Shown piece by piece: positions 1 through 64,000 of a DNA stretch of 64,000 nt. Positions within the stretch are counted from its first letter, which is position 1, and every line of letters begins with the position of its first letter. A model generated the notes under the pieces. It did no database searches. It was not told the DNA's origin and saw only the letters and a list, made by a program, of their open reading frames with translations. Source of the stretch: Sulfurimonas sp. HSL3-1 (GTDB lineage: Bacteria; Campylobacterota; Campylobacteria; Campylobacterales; Sulfurimonadaceae); NCBI RefSeq assembly GCF_039645995.1, contig NZ_CP147920.1:310001-374000 (forward strand), in the 5' to 3' direction. The translations under genes were made by a program, and so were the position numbers.

Positions 1-364
1 GTTCAATGTTGAAGAGCCGCTTGCTGTTCTCGATGCGCAGCCGCAGCTCCTCGAGGGCGAAGGGTTTGCGGATGTAGTCGTGGGCGCCGGCCTCGAACCC
101 GGCCTTCAGCCGGGCCGTGTCTTCATAGGCGGTGACGAGGATGGCGGGGGTGGTAACGCTCAGTTCGCGCAGGCTCCGCAGCAGGGCGATGCCGTTCTGG
201 CCGGGGACGTTGATGTCGAAAATGAAGAGGTCGTAGTGCTTTGCGTCGATCAGGGCCGTTGCTTCGTCGGCCGTATAGGCCCGGTCCGTCTCGTAATGAT
301 CCGCCAGGTAGTCGCCGACGATGTCGGAGAGAACGGGGTCGTCCTCGAGCAGCAGTATGCGCAT
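1..364 (-). CDS. Response regulator, receiver domain (partial, OmpR/PhoB-like)
   Basis: Two-component response regulator cut by the window edge; only the first 121 residues are visible. The receiver fold is complete: acidic pair D8/D9, phosphoacceptor D50 in the FDINVPG strand, switch T78 and conserved K100 followed by PF. The sequence after K100 continues as expected for a linker to a winged-helix DNA-binding domain, but that domain and any sensor kinase lie beyond base 1. The ATG at 364 is preceded by a GAAGGCGG ribosome site. The gene is the last visible member of a minus-strand block of copper-handling genes. The 11-bp-pitch tandem repeats at 1069, 3181 and 10456 are the type of site OmpR-family regulators bind, so it is the natural candidate for a CusR/CopR-like regulator. 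That function is inferred from context. Confidence 0.85.
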   Translation of the reverse strand, partial: MRILLLEDDPVLSDIVGDYLADHYETDRAYTADEATALIDAKHYDLFIFDINVPGQNGIALLRSLRELSVTTPAILVTAYEDTARLKAGFEAGAHDYIRKPFALEELRLRIENSKRLFNIE

Positions 365-429
365 GGCCCGCCTTCATTGGGAATGACCCAGTTTAATCTG
401 TTTGGGGTTAGAAGCGGCTTTCTGGCGCT

Positions 430-639
430 TCAGCCGTTTTCGGTCAACTCCGCTTTGAGCTTTTCGTAGGTACCGATATCGATCTCCCCGCGGGCCAGGC
501 GTTCATCAAGCAGTTCAAGGGCCCTGGAACGCCGGCGGCCGTTGTCACGTCCGGCGGCGGCGAGATAGAACACGGCGGCGATGATCAGCAGGGGAAGCAG
601 CCACCACAGCCACATCCAGCCCATGCCGAAGGTATGCAT
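430..639 (-). CDS. Small SHOCT-domain membrane protein
   Basis: A 69-residue protein with one Trp-rich membrane segment (about residues 8-28), a short basic stretch (GRRRSR), and a C-terminal SHOCT motif (about 38-66, ALELLDERLARGEI followed by TYEKLK). SHOCT is a short helical module found at the C-terminus of many small bacterial membrane proteins and thought to mediate oligomerisation. Such proteins often accompany metal P-type ATPases. It lies between the response regulator and the Met-rich protein on the same strand, so it probably belongs to the copper regulon. No specific function can be read from the sequence. Confidence 0.8.
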   Translation of the reverse strand: MHTFGMGWMWLWWLLPLLIIAAVFYLAAAGRDNGRRRSRALELLDERLARGEIDIGTYEKLKAELTENG

Positions 640-681
640 CTTGTCTCCTTTGGTGGCGGGGCGTTATCCAAGGCAGTCGCC

Positions 682-1026
682 TTAGTTACCCCCGGTACAC
701 TTTTTCTGACCGCCCATGCCCTGGCCGCCCATATTTTTGCCGCCCATGCCCTGCGGCATCATGGGACCGCCTTTGCGCATCTTCATGTTACACATATTGA
801 GCTCCTGCGTCGTCGTGGCGCTGTTGACGCAGCTCTTGACGTTGTCGAGGTGCTGCATCATCATCATACGGTCATGATTCATATCACCGTTCATCATCAT
901 TTTGCCCTGCTGCATGTTGCCTTGCTGCATGCCCATACCGTTGCACTTGCCCATTTGGGCGGCTGCAGCCATTGTCGTCAGTCCAAGTGCCAGCAGCACT
1001 GCCGCTGCGAAAGTGATCGCTTTCAT
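682..1026 (-). CDS. Met-rich periplasmic protein, probable copper binder
   Basis: A 114-residue protein with a clear Sec signal peptide (cleavage near AAAA-QM, about residue 23) and a mature part extremely rich in Met, Gly, Gln, Asn and Lys. Met clusters such as MMMNGDM and DRMMMMQH, plus several Cys (GKC, SCV, MCN, KKC), form a plausible soft-metal sponge for Cu(I) in the periplasm. I do not recognise a named family. It has its own upstream tandem-repeat box (1069-1087), 42 nt before the ATG, separate from the copB promoter, which supports metal-responsive expression. Function is inferred from composition and neighbours. Confidence 0.75.
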   Translation of the reverse strand: MKAITFAAAVLLALGLTTMAAAAQMGKCNGMGMQQGNMQQGKMMMNGDMNHDRMMMMQHLDNVKSCVNSATTTQELNMCNMKMRKGGPMMPQGMGGKNMGGQGMGGQKKCTGGN

Positions 1027-1068
1027 CTTTCATCCTTTGAATGGTATTAACAAACAGTGTAGTGGGAT

Positions 1069-1087
1069 AGTGTGCAGAGAGTGTGCA
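1069..1087 (-). promoter_or_regulatory. Tandem copper-regulon box 1 (upstream of Met-rich protein)
   Basis: On the minus strand this reads TGCACACT-CTC-TGCACACT: two identical octamers with an 11-bp pitch, ending 42 nt before the start codon at 1026. The same arrangement occurs at 3181-3199 and 10456-10474. Direct repeats with an 11-bp pitch are the usual site form of PhoB/OmpR-family regulators. The identity of the bound protein is inferred. Confidence 0.7.
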
Positions 1088-1096
1088 TGCCGGGCC

Positions 1097-3136
1097 TCAG
1101 TGTGCCGCCCGTTTGAGCAGCTGCGCATTCAGGGCGACGATGACGGTGCTGATGGACATCAAAACGGCGCCGAACGCCGGGCCGATGACGATGTTCCAGG
1201 GGGCGAGGACCCCGGCGGCGAGGGGGATGGCGACGAGGTTGTAGCCGCTTGCCCACCAGAGGTTCTCTTTCATCTTGCCGTAGGTGCGGCGCGAAAGCCG
1301 CACGGCGTCCACGACGCTGCGCAGGTCGCTTCGGGTCAGGATGATGTCGGCGCTGTCGATGGCGATGTCCGTCCCCGCGCCGACGGCGATGCCGATGTCT
1401 GCCCCAAGCAGGGAGGGGGCGTCGTTGACGCCGTCGCCGACCATCGCCACGCGCCTGCCTTCGGCCCGGCGCGCTTTGACAAAGGCGAGTTTTTCGTCAG
1501 GCAGCAGCCCCGCGCGATAACGGTCGATGCCCGTCATATCGGCGACGGAGGCGGCGACTGCCTCGTTGTCGCCGGTCAGCATCCAGGTCTCGATGCCGAA
1601 GGATTTCAGCGTCGCAACGGCATCCGCGGAGCTATTGCGGATCCTGTCATCAAGGAGGATGACGCCGAGAGGACGGCGGTCGACGATGACCCAGACCGTC
1701 GTCGATGCGCTGTCGCTGTACGTCTGCAAGGGCGGCGGGATGGTGAGCCTTTCACGCGCAATGAGCTGCGGGCCGCCGACCATAACCGCATGCCCGTCTA
1801 CTTCCGCCGAGGCCCCGATGCCGGGAATGGCCTTGAAAACGTCGGCTCGGAGCGGACGGACCCCGACGCTGTCGGCATAGGCGGTGACGGCGCGGGCGAT
1901 GCTGTGTTCGGAATCGCGTTCCAGCGCGGCGGCATAGGCGAGCATGGCATTGTCATCTTCCAGGGCCACCGTTTTGCTGACGGCCAGGCGCCCTTCGGTG
2001 ACGGTCCCCGTTTTGTCGAAGCAGATGGTGTCGATTCCTCTAAGCGCTTCGAAGGCCTGCCGGTTGCGGATAAGAATGCCCGATTTCGCCGCGAGCGACG
2101 TCGAGATGGCGACGACCAGCGGTACGGCGAGGCCCAGGGCGTGGGGACAGGCGATAATGAGAACGGTCACGCCGCGCAGCACGGCGTCGGCAGGGGAGAG
2201 AAGCAGCGACCAGACGGCGAAGGTGGCACTCCCGGCGGCGAGCGCGGCATAAAAGAGCCATCCCGCGGCGCGGTTGGCCAGGTCCTGGGTGTGCGAGCGG
2301 CTCTGCTGGGCCTCTTTGACGAGGGCGATCACCTGCGACAGGTAGCTTTCGCTGCCGGCCTTGTCGATGCGGACGCGCAGGGCGCCGTCGAGGTTGAGGG
2401 CGCCCATGAAGAGCGTTGATCCAGCGGTTTTGAAGATGGGTTTGGACTCGCCGGTAAGCAGGGCCTCGTTGACGCTGCTCTCCCCCGCTTCGACCGTGCC
2501 GTCCGCGGCGATGTTCTCCCCGGGCCGTACGAGGATGAGGTCGCCCGGCTGCAGGGCCGTGACGTCGACGCTTTCCGAGGTGCCGTCTGCTTTCAGCCGC
2601 GTTGCCGTCTTCGGCATCAGCCGTACGAGGTCTTCAAGGGCGTTGGAGGCGCCGAGGATGCTTTTGGCCTCGATGTAGTGGCCGATAAGCATAATGTCGA
2701 TCAGGGTGGCCAGTTCCCAGAAAAAGGCTTTCCCGCCGGGGAAAAAGAGGGTGGAGACGGAGTAGCCGTAGGCGACGGTGATCGCCATTGAAATCAGGGT
2801 CATCATCCCTGGCTGCCGCGCTTTGAGCTCATCCAGCGTCATCGTCAGGAAGGGTTTGCCGCCGTAGAGGTAGATGAAAGTGGCAAGCAGGGCGGTGACC
2901 TCTCCGCGGTAGGGAAAATCGAAGAGGATGCCGGCCCAGCTTTGGAGCATCGGCGAGAAGAGGAGAATGGGGACGGTGACGATCAGCGATACGATGAAAC
3001 GCCGCCGCATCTCCTCCATGTGGTGCATATGTCCCATGCCGCCGTGTCCGTGCCCCGCATGCGCATGGCCCGCGGCATGTTCGGAATGGTCATGCATTTC
3101 CCCGTATTCATGCTGCATCGTGTGGTCGTGTTCCAT
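1097..3136 (-). CDS. copB: CopB-type heavy-metal P-type ATPase
   Basis: A 679-residue P1B ATPase that exports copper across the inner membrane. The N-terminal 45 residues are a His/Met-rich tail (HDH, HAHAGHGHGG, HMHH) instead of CxxC metal-binding domains. The TGES actuator motif follows. The intramembrane metal motif is CPH (residues 330-332) rather than CPC, which marks the CopB/P1B-3 class. The phosphorylation site DKTGT has its Asp at 374, and GDGVNDAP is present. The nucleotide-domain HP motif is SEHSI where most relatives have SEHP. CPH pumps are tied to Cu(II), Cu(I) or Ag(I) depending on the species, so the exact ion is not settled. A tandem-repeat box ends 44 nt upstream of the ATG, and the porin operon diverges from the same promoter region. 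Confidence 0.92.
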   Translation of the reverse strand: MEHDHTMQHEYGEMHDHSEHAAGHAHAGHGHGGMGHMHHMEEMRRRFIVSLIVTVPILLFSPMLQSWAGILFDFPYRGEVTALLATFIYLYGGKPFLTMTLDELKARQPGMMTLISMAITVAYGYSVSTLFFPGGKAFFWELATLIDIMLIGHYIEAKSILGASNALEDLVRLMPKTATRLKADGTSESVDVTALQPGDLILVRPGENIAADGTVEAGESSVNEALLTGESKPIFKTAGSTLFMGALNLDGALRVRIDKAGSESYLSQVIALVKEAQQSRSHTQDLANRAAGWLFYAALAAGSATFAVWSLLLSPADAVLRGVTVLIIACPHALGLAVPLVVAISTSLAAKSGILIRNRQAFEALRGIDTICFDKTGTVTEGRLAVSKTVALEDDNAMLAYAAALERDSEHSIARAVTAYADSVGVRPLRADVFKAIPGIGASAEVDGHAVMVGGPQLIARERLTIPPPLQTYSDSASTTVWVIVDRRPLGVILLDDRIRNSSADAVATLKSFGIETWMLTGDNEAVAASVADMTGIDRYRAGLLPDEKLAFVKARRAEGRRVAMVGDGVNDAPSLLGADIGIAVGAGTDIAIDSADIILTRSDLRSVVDAVRLSRRTYGKMKENLWWASGYNLVAIPLAAGVLAPWNIVIGPAFGAVLMSISTVIVALNAQLLKRAAH

Positions 3137-3180
3137 GGGGACTCCTTCGTTATGCTAGCTTTCCGTCATCATAAAACGAT

Positions 3181-3199
3181 TCTGTGCACACAGTGTGCA
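3181..3199 (-). promoter_or_regulatory. Tandem copper-regulon box 2 (copB / porin divergent promoter)
   Basis: On the minus strand this reads TGCACACT-GTG-TGCACAGA, pitch 11 bp, 44 nt before the copB start codon and 104 nt before the divergent porin gene. The GTGTGCACAC core is also self-complementary. It matches boxes 1 and 3 in both halves and in distance to the minus-strand start codon. Confidence 0.7.
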
Positions 3200-3303
3200 C
3201 ACTATGCCGATAGGGTTTTCGTAGACACCTTTCGGGTGCCCATCCAAATCACGGGCAGCGCCGATACCCACCGCGGTGTCGGCGCCCGGTCAAAGGAGCA
3301 GTC

Positions 3304-4425
3304 ATGAGACGTTTGAAGCTGCAGGGAACACTGCTGCTTTCCCTGGTGACGGTGCTGACGGCGCAGGATGATATCGCGCAGTTGCGCGAAGAGATCGTTT
3401 CGCTGAAAACTTCGGTTGCCGAATTGCAGCGTAGCCAGGAGACGAATGCCGACGCCGCCTTCACCCTTTCGGGGTATGCGGCGGCGGGGTATGCCTACGC
3501 CGAACACACCAACGGCGGGTTCGACCTGGTGCAGTTCTCGCCGATTTTCCAGTACGCCTACACGGACCTTGTTCTCTTCACCGGCGAACTTGAAACGAAA
3601 ATGAATGACGATCTGGAGACGAGCGTGGAGCTGGAGTATGCCTCGGCGAGCATCTTCCTCAACGACTACATGGTGCTGGTCGCCGGTAAGTTCCTTTCCC
3701 CGCTGGGGCAGTTCCGGCAGAACCTGCATCCTTCGTGGATCAACAAGCTGCCGACGGAGCCGATCGGTTTCGGGGAAGACGGCGCCGCCCCTATCTCCTT
3801 TACCGGCCTTGGCCTGCGAGGCGGCATCCCGCTGGGGGCGCTGCAGAGCAATTACACCCTCTTCGTCGCCAACGCTCCCGTGCTGGAACTTGCCGATGAC
3901 AATAATACGAGCATCGGCGCGATCGCCGCGGAGGGCCCCACCAGTTCCGATACGGCGGGCTACACCGTCGGTCTGCGCTATGCAATCGACCCGCTGCCTA
4001 ACTGCGAGATCGGCGTCTCCAGCGCCTACGGCAAGGCGGCGCTCGAAGGGGAATCGAAACGCGATTACAGCGTGTTCGATGCGGACCTCTCATGGCACTA
4101 CGACGGCGCGGACCTGAAAGCGGAATACAGCCAGCAGAAGGTCGGGAAACTGGGCAGCAGCATCGCTCCTGCCGCCTTCACCTGGAAGGCGTGGTACGCG
4201 CAGCTGGCCTATCAGTTCGGAGCGCTGCCCGTGGAACCCGTCGTGCGTTACGGGGCGTTCCGACCGGCCGATTTCGATCTCGATCGCGACCAGGTATCAG
4301 TGGGGCTCAACTATCTGTTCGCCCCGAGCGTTATCGCCAAGGTAGCGTACGAATTCAACAATGCGGACAAGGCGCCGGAGTATGACGATAACCGACTCCT
4401 GGCCCAGTTTGCCTTCGGTTTTTAG
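3304..4425 (+). CDS. Outer-membrane porin
   Basis: A 373-residue protein with a signal peptide (residues 1 to about 20), a short coiled-coil stretch (about 22-48, DDIAQLREEIVSLKTSVAELQ), and a long region of alternating strands ending in FAFGF, the terminal aromatic signature of BAM-assembled beta-barrels. An N-terminal periplasmic coiled coil followed by a barrel is usual for Campylobacterota porins. The substrate is not evident. It is transcribed divergently from copB over a shared regulatory box, and a small cytochrome c follows after 6 nt. A role in metal or metalloid stress is therefore possible but unproven. Confidence 0.8.
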   Translation: MRRLKLQGTLLLSLVTVLTAQDDIAQLREEIVSLKTSVAELQRSQETNADAAFTLSGYAAAGYAYAEHTNGGFDLVQFSPIFQYAYTDLVLFTGELETKMNDDLETSVELEYASASIFLNDYMVLVAGKFLSPLGQFRQNLHPSWINKLPTEPIGFGEDGAAPISFTGLGLRGGIPLGALQSNYTLFVANAPVLELADDNNTSIGAIAAEGPTSSDTAGYTVGLRYAIDPLPNCEIGVSSAYGKAALEGESKRDYSVFDADLSWHYDGADLKAEYSQQKVGKLGSSIAPAAFTWKAWYAQLAYQFGALPVEPVVRYGAFRPADFDLDRDQVSVGLNYLFAPSVIAKVAYEFNNADKAPEYDDNRLLAQFAFGF

Positions 4426-4431
4426 GAGGGG

Positions 4432-4695
4432 ATGATGAACCGGTTTACACGATTAATCTGTATCCAGGCGATGGCGGCGGGTGCCCTTTACGCGGCGCCC
4501 GGCAGTGGGGGTGACCCCGTCAACGGGGCGAAGGTGTGGGCCGACACCTGTGTACGGTGTCATAACATGAGGCCCCCTTCGAACCTTTCCGAACGCGCAT
4601 GGCGCATCTCCATGCAGCACATGCGGGTCCGTGCCAACCTGACGGGCAAAGAGGCGCGTGATACGCTGGCGTTTATTCTGGAATCGAAAGAGTGA
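4432..4695 (+). CDS. Small periplasmic mono-haem cytochrome c
   Basis: An 87-residue protein with an export signal (about 1-22) and a single CxxCH haem site (CVRCH) at about residues 40-44. Met residues further on (MQHM, MRV) could supply the axial ligand. A strong AGGAGGGG ribosome site overlaps the spacer after the porin stop codon, so the two genes are co-transcribed. It resembles the small class I cytochromes that act as soluble electron carriers. Its partner here is unknown. Confidence 0.8.
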   Translation: MMNRFTRLICIQAMAAGALYAAPGSGGDPVNGAKVWADTCVRCHNMRPPSNLSERAWRISMQHMRVRANLTGKEARDTLAFILESKE

Positions 4696-4700
4696 CCGCA

Positions 4701-4738
4701 GGGCCGAGGTGGGCGAGCCCACCCAAGGCCCGTTTCTT
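4701..4738. terminator. Stem-loop between convergent genes
   Basis: GGGCC and GGCCC bracket an inner GTGGG/CCCAC stem in the 57-bp gap between the cytochrome c gene (+) and the lipoprotein gene (-). A short T-rich stretch follows on the plus strand (GTTTCTT). It probably serves as a terminator; the T-run is weak. Confidence 0.5.
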
Positions 4739-4752
4739 CCACCTCTCCTTTT

Positions 4753-5064
4753 TTATTTCGACGCGTTGTATTCGAGCGTCAGTTTGCCGGTTTCGGGGTC
4801 TCTGACACAGTCGTAGACCGCTTCAACCGTCTGCGCATTCATGACGCATCCCATGCGCGGATCGTCCGTTGACATCTGGGTCAGGACCGCACGCTGCTTC
4901 TTGGCAAGCTCCGAACTGCCGCTGACCATATTGGCCCCGCATTTGCCGGCACCGCATTTCATGGCGCCGGCGGTAGGGGTATCGGAGGCTTTTTTCTGAT
5001 CGCTGCAGCCCGCGAGGGCGACAAACGCTGCGAGCAGCGCGGCGGTATAAAGAGTCTGTTTCAT
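4753..5064 (-). CDS. Lipoprotein with KCGxGKCG motif, last gene of the cus operon
   Basis: A 103-residue predicted lipoprotein: signal peptide with lipobox LAGC (lipidated C20), a flexible linker, then MKCGAGKCGANM at about residues 35-46, and two further Cys (about C73 and C85) in the C-terminal half. The start codon overlaps the cusA stop codon as ATGA, so it is the fourth gene of the cusC-cusB-cusA operon. The repeated GKCG unit resembles the EGKCG repeats of copper-binding bufferin/HvfA peptides, but the rest of the protein does not look like that family. A periplasmic metal-binding or chaperone role beside the efflux pump is inferred. Confidence 0.75.
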   Translation of the reverse strand: MKQTLYTAALLAAFVALAGCSDQKKASDTPTAGAMKCGAGKCGANMVSGSSELAKKQRAVLTQMSTDDPRMGCVMNAQTVEAVYDCVRDPETGKLTLEYNASK

Positions 5065-8000
5065 CTGTTTTCCTTTGGTGTGGTGTGGGCATTGTCGCCC
5101 GGTTGTTGGTTCAAGTGGCGCCGCTCGTACATCTCGTAGAGAATCGGGATGATGAGGAGGCTGAGCAGTGCCGAGGTGACGATCCCGCCGAGCATCGGGG
5201 CGGCGATGCGCTGCATCACCTCACTGCCGACCCCGTGGGTGTACATGATGGGGGCGAGGCCGGCGAGGATGGAGAAGACCGTCATCAGCTTGGGCCGCAC
5301 CCGTTTGACGGCCCCCTCATTGATCGCCGCTTTCAGCGCTTCGGCGTCGAAACGTTCGCCTAGCGCCGCGCGGGAGGCCTCCACGCTGTCGGTGAGATAG
5401 ACGATCATGACGATCGCCGTCTCCGCAGCGATCCCCAGCAGGGCGAGAAAACCGACGACGACGGCGATGCTCATGCTGAAGTGGAGCATCCAGACATAGA
5501 GAATGCCGCCCAGCAGGGCGAAGGGCAGCGTCAGGAAGACGATCAGGGTCGCGACGAAACGCCGCAGCGAGAGGTAGATGAGCAGCAAAATCACCGCCAG
5601 CACCGCCGGGATGATCCAGCGCATCTTCTCCATGGCCGAAGCGAGGTATTCCGCCTGGCCGGCCCATTCCATGTGGTAGCCCGGCGGCAGCGGGAAGTTT
5701 GAGAGCGCCTTCAGCGCCGCTTCCTTGTAGGCGACGGCGCCGATGCCCGGGCGCGGTGTGATGTAAACATAGGTGACCGGCGTCGCCATCTCACTCTTGA
5801 TCACCGAGGCGCTTTCGCGGTAGCGGACGTCGGCGAAGGTGGAGAGCGGGACGAAGCCCAGCGGCGTCTTGACGGGAAGGGCACGGATATCGTCAAGGTT
5901 CCGCCGTTCATCCTCTTCGAGGCGCAGGGCGACGGGGTAGCGTTCGATCCCTTTGTAGAGCGTCGTCACCTGCATGCCGCCGATGGCCGCGCGGGTATAT
6001 TCAAGCAGGGCCGCCTTGGAGAGTCCGTAGCGCTGCAGCGCCGTTTCGTCTATGGCGATGTCGATATAGTAGCCCGCGGCGGAGCGGTCGGCGAAGACCG
6101 ATTGGGATTCGGGGAGCGGCATCAGTTTCTGCTCGATGGCTTGTGCCAGCCGCTGCAGCGTCGCGGCGTCGCTGCCGTAGAGCTTGATGCCCACGGGGGT
6201 GCGGATGCCGCTTAAAAGCATATCGATCCGGCCGCGGATGGGGTAGGTCCAGGAGTTGACAAGCCCGGGCACCTGGAGGGCGGCCTCCATGTCGTTGCGC
6301 AGTTGTTCAAAGGTCACCCCTTCGCGCCACTGGGAAGGATCTTTGAAGGTGATGATCGTCTCCAGCATCCCCAGGGGGGCGGGGTCGGTGGCGGTGTCGG
6401 CACGCCCTCCTTTGCCAAAGACCGTCTCCACCTCCGGGAAGCTTTTGAGGATCTTGTCCGTCTTCTGCGTCAACGCCTTGCTCTGGTCGATACTGATCCC
6501 AAACGGCGTGACCGGCATGTACATGAACGTTTGTTCATTGAGCATCGGCATGAACTCCCACTCGAGCTTTTCGTACAGCGGCGCGATGGCGACGAGGAGG
6601 GCGAGTGAGGCGGCGAGGACGAGGTAGCGCAGTTTCAGCCCCCATCTCAGCAGAGGCTGGTAGAGCCAGAGGAAGAAGCGGTTGATCGGGTTGGCCGTCT
6701 CTTCGCGGATGGGACCGCGGATAAAGGAGACCATCAGCACCGGCACCAGTGTGACGGCGAGAACGGCGCCTGCGGACATGGCGAAGGTCTTGGTGAATGC
6801 CAGCGGGGTAAAGAGCAGCCCCTCCTCGCCCGAGAGGGCGAAAATAGGCAGGAAGGAGACGACGACGAGGGCGAGGGCGAAGAAGATGGGCCGGCCCACC
6901 TGCTGCGCCGCCGCCACGACCGTCTCCGCATGCTCGGACGGCGTCAGCTCCCGGCCCAGCTCCCCGTGCTTTTTGCGCAGCCGCTTGTGGGCGTTCTCGA
7001 TCATGACGATGCTCGCGTCCACGACGGTTCCCAGCGCGATGGCGATCCCCCCGAGGCTCATGATGTTGCTGCCGATCCCGGCAAGCTTCATCAGCGCGAA
7101 GGTCGCCCCGATGACGAGCGGCAGCACGAGCAGCACGATGAGCGAGGAGCGCAGGTGCATCAGGAAAAGGCCGATAATGAGCACGACGATAATGCTCTCC
7201 TCGACGAGGGTGTCCGTCAGGGTAGCGATCGCCTTGTCGATCAGCCCGGAGCGGTCGTAAGTGGTAATGACGTCGACCCCGTCGATATGCAGGGCGGCCA
7301 TTTTTGCCTTGATCCGCTGGATGACGCTGTAGACGTCCTCGCCGTAGCGCACCATGACAATTCCGCCGACGACCTCGCCTTCGCCGTTAAGGTCCGCCAC
7401 CCCCCGGCGGGCGGCGGGCACGACTTCCACCCTTCCCAGCTGCGCGAGGGTGACGGGGATGCCGTCTTTGACGGTGACGACGAGGTTACGGATGGAGTCC
7501 AGGTCCTTGAGGTAGCCCTCCGCCTGCACCATCCACTCGAAGCCGTTCTGGATGACGATGCGCCCGCCGGTATCGTTGTTGTTCTGCCGCAGCACCCGGG
7601 CGACGTCGCCGACGGAGAGGCCGTAGCGGATAAGCGCGTCGTTGTTGACGGTGAGCTGGAAGGTCGGCACGAAGCCGCCCACGGTGGCCACGTCGCTGAC
7701 GCCGTCGACGCCCATCAGGGCGTATTTGAAGTAGTAGTCCTGCAGGGTGCGCAGTTCGGCGAGGCTTTTCGTTTTCGACGTCAGCGCGTATTCATAGACC
7801 CATCCCACTCCCGAGGCGTCCGGCCCCAGGGCGACCTCCATCCCCTCGGGCAGTTTGCTCTGGATGGCGGCAAGCTGCTCCAGGACCCGTGAGCGGGCCC
7901 AGTAGAGGTCCGTTCCCTCTTTGAAAATGATGTAGATGAGCGCGTTTTCATAGGTAGAGAAGCCGCGCACGGTGCGGATATCGGCGATGGAGAGGAACTG

Positions 8001-8213
8001 CGACACCAGCGGGTAGGTCCCCTGGTCCTCGACGATCTCCGGGCTCTGTCCCTTCCAGGTGACCTGTACGATCACCTGGGGCGGGGAGAGGTCCGGCAGG
8101 GCGTCAAGCGGCGTCGTGATCATCGCCCGGTAGGCACCGAAAACGAGAAAAAGCGTCGCCATGATGACGAGAAAGCGGTTTTTGACGCTGAAGGCGATAA
8201 GGCGTTCGATCAT
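5061..8213 (-). CDS. cusA: CusA-like RND heavy-metal efflux pump
   Basis: A 1050-residue HME-family RND inner-membrane pump driven by the proton gradient. Layout is typical: an N-terminal membrane helix, a large periplasmic loop, a bundle of helices (about 340-530), a second helix and periplasmic loop, and a C-terminal bundle. The three methionines that relay Cu(I)/Ag(I) in E. coli CusA have clear counterparts at M566 (MYMPV), M616 (PLGMLE) and M665 (RIDML), which supports monovalent copper or silver over Zn/Co/Cd. It is translated between cusB (3-nt gap) and the Cys-motif lipoprotein (ATGA overlap). Confidence 0.95.
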   Translation of the reverse strand: MIERLIAFSVKNRFLVIMATLFLVFGAYRAMITTPLDALPDLSPPQVIVQVTWKGQSPEIVEDQGTYPLVSQFLSIADIRTVRGFSTYENALIYIIFKEGTDLYWARSRVLEQLAAIQSKLPEGMEVALGPDASGVGWVYEYALTSKTKSLAELRTLQDYYFKYALMGVDGVSDVATVGGFVPTFQLTVNNDALIRYGLSVGDVARVLRQNNNDTGGRIVIQNGFEWMVQAEGYLKDLDSIRNLVVTVKDGIPVTLAQLGRVEVVPAARRGVADLNGEGEVVGGIVMVRYGEDVYSVIQRIKAKMAALHIDGVDVITTYDRSGLIDKAIATLTDTLVEESIIVVLIIGLFLMHLRSSLIVLLVLPLVIGATFALMKLAGIGSNIMSLGGIAIALGTVVDASIVMIENAHKRLRKKHGELGRELTPSEHAETVVAAAQQVGRPIFFALALVVVSFLPIFALSGEEGLLFTPLAFTKTFAMSAGAVLAVTLVPVLMVSFIRGPIREETANPINRFFLWLYQPLLRWGLKLRYLVLAASLALLVAIAPLYEKLEWEFMPMLNEQTFMYMPVTPFGISIDQSKALTQKTDKILKSFPEVETVFGKGGRADTATDPAPLGMLETIITFKDPSQWREGVTFEQLRNDMEAALQVPGLVNSWTYPIRGRIDMLLSGIRTPVGIKLYGSDAATLQRLAQAIEQKLMPLPESQSVFADRSAAGYYIDIAIDETALQRYGLSKAALLEYTRAAIGGMQVTTLYKGIERYPVALRLEEDERRNLDDIRALPVKTPLGFVPLSTFADVRYRESASVIKSEMATPVTYVYITPRPGIGAVAYKEAALKALSNFPLPPGYHMEWAGQAEYLASAMEKMRWIIPAVLAVILLLIYLSLRRFVATLIVFLTLPFALLGGILYVWMLHFSMSIAVVVGFLALLGIAAETAIVMIVYLTDSVEASRAALGERFDAEALKAAINEGAVKRVRPKLMTVFSILAGLAPIMYTHGVGSEVMQRIAAPMLGGIVTSALLSLLIIPILYEMYERRHLNQQPGDNAHTTPKENR

Positions 8214-8216
8214 CCC

Positions 8217-9221
8217 CTACTCCAGTCCGCTGATCTGGGCGTCGGCGTCGAGCATGAAGAGGGCGTCGCCGGCGACTTCATCCCCGGCGTTCAACCCGGA
8301 GACGACCTCGAAGCGCTCCTTGTCGAGGGGTTTGACGTCGATTTTGACAGGGTCGAACACCCCTTTGAAATCCCCGGCGCGGAAGACATACCATGCGCCG
8401 TTCTTGCGCAGGACGGCTGTGCGCGGGAGGGTAAGCAGCGGGTGTGAGGGTGCCGCTGCACTGACCGTGGCGTACATGCCCGGCAGCAGCTCGCCGCGGG
8501 GGTTGTCGACGGCGAGGCGCAGGGTGACCGTGGCCGCCTTGGGATCGATGTCGGGGTACAGCGTGAGTTTTTTGGCGGGGTAGGCCCGCTCCACGCCGCT
8601 GGCCCTGACCGTGAAGTTATTTAGGGAGGCGAGCCGCGGCAGCTCCTGCTGGTAGAGCGCGGCCTCGACCCAGACGCGCTCGAGGTTGACGACGGTAAAG
8701 AGCTTCATGCCTGCTTTGAAAGCGGAGCCCTCCACAACATTTTTTTCGAAGAGCCATCCCGTTGCCGGGGCGTGGATCGTGGTGAGGGCGTCGGCTTTCA
8801 TCCCGGTGCGCACCGCGTCGATCTCGGCGCGGCTGACGCCCAGCAGCGTCAGTTTTTTGTGGAGGCTGCGCAGCATCTCAGGGCTGGGGCGCGTCGCGTT
8901 GAAACGCAGGGCGGTGAGGTAATCCTCCTTCGCCTGCAGCACTTCGGGCGAGTAGACTTCGGCCAGCGCCTCGCCCTTCTTGACCCGGCGGTAGCGTGTA
9001 TCGGCGTAAAGTTTCTCGACATAGCCACCGAAGCGCGGCGACACGTCGTACATGCGCGCGTCTTCGGCGCGGACATAGCCGTAGTTGGTCTGCGTCCGGG
9101 CGGCGCTGGTCTGCGCCACTTTGACCGTTTTGACGGCGAAGAGCTGTTCGACGCTCGGCCGCTCATCGGCACAAAGCAGCAGGGGCAGCAGGGCTGCGAG
9201 CACTAAGATGTGTTGTCTCAT
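8217..9221 (-). CDS. cusB: CusB-like efflux periplasmic adaptor
   Basis: A 334-residue membrane-fusion protein linking the RND pump to the outer-membrane channel. It has a signal peptide (1 to about 17), a short lipoyl/barrel-sandwich hybrid, a short helical hairpin (about 80-135), then beta-barrel and membrane-proximal regions. The C-terminal GDEVAGDALFMLDADAQI is typical of the family. It is shorter than E. coli CusB (407 residues) and lacks the Met-rich N-terminal metal site, so metal handover may fall to the Met-rich protein or the lipoprotein in this block. Start codon overlaps the cusC stop (ATGA). Confidence 0.92.
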   Translation of the reverse strand: MRQHILVLAALLPLLLCADERPSVEQLFAVKTVKVAQTSAARTQTNYGYVRAEDARMYDVSPRFGGYVEKLYADTRYRRVKKGEALAEVYSPEVLQAKEDYLTALRFNATRPSPEMLRSLHKKLTLLGVSRAEIDAVRTGMKADALTTIHAPATGWLFEKNVVEGSAFKAGMKLFTVVNLERVWVEAALYQQELPRLASLNNFTVRASGVERAYPAKKLTLYPDIDPKAATVTLRLAVDNPRGELLPGMYATVSAAAPSHPLLTLPRTAVLRKNGAWYVFRAGDFKGVFDPVKIDVKPLDKERFEVVSGLNAGDEVAGDALFMLDADAQISGLE

Positions 9222-10417
9222 TTGATCTCTCCCGTCAATGCTTTGAGGCGCGCGCCGGCGCGGAGGTAGTCCGCTTTCGCGGCAATGCGCTGTTCGTCGA
9301 AGCGGAGCTTGCGTTCGAGCAGGTCGAAATAGTTGAAAAGGTCGCTGCCGCTGCGCAGTTTTGCGTCGCTCAGATCGACCATGTGCTCTACCTGGGGCAG
9401 GCTCTCCTCGGTGATGATGCGGTAGGTGCGGTACGCCTCGCTCAGTGCCGCGTACGCCGCTTCGATCTCGCTGCGCAGCTGCAGGCGGTAGTCGGCGGCC
9501 GCTTCCGCCGTTGACAGCTCGGTCTTCCGGGCCGCTTCTGTGTCGTCGCGTTCCGCGCCGTAAAGCGGTAGCGCCGCCCCGACGGTGAAGCTCAGGTAGT
9601 CGGGGTGGGCCTCGCGGTAGTAGTAGCCGACCATCACGAATGGGTCGGCGTTGGCCGAGAGCGCCTTGACTTTCGTCTCCGCCGCCGCGGCCTTTTGGTC
9701 GGCCTCTTTGACACGGTAAATCCGGTTGTTTTCCAGCCGCTGCAGGTAGCTCTCCAACGGTGGCGGGGGCGTGACCGTGTCGTCGGCCTCGACGGCGTCG
9801 AAGGGGGCCTGCACAAGGTAGGCCAGCCGCGCTTTTTGCGCCGTGAGCATCGCGGTCAGTTTTTCCCGGCGCACGGCGATGTCGGAGCGAAGCAGCTCGG
9901 CGGACATGATCCCCATATGGCGGTCACGCTGGGTAGAGGCGTAGGCCGTGTTGAGGGCGATGTTCTGGTCCGTCAGTGCCAGGTAGTTCTGCAGGACCTC
10001 CAGTCGCGCGTTCAGTTCGGTAACCGTGTAAGCGCGGAGCCGGATCTGTTTGGCCAGCTCCGCCTGTGCCGCTTCGAGGGAGGCGAAGAGGACGGCTTTT
10101 TGCGCCCGAACTTTTTCGCCCGCGGCCCCGCGTTTCCCGAACCAGGGGAACTTCTGCCGGACGCTGACGGAGGTGAACTGCATCGGTTCGATGGTCCGGT
10201 CCATTGGGTCGTCAAACTGGACGTCGTTGATGCCGACGAGCAGCTCGGGGTTGGCGAAGAGGGCGCTTTTGTCCTCCATAGCGTCAAAAGCGCCGAGGCG
10301 CTGTTCGATCATCTTCAGCGAGTGGTGCTGTTCAAGCGAGCGGTCGATCAGGGTATCGATCCCTTCGGCCCGGAGTGCGGCGGCCATGAACAGCAGGGCT
10401 AAGAGCGGACGGAACAT
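9218..10417 (-). CDS. cusC: CusC-like TolC-family outer-membrane channel
   Basis: A 399-residue outer-membrane efflux protein with signal peptide MFRPLLALLFMAAALRA and long alternating helices with many Ala, Glu, Arg and Leu, typical of the TolC/OEP family. The frame remains open upstream to 10609, but the ATG at 10417 is chosen because AAGGAG lies just before it and the signal peptide begins there. The regulatory box at 10456-10474 ends 38 nt before this start. First gene of cusC-cusB-cusA-lipoprotein. Confidence 0.9.
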   Translation of the reverse strand: MFRPLLALLFMAAALRAEGIDTLIDRSLEQHHSLKMIEQRLGAFDAMEDKSALFANPELLVGINDVQFDDPMDRTIEPMQFTSVSVRQKFPWFGKRGAAGEKVRAQKAVLFASLEAAQAELAKQIRLRAYTVTELNARLEVLQNYLALTDQNIALNTAYASTQRDRHMGIMSAELLRSDIAVRREKLTAMLTAQKARLAYLVQAPFDAVEADDTVTPPPPLESYLQRLENNRIYRVKEADQKAAAAETKVKALSANADPFVMVGYYYREAHPDYLSFTVGAALPLYGAERDDTEAARKTELSTAEAAADYRLQLRSEIEAAYAALSEAYRTYRIITEESLPQVEHMVDLSDAKLRSGSDLFNYFDLLERKLRFDEQRIAAKADYLRAGARLKALTGEIK

Positions 10418-10455
10418 TCTTCTCCTTTTGACGGAATAGGGAATGATACTGCGGC

Positions 10456-10474
10456 TGTGTGTAAGAAGTGTGCA
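10456..10474 (-). promoter_or_regulatory. Tandem copper-regulon box 3 (cusC / permease divergent promoter)
   Basis: On the minus strand this reads TGCACACT-TCT-TACACACA, 11-bp pitch, 38 nt before the cusC start codon and 104 nt before the divergent permease gene. The first octamer is identical in all three boxes. Confidence 0.7.
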
Positions 10475-10578
10475 AGTCAACCTTAGAGCCCGGACGTGAA
10501 AACAGTTATGATTGGCGGATACAAGCGGGATATAAATCGTTTCGTCGGACAATACCGTTTTCGCATGAAGGAATAGCA

Positions 10579-11718
10579 ATGGAGTCTCTACTTCTGTTTT
10601 GGGGTGCACTGGTCGATCTGAGCAATGCGATGGCCCCCTATATCGTCTTCGGCCTTCTCTTCGCAGGGCTCCTGCACGAGCTCGTGCCCGATGCGCTGGT
10701 CACAAAGCACCTGGGCAGCGACAATGTCGCCTCCGTCGTCAAGTCGACCCTCTTCGGTATCCCGCTGCCGGTCTGCTCCTGCGGGGTGATCCCGCTGGCG
10801 ACGTCGATCAAGAAGAGCGGGGCGAGCCACGGCGCGACGCTCAGCTTTCTCATCTCGACGCCGATCACGGGGATAGACTCCATTCTCGCGACCTACGGGA
10901 TGTTCGGCTGGGCCTTTACCCTCTACCGCGTCTTCACCTCCATGCTGATGGCGATGCTCGCCGGGATCCTGACGAACTTGTTCGGCGCGGAACCGGAACC
11001 CGCACCCGCGCCGAAAGCTCCGGCCTTTTCGATGGCCGCCCCGCCGAAGCAGAGTGCACCCGTCGGCTTCAGTATGGCGGCCCCTGCCAAAGAGGAGGCG
11101 AGCTGCTGCAGCTCCGGCTGCGAAACGGAGACGAAAAAGCGCTTTTCGATGAGCGGTGCGCTGCGCTACGCCTTCGCGACCCTGCTCGGTGACATTGCCA
11201 AGCCGCTCTTCTGGGGACTCGTCGTCGGGGCGCTCATCACTGTGGCGATCCCCGAGGACCTCGGTAAGCTCCTGGCCGAGAACAGCTGGCTCTCCTATCT
11301 CATCGTCATCGCCATTGCCGTGCCGATGTACGTCTGCGCGACGGCCTCGCTGCCGATCGCCGCGGGGCTGATGCTCTCGGGGGTGAGCGCCGGCGCGGCC
11401 TTCGTCTTTCTGAGCGCGGGCCCTGCGACGAACACCGTGACCATCGGCGTCGTGAAACAGATGTTGGGAACAAGGGCGCTGGCCATCTATCTGGGTACCA
11501 TCACCGTCGGTAGCGTCGTTTTCGGACTGTTGCTCGACTGGCTTTTTATCCGCGCCGAGATCGATCCGAAGGCACTGGTGCACCTGCAGGAGGAGGCGGG
11601 CGTCATCGCCGTCGCCTCATCGCTGCTGCTCTGGGGCTTTGTGTTCTACTTCCTTGCCAAACCGTGGTTCCGAAAGAAGGAGGCGTCATGCTGTTCGGGG
11701 GAGAGCTGCTGCAGCTGA
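10579..11718 (+). CDS. Cys-rich metal permease (UPF0718 / SO_0444-like)
   Basis: A 379-residue polytopic inner-membrane permease of the UPF0718/ArsP-like family. Family motifs are PVCSCGVIPLA near residue 65 and CATASLPIAAGLM in the second half, inside two repeated membrane bundles joined by a cytoplasmic linker. The linker holds SCCSSGC and the C-terminus ends CCSGESCCS, both suitable for thiol metal binding. Relatives are annotated as Cu/Zn or organoarsenical exporters. The ATG at 10579 is used because GAAGGA sits 7 nt upstream; the frame is open further upstream without a good site. The gene shares its promoter region with the cus operon, which suggests copper or silver, while an arsB gene follows. 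Confidence 0.82.
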   Translation: MESLLLFWGALVDLSNAMAPYIVFGLLFAGLLHELVPDALVTKHLGSDNVASVVKSTLFGIPLPVCSCGVIPLATSIKKSGASHGATLSFLISTPITGIDSILATYGMFGWAFTLYRVFTSMLMAMLAGILTNLFGAEPEPAPAPKAPAFSMAAPPKQSAPVGFSMAAPAKEEASCCSSGCETETKKRFSMSGALRYAFATLLGDIAKPLFWGLVVGALITVAIPEDLGKLLAENSWLSYLIVIAIAVPMYVCATASLPIAAGLMLSGVSAGAAFVFLSAGPATNTVTIGVVKQMLGTRALAIYLGTITVGSVVFGLLLDWLFIRAEIDPKALVHLQEEAGVIAVASSLLLWGFVFYFLAKPWFRKKEASCCSGESCCS

Positions 11719-11720
11719 GT

Positions 11721-11735
11721 CTTGATTAAATCAAG
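11721..11735. promoter_or_regulatory. Perfect 15-bp palindrome upstream of arsB
   Basis: CTTGATT-A-AATCAAG lies just after the permease stop and about 45 bp before arsB. AT-rich palindromes of this form are typical of ArsR/SmtB-family operators. No arsR gene is visible in the window, so operator function is inferred. A weak hairpin in the permease 3-prime UTR is the alternative. Confidence 0.45.
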
Positions 11736-11780
11736 AAAGATTGATATAGTTTCGCCTGATTCAAACCCAAGGATGTTTCC

Positions 11781-13037
11781 ATGCTGACGGCGGCCCTGCT
11801 TTTTCTTTTTACCCTCCTTTTCGTCATCTGGCAGCCCAAAGGGCTCCAGATCGGTACGACGGCCGTCATCGGTGCCGTCATTGCCGTCGTGCTCGGCGTC
11901 GTCAGCGTCGATGATGTCTGGACGGTGACGGGAATCGTCTGGGACGCGACCCTTGCCTTTATCGGGATCATCCTTCTCTCCCTCGTCCTCGACGAGATCG
12001 GCTTCTTCGAGTGGGCCGCGCTGAAGATGGCCAAGCTTTCCGGAGGCAGCGGGAACAAGATGTTCGTTTACATCCTGCTGCTGGGTGCCCTGGTGGCGGC
12101 CTTTTTTGCCAACGACGGGGCGGCGCTGATCCTCACACCGATCCTGCTGGCGAAGATGAAGCACCTGCGGATGAACCCCGTCGCCGTGTTCGCTTTTTTG
12201 ATGGCGGGGGGCTTTATTGGCGACAGCGCCTCCAACCCGCTGGTGATCTCCAACCTCACCAACATCGTCACGGCGGGCTATTTCGACCTCGGCTTCTGGG
12301 AGTATGCGAAGGCGATGTTCCTGCCGAACCTCTTGAGCATCATTGCTTCGATCATTGTGCTCTGGCTCTATTTCCGCAAAGATATCCCGCTGAAGGTTGA
12401 CGTTTCCGAACTTCCCGAACCTGCATCGGTCATCAAGAACATGACGATGTTCCGGCTCAGCTGGGGCTTTCTCGCCCTGCTGATGGCAGGCTACTTTATC
12501 GGCGACCGCTACGACCTTCCGGTCTCCCTCTTCGCCCTGGGCGGGGCGGTCGTTTTCCTCTTCGTTGCCAACTATTACAAGGCGGTCAAACCTATTATGA
12601 CCGTCAAAGCGGCACCGTGGCAGGTCGTCTGGTTCTCCATCGGCCTCTACGTCGTCGTCTACGGCCTGAAAAACGCGGGGTTGACCGACTACCTGGCCGA
12701 TGCCGTTACGGCGATGGCGGCGCAGGGGGAGGCAGTGGCCGTCATCGGCACGGGCTTCCTCTCCGCCGGTCTCAGCGCCGTGATGAACAATATGCCCACC
12801 ATTATGATCATGGACATCGCCATCGCCGACGCGGGGCGGGACGCCCTGGCCTACGCGAACATTCTCGGGGCCAACCTGGGGCCGAAGATGACGCCGATCG
12901 GTTCGTTGGCGACCCTGCTCTGGCTGCATGTACTTGCCAATAAAGGTGTGAAAATCGGATGGGGGGAGTATATGAAAGTCGGCCTCGTCATTACGCCGCC
13001 TGTTTTGCTGGCGGCGCTGGTTGGGTTGCTTTTCTAA
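11781..13037 (+). CDS. arsB: ArsB-type arsenite/anion pump
   Basis: A 418-residue membrane protein of the ArsB/ion-transporter superfamily with about eleven hydrophobic segments. Motifs include FFANDGAALILTPI (about residues 109-122), a DSASNPLVISNLTNIV segment in the middle and NNMPTIMIMD near residue 335. E. coli ArsB is 429 residues. It would extrude As(OH)3 or Sb(OH)3 in exchange for protons. No arsC, arsR or arsA is nearby, so detoxification of imported arsenate would need a reductase elsewhere. It follows the Cys-rich permease by 62 bp with the palindrome between them. Confidence 0.85.
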   Translation: MLTAALLFLFTLLFVIWQPKGLQIGTTAVIGAVIAVVLGVVSVDDVWTVTGIVWDATLAFIGIILLSLVLDEIGFFEWAALKMAKLSGGSGNKMFVYILLLGALVAAFFANDGAALILTPILLAKMKHLRMNPVAVFAFLMAGGFIGDSASNPLVISNLTNIVTAGYFDLGFWEYAKAMFLPNLLSIIASIIVLWLYFRKDIPLKVDVSELPEPASVIKNMTMFRLSWGFLALLMAGYFIGDRYDLPVSLFALGGAVVFLFVANYYKAVKPIMTVKAAPWQVVWFSIGLYVVVYGLKNAGLTDYLADAVTAMAAQGEAVAVIGTGFLSAGLSAVMNNMPTIMIMDIAIADAGRDALAYANILGANLGPKMTPIGSLATLLWLHVLANKGVKIGWGEYMKVGLVITPPVLLAALVGLLF

Positions 13038-13196
13038 AGGGTTTTTTTGTTCCCTTTCTTCTTTGCTCGCACAAAGAAGAAACCGAACCCGAAAGAAGAA
13101 AGTGCGAAAGGCTGCCGCTTTCGGGAGATTCCAAGCGTCACAGGTCCGCTCGACCCGCTAATTTCCGTTTAAGCCTTGATAGAAGAAGTAAATGCT
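13036..13196 (+). repeat. Dispersed three-hairpin repeat, copy A
   Basis: Begins at the arsB stop codon. It holds hairpin T (AAAGGG 13036-13041 with CCCTTT 13052-13057), hairpin 1 (11-bp perfect stem, 13055-13065 with 13072-13082) and hairpin 2 (CGAAAG 13105-13110 with CTTTCG 13118-13123). Copy B at 22812-22968 has the same order. The two share 22 identical bases around hairpin 2, a CCGCTCGA..CGCTAAT block after it, and a weaker similar tail. Stem bases differ between copies but remain paired. It lies between converging genes. No open frame of note. Confidence 0.75.
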
Positions 13197-13214
13197 GCCC
13201 CGATTAACTCTTAA

Positions 13215-14063
13215 CTAGATCGTATCGATACTCATCAGGGTCATTGTGCCCAGTAAGAAGAGGTTTATTCCCCGGAAAAGGGTACTGGCGCGTTCCGCGG
13301 TGAGCTGCCGGAAGGGGATGCGTCCGCCTGCGGCGGCCGTGGCGGCGGCCAGTGCTGCGAGCAGCAGCAGGATGACGGAACTTCTGATCCCGAAGATCGC
13401 CGCGGTGTAGAGGGCGCAGAGCACCGTGAGCATCCACCAGACGCAGAGCACCCGGCGGAAGCCGGTGTCGCCGAAGATCTCCACGGCCGTGGGAAAACCC
13501 GCGGCGCGGTAGTCGGCGTCGTGTTTGGCCGCGAGCAGCCAGAAGTGGGGGACCTGCCAGACGAAAAAGAGCAGCCCGAGCGCAAAGAACTCCGGATCGG
13601 CGAGGCTCTGCCCCGCGGCGAGCCAGCCGATGGCCGGCGGAATCATCCCCAGCACTCCCCCGGGCACGACGGCGAAGGCCGAATGGCGTTTGAGGGTGGT
13701 ATAGACGCCGTTGTACCATAGAGGCACGAAGAGGAAGAGCAGCAGGCCCGTCGTTTTCAAGGTGGCGGAGATGAGGAGCGTCCCCAGGGCGATCAGCGCC
13801 AGCGAGACAGCCAGGGCGGCATCGGGATGGACCCGGCCGGAGGGGATGGGGCGCCGTTTCGTCCGTTCCATTTTACTGTCGCTCTCCCACTCCTGGTACT
13901 GGTTCAGGGCCGAAACGCCCAGGGCCAGGAGCAGCACGGCCAGCGTGGCAGGGAGGAGCGGTCCAATATCTCTGCCGCCGCCCAGGGCGAAACCGAAAAC
14001 GGCGGAGAGCGTCACCGCCGCCGAGAGGCGGAATTTCGTCAGTTCCATCAATGTGCGAATCAT
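13215..14063 (-). CDS. ctaB: Protoheme IX farnesyltransferase (haem O synthase)
   Basis: A 282-residue UbiA-family membrane enzyme that adds a farnesyl chain to haem b, giving haem O, the precursor of haem A. The Mg-diphosphate region reads NQYQEWESDSKMERTKRRPI-P (about residues 53-73), as in CtaB/CyoE. About eight to nine membrane segments. The start codon overlaps the coxB stop (ATGA), so it is the last gene of the oxidase operon. No ctaA (haem A synthase) is seen in the window; if none exists elsewhere, the enzyme would carry haem O. Confidence 0.92.
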   Translation of the reverse strand: MIRTLMELTKFRLSAAVTLSAVFGFALGGGRDIGPLLPATLAVLLLALGVSALNQYQEWESDSKMERTKRRPIPSGRVHPDAALAVSLALIALGTLLISATLKTTGLLLFLFVPLWYNGVYTTLKRHSAFAVVPGGVLGMIPPAIGWLAAGQSLADPEFFALGLLFFVWQVPHFWLLAAKHDADYRAAGFPTAVEIFGDTGFRRVLCVWWMLTVLCALYTAAIFGIRSSVILLLLAALAAATAAAGGRIPFRQLTAERASTLFRGINLFLLGTMTLMSIDTI

Positions 14064-15418
14064 TTGAGCTCCTTCATATAGGTGACCAGCGTTTCGATCT
14101 CCTCAGCGGAGAGCATCTTTCCGAAGGGGGGCATAAGCCCCGGTGCAAAGCCTTCGACGACATCGGCGTTCGGGGTTTCGACGGAGCTGCGCAGGTACGC
14201 TTCGTCGGCGGTTACCTCGCGGCTTTTGCCGTCGGTGACGACGGTCAGCTTGCTGCCGTAGAGGCCTTTGAGTGTCGGACCGAGCTTTTTCGTGCCGTCG
14301 AGGCTGTGGCAGGCGCCGCACCCTTTTGCATTGAACAGGGTCGCCCCGTCAGGGGCGGCAGACGCCTCCTGGGGTGCGGTCGGTTCGGCTTCCGTCGTTG
14401 CGGGTGCTGCAGCCGGCTCCATCGTGGTTGTTGCGGCGGGAGCGGCTGCTTCGGGAACCGCACCGCCGCCGTTTTGCTCTTTGATGAAGGTCACGAGCGC
14501 CTTCAGCTGCTCCGCGTCGATCTGGTCGGAGAGGTCGGGCATGACGCCGTCGGGGAAGCCCTCGGCGACGTCGGCGCCCGGTTCGCGGATGGCGCGTTCG
14601 AGGTAGGCGTCGTCGACGACGGTCCGCCGCGTTTTGCCGCCCGTCATGACGGTAACGTTTTTCCCGAAGAGTCCCGCAAAGGAGGGACCGACGATGATGG
14701 AACCGTCTAGGCTGTGGCAGGAGGCGCATCCCAGCGTTTTATAGAGCATCTCCCCTTTGCTTTTGGGCGCAGCCGTGTCGTGGGGGCTCAGTTTGTCGCT
14801 GGCGTACCACGTATCAAAATCCGCCGCCTTCATGACTTCGACTTTCGAAAGCATCTTCGCATGTCTGACGCCGCAGTACTCGGCGCACTCGATGTCATAG
14901 CGTCCCGGTTTCGTGGCATTGAACCAGATGTGCGTTTTACGCCCCGGGACGACATCCTCCTTGACCCGGAAGGCGGGAACAAAGAAGCTGTGCAGGACAT
15001 CGCCGTCGGGCGCACCCATGATCAGTTTGATGTTTTTGCCGACGGGCACGTAAAGTTCGTCGGTCTGTTTCCCGTTGGGGTAGGTAAAGGTCCAGGACCA
15101 GCGCTTGCCCAGCACGTCGACGGTAAAGGCATCCTTGGGCATCGTTCGCAGGTCTCGGAAGGAGGTATAGCCGTAGTAGAAGATGACGAAGAGCAGGATC
15201 GTCGGGATGACCGTCCAGGCGATTTCCAGCCCCAGGTGGTCGCGGATATTACGGATCTCGCCGGGTTGGACCTTGGTGTGGTGATAGCGGACGATGAAAA
15301 GGGCCATCAGCCCGGCCACCAGGACGAACATGGCGATCGAGATACCGGTCGTGATCCAGAAGGCGCGGTCCACGTCGGCGGCGTAAGTGGAAACGTTTTG
15401 ATTGAATCCTTCGAGCAT
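14060..15418 (-). CDS. coxB: Cytochrome c oxidase subunit II with two fused cytochrome c domains
   Basis: A 452-residue subunit II. After an N-terminal region with two membrane helices (about 20-45 and 65-90) comes the periplasmic cupredoxin domain with the full CuA set CAEYCGVRHAKM (about residues 178-189). Two cytochrome c domains follow, each with CxxCH: CASCHSLDG (about 231) and CGACHSLDG (about 368), joined by an Ala/Pro/Thr-rich linker. One fused cytochrome defines caa3 oxidases; two is less usual. The tethered haems let the enzyme accept electrons without a soluble carrier. It sits between coxD and ctaB. Confidence 0.95.
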   Translation of the reverse strand: MLEGFNQNVSTYAADVDRAFWITTGISIAMFVLVAGLMALFIVRYHHTKVQPGEIRNIRDHLGLEIAWTVIPTILLFVIFYYGYTSFRDLRTMPKDAFTVDVLGKRWSWTFTYPNGKQTDELYVPVGKNIKLIMGAPDGDVLHSFFVPAFRVKEDVVPGRKTHIWFNATKPGRYDIECAEYCGVRHAKMLSKVEVMKAADFDTWYASDKLSPHDTAAPKSKGEMLYKTLGCASCHSLDGSIIVGPSFAGLFGKNVTVMTGGKTRRTVVDDAYLERAIREPGADVAEGFPDGVMPDLSDQIDAEQLKALVTFIKEQNGGGAVPEAAAPAATTTMEPAAAPATTEAEPTAPQEASAAPDGATLFNAKGCGACHSLDGTKKLGPTLKGLYGSKLTVVTDGKSREVTADEAYLRSSVETPNADVVEGFAPGLMPPFGKMLSAEEIETLVTYMKELK

Positions 15419-15429
15419 GCCGTCTCCTT

Positions 15430-15711
15430 TTATGAATGGGCTACGTCGATGCCGACGATGATGAAAAAGACCGCCAGGATCGTCAGGGCCATGACGACGT
15501 ATCCTTTGAGATACGCCGTCTCGCTGCGCAGGTGCATGTAGTACGCGGCGACCAGGGCGACTTTCAAGACAGCGATGAGCAGCTGGGTCCCGACGGTGCC
15601 GCCGACGGCAAGAGGGAGGAGCGTGGGCTGCAGAAAGGTCAGCAGCGTCAGTAGCAGCAGCCCGCCCAGCACTTTGGTGTAGAGGGCGACGGAGGGGGTA
15701 GCGTGTTCCAT
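15430..15711 (-). CDS. coxD: Cytochrome c oxidase subunit IV (small membrane subunit)
   Basis: A 93-residue protein with three hydrophobic segments, matching the bacterial COX4/CoxD/CyoD-like small subunit. The second and third helices hold the usual KVALVAAYYMHLR stretch (about residues 49-61). It is encoded 1 nt from coxC and 11 nt before coxB, as expected of a structural subunit. Subunits of this type stabilise the enzyme rather than carry cofactors. Confidence 0.88.
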   Translation of the reverse strand: MEHATPSVALYTKVLGGLLLLTLLTFLQPTLLPLAVGGTVGTQLLIAVLKVALVAAYYMHLRSETAYLKGYVVMALTILAVFFIIVGIDVAHS

Positions 15712-15712
15712 C

Positions 15713-16360
15713 TCAGACTCCTATCATGTAAAACAGCGGGAAGAGGATGATCCAGACGAGGTGGACGAAATCCCAGTAGAGCGTGACGTTCTTCATGACG
15801 ATAGTGTGCTCGGGCCGGATGCCGCCGGAGCGGATCAGCAGCAGCACCCAGCTCATCAGCGCCACGCCGGCGATGACGTGCAGGCCGTGGAGTCCCGTCA
15901 TGACGAAGTAGAGGCCGAAAAAGAGGATCTCCCCGCGGTCCAGGGCGTCAAGCACCCCCGAACCGGGGTAGATGCCCCGGCTGATTTCCATGTTCCACTC
16001 GACGGCTTTTATCCCGAGGAAGATCAGCGCCATCAGGGCGGTGGCTCCCACGAGCAGGACCGCGGCGCGGACCCTGCCCCGGCGCAGCATCATCGTGCTA
16101 AGCCCCATCGTGTAGGTGCTCACAAGCAGGATCACCGTATTGGTGCCGCCCAGCCAGACGTCGAGGTGGCCGGAGGAGGCGACATAGCTCTCCGTATGGC
16201 GGTAGAAGTAGATGGCGAAGAGCAGAAAGAGCGTCCCGAACATCATCGCCTCCGTCATCAAAAAGACCCAGAATCCCAGTTTGGCTCCCCCGTAGTCATC
16301 GTGAAAGTCGACGACGGGATGGGGCTGTCCCTGTGCGTCGTATGCCATTTCCTGTTGCAT
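15713..16360 (-). CDS. coxC: Cytochrome c oxidase subunit III
   Basis: A 215-residue subunit III with five hydrophobic segments; the seven-helix mitochondrial form lacks its first two helices here, as in cytochrome bo3 and many bacterial oxidases. Typical stretches are KLGFWVFLMTEAMMFGTLF (about 28-46), GLHGLHVIAGVALM (about 158-171) and a C-terminal YWDFVHLVWIILF. It contributes to proton-uptake stability rather than redox chemistry. Translationally coupled to coxA (1-nt overlap). Confidence 0.95.
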   Translation of the reverse strand: MQQEMAYDAQGQPHPVVDFHDDYGGAKLGFWVFLMTEAMMFGTLFLLFAIYFYRHTESYVASSGHLDVWLGGTNTVILLVSTYTMGLSTMMLRRGRVRAAVLLVGATALMALIFLGIKAVEWNMEISRGIYPGSGVLDALDRGEILFFGLYFVMTGLHGLHVIAGVALMSWVLLLIRSGGIRPEHTIVMKNVTLYWDFVHLVWIILFPLFYMIGV

Positions 16361-18006
16361 CAGCGTATCCTCCGGAAGTTTTCATCAAACTGCACGAGGG
16401 GCTCACCCGCCTCGTATTCGTAGGGCTCGAAATCCACGTAGGGGATCTTGGGAAAGTTCTCCAGCGGCGGCGGAGAGGGGATATGCCACTCCAGCGTCGT
16501 CGCGTTCCAGGGGTTGGGACCGGCGTCCCGCCCCGATCGGAGCCCCCGGTAGAAGGTGTAGACGATCAGGAGCAGGCCGGATGCTATCAGCAGCGCGCCG
16601 ACCCCGGAGATCTGGTGGTAGACGGTAAAATCGGGCAGGTAGTCGAAATAGCGGCGGGGGTTGCCGAAGAAGCCGGCGAGGAACATCGGGAACCAGAGCA
16701 TATTGAACCCGACGAAGGCGAGCCCGAAGGCGATGCGCGCCAGCCCCTCGTCATAGAGCTTCCCGGTGATCTTCGGGTACCAGTAGTGCAGTCCTCCGAT
16801 AAACATGAAGATGACCCCGCCGAGGATTGTGTAGTGGAAGTGCGCCACGACGTAGTAGGTGTCGTGCAGGTGGATGTCGGGACCGATGGCGCCCAGTGTC
16901 AGGCCCGTCAGCCCGCCGACGGTGAAGTTGATGATGCTGCCCAGGATCCAGAGCATCGGCGTGGCGAGGACGATGGAACCTTTGTACATCGTCGCCACCC
17001 AGTCGAAGATCTTGACTCCCGTGGGCACCGCGACGAGGAAGGTGAGAAAAGAGAAGATGACCCGCGCGATGTCGCTCATGCCGGAGGTGTACATGTGGTG
17101 GCCCCAGACGAGGTAGCCGATGCCGGCGATGGAGGCCGAGGAGATGGCGATGGCGTGGTAGCCGAAGATGGTGCGGCGCGTGAAGGCGGGCAGCACCTCC
17201 GAGACGATGCCGAAGCCCGGAAGGATCATCAGGTAGACCGCCGGGTGGGAGTAGATCCAGAAGAGGTGCTCAAAGAGGACCGGGTCGCCCCCCTTCGTCG
17301 GGTCGAAGATCCCGATGCCCAGGGTACGTTCAAGGATGACGAGCAGCAAGGTGATCCCCACGACCGGGGTCGCGAGCACCTGGATCCACGCCGTGGCGTA
17401 GAGGCCCCAGATAAAGAGCGGCATCTTGAAAAAGCCCATGCCGGGGGCGCGCAGCCGGTGGATGGTGACGATGAAATTGAGCCCCGTCAGGATCGACGAC
17501 AGGCCCAGGATAAAGGCGGCGCTCAACGTCGAGAGCACATGCGCGTCGGTACGGATGCTGTAGGGCGCATAGAAGGTCCAACCCGTGTCGGCGAACCCCT
17601 GCCCCGTGACCAGGGAGGAGATCCCCAGGATCACGCCGAGGACGTAGAACCAGAACGAAATGAGGTTGAGCCGGGGGAAGGAGACGTCGTGCGCGCCCAG
17701 CATCAGCGGCAGCAGAAAGTTGCCAAGCGTAGCGGGGATCCCGGGGACGATGAACAGAAAGATCATCGTCACGCCGTGGAAGGTGAAAAGCTCGTTGTAG
17801 GTCTGCGGTTCGAGGAACTGGGCCCCGGGGGCGAACAGCTCCGCACGCATCGTCAGCGCGGCGCCCACTGCGAGGAAAAAGAGCGTGAACATCAGCACCA
17901 TATACATCAGGCCGATGCGCTTGTGGTCGATGCTGAAGATCCACTGCAAAACGGGGTTGCGGAGATGGCCGAAGAGGGTATGGGTTTCGTGGTAGAAGCT
18001 AGGCAT
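16360..18006 (-). CDS. coxA: Haem-copper oxidase subunit I, A2-class (caa3-type)
   Basis: A 548-residue catalytic subunit with about twelve membrane helices. Active-site residues are visible: H254 and the cross-linked Y258 in YSHPAVY, a CuB His pair in GHHMYTSG, and the haem ligands in VAHFHYTILG. A1-class enzymes have a D-channel glutamate (HPEVY) here; this protein has the YSHP motif of A2-class oxidases such as Thermus caa3. It reduces O2 to water using electrons from cytochrome c through the CuA/haem-bearing CoxB. Most Campylobacterota rely on cbb3 oxidases, so this is notable. The gene overlaps the SCO gene by 8 nt. Confidence 0.96.
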   Translation of the reverse strand: MPSFYHETHTLFGHLRNPVLQWIFSIDHKRIGLMYMVLMFTLFFLAVGAALTMRAELFAPGAQFLEPQTYNELFTFHGVTMIFLFIVPGIPATLGNFLLPLMLGAHDVSFPRLNLISFWFYVLGVILGISSLVTGQGFADTGWTFYAPYSIRTDAHVLSTLSAAFILGLSSILTGLNFIVTIHRLRAPGMGFFKMPLFIWGLYATAWIQVLATPVVGITLLLVILERTLGIGIFDPTKGGDPVLFEHLFWIYSHPAVYLMILPGFGIVSEVLPAFTRRTIFGYHAIAISSASIAGIGYLVWGHHMYTSGMSDIARVIFSFLTFLVAVPTGVKIFDWVATMYKGSIVLATPMLWILGSIINFTVGGLTGLTLGAIGPDIHLHDTYYVVAHFHYTILGGVIFMFIGGLHYWYPKITGKLYDEGLARIAFGLAFVGFNMLWFPMFLAGFFGNPRRYFDYLPDFTVYHQISGVGALLIASGLLLIVYTFYRGLRSGRDAGPNPWNATTLEWHIPSPPPLENFPKIPYVDFEPYEYEAGEPLVQFDENFRRIR

Positions 18007-18832
18007 TTTTGTCCTCCATGGAACGCTTTTTTCTGCCGGAGAGCACCAGGTAGAGGAAGAAGCCGGCCAGGATCAGCGTCAGGGCGATGGCCCCGAACTT
18101 TTCGGCGGCAAAAACGTAGGTCTTGTTCTTCGGATCGAAGGCGAAACAGAAAAGCAGCCCCTTGGCGATGGTGGGGCGTACTTTTCCCTGCGTGGCTTCC
18201 ATCAGTGCCATCTGGATATCAAAGGGGAGCTGCTGGATTCCGTTGAGGTAGCGGGTGATCTTCCCTTCGGGCGACAGGGCGACGAGCACGGCGGGATGGA
18301 CATACTCCTCCATGCCGTTCGGTCCGACCTGTTTTTCGTATTGGAAGCCGACGGCATCGGTCACCTTTCGGATGTTTTCGTCCCTGCCGGTCAGAAAGGT
18401 CCAGGCGGCGGGGTCGAAGGGACGGGGCATGGAGGCGAGGAGGTTCGCTTTTTTCTTGGCCGCGTCGGCAGGCCCTTCGTCGGGGTTGAAACTGAGGGTG
18501 ATGATCTTATACTCTTTGCCTTCGGCCAGTTTGACCATCGTGAGGTTCTGGGCCAGGTCGTTGAGCTGAGGGGTGCAGAGGCCGGGACAGCCGTAGTAGT
18601 TGAGGGTGAGAATGGCCGGTTTGCCGTCCAAGACCTCCCCGAGCGTGACACGGTGCCCCTCGTCATCGACAAAGGGGACATCCAGCGGCAGCTGTCCGGC
18701 GGGATGTTCGATCATCCCCAGCGTGGGCGGTGTATCGGCGTAGCCTGCCGCGGCACAGAGCAGAAGGCACGCGAACCAGTAGAGCGGCAGCGCAATCGGG
18801 TGGGTCTTTTTTCGTCGTATACCGGCGGACAT
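17999..18832 (-). CDS. SCO1/SenC copper chaperone for the oxidase
   Basis: A 277-residue membrane-anchored thioredoxin-fold protein that delivers copper or disulphide chemistry to the CuA site of subunit II. It has an N-terminal signal/anchor (about 12-30), the copper motif CPGLC (YYGCPGLCTPQ) near residue 90, and a C-terminal membrane helix (about 247-265). The ATG at 18832 is chosen because AGGAG lies upstream and the signal peptide starts there; the frame is open further to 18946. First gene of the SCO-coxA-coxC-coxD-coxB-ctaB operon, which ties copper homeostasis to oxidase assembly. Confidence 0.92.
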   Translation of the reverse strand: MSAGIRRKKTHPIALPLYWFACLLLCAAAGYADTPPTLGMIEHPAGQLPLDVPFVDDEGHRVTLGEVLDGKPAILTLNYYGCPGLCTPQLNDLAQNLTMVKLAEGKEYKIITLSFNPDEGPADAAKKKANLLASMPRPFDPAAWTFLTGRDENIRKVTDAVGFQYEKQVGPNGMEEYVHPAVLVALSPEGKITRYLNGIQQLPFDIQMALMEATQGKVRPTIAKGLLFCFAFDPKNKTYVFAAEKFGAIALTLILAGFFLYLVLSGRKKRSMEDKNA

Positions 18833-19077
18833 GGGATGGTCTCCTTGTGAACAACGTCGAAATGATGGTCGTGATAGAGGCCTTATAGTCGTCGGCCCGA
18901 TAAAACTGTTGGATTCCCCTCCGGCATTCCCGAGGCGGAAATGCATTTTTTTGATCCGGAAACCGGAATGGCATTATTCGGATTTCTAATACTATGCTAA
19001 CGAGAAAAACCAAAAGAAATCTTTGGTATCTCGTCTAGTTTTGGCGTGCCCCGTTTCGTTTCAATCCTAACGGGGGT

Positions 19078-21198
19078 CTAGATCGTGCAGTAGTCCTTGT
19101 GCACTTCCCTGCTCTTGGCAAAAGGATCGATGGAGAGAAGGAAGACCGGGAGCAGGAGCAGGTCGGTGGCGAGGGAGAGGGTGATGAGCTCAGCGCCGAA
19201 CCTGCCGATATCCCGGAGGCTCTGGACCGGTGTCATCATCAGTGAGGCAAAGAAGATTACGAGGACAAAAGCGCCGATGACGACGGGGACGGCGCCGTAG
19301 AAGAAGGTGATCTCCAGGGCGTGTTTGCGGCTGCGTCCGAAGAAGCGGGCGCGGAAATATTTGAAGGCGAAGTGGACCGTCGCGTCAGAGCCGAGCCCGA
19401 CGGAGATGGACATCGCAATGAGCATCTCGAGGTTGACGGGGGTGTCCAGCAGCTCCATCGCCAGGCCGAACCATGCGATGGGGATGGCATTGGTGATGAA
19501 ACCGATGTAGATCATCCGTCCCGATCCGAAGATGATCCCCATGATCAGTCCGATAATGACGAGGGCCGTAAAGAGCGAGGCGGCCAGCACGACGATCTGC
19601 TGCTGCTTGGCGCTGCGCACGAGGGTCTGGACGTCACTGAAGTGCAGGGGAAGCGCCGCGTAGTTGCGCAGATAGGTCAGCAGTGCTGCCGTATCGATGC
19701 CGGGTTCCATAAAGAGCGTCAGTTTGAGGGTCTGCTTCTCGTCATTGAAGTAGCGCTGGTTGAGGTCGTACATGTCGATAAAGAAGAGCGCGCGCAGGAT
19801 CGCCTGGTCATCAAGGAGCTCCCCCGGGGCCTCCGCCTGGTGGATAAGCCGCAGCAGTGATGCGACGCTGTCGACCCGGTCTACACTGGGAAAGCGGGCG
19901 GTCAGTTCCGAGGCAAGGGTGTCGATCTTGGCCACGGTGACGGGGTCGATCTCATCAAAGGGGACGGTGAGCACGAGGGTACGGCCGCTCTGACCGGGGG
20001 AGAGAAGCAGGTCGGAGCGGGTCAGGAAAAGGCTGAGCCCCAGCAGCAGGATCCCGATGGTGACAAGATTGAGCAGGCGCAGGAGTTTGGGGTTGTAGTC
20101 CAGTTCCCGGCTGACAAAGTAGTAGACGGGGCGGGTAAAACGCACCCGGGGGTGGCGGACACGGAAGTAGCTGAGCAGGGCGATCAGCAGCGTCGTGTTG
20201 AGCAGCAGGGCGATGAGGGAGGCACCGATGATACTGATACTGAGCATCCGGACGATCTCGTTCTCCGAAAAGAGCAGCGTTCCCAGCCCCACGGCGGTGA
20301 TGACGGTGGTCCAGAGCGCCGGCGTCACGGTACGGTTGAGGGATTTGAGCAGGGCCCGGTGGGAGTCGTCGCGGTACTGTGTGACATGCCACCGGTAGTA
20401 GAAGTAGAGGTAGTCGACAAGGGCGATGGCAATAATGATCAGGCCCAGGGCGAGATGCAGTTCGTGCAGACCGGTGATGAGGTAGACGAGCTCGAAGGTG
20501 AAGAGCAGGGTACCCGAGACGATGACGAGGGCGGCGAAGGCGGAGACGTAGTTGTGGAAGATGATCCGGAAAAAAAGGATGATGGCGAGAACGATCAGCC
20601 CCAGGAAAAACAGGGTCTGCCGATAGCCGAAGCTGCTGTCGGTCTCATCGAGCGTATAGGCGAAGGGAATGGAGAGCTGCACGTCCGCCAGCCGCTCATC
20701 CCCATAGAGGTAGAAATCGAAGGCGCCGAAGTCCTCCGTGACGTAGCGGCGGTAGGCGTCGGGCAGGGCCCGGATAAACGCATAGGCCTGGGCGGCATTG
20801 AGTTCGGAGAGGGGAAGGGCCTTGATGAGTGACGAACCCTCGGTCGCCTTGTCGTTGTAGATGTAGCGGCTGCTGAAAAGCGAATCGACGTGACGTACCC
20901 CTTTTATCTGTGTCAGCCGCACATGCAGCGCCGTCAGTTTCGCTTTGGTGTCGTCGTCGAACCGGTTGACGTAAACGCGCAGGTGCTGCACGTTCTCAGG
21001 CACGATGCCCAGGGCCTTCGTCATGGCCAGCTCCTGCGAACCCCCCAGCCAGAAACGCTGGTCACTGAGAACAAAACTGAAGCGCTCCAGGGCAAGTGTC
21101 AGCAGGGCGAGGAGCAGGAACAGTGCGATGACGGCGGCACGATTGCGGGTGACGAAGGTGACATAGCGGCTGACTTTGGGGGTATCGTGGTGTCTCAT
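19078..21198 (-). CDS. RND-superfamily exporter (MMPL-like)
   Basis: A 706-residue membrane protein of the MMPL/RND exporter type. It has an N-terminal helix (about 18-38), a periplasmic domain of roughly 150 residues, a five- to six-helix bundle (about 180-350), a second domain, and a C-terminal bundle. Single-chain RND proteins of this size usually export lipids, hopanoids or other hydrophobic compounds. No adaptor or outer-membrane channel is adjacent. The start codon overlaps the stop codon of a periplasmic thioredoxin-fold protein, so the two are co-translated. Substrate unknown. Confidence 0.8.
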   Translation of the reverse strand: MRHHDTPKVSRYVTFVTRNRAAVIALFLLLALLTLALERFSFVLSDQRFWLGGSQELAMTKALGIVPENVQHLRVYVNRFDDDTKAKLTALHVRLTQIKGVRHVDSLFSSRYIYNDKATEGSSLIKALPLSELNAAQAYAFIRALPDAYRRYVTEDFGAFDFYLYGDERLADVQLSIPFAYTLDETDSSFGYRQTLFFLGLIVLAIILFFRIIFHNYVSAFAALVIVSGTLLFTFELVYLITGLHELHLALGLIIIAIALVDYLYFYYRWHVTQYRDDSHRALLKSLNRTVTPALWTTVITAVGLGTLLFSENEIVRMLSISIIGASLIALLLNTTLLIALLSYFRVRHPRVRFTRPVYYFVSRELDYNPKLLRLLNLVTIGILLLGLSLFLTRSDLLLSPGQSGRTLVLTVPFDEIDPVTVAKIDTLASELTARFPSVDRVDSVASLLRLIHQAEAPGELLDDQAILRALFFIDMYDLNQRYFNDEKQTLKLTLFMEPGIDTAALLTYLRNYAALPLHFSDVQTLVRSAKQQQIVVLAASLFTALVIIGLIMGIIFGSGRMIYIGFITNAIPIAWFGLAMELLDTPVNLEMLIAMSISVGLGSDATVHFAFKYFRARFFGRSRKHALEITFFYGAVPVVIGAFVLVIFFASLMMTPVQSLRDIGRFGAELITLSLATDLLLLPVFLLSIDPFAKSREVHKDYCTI

Positions 21199-21683
21199 GG
21201 CTGCTTCTTTTTGTCGAGGATAAGGTAGGGGCGTTTGTCGACGCCGATCTGCTCCGCCGCTTTCCTGATACGGGTGACTTTAACATGGATGGCCGGCGGG
21301 GTGAGGCGGTTGAGTTTGGGCAGAGCAGAACGCCTCAGCATATAATCGAGCATCGCCTCTTTGGGACGGGGGGCGTTGTAGATGGCGTTGATGACGGCCC
21401 CGGACTTGAACATGGGATGGGCGTAGAGAAAAAAGTAGTAGTGGTAGCGCCGCTGCATCTTGTCGCTCTCCGTGATCATCCCGACGAAGTCCCGTGAATG
21501 GGGACAGCGCGGATCGATAAAGGCGTAGACGTCCGTCGGCCCGTTGCCCAGCTCGATGGCGTCGCCCTTGATAGCAAACAGAAGGGGCAGCACTTCGCTC
21601 AGCGGTTTTTTGACGGTTGCCCCGGCGGCATACGGGGCGGTAAACAGCAGAACCGAAAGGAGGCTGAACAACAGAAATTTCAT
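21195..21683 (-). CDS. Periplasmic thioredoxin-fold protein, DsbC-like (CPHS)
   Basis: A 162-residue protein with a signal peptide (1 to about 21). An N-terminal segment (LLFAIKGDAIELGNG) is followed by a thioredoxin-like strand carrying DPRCPHS (about residues 57-63), where DsbC/DsbG proteins have CxxC. The second Cys of the active pair is replaced by Ser, so a monothiol or structural role is likely. It lacks a cis-Pro motif clear enough to confirm activity. The gene overlaps the RND exporter start by 4 nt, suggesting joint function. Exact role unknown. Confidence 0.65.
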   Translation of the reverse strand: MKFLLFSLLSVLLFTAPYAAGATVKKPLSEVLPLLFAIKGDAIELGNGPTDVYAFIDPRCPHSRDFVGMITESDKMQRRYHYYFFLYAHPMFKSGAVINAIYNAPRPKEAMLDYMLRRSALPKLNRLTPPAIHVKVTRIRKAAEQIGVDKRPYLILDKKKQP

Positions 21684-21815
21684 GCTAAGTGACGATTATA
21701 GTATACCTTCTTCCCATTTACCTGTATAAATAGAACAAATAGGTGGCAGCGGGAGGGGTTTCGTTAACCTAAAGTGCTACAATAATAGGCAATTCAAACG
21801 GCAGCAGGAGAGAGT

Positions 21816-22811
21816 ATGGATCAAGTTTACAACCTGGCGATCATCGGGGCAGGCCCCGCGGGGATCGCCGCAGCAGTGGAGAGCTACCTGCTGGGGATGC
21901 GTGACATCATCATCCTGGAGAAGGGCCAGAGCCATAACGAGACGATCCGCAAGTACTACAAAGACAACAAGCGCGTCGACAAGGATTGGCAGGGGCAGAA
22001 GGTCGAGCTCGACGGCAACATCTATTTTATCGACGGCACAAAAGAGAGTACGCTTGATTTTTTCGATGAGGTGCTGGCGAAGCACTCGGTGAAACTGCAG
22101 CCGCAGACGGAGGTGCAGAAGATCGTCAGAGGCGACGACGGCATCTTCGACGTCATGGTCCCCGGCGGCAGCATCCGGGCCCGCTACGTCGTCGTCACCA
22201 TCGGCCGGATGGGCAAACCGAACAAACCCGACTACAAGATCCCGCCCGCGATCCGCAAACAGGTCAACTACACCCTCGATGATGTCGGTGAGGGCGAGAA
22301 GATCCTCGTTGTCGGCGGGGGCGATTCGGCGGTCGAGTACGCCGTCGACCTGGCTGCGAAAAACGACGTGGCCATCTGCTACCGCCGCGCAACGTTTCGC
22401 CGCGCCAACCCCACGAACCAGACCGACATCGCCAACGCCATCGCCCACGGCGAGGTACGCCCTATTCTCAATACGAACATCGAAGGGCTCGAAGAGGATG
22501 CGGGCAAGGTGAAAGTGCTGTTCGAAGAGCGCGAACCGGAGAATTTCGACCGCGTCATCTACGCCATCGGCGGGACAACGCCGAGTGCCTTCCTCACCGG
22601 GTCGGGCATCGGTATCGAAGAGGGGTGCCCTGTTCATGACGAGAACTACGAGAGCGACGTCCCGGGCATCTTTGTCGCGGGGGATATTACCCAGGAACGC
22701 GGCGGCTCCATCGCCCTGGGGCTTAACCACGGGTTCTATATCGCGCGGCACATCCTCGACAACGACAAGACGCTTCGCCGTGATGACGACGTCATCAAGC
22801 GGTTGGATTAG
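21816..22811 (+). CDS. fqrB: NAD(P)H-dependent flavoprotein, FqrB-like (flavodoxin reductase)
   Basis: A 331-residue thioredoxin-reductase-fold oxidoreductase. The FAD site is GAGPAG at residues 11-16 and the NAD(P) site is GGGDSAVEY near residue 167. The redox CxxC of thioredoxin reductases is absent. The stretch TIRKYYKDNKRVDKDW after the first beta-alpha-beta unit is, from memory, characteristic of the Campylobacterota FqrB group, which couples NADPH to flavodoxin and pyruvate:acceptor oxidoreductase. A TACAAT -10-like element lies about 40 bp upstream. The gene ends directly at repeat copy B. Assignment to FqrB is likely but by eye only. Confidence 0.7.
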   Translation: MDQVYNLAIIGAGPAGIAAAVESYLLGMRDIIILEKGQSHNETIRKYYKDNKRVDKDWQGQKVELDGNIYFIDGTKESTLDFFDEVLAKHSVKLQPQTEVQKIVRGDDGIFDVMVPGGSIRARYVVVTIGRMGKPNKPDYKIPPAIRKQVNYTLDDVGEGEKILVVGGGDSAVEYAVDLAAKNDVAICYRRATFRRANPTNQTDIANAIAHGEVRPILNTNIEGLEEDAGKVKVLFEEREPENFDRVIYAIGGTTPSAFLTGSGIGIEEGCPVHDENYESDVPGIFVAGDITQERGGSIALGLNHGFYIARHILDNDKTLRRDDDVIKRLD

Positions 22812-22968
22812 AGGGGATTGTTCCCCTTTTTCTTTACCCGTGTAAAGAAGAAGCCGAACCGGGAAGAAGAAAGCACGAAAGGCTGCCGCTTTCGGGACAT
22901 TCCACTCCCCGGTGATCCGCTCGATACGCTAATGACTGTTTTTGACTTGACAGCAGAAACAGATACTT
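22812..22968 (+). repeat. Dispersed three-hairpin repeat, copy B, with terminator
   Basis: Starts one base after the fqrB stop codon. Hairpin T is AGGGG (22812-22816) with CCCCT (22823-22827) running into five T residues, which makes a plausible intrinsic terminator. Hairpin 1 pairs TTCTTTAC (22830-22837) with GTAAAGAA (22842-22849). Hairpin 2 pairs CGAAAG (22876-22881) with CTTTCG (22889-22894). Same order as copy A at 13036, with the stems conserved by compensating changes. Confidence 0.75.
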
Positions 22969-22976
22969 GCATCCTT

Positions 22977-23016
22977 CACTTAGCACTTAGCACTTAGCAC
23001 TTAGCACTTAGCACTA
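22977..23016. repeat. 7-bp tandem repeat (CACTTAG x5)
   Basis: Five perfect head-to-tail copies of CACTTAG (22977-23011) followed by a partial sixth. The array ends at the stop codon of the Memo-family gene (minus strand, stop at 23014-23016) and follows repeat copy B. Because 7 is not a multiple of 3, it places stop codons in several frames. Confidence 0.9.
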
Positions 23017-23793
23017 ATAAAACACAGCAGATGTATATCCCACGACGTTGCTCGTATCCTTGGTCGCCCAGCTGCTGGTGCGGTAGTCGAGGAGCTTGAC
23101 GTTGAGGTCGTCGTTCTGCGCGGCGATCAGCACACCCTCGACCCCGATGGCACCGCAGGCTTCGCATCCCGAATGCATCATGGAGGGTTCGCGTTTGTCG
23201 ATGGCGTTCAGGCAGATATTGTCGAGCCTGTTTGCCTCCTCCTCCGTATAGAAGTGGCTCAGGTCCGTACTGATGACGACGATGTTCTCTTCATCTTTGA
23301 GCAGATCGGTAATGATGGCGCCGAGGGTTTTCGGGTCGAAGGCGCCGTAGACCATCTCCACGACCTCAAGTTGTGGGGCATAATGCTTGATAAAAGGCAT
23401 CTGAACCTCCGTCGAGTGTTCCATGTGCATCGCCGGCTCGAACGCCAGCCTGTAGGTCTCCTTCAGACGTTCGGCATACGCCTTGTCGATGGTCAGCGCC
23501 CCCAGCGGGGTGGCGAACTCGTCGAAGAGGGAGACGCTCATCCCGTGAAAGGCGACACGGTGCGAAGGGCCGATGACGATGGCGCGTTTGGCGCTGCTGT
23601 GACGCAGCTGTTCAAAGGCAAGGTGTGCGGTGAAGCCGGAGTACATGTACCCCGCATGGGGAACGATCAGCGCCCGCGGCGTTTCGGGGACGTCAACGTT
23701 CCCCATCTCTTCGAACGCTTTGAAAAAGCGCTCGATCTCGGAAGCCTGGGCCGGGTAGAAGGAGCCGGCATGTGCGGTGGTGCGTGCGCTCAT
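23014..23793 (-). CDS. Memo-family protein (AmmeMemoRadiSam system protein B)
   Basis: A 259-residue MEMO1-family protein, related in fold to extradiol dioxygenases. Conserved blocks: HAGSFYP (about 8-14), PHAGYMYSG (about 46-54), IGPSH (about 74-78), the EHSTEVQMPF segment and STDLSHF. These supply the His and Asp metal-site residues of the family. The start overlaps the AMMECR1-domain gene (ATGA). Memo, AMMECR1 and a radical-SAM enzyme are often encoded together in bacteria; the radical-SAM member is not in this window. Biochemical role unknown. Confidence 0.93.
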   Translation of the reverse strand: MSARTTAHAGSFYPAQASEIERFFKAFEEMGNVDVPETPRALIVPHAGYMYSGFTAHLAFEQLRHSSAKRAIVIGPSHRVAFHGMSVSLFDEFATPLGALTIDKAYAERLKETYRLAFEPAMHMEHSTEVQMPFIKHYAPQLEVVEMVYGAFDPKTLGAIITDLLKDEENIVVISTDLSHFYTEEEANRLDNICLNAIDKREPSMMHSGCEACGAIGVEGVLIAAQNDDLNVKLLDYRTSSWATKDTSNVVGYTSAVFY

Positions 23794-24371
23794 AGCACAC
23801 CTCCTGTTTGAAGCGGGGCATCCTCGAAATGCTCCGCCTGGTAGGTGAAGATCTCGGGATGGTGGTTGAGGACGTCCGTCCCCAGGCCGGCCTTGAGGCC
23901 GAGGTGGGCAAAGAAGGCATCGAAATCGGGCAGCTCCTCCCAGACCTGCGGCAGGAAGGTGGCGCTGCGGCCCCCCAGCTGCAGAATGACCCCGTCGACG
24001 TTCGGGCGGATCTTGCGGCGCAGGTCGGCAGCATCGTCATAGGGGAGGTTCTCCGGGACACTCAGGAGCGACACCTCGACACTGCAGCGGCGGTATTCGC
24101 GGTCGGTCAGCGACGCAAAGCGGGGGTCGCTGAAGGCCGCCGATTTGGCGTTGGCGATGACATCTTCGTAGAGCGAGGTGTGCGGGATGATGGAACCGAT
24201 GCAGCCGCGCAATGTCTTGCCCCCGATTTTGAGGGTGACGAAGGTGGCGCGGGGTTCGTCCAGTTCCGGGAATTGTGCCACCAGTTCGGCTTTGTTAAAC
24301 GGGAAAGGTTCGCCGAACGCCGATGTAATCGCTGCGCGTGCGAGCTGCAGCAGGAGGGTCTGAAGCGTCAT
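23790..24371 (-). CDS. AMMECR1-domain protein (AmmeMemoRadiSam system protein A)
   Basis: A 193-residue AMMECR1-domain protein. The family signature appears as FVTLKIGGKTLRGCIGS (about residues 45-61) followed by DPRFASLT and the EVSLLSVPENL strand. The second ATG at 24371 is chosen because AAGGAG lies just upstream, inside the alternative five-residue extension from 24386. It is translationally coupled to the Memo gene. Function is not known. Confidence 0.92.
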   Translation of the reverse strand: MTLQTLLLQLARAAITSAFGEPFPFNKAELVAQFPELDEPRATFVTLKIGGKTLRGCIGSIIPHTSLYEDVIANAKSAAFSDPRFASLTDREYRRCSVEVSLLSVPENLPYDDAADLRRKIRPNVDGVILQLGGRSATFLPQVWEELPDFDAFFAHLGLKAGLGTDVLNHHPEIFTYQAEHFEDAPLQTGGVL

Positions 24372-24435
24372 AGCCGTCTCCTTCATGCCATATCAGACGA
24401 TTATAGCACAAAACAATGTTACGATAGGTAGCAGA

Positions 24436-25599
24436 CTAGCCGTGCAGCTCCTCCGCCGGCATCCGGACGATATGGAGCAGTTTGATGGCGATCATGACGA
24501 CGATGACTTCAAAGAGCGACGCGAGGATCAGCGCGTAGTAGTGGAGCTTGTCAATGCTGTTGTTGGTGTAGGCGAGGGTCGTGATGGCGATGAGGAGCGT
24601 CAGGGGCATGGCGTGACTGAGGCCGATGCGCAGAGCGTCGCGCCACCCCATCGCCGGCGCGAAGATCTGCGCCGCGATCAGGCGGATCGCGATCATCAGG
24701 AAGGTAACCATCAGGGCTTTGGCGATGAGCCCCTCCATCATCAGCGCATTAAGGTCGAATGTCGTGCCGATATAGATGAAAAAGAGGGGAACAAGAAAGC
24801 CGAAACCGAAACTGCCGAGTTTCTCCGGAAGCTCATGCTTATGCTCGAAAAAGGTGGGGATGAACATCCCGGCGATGAAGGCGGCAAAGGCCAGTTCGAG
24901 GTCGAGGTAGAGCATGATGGCGACCAGCAGGAAAAGGATGCCGATGGAGAGGCGTACATCCTGTTCTCGGTTGTCCACGTGGGGCATCAGCATCGTGGCG
25001 ACTTCGGGATACCACCAAAAAAAGAGCTGCAGCAGCTTGAACAGCAGCATGATAATCACGATAAAGAGGATGAGCGAACCGATGGTCTTGAACAGTCCGA
25101 TGCCGTCGCCGTACTCGAGCGCGGCGGAGGAGACGGTCAGGATGGCGATGGAGACGACCTCGCCGATCCCGCCGGCGAGCATGGCGAGTCCCAGCCATTC
25201 GGCTTTGCCGTACTCCTTGTTGAGCGCGGCGACGAGGCCGACAGAGATGAGCGGCAGCAGGACCATGAAGATGCGGCCGAGATCAAAGTACCATACGGCG
25301 ATGCCGGAGAGGGCATAGAGGGCCGTTAGGTAGAGGGTGATGCGCCGCAGCACGGTGCGGTCCAGACGCCAGAAGGTGCGCAGATTGATCTCCATCCCGG
25401 CGAGGAACATGAGGAACAAAAAACCTACTTCTGCAATGAATTCGAAAAAGTGGCTGCCGTGCAGCAGTCCGACGAAACCGAAAAAGGCGCCGAGGATGAT
25501 CTCGATCGGCGTCGTGGGGATCTTGAAGAGTTTGGCAAGAAAGGGGGAGAAGATGATGATCAGCGCCAGGGTGATAATGAGCGTGATATCATGATCCAT
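24436..25599 (-). CDS. Cation:proton antiporter (CPA2 / Kef-type)
   Basis: A 387-residue membrane protein with about twelve helices of the sodium/proton exchanger type (CPA2). It begins with the usual FSPFLAKLFKIPTTPIEIILGAFFG stretch (about 17-40), and acidic residues sit in helices around GGIGEVV and LDLELAFAAFIAGMF. There is no C-terminal nucleotide-binding (TrkA-N/RCK) domain, so it is the channel part alone. Ion specificity (Na or K) cannot be read. It follows bioB by 3 nt and is the last gene of the topA-phosphodiesterase-bioB-antiporter run. Confidence 0.9.
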   Translation of the reverse strand: MDHDITLIITLALIIIFSPFLAKLFKIPTTPIEIILGAFFGFVGLLHGSHFFEFIAEVGFLFLMFLAGMEINLRTFWRLDRTVLRRITLYLTALYALSGIAVWYFDLGRIFMVLLPLISVGLVAALNKEYGKAEWLGLAMLAGGIGEVVSIAILTVSSAALEYGDGIGLFKTIGSLILFIVIIMLLFKLLQLFFWWYPEVATMLMPHVDNREQDVRLSIGILFLLVAIMLYLDLELAFAAFIAGMFIPTFFEHKHELPEKLGSFGFGFLVPLFFIYIGTTFDLNALMMEGLIAKALMVTFLMIAIRLIAAQIFAPAMGWRDALRIGLSHAMPLTLLIAITTLAYTNNSIDKLHYYALILASLFEVIVVMIAIKLLHIVRMPAEELHG

Positions 25600-25602
25600 A
25601 GG

Positions 25603-26451
25603 TTACTCCCCTACACGGTCCGCGACGGCAAGACCGAGATCGCGCAGCATCTCGAGGTCGGCATTGCGGTCGCGACCTTCGGTCGTGAGGTAGTTCCCGA
25701 CGACGATGGAGTTGGCGCCGGCGGCAAAAATCTCGTGCTGCCGTTCCCCGAACATCAGTTCCCGTCCGCCCGCGACCATGATGCGCTCTGCATTGGGCAG
25801 CATCTGCCGCGTCAGCGTAATAAGCTCCAGGGCTTCGTCCGTGCTGAGGGGGTTGGGGCGCAGGGGCAGGGCCGGATTATGGTGGTAAAAGTTGATGGGG
25901 ACGGAGACCGGGTTCAGTTTCTGCAGGGAGGTGAGCATACTGATGCGGTCCTCCTGGTTCTCGCCCAGGCCGAAGATACCGCCGGAGATCAGCTTGAGAC
26001 CGACGGCATTGACGTTTTCGCAGGTCTCGAACCGTTCGTCCCAGGGGTGGGTGGTGCAGATCTGCGGGTAGAACTCGCGGGAGGTTTCGAGGTTGTGGTT
26101 GTAGGCTTTGATGCCGGATCGCTTGAGAGTTTCGAGCTGGGAAACGGAGGCGGTACCGTTACAGGCGATCAGTCGCAGCCCCGGGACCTCCGCGTTGACG
26201 GCCTCGGCGACTTCGCAGACGAAATCGAGGGTACGTTCGTCAAGCCCCTTGTGCGCCGTGACCAGGCAGAAGCCCAGGGCGCCGGAGGCTTTGGCTGCGC
26301 GGGCCTCTTCGATGATGTCTGTGACGGGCTTTTGCTTGTAGCGGGCGATATCGGCCTTATAGCGTACACTCTGCGAGCAGAACTTGCAGTCTTCGCTGCA
26401 GGTGCCGCTGTTGATGTTGCTGATAGCGCACAGAAAAACCTTCTCGGTCAT
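25603..26451 (-). CDS. bioB: Biotin synthase
   Basis: A 282-residue radical-SAM enzyme that inserts sulphur into dethiobiotin. The SAM-cluster motif CxxxCxxC is C18, C22, C25 (CSEDCKFCSQS), followed by KYKAD-like and YNHNLETS (substrate/SAM region) and GGIFGLGE. The Arg and Cys residues for the auxiliary 2Fe-2S cluster fall at the expected places. About 60 residues shorter than E. coli BioB, lacking its N- and C-terminal extensions, as usual in Campylobacterota. Start overlaps the phosphodiesterase stop (ATGA). Confidence 0.95.
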   Translation of the reverse strand: MTEKVFLCAISNINSGTCSEDCKFCSQSVRYKADIARYKQKPVTDIIEEARAAKASGALGFCLVTAHKGLDERTLDFVCEVAEAVNAEVPGLRLIACNGTASVSQLETLKRSGIKAYNHNLETSREFYPQICTTHPWDERFETCENVNAVGLKLISGGIFGLGENQEDRISMLTSLQKLNPVSVPINFYHHNPALPLRPNPLSTDEALELITLTRQMLPNAERIMVAGGRELMFGERQHEIFAAGANSIVVGNYLTTEGRDRNADLEMLRDLGLAVADRVGE

Positions 26452-26969
26452 GCCGATTCCCTCTCGAAACTGAAGTGTCTGGCGTGGAAAGTCTCCTCTT
26501 CCAGCGGCCGGCTGTACTGGGTGACGCCAAACGTGTCATCCGTGATCTCAAGCATAGCACATTCCGAGACCGGTTTGGAGCGCGCGCATGCTTCGCCGGG
26601 GTTAAGGTAGAGCGTCCCGTTTTTGAAATCGCACTCGAAAGTATGGGTATGACCGAAGAGCACGATCTGGGCGTCGGGTGCCATATAAAACGGTAGGTGC
26701 ATCAGTTTGAATTTCGTCTTTGCCAGTTTGAAGTAGTGGGGCTCCTGTACCAGGCTGTAGCGGTTATGGACCGCCGCGAGATGGGGGTCGTTGTTACCGT
26801 AGACGGCAACGTAGCGTTTGCCGCAGGTTTTGAGCTGCTGGAGCATCTCCTCTTTGACGATGTCGCCGCAGTGGATCAGGAACTCGGCTCCTTCGGCCAG
26901 CAGATGGTCGATCACCTGCCGGGAGTATTCCACTTTTTTATGGGTATCGGAGAGCAGCCCGATTTTCAC
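26448..26969 (-). CDS. YfcE/MJ0936-type metallophosphoesterase
   Basis: A 173-residue calcineurin-like phosphoesterase. The metal motifs occur in order: SDTH (residues 6-9), HCGDIV, YGNND, a HLPFY segment and FGHTHTF. Such small proteins hydrolyse phosphodiester bonds with Mn or Ni; natural substrates are mostly unknown. A GTG start at 26969 is chosen: it overlaps the topA stop codon as GTGA, has GAGGAAGAG upstream and places SDTH at the usual distance. An ATG 14 codons earlier would overlap topA and add a non-conserved tail. Confidence 0.87.
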   Translation of the reverse strand: MKIGLLSDTHKKVEYSRQVIDHLLAEGAEFLIHCGDIVKEEMLQQLKTCGKRYVAVYGNNDPHLAAVHNRYSLVQEPHYFKLAKTKFKLMHLPFYMAPDAQIVLFGHTHTFECDFKNGTLYLNPGEACARSKPVSECAMLEITDDTFGVTQYSRPLEEETFHARHFSFERESA

Positions 26970-29191
26970 GCCTCTTCCTCGATCGGGGTGCGGTGTTTGC
27001 ACTTGACGCACTCATAGACCTCTTTGCCGCGGTAGGTGCGGCGTGCGAGGACGCCGTCGCATCCCTCCTGGTCGCACTTCTTGTCCGTCGGCTCGAATTT
27101 CGAGATGAACTTGCACTTGGGGTAGTTTTCGCATCCCCAGAAGGCGCCGCGGCGCGACTGGCGGAAGAGCAGCTTGCCCCCGCAGTCCGGACAGGGGACT
27201 GCCGCCTCTTTCGGGGCTTCGAGGGGACGGGTGTTCTTGCATTTCGGGTAGGCGCTGCAGGCCAGGAACTTCCCGTTGCGGCCGCTTTTGATGACCATAG
27301 GGCTGCCGCACTTGTCGCACACCTCGTCGGTCGTTTCTGGTTCGGCGGCTGGTTTCGCCTCGTCCCCCTCTTCGGCGACCTGTTCGGTGTATTTGCACTT
27401 GGGGAAGCCGCTGCAGGCGATGAACTTGCCGTAGCGGCCCGAGCGCATCAGCAGCTCTGAACCGCATTCGGGACAGTTGCGGCCGATCGGTTCGGCCATC
27501 TTGAGACTCTTGATCTCTTTTTTCCCTTTGGTGATCTCCTCCATAAAGGGAAAGTAGAAGTCGATAAGGACACTCTGCCAGTCGTGGTGTTCGTCGGCAA
27601 TCTTGTCGAGGATCTCCTCCATGTTGGCGGTGAAGTTCGCATCGACAATCTCCGGGAAGTGCTTCTCGAGCAGTTCGGTGACGGTAAAGGCGACTTCCGT
27701 CGGGACAATCTGGCGTTTTTCGATGTTGATGTAGCTGCGGGCCTGCAGTGTTGAGATCGTCGGCGCATAGGTAGACGGACGGCCGATCCCTTCGGCTTCG
27801 AGCTTCTTGATCAGGCTCGCCTCGGAGTAGCGCGACGGCGGCTCGGTAAAGTGCTGGGTCGGCGCGATCGACTCGAGGGCGATGCTCTGCCCCTCTTCGA
27901 GGGTCGGGAGCAGTTTGTCCTTGTCGTCGGTGCCGAGGACTTTATAAAAACCGTCAAAGAGGAGTTTGCGGCCCGTCGCACGGTACTCGGCGCTTTCGCT
28001 TTTGAAGGTGATAGACTGCTGTTCGAACACGGCGTCGGTCATCTGGCAGGCAAGGAAGCGGGTATAGATGAGGCGGTAGAGCTTCAACTCGTCGGGTTTG
28101 AGGTACTGCGCGGCGACCTGCGGCGTGAAATCGAGCATCGTCGGGCGGATCGCCTCGTGGGCTTCCTGGGCACCCTTGGCCTTCTTGCCGTAGGCTTTGG
28201 GGCTCTTGGGCAGGTACTTCTCCCCGTAGGTGTTTACGATGGTGTCGCGGGCCGCTTCGACGGCCTCTTTGGCCATATTGAGGGAGTCCGTACGCATGTA
28301 GGTGATGACCCCGGAGGTGCCGGTGGGCGTCTTGACCCCTTCATAGAGAGTCTGGGCCAGCATCATCGTCTTTTTCGGAGAGAAGCCGAGCTTGCTCGAC
28401 GCCGTCTGCTGCAGGGTCGAGGTCATAAACGGCGGCGGCGTGGAGGTCTTGCGCTGCTTGGTCTCGATCGCATTGACGCTGAACGCTTCGCCGCGGATGC
28501 GCTCGGTCATCGCCTCGGCCATTGCCTGGTTCTTGATAGCGAGCTTGTCGAGTTTTTCACCCTCGTAGCTGTAGAGGTTCGCGTCGATGCCCGGAGCAAA
28601 GACGGTATCGATGGTCCAGTACTCTTCGGGCGTGAAGGCCTTGATCTCCCGTTCGCGGTCGACGATGATCTTGAGCGTCGAGGACTGGACGCGGCCGCCG
28701 GAGAGCCCTTTTTGGATCTTGGAGCTCAGCAGCGGAGAGAGCTTGTAGCCGACGATGCGGTCGAGCAGACGGCGGGTCTGCTGGGCGTTGACGCGGTCCA
28801 TGTCGATCTCCCGGGCCGTCTCCAGCGCGTGGGCGATGGCGGTTTTGGTGATCTCGTGGAAGACGATGCGCGGCAGGGACGTCGGATCTTTTTTGATCGC
28901 ATGGGCAATGTGCCATCCGATCGCTTCTCCTTCGCGGTCCTCATCGGTCGCGATATAGATTTCATCCGCTTTTTTTGCCAGTTCCTGGATCTGTTTGACG
29001 GTGGGCGCATTCTCCTTGGAAACGCTGTATTCGGGAGTAAGCGTACGTGCTTCCTCGTCGACTTTGATGCCGAAACGGCTTTTGGGGAGGTCGCGGATAT
29101 GCCCCTTGGAAGCGATGACTTCGTACCCTTTTCCGAGGAAGTTCTTGATGGTTCTTGCCTTGGCCGGGGACTCTACGATAATCAGTTTCAA
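26966..29191 (-). CDS. topA: DNA topoisomerase I
   Basis: A 741-residue type IA topoisomerase that relaxes negative supercoils. It begins with the Toprim domain (KLIIVESPAKARTIKNFLG), has TDEDREGEAIGWH, and carries the active-site Tyr in ITYMRTDS. The C-terminus has four zinc-ribbon units (CPECG, CDKCG, CPDCG, CDQEGC, each closed by a second Cys pair). A TTG start at 29191 is chosen: AGGAAAC precedes it and the Toprim domain begins at once. The frame stays open upstream to 29416 but that part is not conserved and overlaps the divergent gene. Confidence 0.95.
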   Translation of the reverse strand: MKLIIVESPAKARTIKNFLGKGYEVIASKGHIRDLPKSRFGIKVDEEARTLTPEYSVSKENAPTVKQIQELAKKADEIYIATDEDREGEAIGWHIAHAIKKDPTSLPRIVFHEITKTAIAHALETAREIDMDRVNAQQTRRLLDRIVGYKLSPLLSSKIQKGLSGGRVQSSTLKIIVDREREIKAFTPEEYWTIDTVFAPGIDANLYSYEGEKLDKLAIKNQAMAEAMTERIRGEAFSVNAIETKQRKTSTPPPFMTSTLQQTASSKLGFSPKKTMMLAQTLYEGVKTPTGTSGVITYMRTDSLNMAKEAVEAARDTIVNTYGEKYLPKSPKAYGKKAKGAQEAHEAIRPTMLDFTPQVAAQYLKPDELKLYRLIYTRFLACQMTDAVFEQQSITFKSESAEYRATGRKLLFDGFYKVLGTDDKDKLLPTLEEGQSIALESIAPTQHFTEPPSRYSEASLIKKLEAEGIGRPSTYAPTISTLQARSYINIEKRQIVPTEVAFTVTELLEKHFPEIVDANFTANMEEILDKIADEHHDWQSVLIDFYFPFMEEITKGKKEIKSLKMAEPIGRNCPECGSELLMRSGRYGKFIACSGFPKCKYTEQVAEEGDEAKPAAEPETTDEVCDKCGSPMVIKSGRNGKFLACSAYPKCKNTRPLEAPKEAAVPCPDCGGKLLFRQSRRGAFWGCENYPKCKFISKFEPTDKKCDQEGCDGVLARRTYRGKEVYECVKCKHRTPIEEEA

Positions 29192-29342
29192 TGAGTTTCC
29201 TATATATATAGTATTGGCGATTTGAGTTCGCAAGTGTAGCGAAAAAAGTTTTAACGCTGCGAAGCCGGATGGCGAGATTAAGGCAGAGGCAAGTTTGCCG
29301 CTCGCCCGAAAGCGGCGCAGGGCTTTGAGGGGCACGGTTCTG

Positions 29343-29348
29343 TATAAT
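29343..29348 (+). promoter_or_regulatory. -10 element for the membrane-protein gene at 29375
   Basis: TATAAT sits 26 nt before the ATG. A 6-bp inverted repeat (GCCGCT 29297-29302, AGCGGC 29311-29316) lies upstream in the topA-membrane protein divergent gap. No clear -35. Confidence 0.55.
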
Positions 29349-29374
29349 AGTCCGACATCAAGAGAGAGGAAACG

Positions 29375-30202
29375 ATGGAAACGACAGAAAACCGCCTTAT
29401 GGATGAGGCCCGACACGAACCGGTGAAGAATGTATTTCGTCTCGGGTGGGAGTTTATCATTGTAAACCGCACCCTGGCCCTGATGACGGTGGCGGCTTTT
29501 GTGCTGCTGACGCTGTTGGAGCTGGTCCCGATCGTCGGTCTGGCAGCCTCGGTGGCCGTAGGGGTTTTCGCCCAGTCGGTGCAGATCTATGTCGGGCGGG
29601 CTTTCGCGGAGGCGGCCTCCATCGACGCCTTCCTTTCCGAGGCCCGCCTGACGACGCTCAGCACCTTTTTGACCCGCTACCAGGCACCGGCTTTCGGAGC
29701 ATGGCTCGGGTGGTTTGTCATCAGCATGGGCGCTTTCATCATCTGGATGACCCTGGCACTCTCTGCGGGGTTTGATCCCATGATGCTGGAAGAGACCATA
29801 GCGGATGAGGCCCAGCTGATGGCATTGATGGAGGCGATGGGACTGAGCCTGCTGCCGGTGCTGCTCATCGGGTTGCTGATCATTTATGTCTATCCCATCG
29901 CCCAGGGACGGGTCATTCTCTCCGACACCTTCGGCGACGCTTTCAAGGCGGTCTTTTCCGTCTTTCTACCCTCGGTTTGGAAAGCAGCGGCAGAAGGGGA
30001 GTATTTCCGTTTTCTCTTCGTGTTCGGATTGGCACTTTTGGGAATAGGTATGCTCGTGGGAATCGCGATGATGCTTCTGTTCCTTATCCCCCTTTTCGGC
30101 CCGATCCTGTTTGCACTGCTGACGGCCGGACTCTTTTATGTGATGTTCCTGGTGATGGCGATTGCGAGTGTTTTGGCACGTTCGATGGTCGAAGCGTTTT
30201 AG
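29375..30202 (+). CDS. Uncharacterised integral membrane protein
   Basis: A 275-residue protein with about six hydrophobic segments: roughly 25-45, 45-65, 105-130, 155-180, 205-230 and 235-265. It is Ala/Leu/Met-rich with short charged loops. I do not recognise the family; the layout resembles small DUF-type membrane proteins. GAGAGAGGA lies before the ATG. Its stop codon interlocks with that of the converging aminotransferase gene: TTAG at 30199-30202 serves as TAA on the minus strand and TAG on the plus strand. Confidence 0.75.
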   Translation: METTENRLMDEARHEPVKNVFRLGWEFIIVNRTLALMTVAAFVLLTLLELVPIVGLAASVAVGVFAQSVQIYVGRAFAEAASIDAFLSEARLTTLSTFLTRYQAPAFGAWLGWFVISMGAFIIWMTLALSAGFDPMMLEETIADEAQLMALMEAMGLSLLPVLLIGLLIIYVYPIAQGRVILSDTFGDAFKAVFSVFLPSVWKAAAEGEYFRFLFVFGLALLGIGMLVGIAMMLLFLIPLFGPILFALLTAGLFYVMFLVMAIASVLARSMVEAF

Positions 30203-31278
30203 AAGCTGCAGCCCCGGTAGGCGTACTTCTCCGTCGCTTCTTGCACGGCCGCGGCGACCTGCCTGATTTCGTCAGTAGTGAGCCTGTGGTGGCAGGGGAG
30301 CTGCAGCAGGGCCTTGTAGAAATCCTCCGTCACCGGTAAACGGACCCCCTCATCTTTGAACGCCGTCGTTTTGTAAAGCGGTTTGCAGCAGACGGTCGCT
30401 TCAATACCTTTCCCTCTTATGCTGCTATAAATATCCTCTTTCGGACAGTAGAGCTGCGGGGTCAGCAGGATGGGGTAGCTTTCAGGGGCGTCATCGGGGG
30501 CGCGCTTCATGCAGTCAAAGAGGGTACTGGAGTGCAGCTGTTCGTCCAGCAGCGCACTGTTCTCGCGGCGGCGCTCGCAGGCGGTTTCCAGGTGCCGCAG
30601 CTGTTCCAGCGCGACGGCGGCGGCGAGAAGGTCCAGCGTGCAGTCGGCCCCCCGGAGGGGAAGGTCGTAGTTCCAGAGACTGCCAGGCTGCCGGCCCCCC
30701 CGGCGAAAAAGGCGGGCACTTTGCGCGATTACATCGTCGTCGGTGAGCAGAAAGCCGGTAGAGCTGACGCCCTCAGGCATGAGGGGCGCGAGTGACCAGA
30801 CGGCGGAGCCGGAGGGCTTCATCGGGAGCAGGGAACCGGTAGCGTCCTCGAGCAGTGTCAGTGCGGCCGGAACCTCCGGAGCGATCGAACGGATGCCCCC
30901 GAAATGCGCGAAGAGCACGGCGTCTGTTTCCGTACCGATCGCCTTTTCGACGGCGGCGGCCATCAGGACGCCGTTAAGACCGATGTCGGCGTAGCGCGTG
31001 CGGACACCGCTGCGGCGGAGCGCGCTGGAGCGGTGGGACGGGGCCATGGCGTCGGTGATGATCGTCGCTTCTTTGAGGGGAGCGAGGAGCGCTTCCAGTG
31101 CGGAGGAGGGGGTGTCGAACGCAATGGCGTGGGCGCAGCCGTGGTAAGCCGCGACGGCCGCTTCCAGCCGGGCGGGCGCATCAGGGTCGAGTGCGAAGGT
31201 CCGCGCCGCAAGGGCGTCACGTTCCCTGACCCGGGCCGAGAAGGGGATGGGGGCTGATGTGACGCCGGGGGCGCTCAT
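30199..31278 (-). CDS. PseC/DegT-like aminotransferase lacking the catalytic lysine
   Basis: A 359-residue protein of the DegT/DnrJ/EryC1 fold. The C-terminal third (YPILLTPQLYCPKEDIYSS, KPLYKT, FYKALLQLPCH) follows the PseC group, the pseudaminic-acid pathway transaminase, closely. The PLP-contacting LEDATGS is present. The internal aldimine lysine, found in PseC as SFHPxK, is here Met: SLAPLM with M167. The glycine-rich GEGG that follows is also altered to STGF. It therefore should not transaminate in the usual way; a regulatory role or decay of a duplicate is possible. Its start overlaps the upstream membrane-protein gene (ATGA). Confidence 0.75.
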   Translation of the reverse strand: MSAPGVTSAPIPFSARVRERDALAARTFALDPDAPARLEAAVAAYHGCAHAIAFDTPSSALEALLAPLKEATIITDAMAPSHRSSALRRSGVRTRYADIGLNGVLMAAAVEKAIGTETDAVLFAHFGGIRSIAPEVPAALTLLEDATGSLLPMKPSGSAVWSLAPLMPEGVSSTGFLLTDDDVIAQSARLFRRGGRQPGSLWNYDLPLRGADCTLDLLAAAVALEQLRHLETACERRRENSALLDEQLHSSTLFDCMKRAPDDAPESYPILLTPQLYCPKEDIYSSIRGKGIEATVCCKPLYKTTAFKDEGVRLPVTEDFYKALLQLPCHHRLTTDEIRQVAAAVQEATEKYAYRGCSF

Positions 31279-31688
31279 GGTCTCGGCGACTCCATGGCAT
31301 CATCGAGATCGGCGTAGCGGGTCTCGTCTTTGGGTTCGGGCTCCGCTTCGATCACGAAGTGGCTGTGGTGCACTCCTCTCTGCGGCGTCACCGAACGCGA
31401 AGAGCGTTTGCGAAGCAGGTAGCGTTCGGTGCGGTAGCCGCCGAAAAAGAGCGCCCCGAGCAGTGCCAGGACGAAACTTCCGATCGCCCAGGTCTTCATA
31501 TAGGCGCTCCACTCCCCCTGCCAGACGGTTTCGATCAGCAGCAGGATGTCAAGTTCCCCCGTGACCAGCACCAGCAGCACGAGAAAAAAGACATAGGGGG
31601 CACCGAGCAAGACAATAAAAAGCAAAAAAGGGTTGACATAAACGGGGTTGTCCGACATGCGCGACCGTTCCAACTCCATTGCCGTCAT
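31275..31688 (-). CDS. Uncharacterised two-helix membrane protein
   Basis: A 137-residue protein with two hydrophobic segments (about 19-44 and 65-85), then a basic stretch (RYLLRKRSSRS) and a charged tail (EAEPEPKDETRYADLDD). The ATG at 31688 is used because AAGGAG precedes it; M11 is an alternative. Not recognised. It overlaps the PseC-like gene, so the two share a transcript. Confidence 0.65.
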   Translation of the reverse strand: MTAMELERSRMSDNPVYVNPFLLFIVLLGAPYVFFLVLLVLVTGELDILLLIETVWQGEWSAYMKTWAIGSFVLALLGALFFGGYRTERYLLRKRSSRSVTPQRGVHHSHFVIEAEPEPKDETRYADLDDAMESPRP

Positions 31689-31816
31689 TTGCGCTCCTTA
31701 ATGCTGTAAATATATAATCATATCATAGCTGCCGTTGTCCAAACGCTTTTGAGGATGCGGGGAAAGTGGCGACAGGTCATGCGCTATTCTTAAGCAGTTT
31801 CTAATATATGAGGGGC

Positions 31817-31822
31817 TATAAT
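31817..31822 (+). promoter_or_regulatory. -10 element of tRNA-Val
   Basis: TATAAT 18 nt before the tRNA 5-prime end; no strong -35 hexamer. Confidence 0.6.
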
Positions 31823-31840
31823 TTCGGCCTCTTAACTGAT

Positions 31841-31916
31841 GGTCCCATAGCTCAGTTGGTAGAGCACCACCTTGACATGGTGGTGGTCACAGGTTCAAGT
31901 CCTGTTGGGGCCACCA
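31841..31916 (+). tRNA. tRNA-Val (GAC)
   Basis: 76 nt cloverleaf with acceptor GGTCCCA/TGGGGCC (one T-G pair), D arm, anticodon stem CCACC/GGTGG with loop TTGACAT (anticodon GAC), T loop TTCAAGT and encoded CCA end. A single gene, 139 bp before thrS. Confidence 0.95.
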
Positions 31917-32055
31917 TTCTTCCAAACAATATTAAATCCCGCTCCTTATCCGATCCTTTAACTAGTTTCCATAGGAAAATTCGCTAGAATCACGCCAATA
32001 TTTTCGGACGTCTTCGGGTGTCCCGTGACAAAATGAATGTTAGGAACAGAGACTG

Positions 32056-33864
32056 ATGGATGCTATTGCACTCAAACACAACGACGATATCATTGATTTG
32101 CAAACCGCCGAGGCCCTCGGAATCAGCGGGGAAGCGATCGTACTGGATAACTCGGATGACGCCCTGGAAGTACTACGCCACTCCACGGCACACCTGATGG
32201 CCCAGGCGATCAATTCGCTCTACACCAATGCCAAGTTTTTCGTTGGTCCCGTCGTCAAAGACGGATTCTATTACGACTTCAAAGTCGACGAAGAGATCGG
32301 CGAAGCGGACCTGAAGAATATCGAGAAAGAGATGCTCAGACTGGCGAAGAAGAAGTATGACATTGAACGCTATGAGATCTCGATGGAAGAGGCGAAACAC
32401 AAATTCGGCAACGACGAGCTGAAACTCGATGTCCTGAAGCGTATCCCGGAGACAAAAGTTTCCGTCTACAAACAGGGCGATTTCGAGGACCTCTGCCGGG
32501 GTCCGCACCTGCCGAGCGTGCGCCATATCCGTCACTTCAAACTGACGAAGATCGCCGGGGCCTACCGCGGCGGCGACAGCAAGAACGAGATGCTGACCCG
32601 TATCTACGGCGTCGCCTTCGCGGACAAAGAGACCCTCAAAGCCTACCTTGACCGCATGGCGGAGGCGGAAAAACGCGACCACCGCAAGATCGGCAACGAG
32701 ATGAAACTCTTTACCTTCCGCGAAGAGGTCGGCGCGGGCTTCCCGATCTGGCTTCCGGCCGGGGGACGCCTGCGTTCGCGCCTGGAGGGACTGCTCTTCA
32801 AGGCGCACCGCAAGCGCGGTTACGAGCCGGTCCGCGGACCGGAGATGCTGCGTTCGGATCTCTGGAAGACCTCCGGGCACTACCAGAACTACGGCGAGAA
32901 CATGTATTTCACAAATATCGACGAGATCGAGTTCGGCGTCAAGCCGATGAACTGCGTCGGCCACATCAAGGCCTATGAACACGACTTGCACTCCTACCGC
33001 GACCTGCCGCTGAAGTACTTTGAATATGGCGTCGTCCACCGCCACGAGATGACGGGGGCGCTCCACGGGCTCTTCCGTGTCCGGGAGTTCACGCAGGATG
33101 ATGCGCACATCTTCTGTACGGCGGAGCAGATCGAGGAACAGATCATCGAGATCGTCGATTTCATCGACAAGATCATGAAGACCTTCGGCTTTGAGTACCA
33201 GATGATGATCTCAACCAAGCCGGAGAAGGCCGTCGGCGACGACGCGATCTGGGAAACGGCGACCAACGCGCTGAAGACGGCGATGGACCGTAACAGCCTT
33301 ACCTACGGGATCGACGAGGGGGGCGGGGCCTTCTACGGGCCGAAGATCGACATCAAAATCACCGATGCGATCGGCCGGGAGTGGCAGTGCGGAACGGTCC
33401 AGCTCGACTTCAACCTGCCGGAGCGTTTCGAGCTCGAATACACGGGCGAAGGCAACGCCAAGGTGCAGCCGGTGATGATCCACCGTGCGATTTTAGGTTC
33501 ATTTGAGCGATTTATTGGTATATTGACAGAGCATTACGCCGGGGAATTCCCGATGTTCGTCGCGCCGACGCAGGTCGCGATCATTCCGATCGCCGAAACG
33601 CATAACGCTTATGCGAAGGAGCTGTCGGACAAATTGATGGACATCGGAGCCGATTCGGAGATCTTCGACAAGAACGAAAGTCTGAACAAACGGGTCCGTA
33701 CGGCGGAAAAAGGACGGGTGCCTATGATCATCGTTATCGGTGACGACGAGGTAGCCAACAAGAAAGTGGCGGTACGCGACCGCCGCGAACGGACACAGTA
33801 CGATCTCTCCGAAGCGGAGTTCATCGCGCTGATCCAGAAGAAAATTAATGAGGTACATTTTTGA
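32056..33864 (+). CDS. thrS: Threonyl-tRNA synthetase
   Basis: A 602-residue class II synthetase. It begins nearly at the editing domain ([11 protein letters not shown] near residue 43, CRGPHLPS near 154), with little or no TGS domain, as usual in Campylobacterota. The catalytic core contains [36 protein letters not shown] (motif 2) and the [14 protein letters not shown] motif 3. The C-terminal anticodon-binding domain follows. The stop codon overlaps infC. A TAGAAT -10-like element lies at 31985. Confidence 0.97.
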
Positions 33865-34394
33865 GTAAAAAACAAGACCGCGTCATCATGAACGATGACA
33901 TCCGAGCTCACGAGGTACGCTGTGTCGTAGACGGCGGAGAAGCACTGGGTATCGTCCCGACAGATGTCGCGATGGACAAAGCAAACGAGCTCGGACTTGA
34001 TCTTGTTCTGATCTCCCCGACGGCAAAACCGCCGGTCGCGAAGATCATGGATTACGGCAAATTCAAGTACCAAGAAGAGAAGAAGAAAAAAGAGGCGAAG
34101 AAGAAGCAGGTTAAGATCGAGGTCAAGGAGATCAAACTCTCCGTCAAGATCGCCGAGAACGACGTTGGCTACAAGGTCAAACACGCCCGCGAGTTCCTCG
34201 AAGAGGGCAAGCACGTCAAATTCCGCGTCTTTCTGCGCGGTCGCGAAATGGCCCACCCCGAAGCGGCGAAGGATGTCCTGCTCAAAGTATGGCCGATGGT
34301 CGAGGATATCGGCGTCATGGACAAAGAGCCGCGCCTGGAAGGGCGCTACTACAATATGCTCGTCCTGCCGAAAAAAGACGACAAGAAGAAATAA
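33861..34394 (+). CDS. infC: Translation initiation factor IF-3
   Basis: A 177-residue IF-3 with an N-terminal domain ([11 protein letters not shown]-type, here [13 protein letters not shown]), a lysine-rich linker (about 70-86) and a C-terminal domain ending [11 protein letters not shown]. It uses a rare TTG start overlapping the thrS stop (TTGA). Non-ATG starts are a hallmark of infC, since IF-3 represses its own translation by rejecting weak start codons. Second gene of thrS-infC-rpmI-rplT. Confidence 0.97.
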
Positions 34395-34463
34395 TCCTTC
34401 CCTTGCTGCCGGCATCCGCCGGCATCTTCCAGACACGCTATTCCAATTTAACGTTTTTTACGC

Positions 34464-34469
34464 TATAAT
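34464..34469 (+). promoter_or_regulatory. -10 element for rpmI-rplT
   Basis: TATAAT (GCTATAATCGCG) 57 nt before the rpmI ATG. With the 132-nt gap after infC it suggests a second promoter for rpmI-rplT. Confidence 0.55.
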
Positions 34470-34526
34470 CGCGTCCTCATTTTATACCTGCAGGTGTAAA
34501 TGTCGAGATTACAGAAAGGATGCACG

Positions 34527-34718
34527 ATGCCAAAGATGAAATCGGTCAAGGGCGCTGTCAAGCGTTTCAAGGTCAAAAAAAGCGGCAAAGTCAAACGCGG
34601 TACAGCGTTTCGCAGCCACATCCTGACAAAACAGGATGCCGGTACACGCCGTAAGCAGAACACGCCGAAGTATCTGACAAACACAGATGCCAAAGCCGTC
34701 AAAGAAATGATCGCGTAA
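34527..34718 (+). CDS. rpmI: Ribosomal protein bL35
   Basis: A 63-residue, strongly basic protein beginning [14 protein letters not shown] and including HILTKQ, as in bL35 of the large subunit. AGAAAGGA precedes the ATG; the frame is open nine codons further up but has no site. Part of thrS-infC-rpmI-rplT. Confidence 0.96.
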
Positions 34719-34816
34719 GCGGTCCAACAGCTAACTCTCCAGCTCAGGCTGGGCAAGTCCGCACAGCGGCACCCGGAACAGTGAAACAGATGAACGGGTA
34801 AAGAAAGGAAAAGAAT

Positions 34817-35170
34817 ATGCCAAGAGTAAAAACGGGTGTCGTCAGACGCCGTCGTCACAAAAAAGTACTGAAACTTGCACGCGGTTTCTACAGCGGTCGC
34901 CGCAAACACTTCCGCAAAGCGAAAGAGCAGCTCGAGCGCAGCCTCGTCTATGCTTACCGTGACCGCAAGCAGAAGAAACGCGATTTCCGCAAACTGTGGA
35001 TCGTTCGTATCAATGCGGCATGCCGCCTTAACGATATGAACTACTCTACGTTCATGAACGGTCTGAAAAAAGCAGGCATCGAGCTTGACCGTAAAATTCT
35101 TGCCGACATGGCGATGAACGACGCAGCGGCTTTCTCTGCCGTCGTCGCACAGGCCAAAGCGGCGCTGTAA
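34817..35170 (+). CDS. rplT: Ribosomal protein bL20
   Basis: A 117-residue basic protein starting [21 protein letters not shown], with [15 protein letters not shown] and INAAC in the middle: bL20, an early assembly factor of the large subunit. In other bacteria it also represses its own operon through rpmI leader RNA; the 98-nt gap before it leaves room for such structure. A strong terminator follows. Confidence 0.97.
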
Positions 35171-35175
35171 TCTTC

Positions 35176-35203
35176 CGGGGCTGCGGCCCCGATTCTCTTT
35201 TTT
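35176..35203 (+). terminator. Intrinsic terminator after rplT
   Basis: CGGGGC (35176-35181) pairs with GCCCCG (35186-35191) around TGCG; GATTCTC and a six-T run follow (35198-35203). Confidence 0.85.
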
Positions 35204-35256
35204 CCCTTTTAGATAATCTTCTGTACAATTGATGATTCTTCTTTCGAGGAGCTTCC

Positions 35257-35877
35257 ATGACCCATGCACTCCATTCCCCTTTGACAACCCATCTCATCAA
35301 CCGGCTGCGTGACGGGACAACTGACGCAGAAGAGTTTCGCCGGCTGGTAAAACAGCTGACGCTGCTGCTGGTGGATGCGGCACTGGGGGAGGATGATCTG
35401 AAGCCCGTGCCGCTTCGAACCTGGCAGGGAGAGAACACGTATGCTCTGGCGGATGAATCGGAGATCGTTTTCGTGACAATCCTGCGCGCGGGGCTGCCGA
35501 TGCTCGATGCCGTCATGGATCTTTTCCCAAAGGCCTCGGTCGGTTTCCTGGCGATGAAACGGGATGAGACGACGCATGAAGCGAAGCTCTATTACGACCG
35601 CGTGCCCGAATGCCGCGGCAGGCATGTCGTGATCGTCGATCCGATGGTCGCGACGGGCGGTTCACTTAATGATGCCGTGACGCTGCTGCGCCAAAAGGAG
35701 CCCGCACGGATCACGTCGCTGCATATCATCGCTTCCCCCGAAGGGGTGGAGAAGGTCACGGCTACACATCCGGAGCTGGCCCTCTTCATTGCGCAGATCG
35801 ACAGAGGCCTGAGTGCGGACAAATTCATTCTTCCGGGCCTGGGCGACGCCGGCGACCGGGCCTTTAATACGCTCTAG
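35257..35877 (+). CDS. upp: Uracil phosphoribosyltransferase
   Basis: A 206-residue enzyme converting uracil and PRPP to UMP (pyrimidine salvage). The PRPP loop is VDPMVATGGSLNDAV (about residues 127-141); FVTILRAGLPMLD and the C-terminal FILPGLGDAGDR are also family signatures. AGGAG precedes the ATG and a TACAAT -10-like element lies at 35224. It stands alone between the rplT terminator and the TonB operon. Confidence 0.96.
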   Translation: MTHALHSPLTTHLINRLRDGTTDAEEFRRLVKQLTLLLVDAALGEDDLKPVPLRTWQGENTYALADESEIVFVTILRAGLPMLDAVMDLFPKASVGFLAMKRDETTHEAKLYYDRVPECRGRHVVIVDPMVATGGSLNDAVTLLRQKEPARITSLHIIASPEGVEKVTATHPELALFIAQIDRGLSADKFILPGLGDAGDRAFNTL

Positions 35878-35957
35878 ATATAGTCGCAGAATTTAACAAT
35901 CCCCTCAGACGTTCTCCTATAGTATAGGATTATGTTATATCGGATTCAGGGTGTTAC

Positions 35958-38003
35958 GTGAAACTGGGAACAGTGTTGGGATGTGCCTTCCCCCTGATGC
36001 TTATGGCTTCCGGGACAGGCAGCGATGATCTGGCGGCTTTGCTGGAAGAAGCGAACCGCGGGGTTGCATCGGCGGGGTTGAACCTCGACTACACCACCTC
36101 TGTCGTCTCGGTTCTCGAACATGATCAACTGTTCCGACTCGGGCTGAACACGCTCTTCGAGGCTCTTTCGATCATGCCCGGCGTTGAGACGAGTATCAGC
36201 CAGTTCGGGGTGAAAAAAGTGATCGTGCGGGGGCTTGACAATCCCAATACCTTTACCTTCGACAAAACGCGCCTGGTCCTCGACGGCGTTCCCATTGAAA
36301 CCGCTTTTCTGTCGAACACCGCCACCTTCTTGGAGCTGCCGGTGGGAATCATCGAGCGGATCGAAGTGCTTCGTGGACCGGCATCCGCCTATTTCGGCAG
36401 CGGGGCTTTCAACGGGGTGATCAGCGTGACGACGCGCCACAGTGAAGCGGACGGCAGCGGCCTCTTTTTCGGTGGGGGGAGTTATGCCTACCGTATGGGC
36501 GGCGGACGTATCTTCGCGCCACTGGGGGCGGAGACGTCGCTGCAGGCGGATGTCTACCTGCAGCGTTCGGACAAATTTCTCTATGCCGGTGACGACTTTG
36601 TACCGGACTATATCTATGATCCTGGGACGGGGGCCGTCCCGTTTCTTCGCGCCTCCGAAAGCAATGAGCGTCTGAACGATTACAGTGTCGGGATGAGCTT
36701 ACAGCACCGGGGATGGAGCCTGAAGAGCCGACTGAAAAGCAGAGAAAGCGGGAACTATTACGGGTGGAACGAACGTCTGGAGCTTGACACCGATCCCCGC
36801 AATATCGAGCGCTACTTTTTTGCCGAAGGGGGGTACGAAGCGCCGGTGGGCAGTGCCACGACGCTGCATACGACGCTCGCATACAGTTACTACGATCTTG
36901 ATGTCGAGGCACAGGATTATTATCACGACTCTGCGGCGGGGGTGTGGATCCCCTACCGCTTCAGCGTGAACGAAAGCGAGGACAGGTTCCGGGTCGAAAG
37001 CCGTCTGAAGAGCAGGGCCGTAGAGGGGAACGCCATCGAAGCCGGTGTACTGTGGCAGCGCATCGCGGAGCGCAGCAACGAGATCAGCGATACGCTTACC
37101 CCCTACGGTGACCGTCCTCTCGTTGAAGAGGGGTTGCGGCGCGACAACCTTGCCCTCTACCTGCGTGATGACTGGGACGTCAGCAGGAAGTTCGGCCTGC
37201 TGCTCGCCGCACGGGGGGACTATTATGCCAAGGAGAAACGCTTCTACCCGAGCCTGCAGGTCGGCGCCCTCTATACACCGGATGACCGCTGGCAGTTCAA
37301 GCTCAATTACGGCCATGCGTTCCGTGTCCCCTCCTGGGTGGAGCAGTACTCGGTGGATTACGGTCCCGGCGACGGCACCCGTGCCGGGAATCCGTCGCTC
37401 ACCGCGGAGACGACGGAGACCTTCGAAGCGATCGCCATCTTTAAACAGGACACCGGTCAACGTCTGCAGCTCAACAGCTATTATGCGCTGCAACGCGATG
37501 TCCTCGATATTGATGACAAACCGGCCGAAGGCGGCTACAGGAACTGGCCGTCGCGCACCTCTGCTGGGTTTGAAATGGCATACGATGCGATGTTGCTGGC
37601 CCAGGACCATTTGAACCTGAGCCTCTCGTATACCCATACGACCTACCAGACGGCCGGGAGCGGGATCGAACAGCTGATGCCGACGGCGGCGCTCTGGATG
37701 ACGAAGGGGTATTACGTCCACTACATGACGCCGCTCTTTTCGCTCTCCCTTTTGGCCAAATACATCGGAGAACGTCCCTATAACCGCGAGTTTGAGGCAC
37801 GGGCAGGGTCGTCGAACCTTTCGCCCTACCTGACGCTGGATACGACGCTGGCCTATGTCAGCCCGGCGCACTGGAGCCTGATGATCAGTATGAAAAACCT
37901 CACCGATGCCGATGTGCATTATCCCAGCTACTACTCCCGCCACCCCGGGGGGCTTCCCCGGGAAGGCAGAAACTTTCTGATCACGGCAGAGTACCGGTTT
38001 TGA
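35958..38003 (+). CDS. TonB-dependent outer-membrane receptor
   Basis: A 681-residue receptor: signal peptide (about 1-22), a plug domain (about 45-165, with LSIMPGVETSISQFG, VIVRGLDN, VLDGVPIETAF and RIEVLRGPASAYFGSGAFNGVI), then a 22-strand-type barrel ending LITAEYRF with the terminal Phe. GTG start at 35958. No clear TonB box precedes the plug. Its stop overlaps the YfiR-like gene, which overlaps a diguanylate cyclase. The ligand is unknown; the pairing suggests that uptake or ligand state is linked to cyclic-di-GMP signalling. Confidence 0.93.
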   Translation: MKLGTVLGCAFPLMLMASGTGSDDLAALLEEANRGVASAGLNLDYTTSVVSVLEHDQLFRLGLNTLFEALSIMPGVETSISQFGVKKVIVRGLDNPNTFTFDKTRLVLDGVPIETAFLSNTATFLELPVGIIERIEVLRGPASAYFGSGAFNGVISVTTRHSEADGSGLFFGGGSYAYRMGGGRIFAPLGAETSLQADVYLQRSDKFLYAGDDFVPDYIYDPGTGAVPFLRASESNERLNDYSVGMSLQHRGWSLKSRLKSRESGNYYGWNERLELDTDPRNIERYFFAEGGYEAPVGSATTLHTTLAYSYYDLDVEAQDYYHDSAAGVWIPYRFSVNESEDRFRVESRLKSRAVEGNAIEAGVLWQRIAERSNEISDTLTPYGDRPLVEEGLRRDNLALYLRDDWDVSRKFGLLLAARGDYYAKEKRFYPSLQVGALYTPDDRWQFKLNYGHAFRVPSWVEQYSVDYGPGDGTRAGNPSLTAETTETFEAIAIFKQDTGQRLQLNSYYALQRDVLDIDDKPAEGGYRNWPSRTSAGFEMAYDAMLLAQDHLNLSLSYTHTTYQTAGSGIEQLMPTAALWMTKGYYVHYMTPLFSLSLLAKYIGERPYNREFEARAGSSNLSPYLTLDTTLAYVSPAHWSLMISMKNLTDADVHYPSYYSRHPGGLPREGRNFLITAEYRF

Positions 38004-38554
38004 AACGGGTAGGCATCTTTGTATTGTTGCTGCCGCTGGCCCTGGCGGCATACCAGTATGAACCGGTGCTGCTCGAGACCCAGGCGAAGTTGGTACCGCG
38101 TTTTTTGAGGATGAGTACGGGGGTGACGAATAACGTGGAAGGCCGCCTGGCGATCTGCGTCGTGTACGACGAGGGAGAAGGAGAGGTGGCCGATGCCTTC
38201 GCCAGCATGGTCCGCACCGCCTATCCCGACGGGTGGAAAGGCGAGCGGATCTGGATCGTCAAGAGCCGGTACGGAAGTCTGGAGCAACGCTGTGCGCGCA
38301 GCGAACTCCTTTTCCTGCTCAACGCGGAAGAACCCAACATCCGTCGTGCCGTCTCGTTTGCGACCGCGAAGCGCAAATTGACGGTCTCCTATGAGAACCG
38401 CTACCTTGAAGATGGGGTACTCATCTCGCTGCACGTGGGTCGGAGCGTGCGTCCCTACCTCAACCTGTCGCAGGCGAAGGAGGCGGGGATACACTTCAGC
38501 AGCGGGCTCAAACGCATCTCCAAACTCCTGGAGCCGCCGAGGGGGAAACGATGA
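38000..38554 (+). CDS. YfiR-like periplasmic protein (DUF4154)
   Basis: A 184-residue protein with a signal peptide (1 to about 17) and a periplasmic domain matching the YfiR/DUF4154 pattern: early AKLVPRFLRM, internal SELLFLL, and a C-terminal YLEDGVLISLHVGRSVRP followed by NLSQAKEAGIHFSS and LKRISKLLE. In Pseudomonas YfiR binds and represses the membrane diguanylate cyclase YfiN. A TTG start overlaps the receptor stop (TTGA), and the cyclase gene overlaps its end (ATGA). Probable repressor of that cyclase. Confidence 0.8.
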   Translation: MKRVGIFVLLLPLALAAYQYEPVLLETQAKLVPRFLRMSTGVTNNVEGRLAICVVYDEGEGEVADAFASMVRTAYPDGWKGERIWIVKSRYGSLEQRCARSELLFLLNAEEPNIRRAVSFATAKRKLTVSYENRYLEDGVLISLHVGRSVRPYLNLSQAKEAGIHFSSGLKRISKLLEPPRGKR

Positions 38555-39876
38555 AAGCGTCGATCAGCGTTCGTGTCCGCATCCTCGGCACGGTAGTCGT
38601 CTTTGCCCTGGTACTCTTCTTGCTGGTGCAGTACCAGTACGAAGTCAAGCTCAAAGTCATTCTCAACGCCGCCGAACAGAGTAAGTACGAGACCGTCGCC
38701 GACACGGTACTTCCCGTCCTGGCGGTGAACACGGCATTTGAGCTGCGGGAGGAGAACCGGCAGTATATGATGGAGCTGGTTGAGCAGAATCCGGACCTGG
38801 TGCGTATTGTTCTTCGGACGGAGCAGGCGGGAACGATCGACGCGCAGGTGCGGCAACCGCCGGAAGGTCCCGAGATCCGTCTGCAAAAAGTGCTACCGGA
38901 CCCGCAGGGCGGAAGCGCACTGGGCGAGGTGACATTCGTCTTTGCCAGCCGGGTGCTGCAGATGACGGAGCATGAACACCGGACGTTTATCGTCAGTTTT
39001 GTGTTGGTCGCAGGAGCGCTTTTGATGCTGCTGATCGTCATTTTGCATTTTGCGATACGGCCGCTCTATGTACTGCTGGAGTGGATCCAGAATTTCGATC
39101 CCAAAACCGACGATATGAGTACGATGCCCGAGGCGTGTTGTGAAGAGGTGCGGATGATCGAGGAGTCGATGCAGCAGATGTTTGAACGTATCCGCCACTA
39201 CACATCCGAGCTCGATGAACTCAACCGGCACCTGGATGAAAAGGTGCGGGAGCGCACGGACGAATTGAGCTGGACCAATACGCAGCTTCAGGAGGAGATC
39301 CGCATCCGCAAGGCGGCGGAGGCAGCCCTCAAATCGGCGAACGAGCGCTTGAAGGCCCTGAGCCGCCTGGATGTCCTGACCGGCATCGCGAACCGGCGTT
39401 CGTTTCAGGAGCACCTGACGGAGCACTGGTCGATCTGCGTACGCGAACATCTCCCGCTTTCGCTCATTATTTGCGACATTGACAATTTCAAACGGGTCAA
39501 CGACACTTACGGGCACCCTGCCGGCGATGTCGTGATCCATACGATTGCCGAAATCCTCGGCAGCGAGATCAAGCGCGCGTCGGATCTGGTGGCGCGTTAC
39601 GGCGGCGAAGAGTTTGCCATCATCCTTTTCAATACGGGGCATGAAGATGCCTTGGCCCTGGTCAAACGCCTGCAGGAGAAAGTGTGGAATATGTCAGAAC
39701 TGCCTTCCCCGGCGGAAGCGGTGCGCGGCGTCAGCCTCAGTTTCGGCTACTGTTCGCTGGTGCCGGGGCCTGCGGACAGCATTTCCAAATGTATTTCCGC
39801 GGCGGACGAGGCGCTTTACAGGGCGAAGAAATCAGGACGGAACCGCATCGTGTACGGCGGGCGCGATCCGGCCTAG
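38551..39876 (+). CDS. Membrane diguanylate cyclase (GGDEF), YfiN-like
   Basis: A 441-residue enzyme that makes cyclic di-GMP. One membrane helix at about 8-28, a periplasmic segment (about 29-145), a second helix (about 147-170), a HAMP-like and coiled-coil linker (about 195-265), and a C-terminal GGDEF domain. The active-site motif is GGEEF at residues 351-355, so it should be catalytic; the inhibitory I-site RxxD (RASD, 341-344) is intact. The two-helix periplasmic layout and the YfiR-like gene upstream match the YfiBNR system, with the TonB receptor in place of YfiB. Confidence 0.92.
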   Translation: MKASISVRVRILGTVVVFALVLFLLVQYQYEVKLKVILNAAEQSKYETVADTVLPVLAVNTAFELREENRQYMMELVEQNPDLVRIVLRTEQAGTIDAQVRQPPEGPEIRLQKVLPDPQGGSALGEVTFVFASRVLQMTEHEHRTFIVSFVLVAGALLMLLIVILHFAIRPLYVLLEWIQNFDPKTDDMSTMPEACCEEVRMIEESMQQMFERIRHYTSELDELNRHLDEKVRERTDELSWTNTQLQEEIRIRKAAEAALKSANERLKALSRLDVLTGIANRRSFQEHLTEHWSICVREHLPLSLIICDIDNFKRVNDTYGHPAGDVVIHTIAEILGSEIKRASDLVARYGGEEFAIILFNTGHEDALALVKRLQEKVWNMSELPSPAEAVRGVSLSFGYCSLVPGPADSISKCISAADEALYRAKKSGRNRIVYGGRDPA

Positions 39877-39877
39877 C

Positions 39878-40999
39878 CTACTCCGTCACGTGGTGTTTGG
39901 AGAGTTTCCGGATCACCGTATCGACCTGGGCACTGCTCATGGCATGGTGAGGCTTGATGACGTTGCTGATATAGGCGATTTCCGTTACGGTGACGCCGTA
40001 GGGATCTTTCTTGACGGAGTGGGGACGGCCGTTGCGCTCGGTGATCAGCTCCAGGTTCTTGCGGCTGTGGGAGAGAAAAAAGTTGAGGATATAGCCGCCG
40101 GTGTGCTCTTTTTCGACCGCGATGTAGGCCCGGGCATCGTTCGGGTTGGCGATGCCGGGGAAGCGCTCTTTGAAGGCGTCGGGCTCCATATAGCCGATAT
40201 ACATTTTGACGAAAAGGTCGTGGTAGCGCTGCACGGTGTTGGAAAAGAGGAACTGGGTATTGATCACTCCGTTCTTGATCCGCGTCTTGTTCAGTACCCA
40301 CCCCAGGGTGTTGTAGTAGCGGAACGGGTGGATTTTAAGATCTTCCGTTCCGACGATCTGCGATCCGCTGATGCGTTTGAAGGGCTTGCGGCGCGGCCGT
40401 TTCTCCTGCTTCAGCCATTCGAATACGCTCGCGGCGCTGTAGGGTTTGGTGACCCATGCCGTCGCATAATCGGGCAGGGTGCTGAGCCCCGTCACCCCTT
40501 CGTTGAGGACCAGGAGGGCCTTGATGTCGTAGTGGGGGAAGAGGGTCTGCAGCAGCGCCCGTTTTTTCCGCATGCGCTTGCGCAGGTTCGTTACCGAGCC
40601 CACCAGGGTCATCTCGACGAAGTAGAGCTCTTTCTCCGTAAAGAACATCGCGTCGAATTCGCCGATCTCGTTGCGCTTGATCCGGTAGACGATCTGTCCC
40701 TTCCAGTTGACGGAGAGGGCGTTCGGCTGGGCCTTCGTACGTTGTTTGTGGGGCCCTTTGACGATGAATTTCTTGATGAATTTGTGCTGTTTGGCGTAGC
40801 GCAGCAGCATCTCGTAGGCGTAGTTTTCGAAGACTTCCCCTTCGAAGGAGCGGTACGCGCTCATGAAGGCGTCGCTGTCGGGACCGAGCCCCTTTTTGAC
40901 GAGGGAGAGCAGGTGCTTGACGTGGTAGTCGTAGTAGAGAAGGTTATCGCCCAGTTCGCTGTCATCGAGGTTGGCGATGGCTTTGCTGATTTTGGGCAA
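39878..40999 (-). CDS. Uncharacterised protein with nuclease-like core
   Basis: A 373-residue soluble, basic protein. Residues about 55-150 contain E..FENYAYEMLL, then GEFDAMFFTEKELYFVEMTL, then RKRMRKKRALL. The D..(n)..E-x-T arrangement resembles a PD-(D/E)xK nuclease core with Thr for the usual Lys. The C-terminal half has NGVINTQFLF and AYIAVEKEHTGGYILNFFLSH. No signal peptide or membrane segment. It is a single gene, convergent with the cyclase operon and divergent from the lipoprotein. Not recognised; the nuclease relation is a guess. Confidence 0.6.
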   Translation of the reverse strand: MPKISKAIANLDDSELGDNLLYYDYHVKHLLSLVKKGLGPDSDAFMSAYRSFEGEVFENYAYEMLLRYAKQHKFIKKFIVKGPHKQRTKAQPNALSVNWKGQIVYRIKRNEIGEFDAMFFTEKELYFVEMTLVGSVTNLRKRMRKKRALLQTLFPHYDIKALLVLNEGVTGLSTLPDYATAWVTKPYSAASVFEWLKQEKRPRRKPFKRISGSQIVGTEDLKIHPFRYYNTLGWVLNKTRIKNGVINTQFLFSNTVQRYHDLFVKMYIGYMEPDAFKERFPGIANPNDARAYIAVEKEHTGGYILNFFLSHSRKNLELITERNGRPHSVKKDPYGVTVTEIAYISNVIKPHHAMSSAQVDTVIRKLSKHHVTE

Positions 41000-41109
41000 T
41001 ACGACTCCTTTTCCGGGGCACCGTCGGTTTTTGGGGACATTATAGAGAAAGTCGGCTGTGAGTTCGCGAAAGCCATAAGGAGTTTAACTTCAAAGGGTAT
41101 AATGGAAGT

Positions 41110-41982
41110 ATGAAGAAACGACATACCTTGATCATGGCAGCAGCGGCGCTTTTTGCCTTGCTGGGCGGATGCGGACCGGTCGAAGATGTGCAGACGCAGG
41201 ATAACAATACCATCGACCTGCCGACGACGCCGGCAAACAACTGCCCGGCGGGTTCCTACTCCGAAAACGCATTCGGATGCTACGGCGATAGCGTCCTCTT
41301 CCCGAGCGCGACGGGGGAGACGGTAGCCGAGGACGTGTGGAGCATCTACTCCCAGAGCAACACGGACCGCACCGACGGCATCGTCTTTTATGACCGTTAC
41401 CAGTACGGATACAGCTTTCAGCCGGACGGGTTCGGTTTTCAGCAAAACAGGTCCGACGGCTACAACAGCTACTGGGAGTGGGGTGTCGCCGCGACCGGGA
41501 ACCCGCTCTCCGTCGGCAATTACGACGGGGTGACTCACCAGTACACCTCTACGGGACAGGGGTATCAGGGGCAGCCGAACTGCTACGAGGTGACCGACAA
41601 CGGCCAGACCCTGAAGCTCTGCCATGAAACGCTGCAGAACCAGGATGCCAATGTGTCGACGTCGGGCTACTATTACGGCCCGACGGTCAAGTTCGGGAAC
41701 CTGCTCAACTACAACTTCGTGGTTGTAGGGACATGGACGATTTCGGGCTATTCGGGCAACACGGCGCCCTCAGAGACGCTTTATTTCAGCGAAAACGGGA
41801 CCATATCGACCGGCAGCGGCGGCGAGTGGGGCGTCAGTGCGGACGGTAAAATCATGGAGATCGCAGGGATCCGCTATCTCGTCTTTCAATACCTCGAGGG
41901 CGCCGACGCGAACTGCATCGCGACCATCGAACTCTCCGGCGGCACCGCTACCTCGACACTTTGGAAGATGTGTAAACTGTAG
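41110..41982 (+). CDS. Uncharacterised lipoprotein
   Basis: A 290-residue predicted lipoprotein with lipobox LGGC (C21) after MKKRHTLIMAAAALFALLG. The mature part is rich in Tyr, Gly, Ser, Thr and Asn, has four to six Cys (NNCPAG, FGCYGD, NCYEV, KLCHE, ANCIA, KMCKL) in possible pairs, and no recognisable domain. Predicted to be a beta-rich exported protein. Neighbours give no clue. Confidence 0.7.
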   Translation: MKKRHTLIMAAAALFALLGGCGPVEDVQTQDNNTIDLPTTPANNCPAGSYSENAFGCYGDSVLFPSATGETVAEDVWSIYSQSNTDRTDGIVFYDRYQYGYSFQPDGFGFQQNRSDGYNSYWEWGVAATGNPLSVGNYDGVTHQYTSTGQGYQGQPNCYEVTDNGQTLKLCHETLQNQDANVSTSGYYYGPTVKFGNLLNYNFVVVGTWTISGYSGNTAPSETLYFSENGTISTGSGGEWGVSADGKIMEIAGIRYLVFQYLEGADANCIATIELSGGTATSTLWKMCKL

Positions 41983-42111
41983 CAGACTTCTTCTTCCCGG
42001 CCGGCGGCCGGTTCTTTCCGTTTTCATTCCCGCGCCGAACGGCATTAATTTGCTCTTGTTTCCTCATTCGAAATAGATTATGATTGCTACATATAGTCTC
42101 GGAGGAATACG

Positions 42112-42336
42112 ATGAAGTATGATGACGATGATGCTTCGGCCGGCAGGGAGAACGCTGCTCCCTATGATGACGACGATGATGCGGTACCGCGGAAAAGGAG
42201 ACCCGCAAAAGAGGAGTCCGATGAGGCGCTTCCCAATGAAAAAAGAGGGTATACGGACCGGGAACGCGATATGATCGAGGCGTGGCTGAAGACGCATAAA
42301 CCGACGCGGGATGCTTCGGAAGACGAAGAGGAGTAA
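42112..42336 (+). CDS. Small acidic protein, uncharacterised
   Basis: A 74-residue soluble protein with Asp runs (DDDD, DDDDD), a short basic stretch RKRRP, and an acidic tail EDEEE. The only plausible folded part is GYTDRERDMIEAWLKTH (about 46-62). GGAGG lies at 42101 before the ATG. Coding potential is likely but function unknown. Confidence 0.55.
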   Translation: MKYDDDDASAGRENAAPYDDDDDAVPRKRRPAKEESDEALPNEKRGYTDRERDMIEAWLKTHKPTRDASEDEEE

Positions 42337-42437
42337 ATTCTCTGAAGGCCAATGCCGTTGCAGGGATGCCGAAGGGTGTCAAATGCTTCTATAGTGATGA
42401 TGTGTTCAAAGCGGATGAAATAAAGAGGTGATGGATA

Positions 42438-42525
42438 TGGCAGACAGGAAGGGATTCGAACCCTCGAAGCTGTTACACTTACACGCGTTCCAGGCGTGCG
42501 CCTTCAACCGCTCGGCCACCTGTCT
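42438..42525 (-). tRNA. tRNA-Ser (GGA)
   Basis: 88 nt including CCA. Acceptor AGACAGG/CCTGTCT, TGGCCGAG after the acceptor, anticodon loop CTGGAAC (anticodon GGA), long variable arm and T loop TTCGAAT. Alone on the minus strand before mnmG. Confidence 0.95.
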
Positions 42526-42615
42526 ACATTTTTTGAAGACCCGCATTATACCCGATCAATCCTCAATTTAGTTTTAAACGAAGCGGCTAGGCAGAGGTAT
42601 CGGCTCCGAAGTCGC

Positions 42616-42621
42616 TATAAT
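42616..42621 (+). promoter_or_regulatory. -10 element of mnmG
   Basis: TATAAT (CGCTATAATTCC) 45 nt before the GTG start. Confidence 0.55.
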
Positions 42622-42666
42622 TCCATTTATTAAAAGGTCGAAAAGACCTGAATAGCGGAGAGAGAC

Positions 42667-44550
42667 GTGTTGGAATACGATATTATCGTCGTCGGCGGCG
42701 GGCATGCGGGCATCGAAGCCTCCCTCGCGGCGGCACGGATGGGCAAGAAGACCCTGCTGGTCTCCATGCTGGCCGAACAGGTAGGGGCGACGTCATGCAA
42801 CCCGGCCGTCGGCGGACTGGCAAAGGGGCATTTGGTCAGAGAACTCGACGCCCTCGGCGGCGAAATGGGACTGCTCACCGACGAGGCGGGGATCCAGTAC
42901 CGCATCCTCAATGCCGCCAAAGGTCCCGCCGTGCGCGGCAGCCGGGCGCAGATCGATATGGACAAGTACCGCATCGCCGCGCGCAACGTCATTTTGAACA
43001 CCCCGAACCTCGACCTGCTGCAGGAGACCGTCGAAGGGCTGCTTTATGAAGAGCAGACGGTAACGGGGGTACGTACGAACCTGCTCAACGAGTACCGCGC
43101 CAAACGTGTCATTCTCACGACGGGGACCTTTCTCAAAGGGGTCGTGCATATCGGCGAGGTCAAACAGACCGCCGGCCGCTTCGGGGAGTTCTCGGCGGAG
43201 AATCTCTCCGATTCGCTCCGCGCTCTCGGCCTCAAGGTCGGTCGCCTCAAAACGGGGACCTGCCCCCGCGTCGACTCCAAGACGATCGATTTCTCGGTGA
43301 TGGAGCAGCAGCCCGGCGACGAACTGCCGAGCCCCTTCAGTTTCCGCACCGACCGCGAGACGTTCGCCGAAACGAAGCAGCAGCTCCCCTGTTACATCGC
43401 CTACACGAATGAGGATACGCACGGCATCATCGAAGGCAACTTCCACCGCGCCCCGCTCTTCACCGGCCAGATCGAGGGTATAGGCCCCCGCTACTGCCCC
43501 AGCATCGAGGATAAGATCAATCGTTTCCGGGACAAAGATCGTCACCACCTTTTTATCGAGCCGCAGACCGAGGAGAACACCGAGTGCTACATCAACGGGA
43601 TGAGCACGTCGCTTCCGCCGGATGTGCAGCAGGCGATGGTCCACTCCGTGCGCGGCATGGAGAACGCGAAGATCGTCCGCTACGGCTACGCCATCGAGTA
43701 CGATTACGTTGACCCGACGGAGCTGAAGCACTCCCTGGAGACGAAAAAGGTGCACCACCTTTTCCTCGCCGGGCAGATCAACGGCACGACGGGCTACGAA
43801 GAAGCGGCGGCCCAGGGGCTGATGGCCGGGATCAACGCTGCGCTCTCCCTGGACGGACGGGAGCCGCTGGTGCTGGGCCGCGACGAAGCTTACATCGGCG
43901 TTCTGATCGACGACTTGGTCACCAAGGGGACCAAAGAGCCCTACCGCATGTTCACCTCCCGCGCCGAGTACCGCCTGCTGCTGCGCGAAGAGACGGCGGA
44001 CATCCGCCTGGGCAAATACGGCCACGATGCGGGACTCATCGACGATGCTACCTTTGAGAAGTTCGAGGCGAAACGGCTGCAGATCGAAGAGGGAGCAGCG
44101 CTCATCAACGCGACGGAATATACTCCGAACAAAGAGTTCCTTGCCTTTCTCGAGAGTATCGGCGAAGAGCGCGTGACCGACAAGATCAGCGCGCAGCAGC
44201 TTATCGCCCGCAAGAGCTTCACCCGTGAGAAGATGCTGAAACTTCTGCCGGAACTCTCCAAGTACGATCCGTATATCCAGGAGCAGATCATGATCGACGC
44301 GAAGTACGCCCGCTACGTCGAGAAGCAGCTTGACGAGATCGAGAAGATGAAGAAGAACATCAGCATCAAGATCCCGGAAGGGTTCGATTTCGCTTCCGTC
44401 AAAGGGCTCTCCAACGAGATCGTCGAAAAGCTCAAGACCTTCAACCCGCCGACCCTGCAGGCGGCCTCGCAGATCAGCGGGGTGACGCCGGCAGCGATCG
44501 AGATCCTGCACATCTATATCAAAATGGCGCAGAAAAAGGCGGCAGGATGA
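42667..44550 (+). CDS. mnmG: tRNA uridine-5-carboxymethylaminomethyl synthesis enzyme MnmG
   Basis: A 627-residue FAD enzyme which, with MnmE, modifies U34 of several tRNAs. It begins with the FAD motif [11 protein letters not shown] (residues 8-18), then [16 protein letters not shown] and the family block [10 protein letters not shown]. The C-terminal helical domain follows. GTG start at 42667. The stop overlaps the next gene (ATGA). MnmE is not in the window. Confidence 0.97.
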
Positions 44551-45416
44551 GACTCTTTTACTATGTGCATACCGGGCACCGCATCGGCCTGGACCGTTTC
44601 CGCCGCGCCGCGACGATCATCCGCGCGCTGGGCGACGTCGACATCACCCTGCTGAGCTCCGATTTCCGCATCGCCTCGATGGCCCGCGAACACGGCATCA
44701 AGCGTGCCGTCGGTGTTGACGTCGTGCGCAACATCCCCCAGATCGCAAACAACGGGGACAAGATCATCTTTGACTCCGCCGAGATCAATCCGGTGATGCT
44801 CGATGACATGACCCGCTACTTCTCGACCTTTATCCGCATCAGCGACGATCCCAACGAACAGAAGCATCCCGATGAACTTCTTATCTCCCCCTATCTCGAA
44901 GGCGAAGGGGTTTTCAAGGGGGTCGCGGTGGACGACGCCTGGTTCGAAGAAAAGCCCAAAACGATCAAGCGGGCTTTCTTCTTCGGCGACGATGATTATG
45001 AAGAGGACCTTGCGGCGAACGCTGCAACCTTCGCGGGGCTGGAGCTGGAGCTGCTGGAAGGGTTCTACTGGTTCTACGGCTACGGCGAGAAACTCAAGGG
45101 CAGTTTCACGGCGCTGCATGACGAAGAGGCGTACGATGCCGTGATCGCCGGTAGCGAATGTCTGGTAACGTCCTCGCCGCAGGCAGTACTGGAGCATCTG
45201 GCCGCCGGCGGCAAACCGATCTACCTGCAGCGGGAAGACTACCCGACCGATTTCATTCCGCTTTTTGAATCACTCACCATTCCCGTTATTCATGGTTTTA
45301 ATAAGTCTGCATTATCCGAAGCATTAAATAAAATGCAATCACATACCTATCACGCATGCCCCAAAAATAGCGAAAAACTGGCAACCTTTCTTAAACAAAA
45401 TCTAGATTTATATTGA
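44547..45416 (+). CDS. Uncharacterised protein, GT-B/PseG-like fold suspected
   Basis: A 289-residue soluble protein. The start [28 protein letters not shown] resembles the first Rossmann unit of MurG/PseG-like nucleotide-sugar proteins (GHxxR near the N-terminus). Near residue 208 it has [23 protein letters not shown], a pattern like the donor-site helix of that fold. It is co-translated with mnmG. The 3-prime quarter is more AT-rich than neighbours. Activity is not assigned. Confidence 0.6.
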
Positions 45417-45440
45417 CTTAATCCTATTTTATATAAGATA
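45413..45440 (+). promoter_or_regulatory. Promoter of petABC
   Basis: TTGACT at 45413-45418 and TAAGAT at 45435-45440 with 16 bp between them, 33 nt before the petA ATG, in a locally AT-rich stretch. Confidence 0.55.
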
Positions 45441-45472
45441 GAGCGAAATATTTTATAAGAGAGGACATAACT

Positions 45473-45994
45473 ATGGAGCAAAGCCGTAGGGGTTTTATGG
45501 GTAAAGTCTTCGGTGCGGTGGCCGGTGTCGGCGCCGTCGGAGCACTTTATGCCATGAAAAAATCGTGGGACCCGCTTCCGAGCGTCAAAGCCGCGGGTTT
45601 TACGACAATCGATCTGAGCGCAGCTGAACCGAATAAGCTGATGGTCGAAAAATGGCGCGGAAAGCCGATCTTCGTACTGAAAAAGACACCGGAGATGGTC
45701 GCCAAGCAAAGCGCGGAGCAGACGGCACGCGATATCGTCGTGAACGGGGATAGCTTCCTTATCTGTATCGGGCTGTGTACGCACCTGGGATGTATCCCGG
45801 CTTACCGCGAAGCGAAACTGGACTTCAAATGTGCCTGCCACGGGGGTGAGTTCGACAGCAGCGGTATCGAGACGAAAGCTCCGCCGCCGAGTCCGATGGT
45901 GATCCCGCCCTTTAACGTGAAGGGCAACACGGTCGTACTGGGTGAAGAGGGCGAAGCGTATCGCAAAATGAAAGAAGCCGGCGTGCTGGCATAA
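45473..45994 (+). CDS. petA: Rieske iron-sulphur subunit of the bc1 complex
   Basis: A 173-residue Rieske protein. The N-terminus has a Tat-type signal/anchor (SRRGFM, then a hydrophobic segment to about residue 28). The 2Fe-2S ligand boxes are CTHLGC (102-107) and CACHGG (120-125). It passes electrons from quinol to the cytochrome c subunit. Followed by petB after 13 nt. Confidence 0.97.
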   Translation: MEQSRRGFMGKVFGAVAGVGAVGALYAMKKSWDPLPSVKAAGFTTIDLSAAEPNKLMVEKWRGKPIFVLKKTPEMVAKQSAEQTARDIVVNGDSFLICIGLCTHLGCIPAYREAKLDFKCACHGGEFDSSGIETKAPPPSPMVIPPFNVKGNTVVLGEEGEAYRKMKEAGVLA

Positions 45995-46007
45995 GTGAGG
46001 GGGAGAA

Positions 46008-47222
46008 ATGGCACATTTTACCAAAGCAACCAGCGTTCATGACTGGTTGAACCAGCGCCTGGCGATCGATACGCTGCAGCGCGTACTCTCAAAAGAGTAT
46101 TGGATTCCGAAAAACATCAATTTTCTTTGGGCAATGGGGATGGTTCTGGCGTTTACGTTCGGCATCCTTCTCGTTTCAGGGATTTTCCTGCTGATGTACT
46201 ATCAGCCAAACGTCGACACAGCCTTTGACAGTGTCAACTATACGATCATGCGCGAAGTGGATTTCGGCTGGCTCTGGCGCCACGTACATGCCGTTGCGGC
46301 CTCCGTCGTCTTTTTGATCATCTATATCCACATGCTGACGGGGATCTACTACGGTTCGTACAAAAAAGGCCGCGAGATGATCTGGATCTCCGGTATGCTC
46401 CTGTTCGTGGCGTTCTCCGCCGAAGCGTTCAGCGGTTACATGCTGCCGTGGGGCCAGATGAGCTACTGGGCGGGGATGGTTATTACCAACCTCTTCAGCC
46501 TCGGTTCGCTGGAGTTCAACGGGCTTGTTGAGTGGATCCGCGGTGACTACGTCCCGGGTCAGGCCTTCCTGGACCGCTTCTTTATGCTGCACGTCCTGCT
46601 GATCCCGCTGGCGATCCTGGGGGTCATCGGTCTGCACTTCGGTGCCCTGCGCATCCCGCACGTCAATAACCAGGACGGCGAAGAGTTCGATTTCGAGGAA
46701 GAAGCGGCCAAATACAAAGCCGGCAACAAGAAAGAGTCCAAGGTCATCGCCTTCGCGAACGACTTCCTTTCCAAGGATATGTTCGTCGTGAGCATCTACC
46801 TGATCTTCTTCTTCTACCTGGTCTTCTGGCACTTCGGTTTCGCGATGGACCCGATCAACTTCGACCCGGCTGACGGATTGAAGACGCCGCCGCACATCTA
46901 TCCGGAGTGGTACTTCCTCTGGAGCTATGAGATCCTGCGTCCGTTCCCGAAAGATCCGGGCCTCGTCGCCTTCGGCTTTGCACAGGTGATCTTCTTCCTG
47001 CTGCCGTGGTTCGACCGCAGTCCGAACGCCGTGCCGGCAAGCCGCCGCGGCCTCTTCTTCTTCTGGTTCTGGGCAATGGTTATCGACCTGATCGTCCTGA
47101 CCGCGATGGGCAAGCTGCCGCCGGTCGGCGTCTACAGCCTTATCGGTAAAGTAGCGGCATATGCATTTATCGCCCTGTGGGTGATCCTGCCGTTCATCAC
47201 AAGAAATGAAAAACGGGTATAA
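46008..47222 (+). CDS. petB: Cytochrome b subunit of the bc1 complex
   Basis: A 404-residue full-length cytochrome b with eight or nine membrane helices. Haem-b ligands are in RHVHAVAASV, YIHM, FMLHVLLIP and GLHFG, and the quinol-site PEWYFLWSYEILR motif (PEWY) is present near residue 301. It is a fused N- plus C-domain form like mitochondrial cyt b. It sits between petA and petC. Confidence 0.97.
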   Translation: MAHFTKATSVHDWLNQRLAIDTLQRVLSKEYWIPKNINFLWAMGMVLAFTFGILLVSGIFLLMYYQPNVDTAFDSVNYTIMREVDFGWLWRHVHAVAASVVFLIIYIHMLTGIYYGSYKKGREMIWISGMLLFVAFSAEAFSGYMLPWGQMSYWAGMVITNLFSLGSLEFNGLVEWIRGDYVPGQAFLDRFFMLHVLLIPLAILGVIGLHFGALRIPHVNNQDGEEFDFEEEAAKYKAGNKKESKVIAFANDFLSKDMFVVSIYLIFFFYLVFWHFGFAMDPINFDPADGLKTPPHIYPEWYFLWSYEILRPFPKDPGLVAFGFAQVIFFLLPWFDRSPNAVPASRRGLFFFWFWAMVIDLIVLTAMGKLPPVGVYSLIGKVAAYAFIALWVILPFITRNEKRV

Positions 47223-47232
47223 GGAGAAGTAG

Positions 47233-48174
47233 ATGAAAGAATTTAAAATTTTAGCTGTTGTCATCTTCTTTACCCTGGTGACTTACTGGTTGGTCGAACC
47301 TTTTGCCCATTCGCAGATGCATGCGCATGTTGAGAGCGAAGGGTTCTCCTATGATGATCTTCCGCCGCTTGAGAAAACGGGCGATGCGACCCGCGGCCAG
47401 GAGCTGGTCATGGGTGCAGGCGGCTGTATCGGCTGTCACAGCATTGAAGCCGCGGGCTTCCCGGCGGCAATGTCACCGGTCGACAATAGTGCGGCTTACG
47501 GCGTCAACCCGCCGGACCTGAGCAACGCGGGCGGTATTTACGCTGCCAAGTTCCTCGCGGCGCTGATCAAGAACCCGACGCAGGCGCTGATGGTCGAGCA
47601 CAAGTTCACGCCTGAGAGCGGCAAGATGCACCCGATGGTCGCCTTCTACGGTGCCGGCGGGGACATCGACCAGGAGGTCGCCGATATGGTCGCCTACCTG
47701 CAGTCCATCGCGCCGAAACCGGACCAGATTACGCCGAAGCAGGCATTCGATACGGCCTGCGGCCGCTGTCACGCCGTCAAGTACGAGAAGTGGACGCAGA
47801 TCGGCGAGAAACCGGTCTTCAGGAAAAAGCGCGACGAGCTGGTCTTCCTGACACAGGTCGAGGATTACAACGCGAACCTGATGGGCTACATGGGTAAACT
47901 CCCGCCGGATCTCTCCATGTACATCCGTTCCCGCGGCGAACACTACATCTCGACCTTTATCGAGAACCCGCAGAACCTGCTCCACGGCACGGCGATGCCG
48001 CGGGTCGGTGTGAGCAAAGACGGGGCGGAGAAGGTGATCGAGTACCTCGTAGAGGCGGGCGATCCGAAGCATGCCGAACGCGACAGCGTCGGTATCAAGG
48101 TGATGATCTTCCTGCTCGTCTTCGCGGCGGCATCCTATCTCTGGAAAAAAGAGATCTGGAAAGATCTGCACTAA
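47233..48174 (+). CDS. petC: Di-haem cytochrome c subunit of the bc1 complex
   Basis: A 313-residue cytochrome with an N-terminal anchor (about 5-22), two cytochrome c domains with CIGCH (about 64-68) and CGRCH (about 176-180), and a C-terminal membrane helix (about 288-304). The two-haem c subunit is the Campylobacterota form in place of mono-haem c1. Electrons could pass to the caa3 oxidase encoded at 14-18 kb or to a cbb3 oxidase not seen here. Confidence 0.96.
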   Translation: MKEFKILAVVIFFTLVTYWLVEPFAHSQMHAHVESEGFSYDDLPPLEKTGDATRGQELVMGAGGCIGCHSIEAAGFPAAMSPVDNSAAYGVNPPDLSNAGGIYAAKFLAALIKNPTQALMVEHKFTPESGKMHPMVAFYGAGGDIDQEVADMVAYLQSIAPKPDQITPKQAFDTACGRCHAVKYEKWTQIGEKPVFRKKRDELVFLTQVEDYNANLMGYMGKLPPDLSMYIRSRGEHYISTFIENPQNLLHGTAMPRVGVSKDGAEKVIEYLVEAGDPKHAERDSVGIKVMIFLLVFAAASYLWKKEIWKDLH

Positions 48175-48243
48175 CTCGGGGCCCGCGGCCCTGCCGCACC
48201 CGGTTACTTAACCCATCTCAACCCTTTCCAATCAACTTCCCGC

Positions 48244-48249
48244 TATAAT
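48244..48249 (+). promoter_or_regulatory. -10 element of moaA-queE
   Basis: TATAAT (CGCTATAATTTC) 98 nt before the moaA start, leaving a leader of roughly 85 nt that includes an 11-codon ATG frame (48293-48328) and the decamer TTCGGACGTC that also precedes thrS. Confidence 0.6.
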
Positions 48250-48341
48250 TTCACTTTTCTAATGGATAGGATACCTTTCCACACAACAAAATATGAGGCA
48301 CACCCCGAGCGATTCGGACGTCCCTTGAAAAAGAGTAGGCA

Positions 48342-49307
48342 TTGCTGGTAGACAAGTTTGACAGGACCGTTGATTATCTCCGCGTTTCGGTAACGGAGCG
48401 CTGCAATTTCCGCTGTCAGTACTGTATGCCGGAAAAACCCTTCTCCTGGGTCCCCAAAGAGAAACTGCTCAGTTTCGAGGAGCTTTTCGCCTTTATCAAG
48501 GTGGCCATCGACGAAGGTGTGAAGAAGATCCGTATCACGGGGGGCGAACCGCTCCTGCGCGAAGACCTCGACGTCTTCATCAAGATGATTCATGACTACA
48601 AGCCCGATGTCGACCTGGCGATGACGACCAACGCATTTTTGCTCAAGGGGGCGGCGCAGCGGCTCTACGACGCCGGGCTGCGCCGCCTGAACGTCTCCGT
48701 CGATTCGCTCAAACCGGAGGTGGCGGAGAAGATCGCCCAGAAAGACGTTCTGGGACCGGTCCTCGCGGGCATCGAAGAGGCGCTCAAAGTCGGCCTCAAG
48801 GTCAAGGTGAATATGGTGCCGATGAAGGGCGTCAACGACGGCGAGGTCCTCGACATCCTCGAGTACTGCAAAGAGCGGGGAATGGTCGTGCGCTTCATCG
48901 AGTACATGGAAAATGTTCACGCCCATGATGAAGTCAAGGGGCTTGACAGCGAGGAGCTGCTCAGCATCATCGGCAGCCGCTACAGCTACGAGGACGAGGG
49001 CTTCGACGGCCACTCCCCGTCGCACTACTACAAGCTCGGCGATGGCTACGAGTTCGGCATCATCGAACCGCACAAGGACGATTTCTGCAAAAAGTGCAAC
49101 CGTATCCGCCTCACCGCCGAGGGACAGCTGATCCCATGCCTCTACTTTGACGAGGCGATGAGCATCAAGGACGCCGTCAAGCGGGGCGACATCAAAATGG
49201 CGGCCCTGATCCTCAAAGAGGTTGTCAAGAACAAACCGGAGAAGAACCGCTGGAGCGATCCGGACGGCGAGCACTCCAAGCGCGCCTTTTACGAAACGGG
49301 GGGCTGA
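48342..49307 (+). CDS. moaA: GTP 3',8-cyclase (molybdopterin synthesis)
   Basis: A 321-residue radical-SAM enzyme catalysing the first step of molybdenum-cofactor synthesis. The SAM cluster is C21, C25, C28 (CNFRCQYC); the second cluster is in [10 protein letters not shown] followed by IPC near residue 265. TTG start at 48342. moaC and other moa genes are absent from the window. Overlaps queE by one base. Confidence 0.94.
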
Positions 49308-50065
49308 TGCTCTACCTGGTCGAACACTTCTACTCCATCCAGGGCGAGGGACGCTATACGGGCGTGCCGTCGCTCTTTTTCCGTTTCGGCGGCTGCAATA
49401 TGCGCTGCGAGGGGTTCGCCTGCAGCGAGACCGCCGCGAACGGGGTGACGGTCACGGGTTGCGATACCGTCTATGCCGTCAACAAGCAGCATTTCGGTGC
49501 CCAGTGGCTCTGCATCGAGCATATGGACGAGCTCATTACGATCATGAACGGGTATACCCTTCCGCCGCAGGTCGACGTCGTCATGACCGGCGGGGAGCCG
49601 CTGATCTATGCGGAAAACGAGGTCTTTACCGCCTTTGTGCGCCACCTCGTCGACCGGGGGCACCGCGTCACCTTCGAGACCAACGGCGCCATGCCCGTCG
49701 ATTTCGAGCGCTTTCCGGTCTACCGCGACTGCGTCTTCGCCCTCTCCGTCAAGCTCTCCAACAGCGGTGAACCATTTGAGAAACGGGTACGCCCAAACGC
49801 CTTCGTCCCTATTGCGCAGCAGGCGAAAGAGGCCTACTTCAAGTTTACGATCGACCGTGGCTCCATCGGCGAGAATATGGAGCACGAGATCGATGAAATC
49901 GTCGCCCATGCGCCGCAGCTTCAGGTCTACTGCATGCCGATGGGCGGCAGCCGCGCCGAGATCGAAGCCAACACCGAAGCCGTCATCGATTTCTGCAAGG
50001 CCCGCGGCTACACCTACAGCGACCGCCTTCATATCCGCATCTGGGACGCGAACAAAGGGGTATAG
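49307..50065 (+). CDS. queE: 7-carboxy-7-deazaguanine synthase
   Basis: A 252-residue radical-SAM enzyme of queuosine synthesis. The N-terminal FRFGGCNMRCEGFAC gives cysteines with a longer final spacing than the canonical CxxxCxxC, which is seen in this protein family. GGEPLIY and TNGAMPVDFE follow. It is the second gene of the moaA-queE pair, an association based on position, not pathway. Confidence 0.88.
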   Translation: MLYLVEHFYSIQGEGRYTGVPSLFFRFGGCNMRCEGFACSETAANGVTVTGCDTVYAVNKQHFGAQWLCIEHMDELITIMNGYTLPPQVDVVMTGGEPLIYAENEVFTAFVRHLVDRGHRVTFETNGAMPVDFERFPVYRDCVFALSVKLSNSGEPFEKRVRPNAFVPIAQQAKEAYFKFTIDRGSIGENMEHEIDEIVAHAPQLQVYCMPMGGSRAEIEANTEAVIDFCKARGYTYSDRLHIRIWDANKGV

Positions 50066-50071
50066 TCTCTC

Positions 50072-51343
50072 CTAGCGCTGCGCGCGGAGCTTGCCCAGGA
50101 TCAGCTCGAAGTGCTGGATCAGGTCGTAATACTCCCGGCGATAGGAGAGCGGTACGTCGACTTTCTGTATTTTCTGCAGTGCCTGTTCGAGTTTCATGAC
50201 CGCTTCGCGCCGCTGCGGCGCGTCATAGCTGTCCATCTCATCTTCGATCGCATTGAGCGTTCTGTACCAGCGGTAGATCTTGGAGCGGCTACGCCAGCTC
50301 ACGAGCGGCAGGAAGAGTTTCACCAGCGGGATCATCAGGGCGATGACCGGGATAAAAAGCAGCATCAGCCGCTTGATGATCGAGGCGATCCAGAAGGGGA
50401 AGAGGCTCTCCAGCCAGCTTTCGCCGTCGCGCAGATAGACCTCCGCATCGGCGTTGATGGGGAACTCCAGGCGGGCGGTGCCGGGGAACTCGCCCTCTTT
50501 GCGGAAGACACCCGCACCGCCGTGGACCTTTTGGGCCGCGCGCAGCACCAGCCGGATAAGATCGGGATGGAGATCGTCGCGGCTGACCAGCGTCGCTGTC
50601 GCGGCGATGAGATGCTTGGTCGTTGCGGGGAGGTTGTGTTCAAGGTCCATGACCCCTTCATCCAGCGTGACGGCATTGAGAAAGGGGTAGCGGACGGTAT
50701 AGGCGTGGGTCCGGGTGAAGTCGAGCAGTTTGATCTTCGGATCGAGCAGCAGCGTCTTCGTCAGCGGCGCGAAGGCGCCGATGATGCTAAAAAGCGCATC
50801 GGCGTCGCCGTCAAAGAGCGCCTGGGCCCCCGCGTCGTTTCCGAGGGAAAGGAAGGTACTGTTCTCCGAGGTGATGCCGTTCGCCCCCAGCAGCGTGAGC
50901 GCGAGGGCCTTTGTCCCGCTCCCCTCGGCGCCGACGGCGATGCGTTTTCCCTTGAGTTCGCTCAGGTTGTGCAGTTCCCCAGCTGCGGCGGAGTAGTAGA
51001 CCCAGATCGGTTCGTTGTAGAGGCTGGCGAGGGAGGTAAAGGGCTCGCTTCTGAACGCATCCGTACTCCCGCTCTGCACAAATGCGATGTCGACCTTTTT
51101 CGCTTTGAGCAGTCCGAGTGCCTCCACCGATCCCTGCGTGGGAACGATATCGACCGTGACATGCTGCTTGGCCAGCAGCGCTTTGTAGCGCAGCGCGCTT
51201 TGGTAGTAGATCCCCTCTTCGGTGCCGGTGGCGATGGTGACGTGATCGGGGGCCAGCGGCGGGAGGAAACGGCTGCCGACATAGAGCAGCCCGAGGAAGA
51301 GGGCGAGTATGGGCAGAATGATCTTGCAGAGATGACACTTCAT
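50072..51343 (-). CDS. TAXI-family solute-binding protein with C-terminal membrane region
   Basis: A 423-residue protein with a signal/anchor (about 8-25), then a periplasmic TRAP-associated extracytoplasmic immunogenic (TAXI) domain (TIATGTEEGIYYQSA, QGSVEALGLLKAKKVDIAFVQSG, LKGKRIAVGAEGSGT). Near residues 305-340 a strong hydrophobic segment (IKRLMLLFIPVIALMIPLV) follows, then a basic cytoplasmic tail of about 75 residues. The ATG at 51343 is chosen for the signal peptide; the frame remains open upstream. No TRAP permease gene is adjacent, so it may act as a sensor or with a distant permease. Confidence 0.8.
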   Translation of the reverse strand: MKCHLCKIILPILALFLGLLYVGSRFLPPLAPDHVTIATGTEEGIYYQSALRYKALLAKQHVTVDIVPTQGSVEALGLLKAKKVDIAFVQSGSTDAFRSEPFTSLASLYNEPIWVYYSAAAGELHNLSELKGKRIAVGAEGSGTKALALTLLGANGITSENSTFLSLGNDAGAQALFDGDADALFSIIGAFAPLTKTLLLDPKIKLLDFTRTHAYTVRYPFLNAVTLDEGVMDLEHNLPATTKHLIAATATLVSRDDLHPDLIRLVLRAAQKVHGGAGVFRKEGEFPGTARLEFPINADAEVYLRDGESWLESLFPFWIASIIKRLMLLFIPVIALMIPLVKLFLPLVSWRSRSKIYRWYRTLNAIEDEMDSYDAPQRREAVMKLEQALQKIQKVDVPLSYRREYYDLIQHFELILGKLRAQR

Positions 51344-51377
51344 GACGCTATAATAACGAAAAAAGCGAAGCGGAGCG

Positions 51378-52310
51378 ATGACACGTGTTGTGCTGGCCGT
51401 CTGGATGCTGTGTCGTGTCCTGTGGGGCGCGGATACGCCCGAAGAGGCGGCGAAGAAAGCGTACCTTGCCAACATCAATGCCCTGATGGTCTTTACGACC
51501 AAGGACGGACTCAACTCCGGGACCTACGAGTTCACCCGGGCCAATACGAGCATGTACATCATCCACCTCCCGCTGCGCTACCAGTTTGATCCTTTCGCCC
51601 CGGACCTGAACGCCTTCGTGATCGGCGGAGTGGGATACAGCGAAACCAAGCTGACCAACGACGTCAATACATCGACACCGCTCTCCGGCGACATCGCGCT
51701 GAGCGCGACGAACATGCTGCGCACCTATACCGGCGGGATCGGCGGGGGGCTGCGCTACCGACCGGGCCTGGGGTTCGAGATGCTCGGCGGGCTCGAGGCG
51801 ATCTACTCCCGGGTCGGCGTCAGCGCCCGCGACGATAACGGCGCAGGCGACAGTGTCGGGGACCTGTTTAAAGAGAGCTACAACGCCAACATCTCCTACC
51901 GCGTCTTTTTTGCGCTGGAGTACCGGCGTGAATGGAAAGGGTACAAACCCTACGCGACACTGACCTACGACCTCTATGAGACCAAAAGCGCCATCAGTAC
52001 CAAGCAGCTGAGCAAGTTTACCACCCAGACGAACGTCACCTCCTTTTCCATCGGAGGTGAATCGGCGCCGCTGACGGACTACCACGGGATGTACCTGACG
52101 CTGGAGGGGTACCTGCGCGGCAGTTACCTGGGGGGCGATATTACGCGCGTGACGCACTTTGACGGCTACGGGACGCTCGGCGGTGTCGGCTACTGGTACG
52201 TCAGCGAGGCGATGAACTATATCGAGCGTTTTTTTCTCGAAGTGAGCACGATCCAGGCCGACGGCCTCCGGGGGTATAACATCGGACTGGGGTTTACGCT
52301 GGATTATTAG
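51378..52310 (+). CDS. Predicted outer-membrane beta-barrel protein
   Basis: A 310-residue protein with a signal peptide (about 1-18) and alternating strands (GTYEFTRANTSMYIIHLPLRYQF, GGVGYSETKLT, YRVFFALEYRREW, YEFGLGFTLDY-type end GYNIGLGFTLDY) consistent with a 12- to 14-strand barrel. The last residue is Tyr, an acceptable BAM signal. Resembles solitary autotransporter-type barrels; function unknown. It is divergent from the TAXI protein and convergent with the metallopeptidase-barrel gene. Confidence 0.7.
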   Translation: MTRVVLAVWMLCRVLWGADTPEEAAKKAYLANINALMVFTTKDGLNSGTYEFTRANTSMYIIHLPLRYQFDPFAPDLNAFVIGGVGYSETKLTNDVNTSTPLSGDIALSATNMLRTYTGGIGGGLRYRPGLGFEMLGGLEAIYSRVGVSARDDNGAGDSVGDLFKESYNANISYRVFFALEYRREWKGYKPYATLTYDLYETKSAISTKQLSKFTTQTNVTSFSIGGESAPLTDYHGMYLTLEGYLRGSYLGGDITRVTHFDGYGTLGGVGYWYVSEAMNYIERFFLEVSTIQADGLRGYNIGLGFTLDY

Positions 52311-52311
52311 G

Positions 52312-55008
52312 TCAGTAGGCGATGCCCACGCCGAAGCGGACACTGTGGCGGTCCGACGCCAGCGGGGAGTCGCTGTAGTAATAGTCCACGGTGATGGGCA
52401 GCGGGAGTTTGTTGAACCAGAAGGTATCAAGTGTCAGCCCGGCCGAGGCCTCTGCGGTGTAGAGGTGCGGGGCCGAGGGGTTGAAAGATTCGAGGTCGTA
52501 GTAGGCGTACCCGGCGCGCAGGGCCTCGCGGCGGAGCGAAACGGGGAAGGTAAAGAAGTACGCGGAGAGGTTGAACACCTTGCGCAGCTCCGCATCGGCT
52601 TTGAGCGCGCTTTTGGCATACGTCGTGTCGCGCAGGGTCGGCATGACGACCGTCGAGGGGTCGTTCTCTTTGAGCTTGTCGGCGATGCCCGTCGCGAGTT
52701 TGACCCCCCGGGCGTCCACACCGTTGTCGGCGTCGCTCTGCGAGTACTGCCCGCCCAGGGCGAGGTAGCACTCGTGGCTCAGGTCGCGTTCCAGCGCCGA
52801 CTCCCCGCCCCAGGCAGTGTCCCCACGGTCGAAAGCGACATAGGGGCTCAAAGCGTAAAAGGCGTTGCGGTACATGCTGACACCGTACTGCTCGCTGCGT
52901 GCCAGGGGAAGGGAGAGCGAGATCGGGGTCCGGGTATCGGCCTCGTAGTCCTGGTAGTAGGCGGCCCGCAGTGCGCCGTATGCGTAGCCGCGCTGCCAAA
53001 AGGGGAGCTCCGCTTCCGCCGAGAAGCCGAAAGGACGGGGAGAGGGTTCGGTGGCATTGCGCTCGGGGGCGTCAATGACGCCGTAGGCGGTCACGGCGAA
53101 CTGCAGGAGGTACTCGCTGTTGGCGTAGCGCATCCCGCCGAGTGTGTATTCATCGACATTCCGGGTGACGAACGCGGAGAGGAGGTTGCGCGTCAGCGGG
53201 TCGGCGAAGTTAAGGGAGAGGTCAAAGAGCACGCCCGCGTCGCTGTCGCTGCCTAAGGCGACGTCCGTACCGCTGTAGTGCAGTTCAAGGGGGGAACGGT
53301 AGGGGTGTTCGAGGTCGAGAGCCTCCGCCGATGCATTCGTTTCCGAAGGGTTCTCCCCCGTGTGCTCGAAAAAGAGGGTGACCTCGTAGGGCGCCTCGTC
53401 GATCGTTTCGAGGGCTATCTTTTGATAGCGGTAGGCGTCCGCGCCCATCACGGCCGCCAGGGCATGGGTGTCGTCGATGAGGCGCGCTTCGAAGATGGTG
53501 TCGGCGGGGTGCGCCCGCGTGATCTTGCCGTTCTCGAAACGGAACAGTCCGGAACCGTGCGGCGTATTGGCGATGAAGTAGACGCGACCGCGGCTGTCGA
53601 CGCCGCTGACGTTCCCGTAGTAGCCCCGGAGGGAGAAGAGCGGGGTTTTGTTCCTGTAGAGGGTGCGCGTTTTGCCTTCACCCTGCACGAAATAGTAGAG
53701 GTTGTCTTCCCCGTCGATAAAGACGGAGGAGTTGGTCCGGGCATAAAAGCTGTCGCCGACATAGAGCTGCGGCTGGTCGAAGGAGGCGGGCACATCGAAG
53801 TAGACGGGGGTGCCGTCGCGGAGGTACCCCTCGATGACGCGGCCGGCCGTGCCGCTTATGAGGTGGGCGCCTTCTGTATAGAGTCCGGCCTCGATGCGCA
53901 GCGGAGAGGTGTAGGCGCTGCTCTGGGTCGCGTAGCGTCCTTCGGGGGTCCTGACGACTTTTCCGGCGCGGTAGCTGCCGCTTTCCCGGCTGAGTCTGCC
54001 GCTTTTCTTGTCGTAGACGACCAGCTCGGGGAAGCTTCTGCCGGTCGCGTTGACAGTGAAGTAGACGGCATCTTTATCGCCGTTGATCGGTGTGTAGAAC
54101 TGGGTGGCGGCGAGGGGCTTGCTTTCGACATCTTTCATCGCTTCCGCTTCCGAGGCCATCTTGTCCGCCCAGGTGTGCAGGGCCGTTTCAAAATCGTAGC
54201 CGATACTGCGCCTGGTCGTGCGATTGGTGAAGAAGGGCCAGAACCAGTTATACGAATGCAGCCGCCAGTAGGCATTGACGTCCGCCATCCCGAAGGTACT
54301 GGCCAGGTCGTACTGGTAAAAACCCCCCAGGGTGTAGAAATGCGAGCCGTAAAGGAAGTCGTAATGGGCATTGTAGACCCGTTCGGGCGTCAGGAGACCC
54401 GCCTTTGCCTGCTGTAGGGTCGCGGCTTTGAAACGGCCGCTGTAGAGTCGTCCTCCGTTACCGTGCCAGGATTCGTTGAGGACGGCATTCCCTTCGAGCA
54501 GAAAGCTGCTTTCAACGATGTTGGGCAGGGTGAACCAGGGCAGCAGGACGAAGCCGTTGCCGAAAACGGTGTGCAGCGTGCTGGAGACGGGGTTGTCCTT
54601 GACGTTCATCTGGTAGTTGTGGGCGCTTTCGTGGTAGAGCAGGGTGTTTAGCCAGGAGGTCGTGCTGAAGTAGTCGGCCATCAGGGCCCCGCCGCCGTAG
54701 TTGATCTGGCGGTTGATGGGATAGGGGGTGGAGAAGCCGTTGGCGATCTGGTTGTGGCTGGAGAGCAGGCCGACATAGAGCGTTTCGTCCATCGTGTAGC
54801 CGTAGAGCTCGTCATACTGCGGCAGCAGGACGTTTTCGACCGCGGCTGCTTCCCTTGCAACGGGGAGGTTCCCCTCCGTATAGATCAGTTCGCAGCCGCC
54901 GATCTTGGCCGTGAAGTAGGGCACGTCGCAGGGGACGGTACTGCTTTGCAGGAGCGCTGCGTGCAGGCCCAGCGCTGTGAGGATCAGAAGGGGTACCGTT
55001 CGGAACAT
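52312..55008 (-). CDS. HExxH metallopeptidase fused to a C-terminal outer-membrane barrel
   Basis: An 898-residue exported protein. Signal peptide (1 to about 18), an N-terminal domain with the zinc-peptidase motif HESAH (residues 126-130) and, 42 residues later, EGNAVLNE (E172), matching the gluzincin pattern HExxH...EGxAxxxE. A middle region (about 300-560) of short repeated beta strands resembles a beta-propeller. The C-terminal third (about 580-898) alternates strands and ends VRFGVGIAY, a barrel-like terminus. It would hold a peptidase domain at the outer membrane. No known family recognised; domain calls are by motif. Confidence 0.7.
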   Translation of the reverse strand: MFRTVPLLILTALGLHAALLQSSTVPCDVPYFTAKIGGCELIYTEGNLPVAREAAAVENVLLPQYDELYGYTMDETLYVGLLSSHNQIANGFSTPYPINRQINYGGGALMADYFSTTSWLNTLLYHESAHNYQMNVKDNPVSSTLHTVFGNGFVLLPWFTLPNIVESSFLLEGNAVLNESWHGNGGRLYSGRFKAATLQQAKAGLLTPERVYNAHYDFLYGSHFYTLGGFYQYDLASTFGMADVNAYWRLHSYNWFWPFFTNRTTRRSIGYDFETALHTWADKMASEAEAMKDVESKPLAATQFYTPINGDKDAVYFTVNATGRSFPELVVYDKKSGRLSRESGSYRAGKVVRTPEGRYATQSSAYTSPLRIEAGLYTEGAHLISGTAGRVIEGYLRDGTPVYFDVPASFDQPQLYVGDSFYARTNSSVFIDGEDNLYYFVQGEGKTRTLYRNKTPLFSLRGYYGNVSGVDSRGRVYFIANTPHGSGLFRFENGKITRAHPADTIFEARLIDDTHALAAVMGADAYRYQKIALETIDEAPYEVTLFFEHTGENPSETNASAEALDLEHPYRSPLELHYSGTDVALGSDSDAGVLFDLSLNFADPLTRNLLSAFVTRNVDEYTLGGMRYANSEYLLQFAVTAYGVIDAPERNATEPSPRPFGFSAEAELPFWQRGYAYGALRAAYYQDYEADTRTPISLSLPLARSEQYGVSMYRNAFYALSPYVAFDRGDTAWGGESALERDLSHECYLALGGQYSQSDADNGVDARGVKLATGIADKLKENDPSTVVMPTLRDTTYAKSALKADAELRKVFNLSAYFFTFPVSLRREALRAGYAYYDLESFNPSAPHLYTAEASAGLTLDTFWFNKLPLPITVDYYYSDSPLASDRHSVRFGVGIAY

Positions 55009-55150
55009 CTGTCAACCTCTGTTAAAAATTCCACAATTATAGTGGCTCCCCGTTTAGAAAGCAATCGGCGGAAAGAGGACGCCCGAGGCGGGGACGGGGC
55101 TGCGGAGAATTTAGCCGGGGGCTTCAGCGCCGCGGGGTATAATAACGGCT

Positions 55151-55921
55151 ATGAAAGATTCCGCAAGCTACCAAAAGAAGAAGCGTTTTTTCGAGGGGAT
55201 GATCACCCTTTACGGCCGCAATGCCGTGGAGGAGGTCCTGGATGACAACGCGGTCGAGATCCATGCGCTCCACCTGGCCGAGTCGAACAAGCAAGAGGGG
55301 GTGATCGACCGTATCACCGCCAAAGCCCGTGCACGGGACGTGGAGATCAAGTACCACTCCAAAGCGGCGCTGTCGCGCATATCACGGAATGCGAAACAGG
55401 ATCAGGGGGTCGCCCTCGATGTCATTGCGCCGTCCTATCAAAGCGCAGAGGCGCTGCTGGAATCGCCTGCGTCAAGCGGCCGGCTTCTGGCACTCGACGG
55501 CATTCACAACCCGCAGAACCTCGGGATGATCATCCGTTCGGCGGCGGCCGGGAACATCGACGGGATCCTGCTGCCCAAACAGGGCAGCGCCAAACTCTCT
55601 CCCCTGGTCATGAAAGCGAGCGCAGGGACGCTTTTCAAGCTGCCGATCTACTACTGCGATACGCTCCCGGAGATCCTGGAGACACTGCAGGCGCAGGGGT
55701 GGAGCATTTTTGGCCTCTCCTCCCACGCCGACGCGACGCTGCATACCCTTGCCGTGCCGGCGAAGACGGTCTTCGTGCTAGGCAATGAGAGCGAGGGAAT
55801 GAGCGACGCCGTGGCGGCGCACTGCAACGCGCGGGTGGCCATCCCGATGCAGCGGGGAGTCGAATCACTCAATGTCGCCGTGACGGCGGCGCTGCTGGCA
55901 TTTCTGCCGGCCGGGGAGTGA
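55151..55921 (+). CDS. rlmB: SpoU/TrmH-family rRNA 2'-O-methyltransferase (RlmB-like)
   Basis: A 256-residue SPOUT enzyme. An N-terminal substrate-binding domain (YGRNAVEEVLDD, about 17-28) precedes the catalytic domain with LDGIHNPQNLGMIIRSA (motif 1, about 115-131), VLGNESEGMSDAV (motif 2, about 210) and the knot IPMQRGVESLNVAVTAALLAF (motif 3). These are the signatures of 23S G2251 methyltransferase RlmB, but related tRNA enzymes share them. It is followed by the phospholipase gene after 4 nt. Confidence 0.9.
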   Translation: MKDSASYQKKKRFFEGMITLYGRNAVEEVLDDNAVEIHALHLAESNKQEGVIDRITAKARARDVEIKYHSKAALSRISRNAKQDQGVALDVIAPSYQSAEALLESPASSGRLLALDGIHNPQNLGMIIRSAAAGNIDGILLPKQGSAKLSPLVMKASAGTLFKLPIYYCDTLPEILETLQAQGWSIFGLSSHADATLHTLAVPAKTVFVLGNESEGMSDAVAAHCNARVAIPMQRGVESLNVAVTAALLAFLPAGE

Positions 55922-55925
55922 GCGC

Positions 55926-57077
55926 ATGAAGCGGGTTGCGTTGTGGCTGCTCCTGCTCTGTCTGGGGGCGATGGCGGAGAGCCAGTTCGAGACGGGGATG
56001 GAGCATTACCGCCAGGGGGACTACCCCGGTGCGTTTGCGATGTTCGAGGCCGCATACGAGGCATCGAAGGATGAGGACGCGGCCTATATGCTCGCCAGGA
56101 TGTACGAAAAGGGGGAGGGAGTCGACGCCGATCGCGCCAAGGCTGCGGCTTGGTACCGCCGTTCGGCGCGGCGCTACTTCGAATCCGCGGCAGACTCCTC
56201 GCTGCATCGGGAGAACAAACGGCTGCTGACGACCTACCGCGAACTCGACCCGGTCGAGGATAACGAGACCGCCGAGACGATCCGCAAAAGCATCATCTCC
56301 GATTTCGGCCTGAAGACCTTTCACGAGAACTACCTGCTCCCTTTCGGGTACCGTGAAGGCGTCTATGACAGCTATGTGCCTTCGGACCATTATAAGAACA
56401 TTGAAGCGGAGCTTCAGCTGAGCTTCCGCCTCGACTTTCTCCCCAACCTATTCGGCCTGAATGAGACCTATTCGGCCGCCTACACCCAGCGCTCTTTCTG
56501 GCAGGTGTATGCCGGCTCCGCACCCTTCCGGGAGACGAACTACCAGCCAGAACTCTTTGTCACCTTTCCGACGGCGTCGCACAAAGTGCCGATCAAGTCT
56601 GTCGCGGTCGGGTTTGCCCACCAGTCCAACGGACAGGGGAACATTACCCAGCAGGACCTCGGCGATATCAACGTCAGCAACCCGGGTGCCCTTACCCCCT
56701 ATCTGCGCAACCGTTCGCGTTCGTGGAACTATGCCTGGACGGAGGCCGTCTTCCAGACGGGCAGCCTCTTTACGGCGCTGAAGTTCTGGTACCGCTTCAA
56801 AGAGAAGGACGAGGACGACAACCCGGACCTGACCGATTATCTGGGGTACGGGTCGGTGCGCCTGGTGCTGCCCTACGGTAAAAGTATGACTAGCCTTCTG
56901 CTGCGGCAGAATTTCGTGACGGGCAAGGGGGCGCAGCAGCTGATCTGGACCTATCCGCTCTCGCACCGCGAGAACGTCTTCTGGTGTCTGAAGGCCTTCA
57001 CCGGCTACGGCGAGAGCCTCATCGACTACAACAACTACGTGACGAAGTTTTCGATCGGGTTCAGCTTTTCGCGTTAG
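55926..57077 (+). CDS. pldA: Sel1-repeat/outer-membrane phospholipase A fusion
   Basis: A 383-residue protein: signal peptide (about 1-17), then tetratricopeptide/Sel1-like repeats (about 20-90, ETGMEHYRQGDYPGAFAMF, AAYMLARMYEKGEG), then OMPLA. The OMPLA part has the catalytic HQSNG with H232 and S234, and RSWN with N268 as the likely triad partner. A calcium-dependent outer-membrane phospholipase hydrolyses phospholipids displaced to the outer leaflet. The Sel1 part, not present in E. coli PldA, may bind a partner. The gene follows rlmB by 4 nt. Confidence 0.9.
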   Translation: MKRVALWLLLLCLGAMAESQFETGMEHYRQGDYPGAFAMFEAAYEASKDEDAAYMLARMYEKGEGVDADRAKAAAWYRRSARRYFESAADSSLHRENKRLLTTYRELDPVEDNETAETIRKSIISDFGLKTFHENYLLPFGYREGVYDSYVPSDHYKNIEAELQLSFRLDFLPNLFGLNETYSAAYTQRSFWQVYAGSAPFRETNYQPELFVTFPTASHKVPIKSVAVGFAHQSNGQGNITQQDLGDINVSNPGALTPYLRNRSRSWNYAWTEAVFQTGSLFTALKFWYRFKEKDEDDNPDLTDYLGYGSVRLVLPYGKSMTSLLLRQNFVTGKGAQQLIWTYPLSHRENVFWCLKAFTGYGESLIDYNNYVTKFSIGFSFSR

Positions 57078-57083
57078 CGGCGC

Positions 57084-57404
57084 CTAGGAGAACATGATCT
57101 CGTAGGGGCGGCGGATCGATTCGACGACCTCGCCGACGCTCATATGGCGGCTTTTACGCAGGAACTCCCGGCCGTCGAGGAAGACGAGGAGGGTCGGAAT
57201 TGCGAAGACGCTGTAGTGCGAAGCGATCTCGGGGGATTCGGAGATGTCGATACTGACGATCTCGACGGCGTCGAAGTTGGTTTCGATCGCGTCGACGAGT
57301 TTGGGCTTGAGGGCGTGGCAGACGTTGCAGGTCGGCGCGCTGAAATAGAGCATGACCGCCGGTTTTTCCCGGAGGGTGTTTTCGATCTCTGTGAGTGTTT
57401 GCAT
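57084..57404 (-). CDS. Thioredoxin-family protein
   Basis: A 106-residue cytoplasmic thioredoxin fold. Active site CNVC (SAPTCNVCHALKP, about residues 24-27), shared cis-Pro region AIPTLLVF. The redox pair CNVC differs from the standard CGPC, so the redox potential and partner may differ. The gene converges on pldA with a 6-nt gap. Confidence 0.88.
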   Translation of the reverse strand: MQTLTEIENTLREKPAVMLYFSAPTCNVCHALKPKLVDAIETNFDAVEIVSIDISESPEIASHYSVFAIPTLLVFLDGREFLRKSRHMSVGEVVESIRRPYEIMFS

Positions 57405-57424
57405 AACCGAATTTTACCCCACAA

Positions 57425-58162
57425 TCACGCAATTATGTCGAAGATGGCTTCGCGCTTCCCTTTTTTCTCGAGAATCTCCCGGCAGGCGAGTCCGGGGATC
57501 TGCGAAGCGAGCAGGGCGTCGATCGTTTCATAGCGGTGCTGCGAGAGGTGGCGCAGCACGATGCCGCGGTATGCCTTCGCCCAGTGGCTGACGACCTTCC
57601 CCTCTTTCATGAACTTCATCGTCGTGACGGGATTTGTAGGTTTGAAGAACTTGTCGTAGTAGCCGGCGCGCAGGTCGAGGATTTCGTCATTGCCGATCAG
57701 GGCGTCGAGCGGGGCGTTGAAGGTATCCTTATAATAGCGTTCGGGCGCGATGCCGCCGACAGTATTGCCCTGCTTTACTTTATAGGTGGGGATGAGGTCG
57801 CCGCCGCGCAACGGGCCGAAGAGGTTGGAGAAGATGATGAGCCGCTCCTGCAGATAGGCGCTCGCTTCCGCCTCGAGGGAGGGGTAGTCAAGGTAGTCAT
57901 AGGCGACGCCGTCGTAGCGTTCAACGGCGGGCAGGGTCGGTGCGCTGTAGAGGTCGGCGATATAGGCCCGGGCATCTTCGGCTTTTTTCAGGCCGAAGAG
58001 GGCGAGCACCTGGGCAAGGTTATCACCGCCGACGATACCGTTATAGGTGTCAAGGATCGCTTTGCGGGACGCCAGGCCGAAGAGGAGGTTGTCGTTGTTG
58101 ATGCTGGCGGGATCGCCGCCGCTGCGTTTGCCTTCGGAGGGGGAGAAAAGGGTGAAAATCAT
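57425..58162 (-). CDS. yaaA: YaaA-family peroxide-stress protein
   Basis: A 245-residue protein of the YaaA/DUF328 (UPF0246) family, which limits iron-driven damage during peroxide stress. MIFTLFSPSEGKR opens the domain; the C-terminal KVVSHWAKAYRGIVLRHL follows the family pattern. The ATG at 58162 is chosen to start at this conserved MIF..SP; ten upstream codons in frame have no good ribosome site. It lies divergent to the tRNA cluster. Confidence 0.87.
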   Translation of the reverse strand: MIFTLFSPSEGKRSGGDPASINNDNLLFGLASRKAILDTYNGIVGGDNLAQVLALFGLKKAEDARAYIADLYSAPTLPAVERYDGVAYDYLDYPSLEAEASAYLQERLIIFSNLFGPLRGGDLIPTYKVKQGNTVGGIAPERYYKDTFNAPLDALIGNDEILDLRAGYYDKFFKPTNPVTTMKFMKEGKVVSHWAKAYRGIVLRHLSQHRYETIDALLASQIPGLACREILEKKGKREAIFDIIA

Positions 58163-58210
58163 GCTGAAATCTCTTTTTTGCATATTGTACAAAATTTTTT
58201 CAATTTAGTC

Positions 58211-58239
58211 TTGACATGAGGGGTTAAATCGACTATAAT
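58211..58239 (+). promoter_or_regulatory. Consensus sigma-70 promoter of the tRNA cluster
   Basis: TTGACA (58211-58216) and TATAAT (58234-58239), 17 bp apart: a perfect consensus pair, 20 nt before the first tRNA. Suits the high output needed for tRNAs. Confidence 0.9.
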
Positions 58240-58259
58240 TCTGGCTCAATTTCAAATAC

Positions 58260-58335
58260 GCCGGCATAGCTCAGCTGGTAGAGCAACTGATTTGTAATCA
58301 GTAGGCCCGGGATTCGACTTCTCGTGCCGGCACCA
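58260..58335 (+). tRNA. tRNA-Thr (TGT)
   Basis: 76 nt; acceptor GCCGGCA/TGCCGGC, anticodon loop TTTGTAA, T loop TTCGACT, encoded CCA. Confidence 0.95.
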
Positions 58336-58390
58336 TCTTGAAATTGAATTTTCATTTAGAAACAGTGTTAGACCAGATTTAACAGGCCGT

Positions 58391-58476
<86 letters not shown>

Positions 58477-58478
58477 TT

Positions 58479-58555
<77 letters not shown>

Positions 58556-58639
58556 CTGGGAGCTGTAGTATAAGTTGTTTACTACTTCACAACTACATAA
58601 ATAGTTTTTAGTTTCCCATTATTACTTTATAGATTACAT

Positions 58640-58714
<75 letters not shown>

Positions 58715-58793
58715 CGGAACGTTTGGGTACGTTTCCCTGTAATGACAAAGTAATAATTGGAGCCTAAAAAGCTATTTTGTACGCTTTATCTGG

Positions 58794-58799
58794 TATAAT
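58794..58799 (+). promoter_or_regulatory. Extended -10 upstream of tuf
   Basis: TATAAT preceded by TGG, 35 nt before the tuf ATG; no clear -35. Suggests tuf has its own promoter in addition to read-through from the tRNAs. Confidence 0.55.
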
Positions 58800-58834
58800 T
58801 CCGTTTCCATTAATTCTTAAAGTCGGAGGACACA

Positions 58835-60034
58835 ATGGCAAAAGAAAAATTTGAACGTACGAAACCGCACGTTAACATCGGTACCATCGGTCACGTTGAC
58901 CACGGTAAAACTACACTGACTGCTGCGATCACAGCGGTACTCGCTACTAAAGGTGAAGCGGAGCTGATGGACTACGATCAGATCGACAACGCACCGGAAG
59001 AGCGCGAGCGCGGTATTACGATCGCAACGTCTCACGTTGAATACGAAACAGACAACCGCCACTATGCGCACGTTGACTGTCCGGGCCACGCCGACTACGT
59101 TAAGAACATGATTACGGGTGCGGCACAGATGGACGGTGCTATCCTCGTTGTTTCTGCAGCAGACGGCCCGATGCCGCAAACACGTGAGCATATCCTCCTG
59201 TCTCGCCAGGTCGGTGTCCCTTACATCGTTGTCTTCATGAACAAAGAAGATATGGTTGACGACGAAGAACTCCTCGAGCTCGTTGAGATGGAAATCCGCG
59301 AACTGCTCGACCAGTACGAGTTCCCGGGTGACGATACTCCGATCGTTGCAGGTTCTGCACTGAAAGCACTGGAAGAAGCAAAAGCTGGTGAAGTTGGCGA
59401 GTGGGGCGAAAAAATCCTCAAGCTGATGGACGCAGTTGACGAGTACATTCCGGAGCCGGAGCGCGAAACAGACAAAGACTTCCTGATGCCGGTTGAGGAC
59501 GTATTCTCTATCTCCGGTCGTGGTACAGTTGTTACTGGTCGTGTTGAGCGCGGTCAGGTCTGTGTCGGTGAGACGATTGAAATCGTCGGTATCAAAGACA
59601 CTCAGACTACAACAGTCACTGGTGTTGAAATGTTCCGTAAAGAGATGGATTGTGGTGTTGCGGGTGACAACTGTGGTGTCCTCCTCCGCGGTATCGCTAA
59701 AGAAGCTGTTGAGCGCGGCCAGGTTCTCTGTAAGCCGGGTTCAATCACTCCGCACACGAAATTCGAAGCAGAAGTCTACATCCTCTCTAAAGAGGAAGGT
59801 GGCCGCCATACTCCGTTCTTCAACGGTTACCGCCCGCAGTTCTACGTCCGTACAACAGACGTAACTGGTGCGATCACTCTGCCGGAAGGTACAGAGATGG
59901 TTATGCCGGGTGACAACGTTGCAATCGTCGCTGAACTCATCGCTCCGATCGCGATGGAAGAAGGTACACGCTTCGCGATTCGCGAAGGTGGCCGTACAGT
60001 CGGCGCCGGCGTCGTTTCCAAAATCCTTGCGTAA
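58835..60034 (+). CDS. tuf: Elongation factor Tu
   Basis: A 399-residue translational GTPase delivering aminoacyl-tRNA. G1 loop GHVDHGKT (19-26), DCPGHADY (G3), NKEDMVDD (NKxD, G4), and a full domain 2/3 ending [20 protein letters not shown] precedes the ATG. Codon choice is visibly more T-ended than in the metabolic genes, as expected of a very highly expressed gene. Followed by rpmG. Confidence 0.98.
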
Positions 60035-60049
60035 TCGGGCTACCCGATT
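60033..60049 (+). other. Stem-loop between tuf and rpmG
   Basis: AATCGGG (60033-60039) pairs with CCCGATT (60043-60049) around CTA, starting within the tuf stop codon; no T-run. A possible processing or stabilising hairpin. Confidence 0.5.
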
Positions 60050-60068
60050 CGCAAACTAGGAAAAAACC

Positions 60069-60221
60069 ATGCGTGAAAATATCCACCTCGCTTGTGAAAA
60101 GTGCACACGTCGCAACTATCACACAAGCAAAAACAAGAAGACGCACACTGAGAAATTCTCTGTGCGCAAATACTGCAAGTTCTGCCGCGAACATACGGTT
60201 CACAAAGAAGCAAAACTGTAA
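60069..60221 (+). CDS. rpmG: Ribosomal protein bL33
   Basis: A 50-residue protein (MRENIHLACEKCTRRNYHTS...). Cysteine pairs CEKC (9-12) and CKFC (36-39) form a zinc ribbon, so this is the Cys-bearing (C+) bL33. AGGAA lies upstream. It sits in the usual tuf-rpmG-tRNA(Trp)-secE order. Confidence 0.96.
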   Translation: MRENIHLACEKCTRRNYHTSKNKKTHTEKFSVRKYCKFCREHTVHKEAKL

Positions 60222-60225
60222 GTTG

Positions 60226-60243
60226 TTCTCCCGCTCGGGAGAA
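60226..60243 (+). other. Stem-loop between rpmG and tRNA-Trp
   Basis: TTCTCCC (60226-60232) pairs with GGGAGAA (60237-60243) around GCTC, 4 nt before the tRNA. Probably helps process the mixed mRNA-tRNA transcript. Confidence 0.5.
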
Positions 60244-60247
60244 TCAT

Positions 60248-60323
60248 AGGCGAATAGCTCCAATGGTAGAGCGCCGGATTCCAAATCCGATGGTTGGGGG
60301 TTCGAGTCCCTCTTCGCCTGCCA
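60248..60323 (+). tRNA. tRNA-Trp (CCA)
   Basis: 76 nt; acceptor AGGCGAA/TTCGCCT, anticodon loop TTCCAAA, T loop TTCGAGT, encoded CCA. Embedded between rpmG and secE. Confidence 0.95.
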
Positions 60324-60428
60324 CATTCCTGATCAATGCAGCCTGTGGGCTTCAGTTATCGCGAATGTCAATGGGTACCTCGAAAAATCTCCGCGTCAGG
60401 TTCTTCGAGGTGCGCAAGAGGAATAGAA

Positions 60429-60614
60429 ATGAAATCAACACTTAGCAGTTATGTCAGAAACGCCCGCATCGAGCTCTCTAAAGTCATTTTCCCGACTAAA
60501 GCGCAGGTGAAACAGGCGTTCATCGCCGTCGTGGTGGTGGTTGCTTTCGTTTCGATCTTTTTGGCACTTGTAGACCTGATCATGTCTTCATCACTGTCAG
60601 CGATTTTGGGCTAA
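60429..60614 (+). CDS. secE: Preprotein translocase subunit SecE
   Basis: A 61-residue single-helix SecE (membrane helix about 32-56) with the amphipathic RNARIELSKVIFPTKAQVKQ before it. The ATG at 60429 is chosen because homology and the nusG spacing fit; a longer in-frame reading upstream is not conserved. Followed by nusG. Confidence 0.95.
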   Translation: MKSTLSSYVRNARIELSKVIFPTKAQVKQAFIAVVVVVAFVSIFLALVDLIMSSSLSAILG

Positions 60615-60624
60615 GGGAGAACAT

Positions 60625-61155
60625 ATGGCACATCAATGGTATTCTATCCAGACCTATGCAGGCAGCGAACGCAGCGTTAAAAACGCGATCCTCAACCTGG
60701 TCGACGAGCATAACCTCGGCGACAAGATTAAAGAGGTCGTCGTCCCGACGGAAGACGTCATCGAGGTCAAAGACGGTAAGAAAAAGATCAGTGAACGTTC
60801 CCTCTATTCCGGTTACGTTTTTATCAATGTCGATCTCGACACGCCGACGCAGCACCTGATCCAGTCGCTGCCGCGCGTCTCCGGGTTCATCGGTGAGGCT
60901 AACCACCCGACGCCGCTGAGCGACAACGACATTAACACGATCCTCGACCGCGTCGAGAACCGCGCGGCGCCGAAACCAAAGGTCTACTTCGAAAACGGCG
61001 AGATGGTCCGCATCATCGACGGCCCGTTCGCGAACTTTACGGGTACGGTCGACGAGTACGACCTCGAACACGGTACGCTCAAACTCAATGTTTCGATTTT
61101 TGGGCGCAGCACCCCGGTGGACATTTCGTACACCCAGGTCGAAAAAATTATTTAA
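60625..61155 (+). CDS. nusG: Transcription antitermination factor NusG
   Basis: A 176-residue NusG with the NGN domain (WYSIQTYAGSE at residues 5-15, LYSGYVFINVDL at about 60-71) and a C-terminal KOW domain (MVRIIDGPFANFTGTV). It binds RNA polymerase and couples it to ribosome or Rho. Located in the conserved secE-nusG-rplK order. Confidence 0.98.
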   Translation: MAHQWYSIQTYAGSERSVKNAILNLVDEHNLGDKIKEVVVPTEDVIEVKDGKKKISERSLYSGYVFINVDLDTPTQHLIQSLPRVSGFIGEANHPTPLSDNDINTILDRVENRAAPKPKVYFENGEMVRIIDGPFANFTGTVDEYDLEHGTLKLNVSIFGRSTPVDISYTQVEKII

Positions 61156-61179
61156 TCTTACAAAGGAAAAGGAAGCACA

Positions 61180-61605
61180 ATGGCAAAGAAAGTCATGGGT
61201 TATATCAAGTTGCAAATTCAAGCCGGCGCTGCCAACCCGGCACCTCCGGTCGGTCCTGCGCTGGGTCAGCGCGGCGTCAACATCATGGAATTCTGTAAAG
61301 CATTCAATGAGAAGACAAAAGACAAAGCGGGCTTCAAAGTTCCGACCATCATTACGGTCTACAACGACAGAAGCTTCTCTTTCGTCACAAAACAGCCGCC
61401 GGCGTCTGCACTGCTGATGAAAGCAGCCGGCATCAAGAAGGGTTCTGACAACCCGCTGAAAAACAAAGTCGCCAAGATCACGAAGGCGCAGCTGATGGAA
61501 GTCGTCAAGATGAAAATCGCCGACCTTAACACGGACGACGAAGAGATGGCAGCGAACATCCTCGCCGGTTCTGCCCGTTCTATGGGCCTCGAAATTACAG
61601 AGTAA
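61180..61605 (+). CDS. rplK: Ribosomal protein uL11
   Basis: A 141-residue uL11 ([36 protein letters not shown]). It forms the base of the GTPase stalk together with the L10/L12 complex encoded downstream. AGGAAAAGGA precedes the ATG. Confidence 0.98.
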
Positions 61606-61620
61606 CTGTAAGCAATCGAA

Positions 61621-61642
61621 CTATCTTCGACCGCAAAGATAG
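61621..61642 (+). other. Stem-loop in the rplK-rplA gap
   Basis: CTATCTT (61621-61627) pairs with AAGATAG (61636-61642). The loop is CGACCGCA. It sits about 37 nt before rplA. It could be a processing or L1 regulatory element; unproven. Confidence 0.4.
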
Positions 61643-61678
61643 AAAAAAACTGCGGCAGAATAAATTCAGGAGAATAAA

Positions 61679-62374
61679 ATGGCTAGCAAGCGTTATAAGC
61701 AGCTGAATGACAAAATCGACGCAGCGAAACAGTACAGCGTCGTTGAAGCGGCAGCGGTCGTAAAAGAACTGCAGTCTGCAAAGTTTGACGAAACGGTCGA
61801 AATCGCGATGAACCTGGGTGTTGACCCGCGCCACGCTGACCAGATGGTCCGCGGTGCCGTTGTGCTTCCTCACGGTACAGGTAAAAAAGTTCGCGTCGCC
61901 GTTTTCGCAAAAGGTGCTAAAATCGACGAAGCAAAAGCAGCCGGTGCCGATATCGTCGGCACGGATGAGCTCGTCGAAATGATCCAGGCGGGCAACATCG
62001 ACTTCGACGTCGTTGTCGCTGCACCGGACTGTATGGGTGTCGTCGGTAAGATCGGCCGTATCCTCGGGCCAAAAGGTCTGATGCCGAACCCGAAAACGGG
62101 TACGGTTACACCGGACGTTGCTACCGCAGTCAAAAACGTCAAAGGCGGCCAGGTCGCTTTCCGTGTTGACAAAAAAGGTAACATCCACGCCGGTATCGGT
62201 AAAGCAAGCTTCGACGCTGACAAGATCGCCGAGAACGTCAAAGCGTTCGTCGCCGCGATCAACAAGCAGAAGCCGGCTTCTTCCAAAGGCCGCTACATCA
62301 AGAACGCTGCGCTCTCTCTGACGATGAGCCCGGCGCTCAAATTTGACGTCGCCGAACTGGCAGACATCAAGTAA
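61679..62374 (+). CDS. rplA: Ribosomal protein uL1
   Basis: A 231-residue uL1 with [26 protein letters not shown] and [15 protein letters not shown] motifs. It binds the 23S rRNA L1 stalk, and in many bacteria its own mRNA. AGGAGA lies before the ATG. Confidence 0.98.
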
Positions 62375-62377
62375 TTT

Positions 62378-62549
62378 CTTCCCCTCCGGGGGACGGAAGT
62401 CTTGCGTTTGACATCACGGATGCCAGACGCAAGATTTTCACGAAACGAAGATCTGAAATCTTTGGACTGAAGAGAGTTGGGGGCAGCCTGTGCTGCTTAA
62501 TCGGCCTTTCCCCGCCCCGCTTGAAGTTAAAGTCTGGAAAGGAGAACGA
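62378..62549 (+). ncRNA. Probable L10 leader RNA
   Basis: The 175-nt gap between rplA and rplJ has two mutually exclusive hairpins: CTTCCCC with GGGGACGGAAG-type pairing (62378-62399), and a 13-bp stem (62395-62407 with 62427-62439, including the perfect 8-bp TCTTGCGT/ACGCAAGA). They share bases 62395-62399. L10(L12)4 binds such leaders to repress rplJL in many bacteria, but I did not match the L10 consensus; the call rests on place and structure. A GGAAAGGAG site precedes rplJ. Confidence 0.55.
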
Positions 62550-63032
62550 ATGACAAGAGCTGAAAAAACGGAAGTCGTCAACTATCTCACCGGTGAATTC
62601 GGAAGTGTTGCGGCCGTCGTTATCTGTGACTATAACGGTCTTGGTGTTGCTGACCTGGAAGAACTCCGCGGTATGGCACGTCAAAGCGATGCGAAGGTTC
62701 AGGTTGTTAAAAACACCCTGGCGAACATTGCTCTGGCAAACGCAGAGATGTCAGGTGTCGAGCTGAAAGATATGAACATCTTCATCTGGTCCGACGACGT
62801 TATCGGTGCGGCGAAAGTTGCGGCGGATTTCGCAAAGAAAAACGAGAAACTGAGCATCAAAGCCGGTTACCTCGACAAAGAGCCTGCGGACAAAGCGAAA
62901 ATTGAAGCTTTCGCAAAACTCCCGGGTCGCAACGAACTGCTTGGCATGCTGGCTGCTACCTGGATGGCACCGCTCACCAACTTTACGATCGGTCTCGATG
63001 CGCTTAGAAAGAAGCGCGAAGAAGAGGCTTAA
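62550..63032 (+). CDS. rplJ: Ribosomal protein uL10
   Basis: A 160-residue uL10 (MTRAEKTEVVNYLTGEFG), which anchors the L7/L12 dimers by its C-terminal helix (DALRKKREEEA). GGAAAGGAG lies before the ATG at 62550; 20 additional codons open upstream are not part of the conserved protein. It precedes rplL by 32 nt. Confidence 0.97.
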   Translation: MTRAEKTEVVNYLTGEFGSVAAVVICDYNGLGVADLEELRGMARQSDAKVQVVKNTLANIALANAEMSGVELKDMNIFIWSDDVIGAAKVAADFAKKNEKLSIKAGYLDKEPADKAKIEAFAKLPGRNELLGMLAATWMAPLTNFTIGLDALRKKREEEA

Positions 63033-63064
63033 TTACTATTACTAACTACCATTAGGAGATAAAA

Positions 63065-63439
63065 ATGGCTGTAACTAAAGAAGACGTACTCGAGTACATC
63101 TCTAACCTTTCCGTTCTCGAACTGTCCGAACTTGTTAAAGAGTTCGAAGAAAAATTCGGCGTATCTGCTCAGCCGGTCGCTGTTGCTGGTGTTGCCGGTG
63201 GCGACGCTGGTGCTGCTGCTGAAGAGAAAACTGAATTCGACGTTATCCTCAAAGACGCTGGTGCGAAGAAGATCAACGTTATTAAAGTTGTCCGCGGCCT
63301 GACTGGTCTCGGCCTCAAAGAAGCGAAAGAAGCGGTCGAAACTGCCGGTTCTGTTATCAAAGAAGGCGTCGACAAAGAGACTGCCGAAGCTGCAAAGAAA
63401 GAACTCGAAGAAGCCGGCGCTTCTGTCGAACTCAAGTAA
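63065..63439 (+). CDS. rplL: Ribosomal protein bL12
   Basis: A 124-residue acidic L7/L12. An N-terminal dimer domain ([21 protein letters not shown]), an Ala/Gly hinge (about 36-55), and the C-terminal factor-binding domain ([24 protein letters not shown]). GTPases of translation dock here. An attenuator follows. Confidence 0.98.
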
Positions 63440-63454
63440 GTTTCACTATCATAT

Positions 63455-63482
63455 CGGAAGGCCTCGCCTTCCGAGCTTTTTT
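63455..63482 (+). terminator. Intrinsic terminator/attenuator between rplL and rpoB
   Basis: CGGAAGGC (63455-63462) pairs with GCCTTCCG (63466-63473) around CTC, then AGC and six Ts (63477-63482). In E. coli a partial terminator at this place lowers rpoBC relative to rplJL; the position here is equivalent. Confidence 0.85.
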
Positions 63483-63484
63483 CC

Positions 63485-63528
63485 GGGCGCTTTTGCCATC
63501 CGTTTTTGTACGGCTGGCAAAAGTGCCC
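63485..63528 (+). other. Long stem-loop after the attenuator (possible RNase III site)
   Basis: GGGC-x-CTTTTGCCA-x-CCG (63485-63502) pairs with CGG-x-TGGCAAAAG-x-GCCC (63511-63528), giving 16 base pairs interrupted by two mismatched or wobble positions, loop TTTTTGTA. No T-run follows. E. coli has an RNase III processing hairpin between rplL and rpoB; this is a structural counterpart by position. Confidence 0.6.
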
Positions 63529-63576
63529 TTACGTCGTTTATGGCAGGGACGCCTGCTTAGACACTGCACTTACTGA

Positions 63577-64000
<424 letters not shown>

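Follow-up and report, generated by a model that had tools for sequence, protein, structure and literature searches.

The window, which is the whole stretch of 64,000 nucleotides that was analysed, carries a gene for a protein with the predicted fold of the transaminase PseC that has lost the PLP lysine together with most of the other cofactor contacts. The fold is kept, the catalytic residues are gone and the dN/dS values point to purifying selection, a combination that would place the protein among the pseudoenzymes of PLP fold type I. The explanation we prefer, and to which we give about an even chance, is that a PseC derivative has been retained as a non-catalytic binding protein by virtue of its C-terminal domain and tail. 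The gene and its neighbours are located as follows:

30199..31278, minus strand: lysine-less PseC-like ORF, 359 amino acids plus stop, with an ATG start, no internal stop and matches to DegT/PseC profiles and PDB sequences
31275..31688, minus strand: small membrane-protein ORF, 137 amino acids, upstream of the lysine-less gene and overlapping its start by 4 bases (ATGA)
29375..30202, plus strand: convergent membrane-protein ORF, 275 amino acids, between topA and the lysine-less gene and overlapping the 3' end of the latter by 4 bases
26966..29233, minus strand: topA, the usual neighbour of the lysine-less gene
31841..31916, plus strand: tRNA-Val(gac), before thrS
32056..33864, plus strand: thrS, the other flank of the lysine-less gene

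The ORF scored 115.5 bits against PF01041 (DegT_DnrJ_EryC1), above the gathering cut-off of 19.8, and is thus a member of that family, whereas TIGR03588 (PseC), its best NCBIfam model, returned 101 bits against an equivalog cut-off of 423.5. Its best PDB sequence match was the H. pylori PseC 2fn6 (phmmer, E 9e-20). An AlphaFold2 model built on 55 aligned sequences had a mean pLDDT of 94.2 and a pTM of 0.91, and its comparison by VIA-align placed the PseC structures 2fni, 2fnu and 2fn6 at the top (Z 40.5-40.7, rmsd 1.9-2.0 over 340-342 residues), with other DegT transaminases ranking below at Z 39 and lower. The structure prediction and superposition proposed in an earlier note on this DNA therefore returned a PseC fold (Z 40.7, rmsd 2.0, 342 residues, for the predicted model), and the note's description of a PseC-like protein in an intact frame holds for the sequence, profile and fold matches alike. 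The last residue block of the model reached a pLDDT of 71, and the C-terminal tail is probably flexible in it.

The small membrane-protein gene, also reported earlier as an overlapping neighbour, shares its four bases with the gene start on the same strand, and the two genes are probably translationally coupled. Among the loci compared it was confined to the window's genus; the comparison excluded contig G021:C5 (L046), which carries the end of a lysine-less gene and a topA 95% identical to that of the window. Genome G021 belongs to another genus and shows 7% contamination, and the contig is probably a stray piece from the window's genus.

The residues that define the active site were located by alignment with 2fn6 and by column statistics:

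30778..30780, minus strand: codon of Met167, which faces the PLP lysine in the 2fn6 alignment
30754..30765, minus strand: SSTG (172-175), opposite GEGG of PseC (alignment)
31039..31041, minus strand: Pro80, in the column of the PLP-stacking aromatic residue, Phe in PseC (column statistics)
30844..30846, minus strand: Asp145, aligned with the aspartate that contacts N1 of PLP (alignment, column statistics)
30643..30645, minus strand: Asp212, in place of the PseC Asn of the G-x-N-x-R motif (alignment, column statistics)

The segment SFHAIKP of 2fn6 pairs residue by residue with SLAPLMP of the ORF, so that the lysine faces Met167, as the earlier note had proposed, and the column is Lys in 53/53 of the lysine-bearing relatives aligned. 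The same note was right that GEGG is replaced, while the segment it named, STGF, is shifted by one with respect to the facing SSTG. Cofactor-contact residues, including the aromatic residue stacking on PLP, are described for Spr1654 in the portion of PMC5936713 available to us, and we infer their roles in the window protein from motif spacing. The contacts lost comprise Phe (Pro80), the His of SFH (Ala164), Lys (Met167), the Glu and Gly of GEGG (Ser173 and Thr174) and the Asn of GxN (Asp212). Also lost is the TQG segment close to the N-terminus, which we take to adjoin the uracil pocket. The N1 aspartate is retained as Asp145 and is gone from the Nitratiruptoraceae group; in the phosphate-contact columns a Ser is retained as Ser162 and a Thr is replaced by Ser58. 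With these residues in place, weak binding of PLP or PMP may still occur.

The searches for relatives covered 398 genomes of the order, a named genome collection (39 loci), 22 Nitratiruptoraceae-type genomes and 228 genomes of the window's family. Within the genus the closest proteins were 89, 74, 73, 48 and 46% identical to the window protein. Relatives of the window genome, the order search and the named collection provided 22 distinct lysine-less proteins for alignment, of which 13 belong to Sulfurimonadaceae, the family of the window genome, and 9 to the Nitratiruptoraceae type. The lysine column holds M in seven, L in two, V in two, I in one and A in one of them, and is deleted in the nine Nitratiruptoraceae-type proteins. 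Conservation of the Met, which the earlier note had suggested examining, thus extends to 7/22 relatives and is not fixed. Since this variety faces an unbroken Lys in the other 53 proteins, the alignment indicates that the column is let go and not put to new use.

The gene was found in 19/22 genomes of the family of G053 (Nitratiruptoraceae type), and all 19 copies adjoin topA, one of them being split over two contigs. A copy, intact or contig-cut, is present in 13/228 genomes of the window's family. In 11 of these topA is the adjacent gene or is separated from the copy by a single ORF; the exceptions are G435, where the 10 kb read contained no topA, and G032, whose 4 kb contig has infC/thrS. 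Among the named records, those for the window's genus include Sulfuricurvum and Helicobacteraceae MAGs, and the short form is represented by Nitratiruptor. A predicted model of one Nitratiruptoraceae short form (282 amino acids in the frame used) gave a pLDDT of 89.6 and a pTM of 0.86. A fragment in G421 that had been suspected of lacking the lysine proved to belong to a lysine-type PseC.

One branch of the tree separates lysine-less from lysine-bearing proteins (100 bootstrap / 99 SH-aLRT). The split recurred (96) when the tree was restricted to the 94 C-terminal columns, and removal of the two longest rows left the lysine-bearing rows on one side of a branch (96). The lysine-less proteins also have in common the derived residues Pro80 for Phe, present in 9/10 of the Sulfurimonadaceae lysine-less rows having a residue in that column and in every such row of the Nitratiruptoraceae type, and Tyr204 for Ser. 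These shared derived residues support a single origin, which the long branches in the tree leave likely rather than certain.

Selection was evaluated by the Nei-Gojobori method. The lysine-less gene gave dN/dS values of 0.26 for window/G007, 0.19 for G004/G006 and 0.21 for both window/G004 and window/G006, and four Nitratiruptoraceae pairs gave 0.25, 0.08, 0.10 and 0.07. In the same pairs from the window's genus, thrS was under stronger constraint (0.02-0.04) and the small membrane gene showed 0.26-0.36. The range of 0.07-0.26 indicates that the lysine-less gene encodes a protein under moderate purifying selection. With the same loss seen in both protein groups and values well below 1, the substitution noticed in the window is more than a chance event.

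The gene is, as judged from two related genomes, dispensable, because it is absent from G002 and only its final 56 residues (84% identity) survive in G003 (L043:7001-7565). This remnant is best read as a recent deletion in a smaller genome. The small membrane gene of G003 is split over two frames. In G002 (L116:5298-6342) a short-chain dehydrogenase gene and the small membrane gene fill the site, and in G001 (L035) these two and the lysine-less gene stand together.

The C-terminal half contains three conserved segments:

30430..30447, minus strand: CPKEDI (278-283), conserved motif with Cys278
30373..30384, minus strand: KPLY (299-302), conserved KP-Y motif
30202..30219, minus strand: YRGCSF (354-359), the tail at the C-terminus, including Cys357, modelled with lower confidence

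The motifs CPKE-I, KP-Y and Y-RGC-F are common to true PseC, which bears out the earlier statement that a PseC-type C-terminus is retained. In an alignment of 18 sequences CPKE-I, KP-Y and R-G-C-x-F were invariant across all groups, and the wider set showed two exceptions, L147 with RSC instead of RGC and L149 without the exact CPKE. Twelve lysine-less rows of the window's family were compared with 39 lysine-bearing relatives: of the positions conserved in the latter, the former have released 100 and kept 29; the very divergent L025 was counted with Nitratiruptoraceae and in-between positions were left off the list. Residues from 268 onwards account for 17/29 of the kept and 18/100 of the released positions (Fisher p 7e-5), and the segments 268-302 and 352-359, picked after seeing the data, for 16/29 and 6/100. 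The PLP-binding large domain is the least conserved part of the protein and is shortened in Nitratiruptoraceae.

All 22 lysine-less proteins have Cys278 as well as a Cys among their last seven residues. In 90 lysine-bearing rows both occur in 59, neither in 21 and one only in 10, an association with a Fisher p of 2e-11 when kinship is ignored. A kinship-aware analysis of 89 rows found four independent supported changes at Cys278, with the tail following in 3.2/4 on average, and with only these four changes a sign test on the tree did not fall below 0.05; the covariation of the pair in PseC is therefore a lead and not a result. Proteins of the window's genus have extra cysteines at 297, 298 (CCKP) and 329, which make their C-terminal half Cys-rich and are absent from the other lysine-less groups. 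True PseC proteins of Sulfurimonadaceae (L008, L012, L015 and other loci) mostly end in (Y/H)RGCSF, a tail that lies beyond the TIGR03588 profile. The tail was also considered as a general peptide signal and discarded: of 5 matches to its pattern in the window genome, 3 end in a stop, and this ORF is the sole evident gene among them.

In profile searches of the window genome neither PseC nor PseB exceeded its cut-off (the best PseB match scored 195.2 bits against 407.75), PseI was without a match and flagellin was absent. With these components absent, the gene content indicates that the lysine-less protein cannot serve pseudaminic-acid synthesis there. In a 60-genome panel, PseC, PseB and PseI over cut-off were absent from 11/11 genomes with an intact lysine-less gene (G000, G001, G004-G007, G014, G031-G033 and G053, with contig-cut copies in G014 and G033), and flagellin was present in two of them, G005 and G053. 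In flagellate relatives the flagellin gene often adjoins topA and pse genes lie further on, as in G022 (topA 116793-119018, flagellin 119199, PseC 127598) and in G015, where flagellin and PseC stand between topA and thrS on one contig. The topA-thrS gap, only 2.8 kb in the window, holds flagellin and PseC in G015, so by gene order the lysine-less gene is in the interval that is occupied by flagellin and pse genes elsewhere. Among 37 Sulfurimonadaceae genomes, 11 had the lysine-less gene (including the G003 remnant), 14 had PseC over cut-off and 0 had both (Fisher p 0.002, uncorrected for kinship). The two genes occur together in 5/22 Nitratiruptoraceae-type genomes, so that the lysine-less gene is more than a mere leftover of a vanished pathway. 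Operon partners were of no help as a clue, since neighbours differ between the groups and no common partner emerged. In Nitratiruptoraceae (L040:6221-9080; L127, L128, L130) genes for a CorA-type transporter and an asparagine synthetase come after that of the short form.

These data bear on whether the protein could be an enzyme after all. An active PLP enzyme working through a different lysine is extremely improbable. The window protein has 11 lysines, of which 280, 299 and 303 are invariant among the lysine-less rows compared, but all three fall outside the pocket motif, and Lys280 and Lys299 are also conserved in lysine-bearing PseC (fractions 1.0 and 0.96) and so would not be replacements. 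Near residue 167 a Lys occurs in only 1/12 lysine-less rows (L007; segment compared). The alternative raised by the earlier note against its own proposal, another Lys at the PLP site, is thus set aside on grounds of conservation rather than of measured distances. A PMP-dependent dehydratase like ColD or E1, or some other lysine-less catalyst, would have the same fold and could use the retained Asp145 and Ser162, but is very unlikely, since the part of PMC8987622 available to us gives His at the lysine position of the 3-dehydratases, and His occurs there in 0/22 lysine-less proteins. The aromatic stacker, the GEGG and SFH residues, the GxN Asn and the TQG segment are lost as well. We accordingly abandoned the dehydratase branch of the earlier either/or reading, as far as alignments allow; its derivation from PseC with a retained C-terminus stood, and the alternative of a structural partner for PseC failed for the window genome, though such a role may apply in the 5/22 Nitratiruptoraceae genomes that carry both genes.

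The position between topA and thrS, where flagellate relatives carry flagellin and then PseC, together with the short remnant and broken small membrane gene of G003 and the absence of the gene from G002, would suit a relic of pseC left by deletion of the intervening flagellin/pse genes and now decaying. We regard this as unlikely, albeit deserving some weight, because it is opposed by the low dN/dS, by C-terminal motifs invariant across two families and by the retention of the gene in most Nitratiruptoraceae genomes, some with true PseC elsewhere. The lysine-less proteins moreover form one tree group rather than scattered losses, and repeated in-place decay of pseC after pathway loss was rejected on the single branch for all 22 and on the coexistence of both genes. 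Quite unlikely, too, is a pseudo-subunit that would pair with another DegT enzyme and stabilise or regulate it. The predicted fold is intact, other DegT proteins are encoded in the genome (e.g., G000:C1:1401068-1402159 and 1361009-1362034), serine palmitoyltransferase provides a precedent for lysine-less subunits, and in Nitratiruptoraceae a PseC partner is available where both genes coexist; however, the large domain, taken as dimer-forming, is the part least conserved and shortened, and the window genome has no PseC.

In the preferred reading of a retained binding protein, this PseC-derived DegT-fold protein would no longer use PLP nor carry out transamination, and selection would keep the gene for a non-catalytic job of the C-terminal domain and tail (CPKE-I, KP-Y, Y-RGC-F), most likely the binding of a partner protein or ligand. 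Cys278 and Cys357 might act as a thiol pair or as a metal or partner contact. Near-invariance combined with lower confidence in the monomer model would fit a tail that serves as a docking peptide or packs on a partner subunit. The job would be independent of pseudaminic acid, since the protein persists without the pathway, and it probably arose in PseC, whose true Campylobacterota members have the module in common, and outlived the pathway. The wider proposal that Campylobacterota PseC itself bears a second, non-catalytic C-terminal and tail function (Cys278/Cys357), and that an ancient topA-linked paralogue shed the enzyme and kept only that function, even without flagella and pathway, is tentative and in our view rather doubtful. 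If true, a second role of this flagellin-glycosylation enzyme of Campylobacterota has gone unrecognised, and a short invariant tail is its mark. The family without the lysine would then be a natural separation-of-function mutant, revealing which PseC residues serve something other than chemistry and making that testable. Such genes should not be annotated as PseC transaminases, nor should pseudaminic acid be inferred from them.

Lysine-less proteins of the PLP fold are as such already known. In serine palmitoyltransferase, a lysine-less subunit is joined to a catalytic partner in a heterodimer. It resembles the window protein in being of fold type I, without the lysine and kept by selection, but differs in having that partner, none having been found here. 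The 3-dehydratases ColD, E1 and SpnQ, as described in the portion of PMC8987622 consulted, have His for Lys and retain PMP binding; they have in common with the window protein an aminotransferase fold devoid of the catalytic lysine, whereas here a hydrophobic residue or a deletion takes its place and the pocket is lost. The literature searched, in the portions available, held no report of a lysine-less PseC-like family. PseC itself (2fn6, 2fni, 2fnu; TIGR03588) differs from the window protein in the PLP lysine, in most cofactor contacts, in profile score (101 bits against 423.5) and in the pathway genes, which are missing from the window genome. It is alike in the fold, predicted over 342 residues, and in the C-terminal CxKE and KP-Y motifs, and most Sulfurimonadaceae PseC proteins end in the same RGCSF tail.
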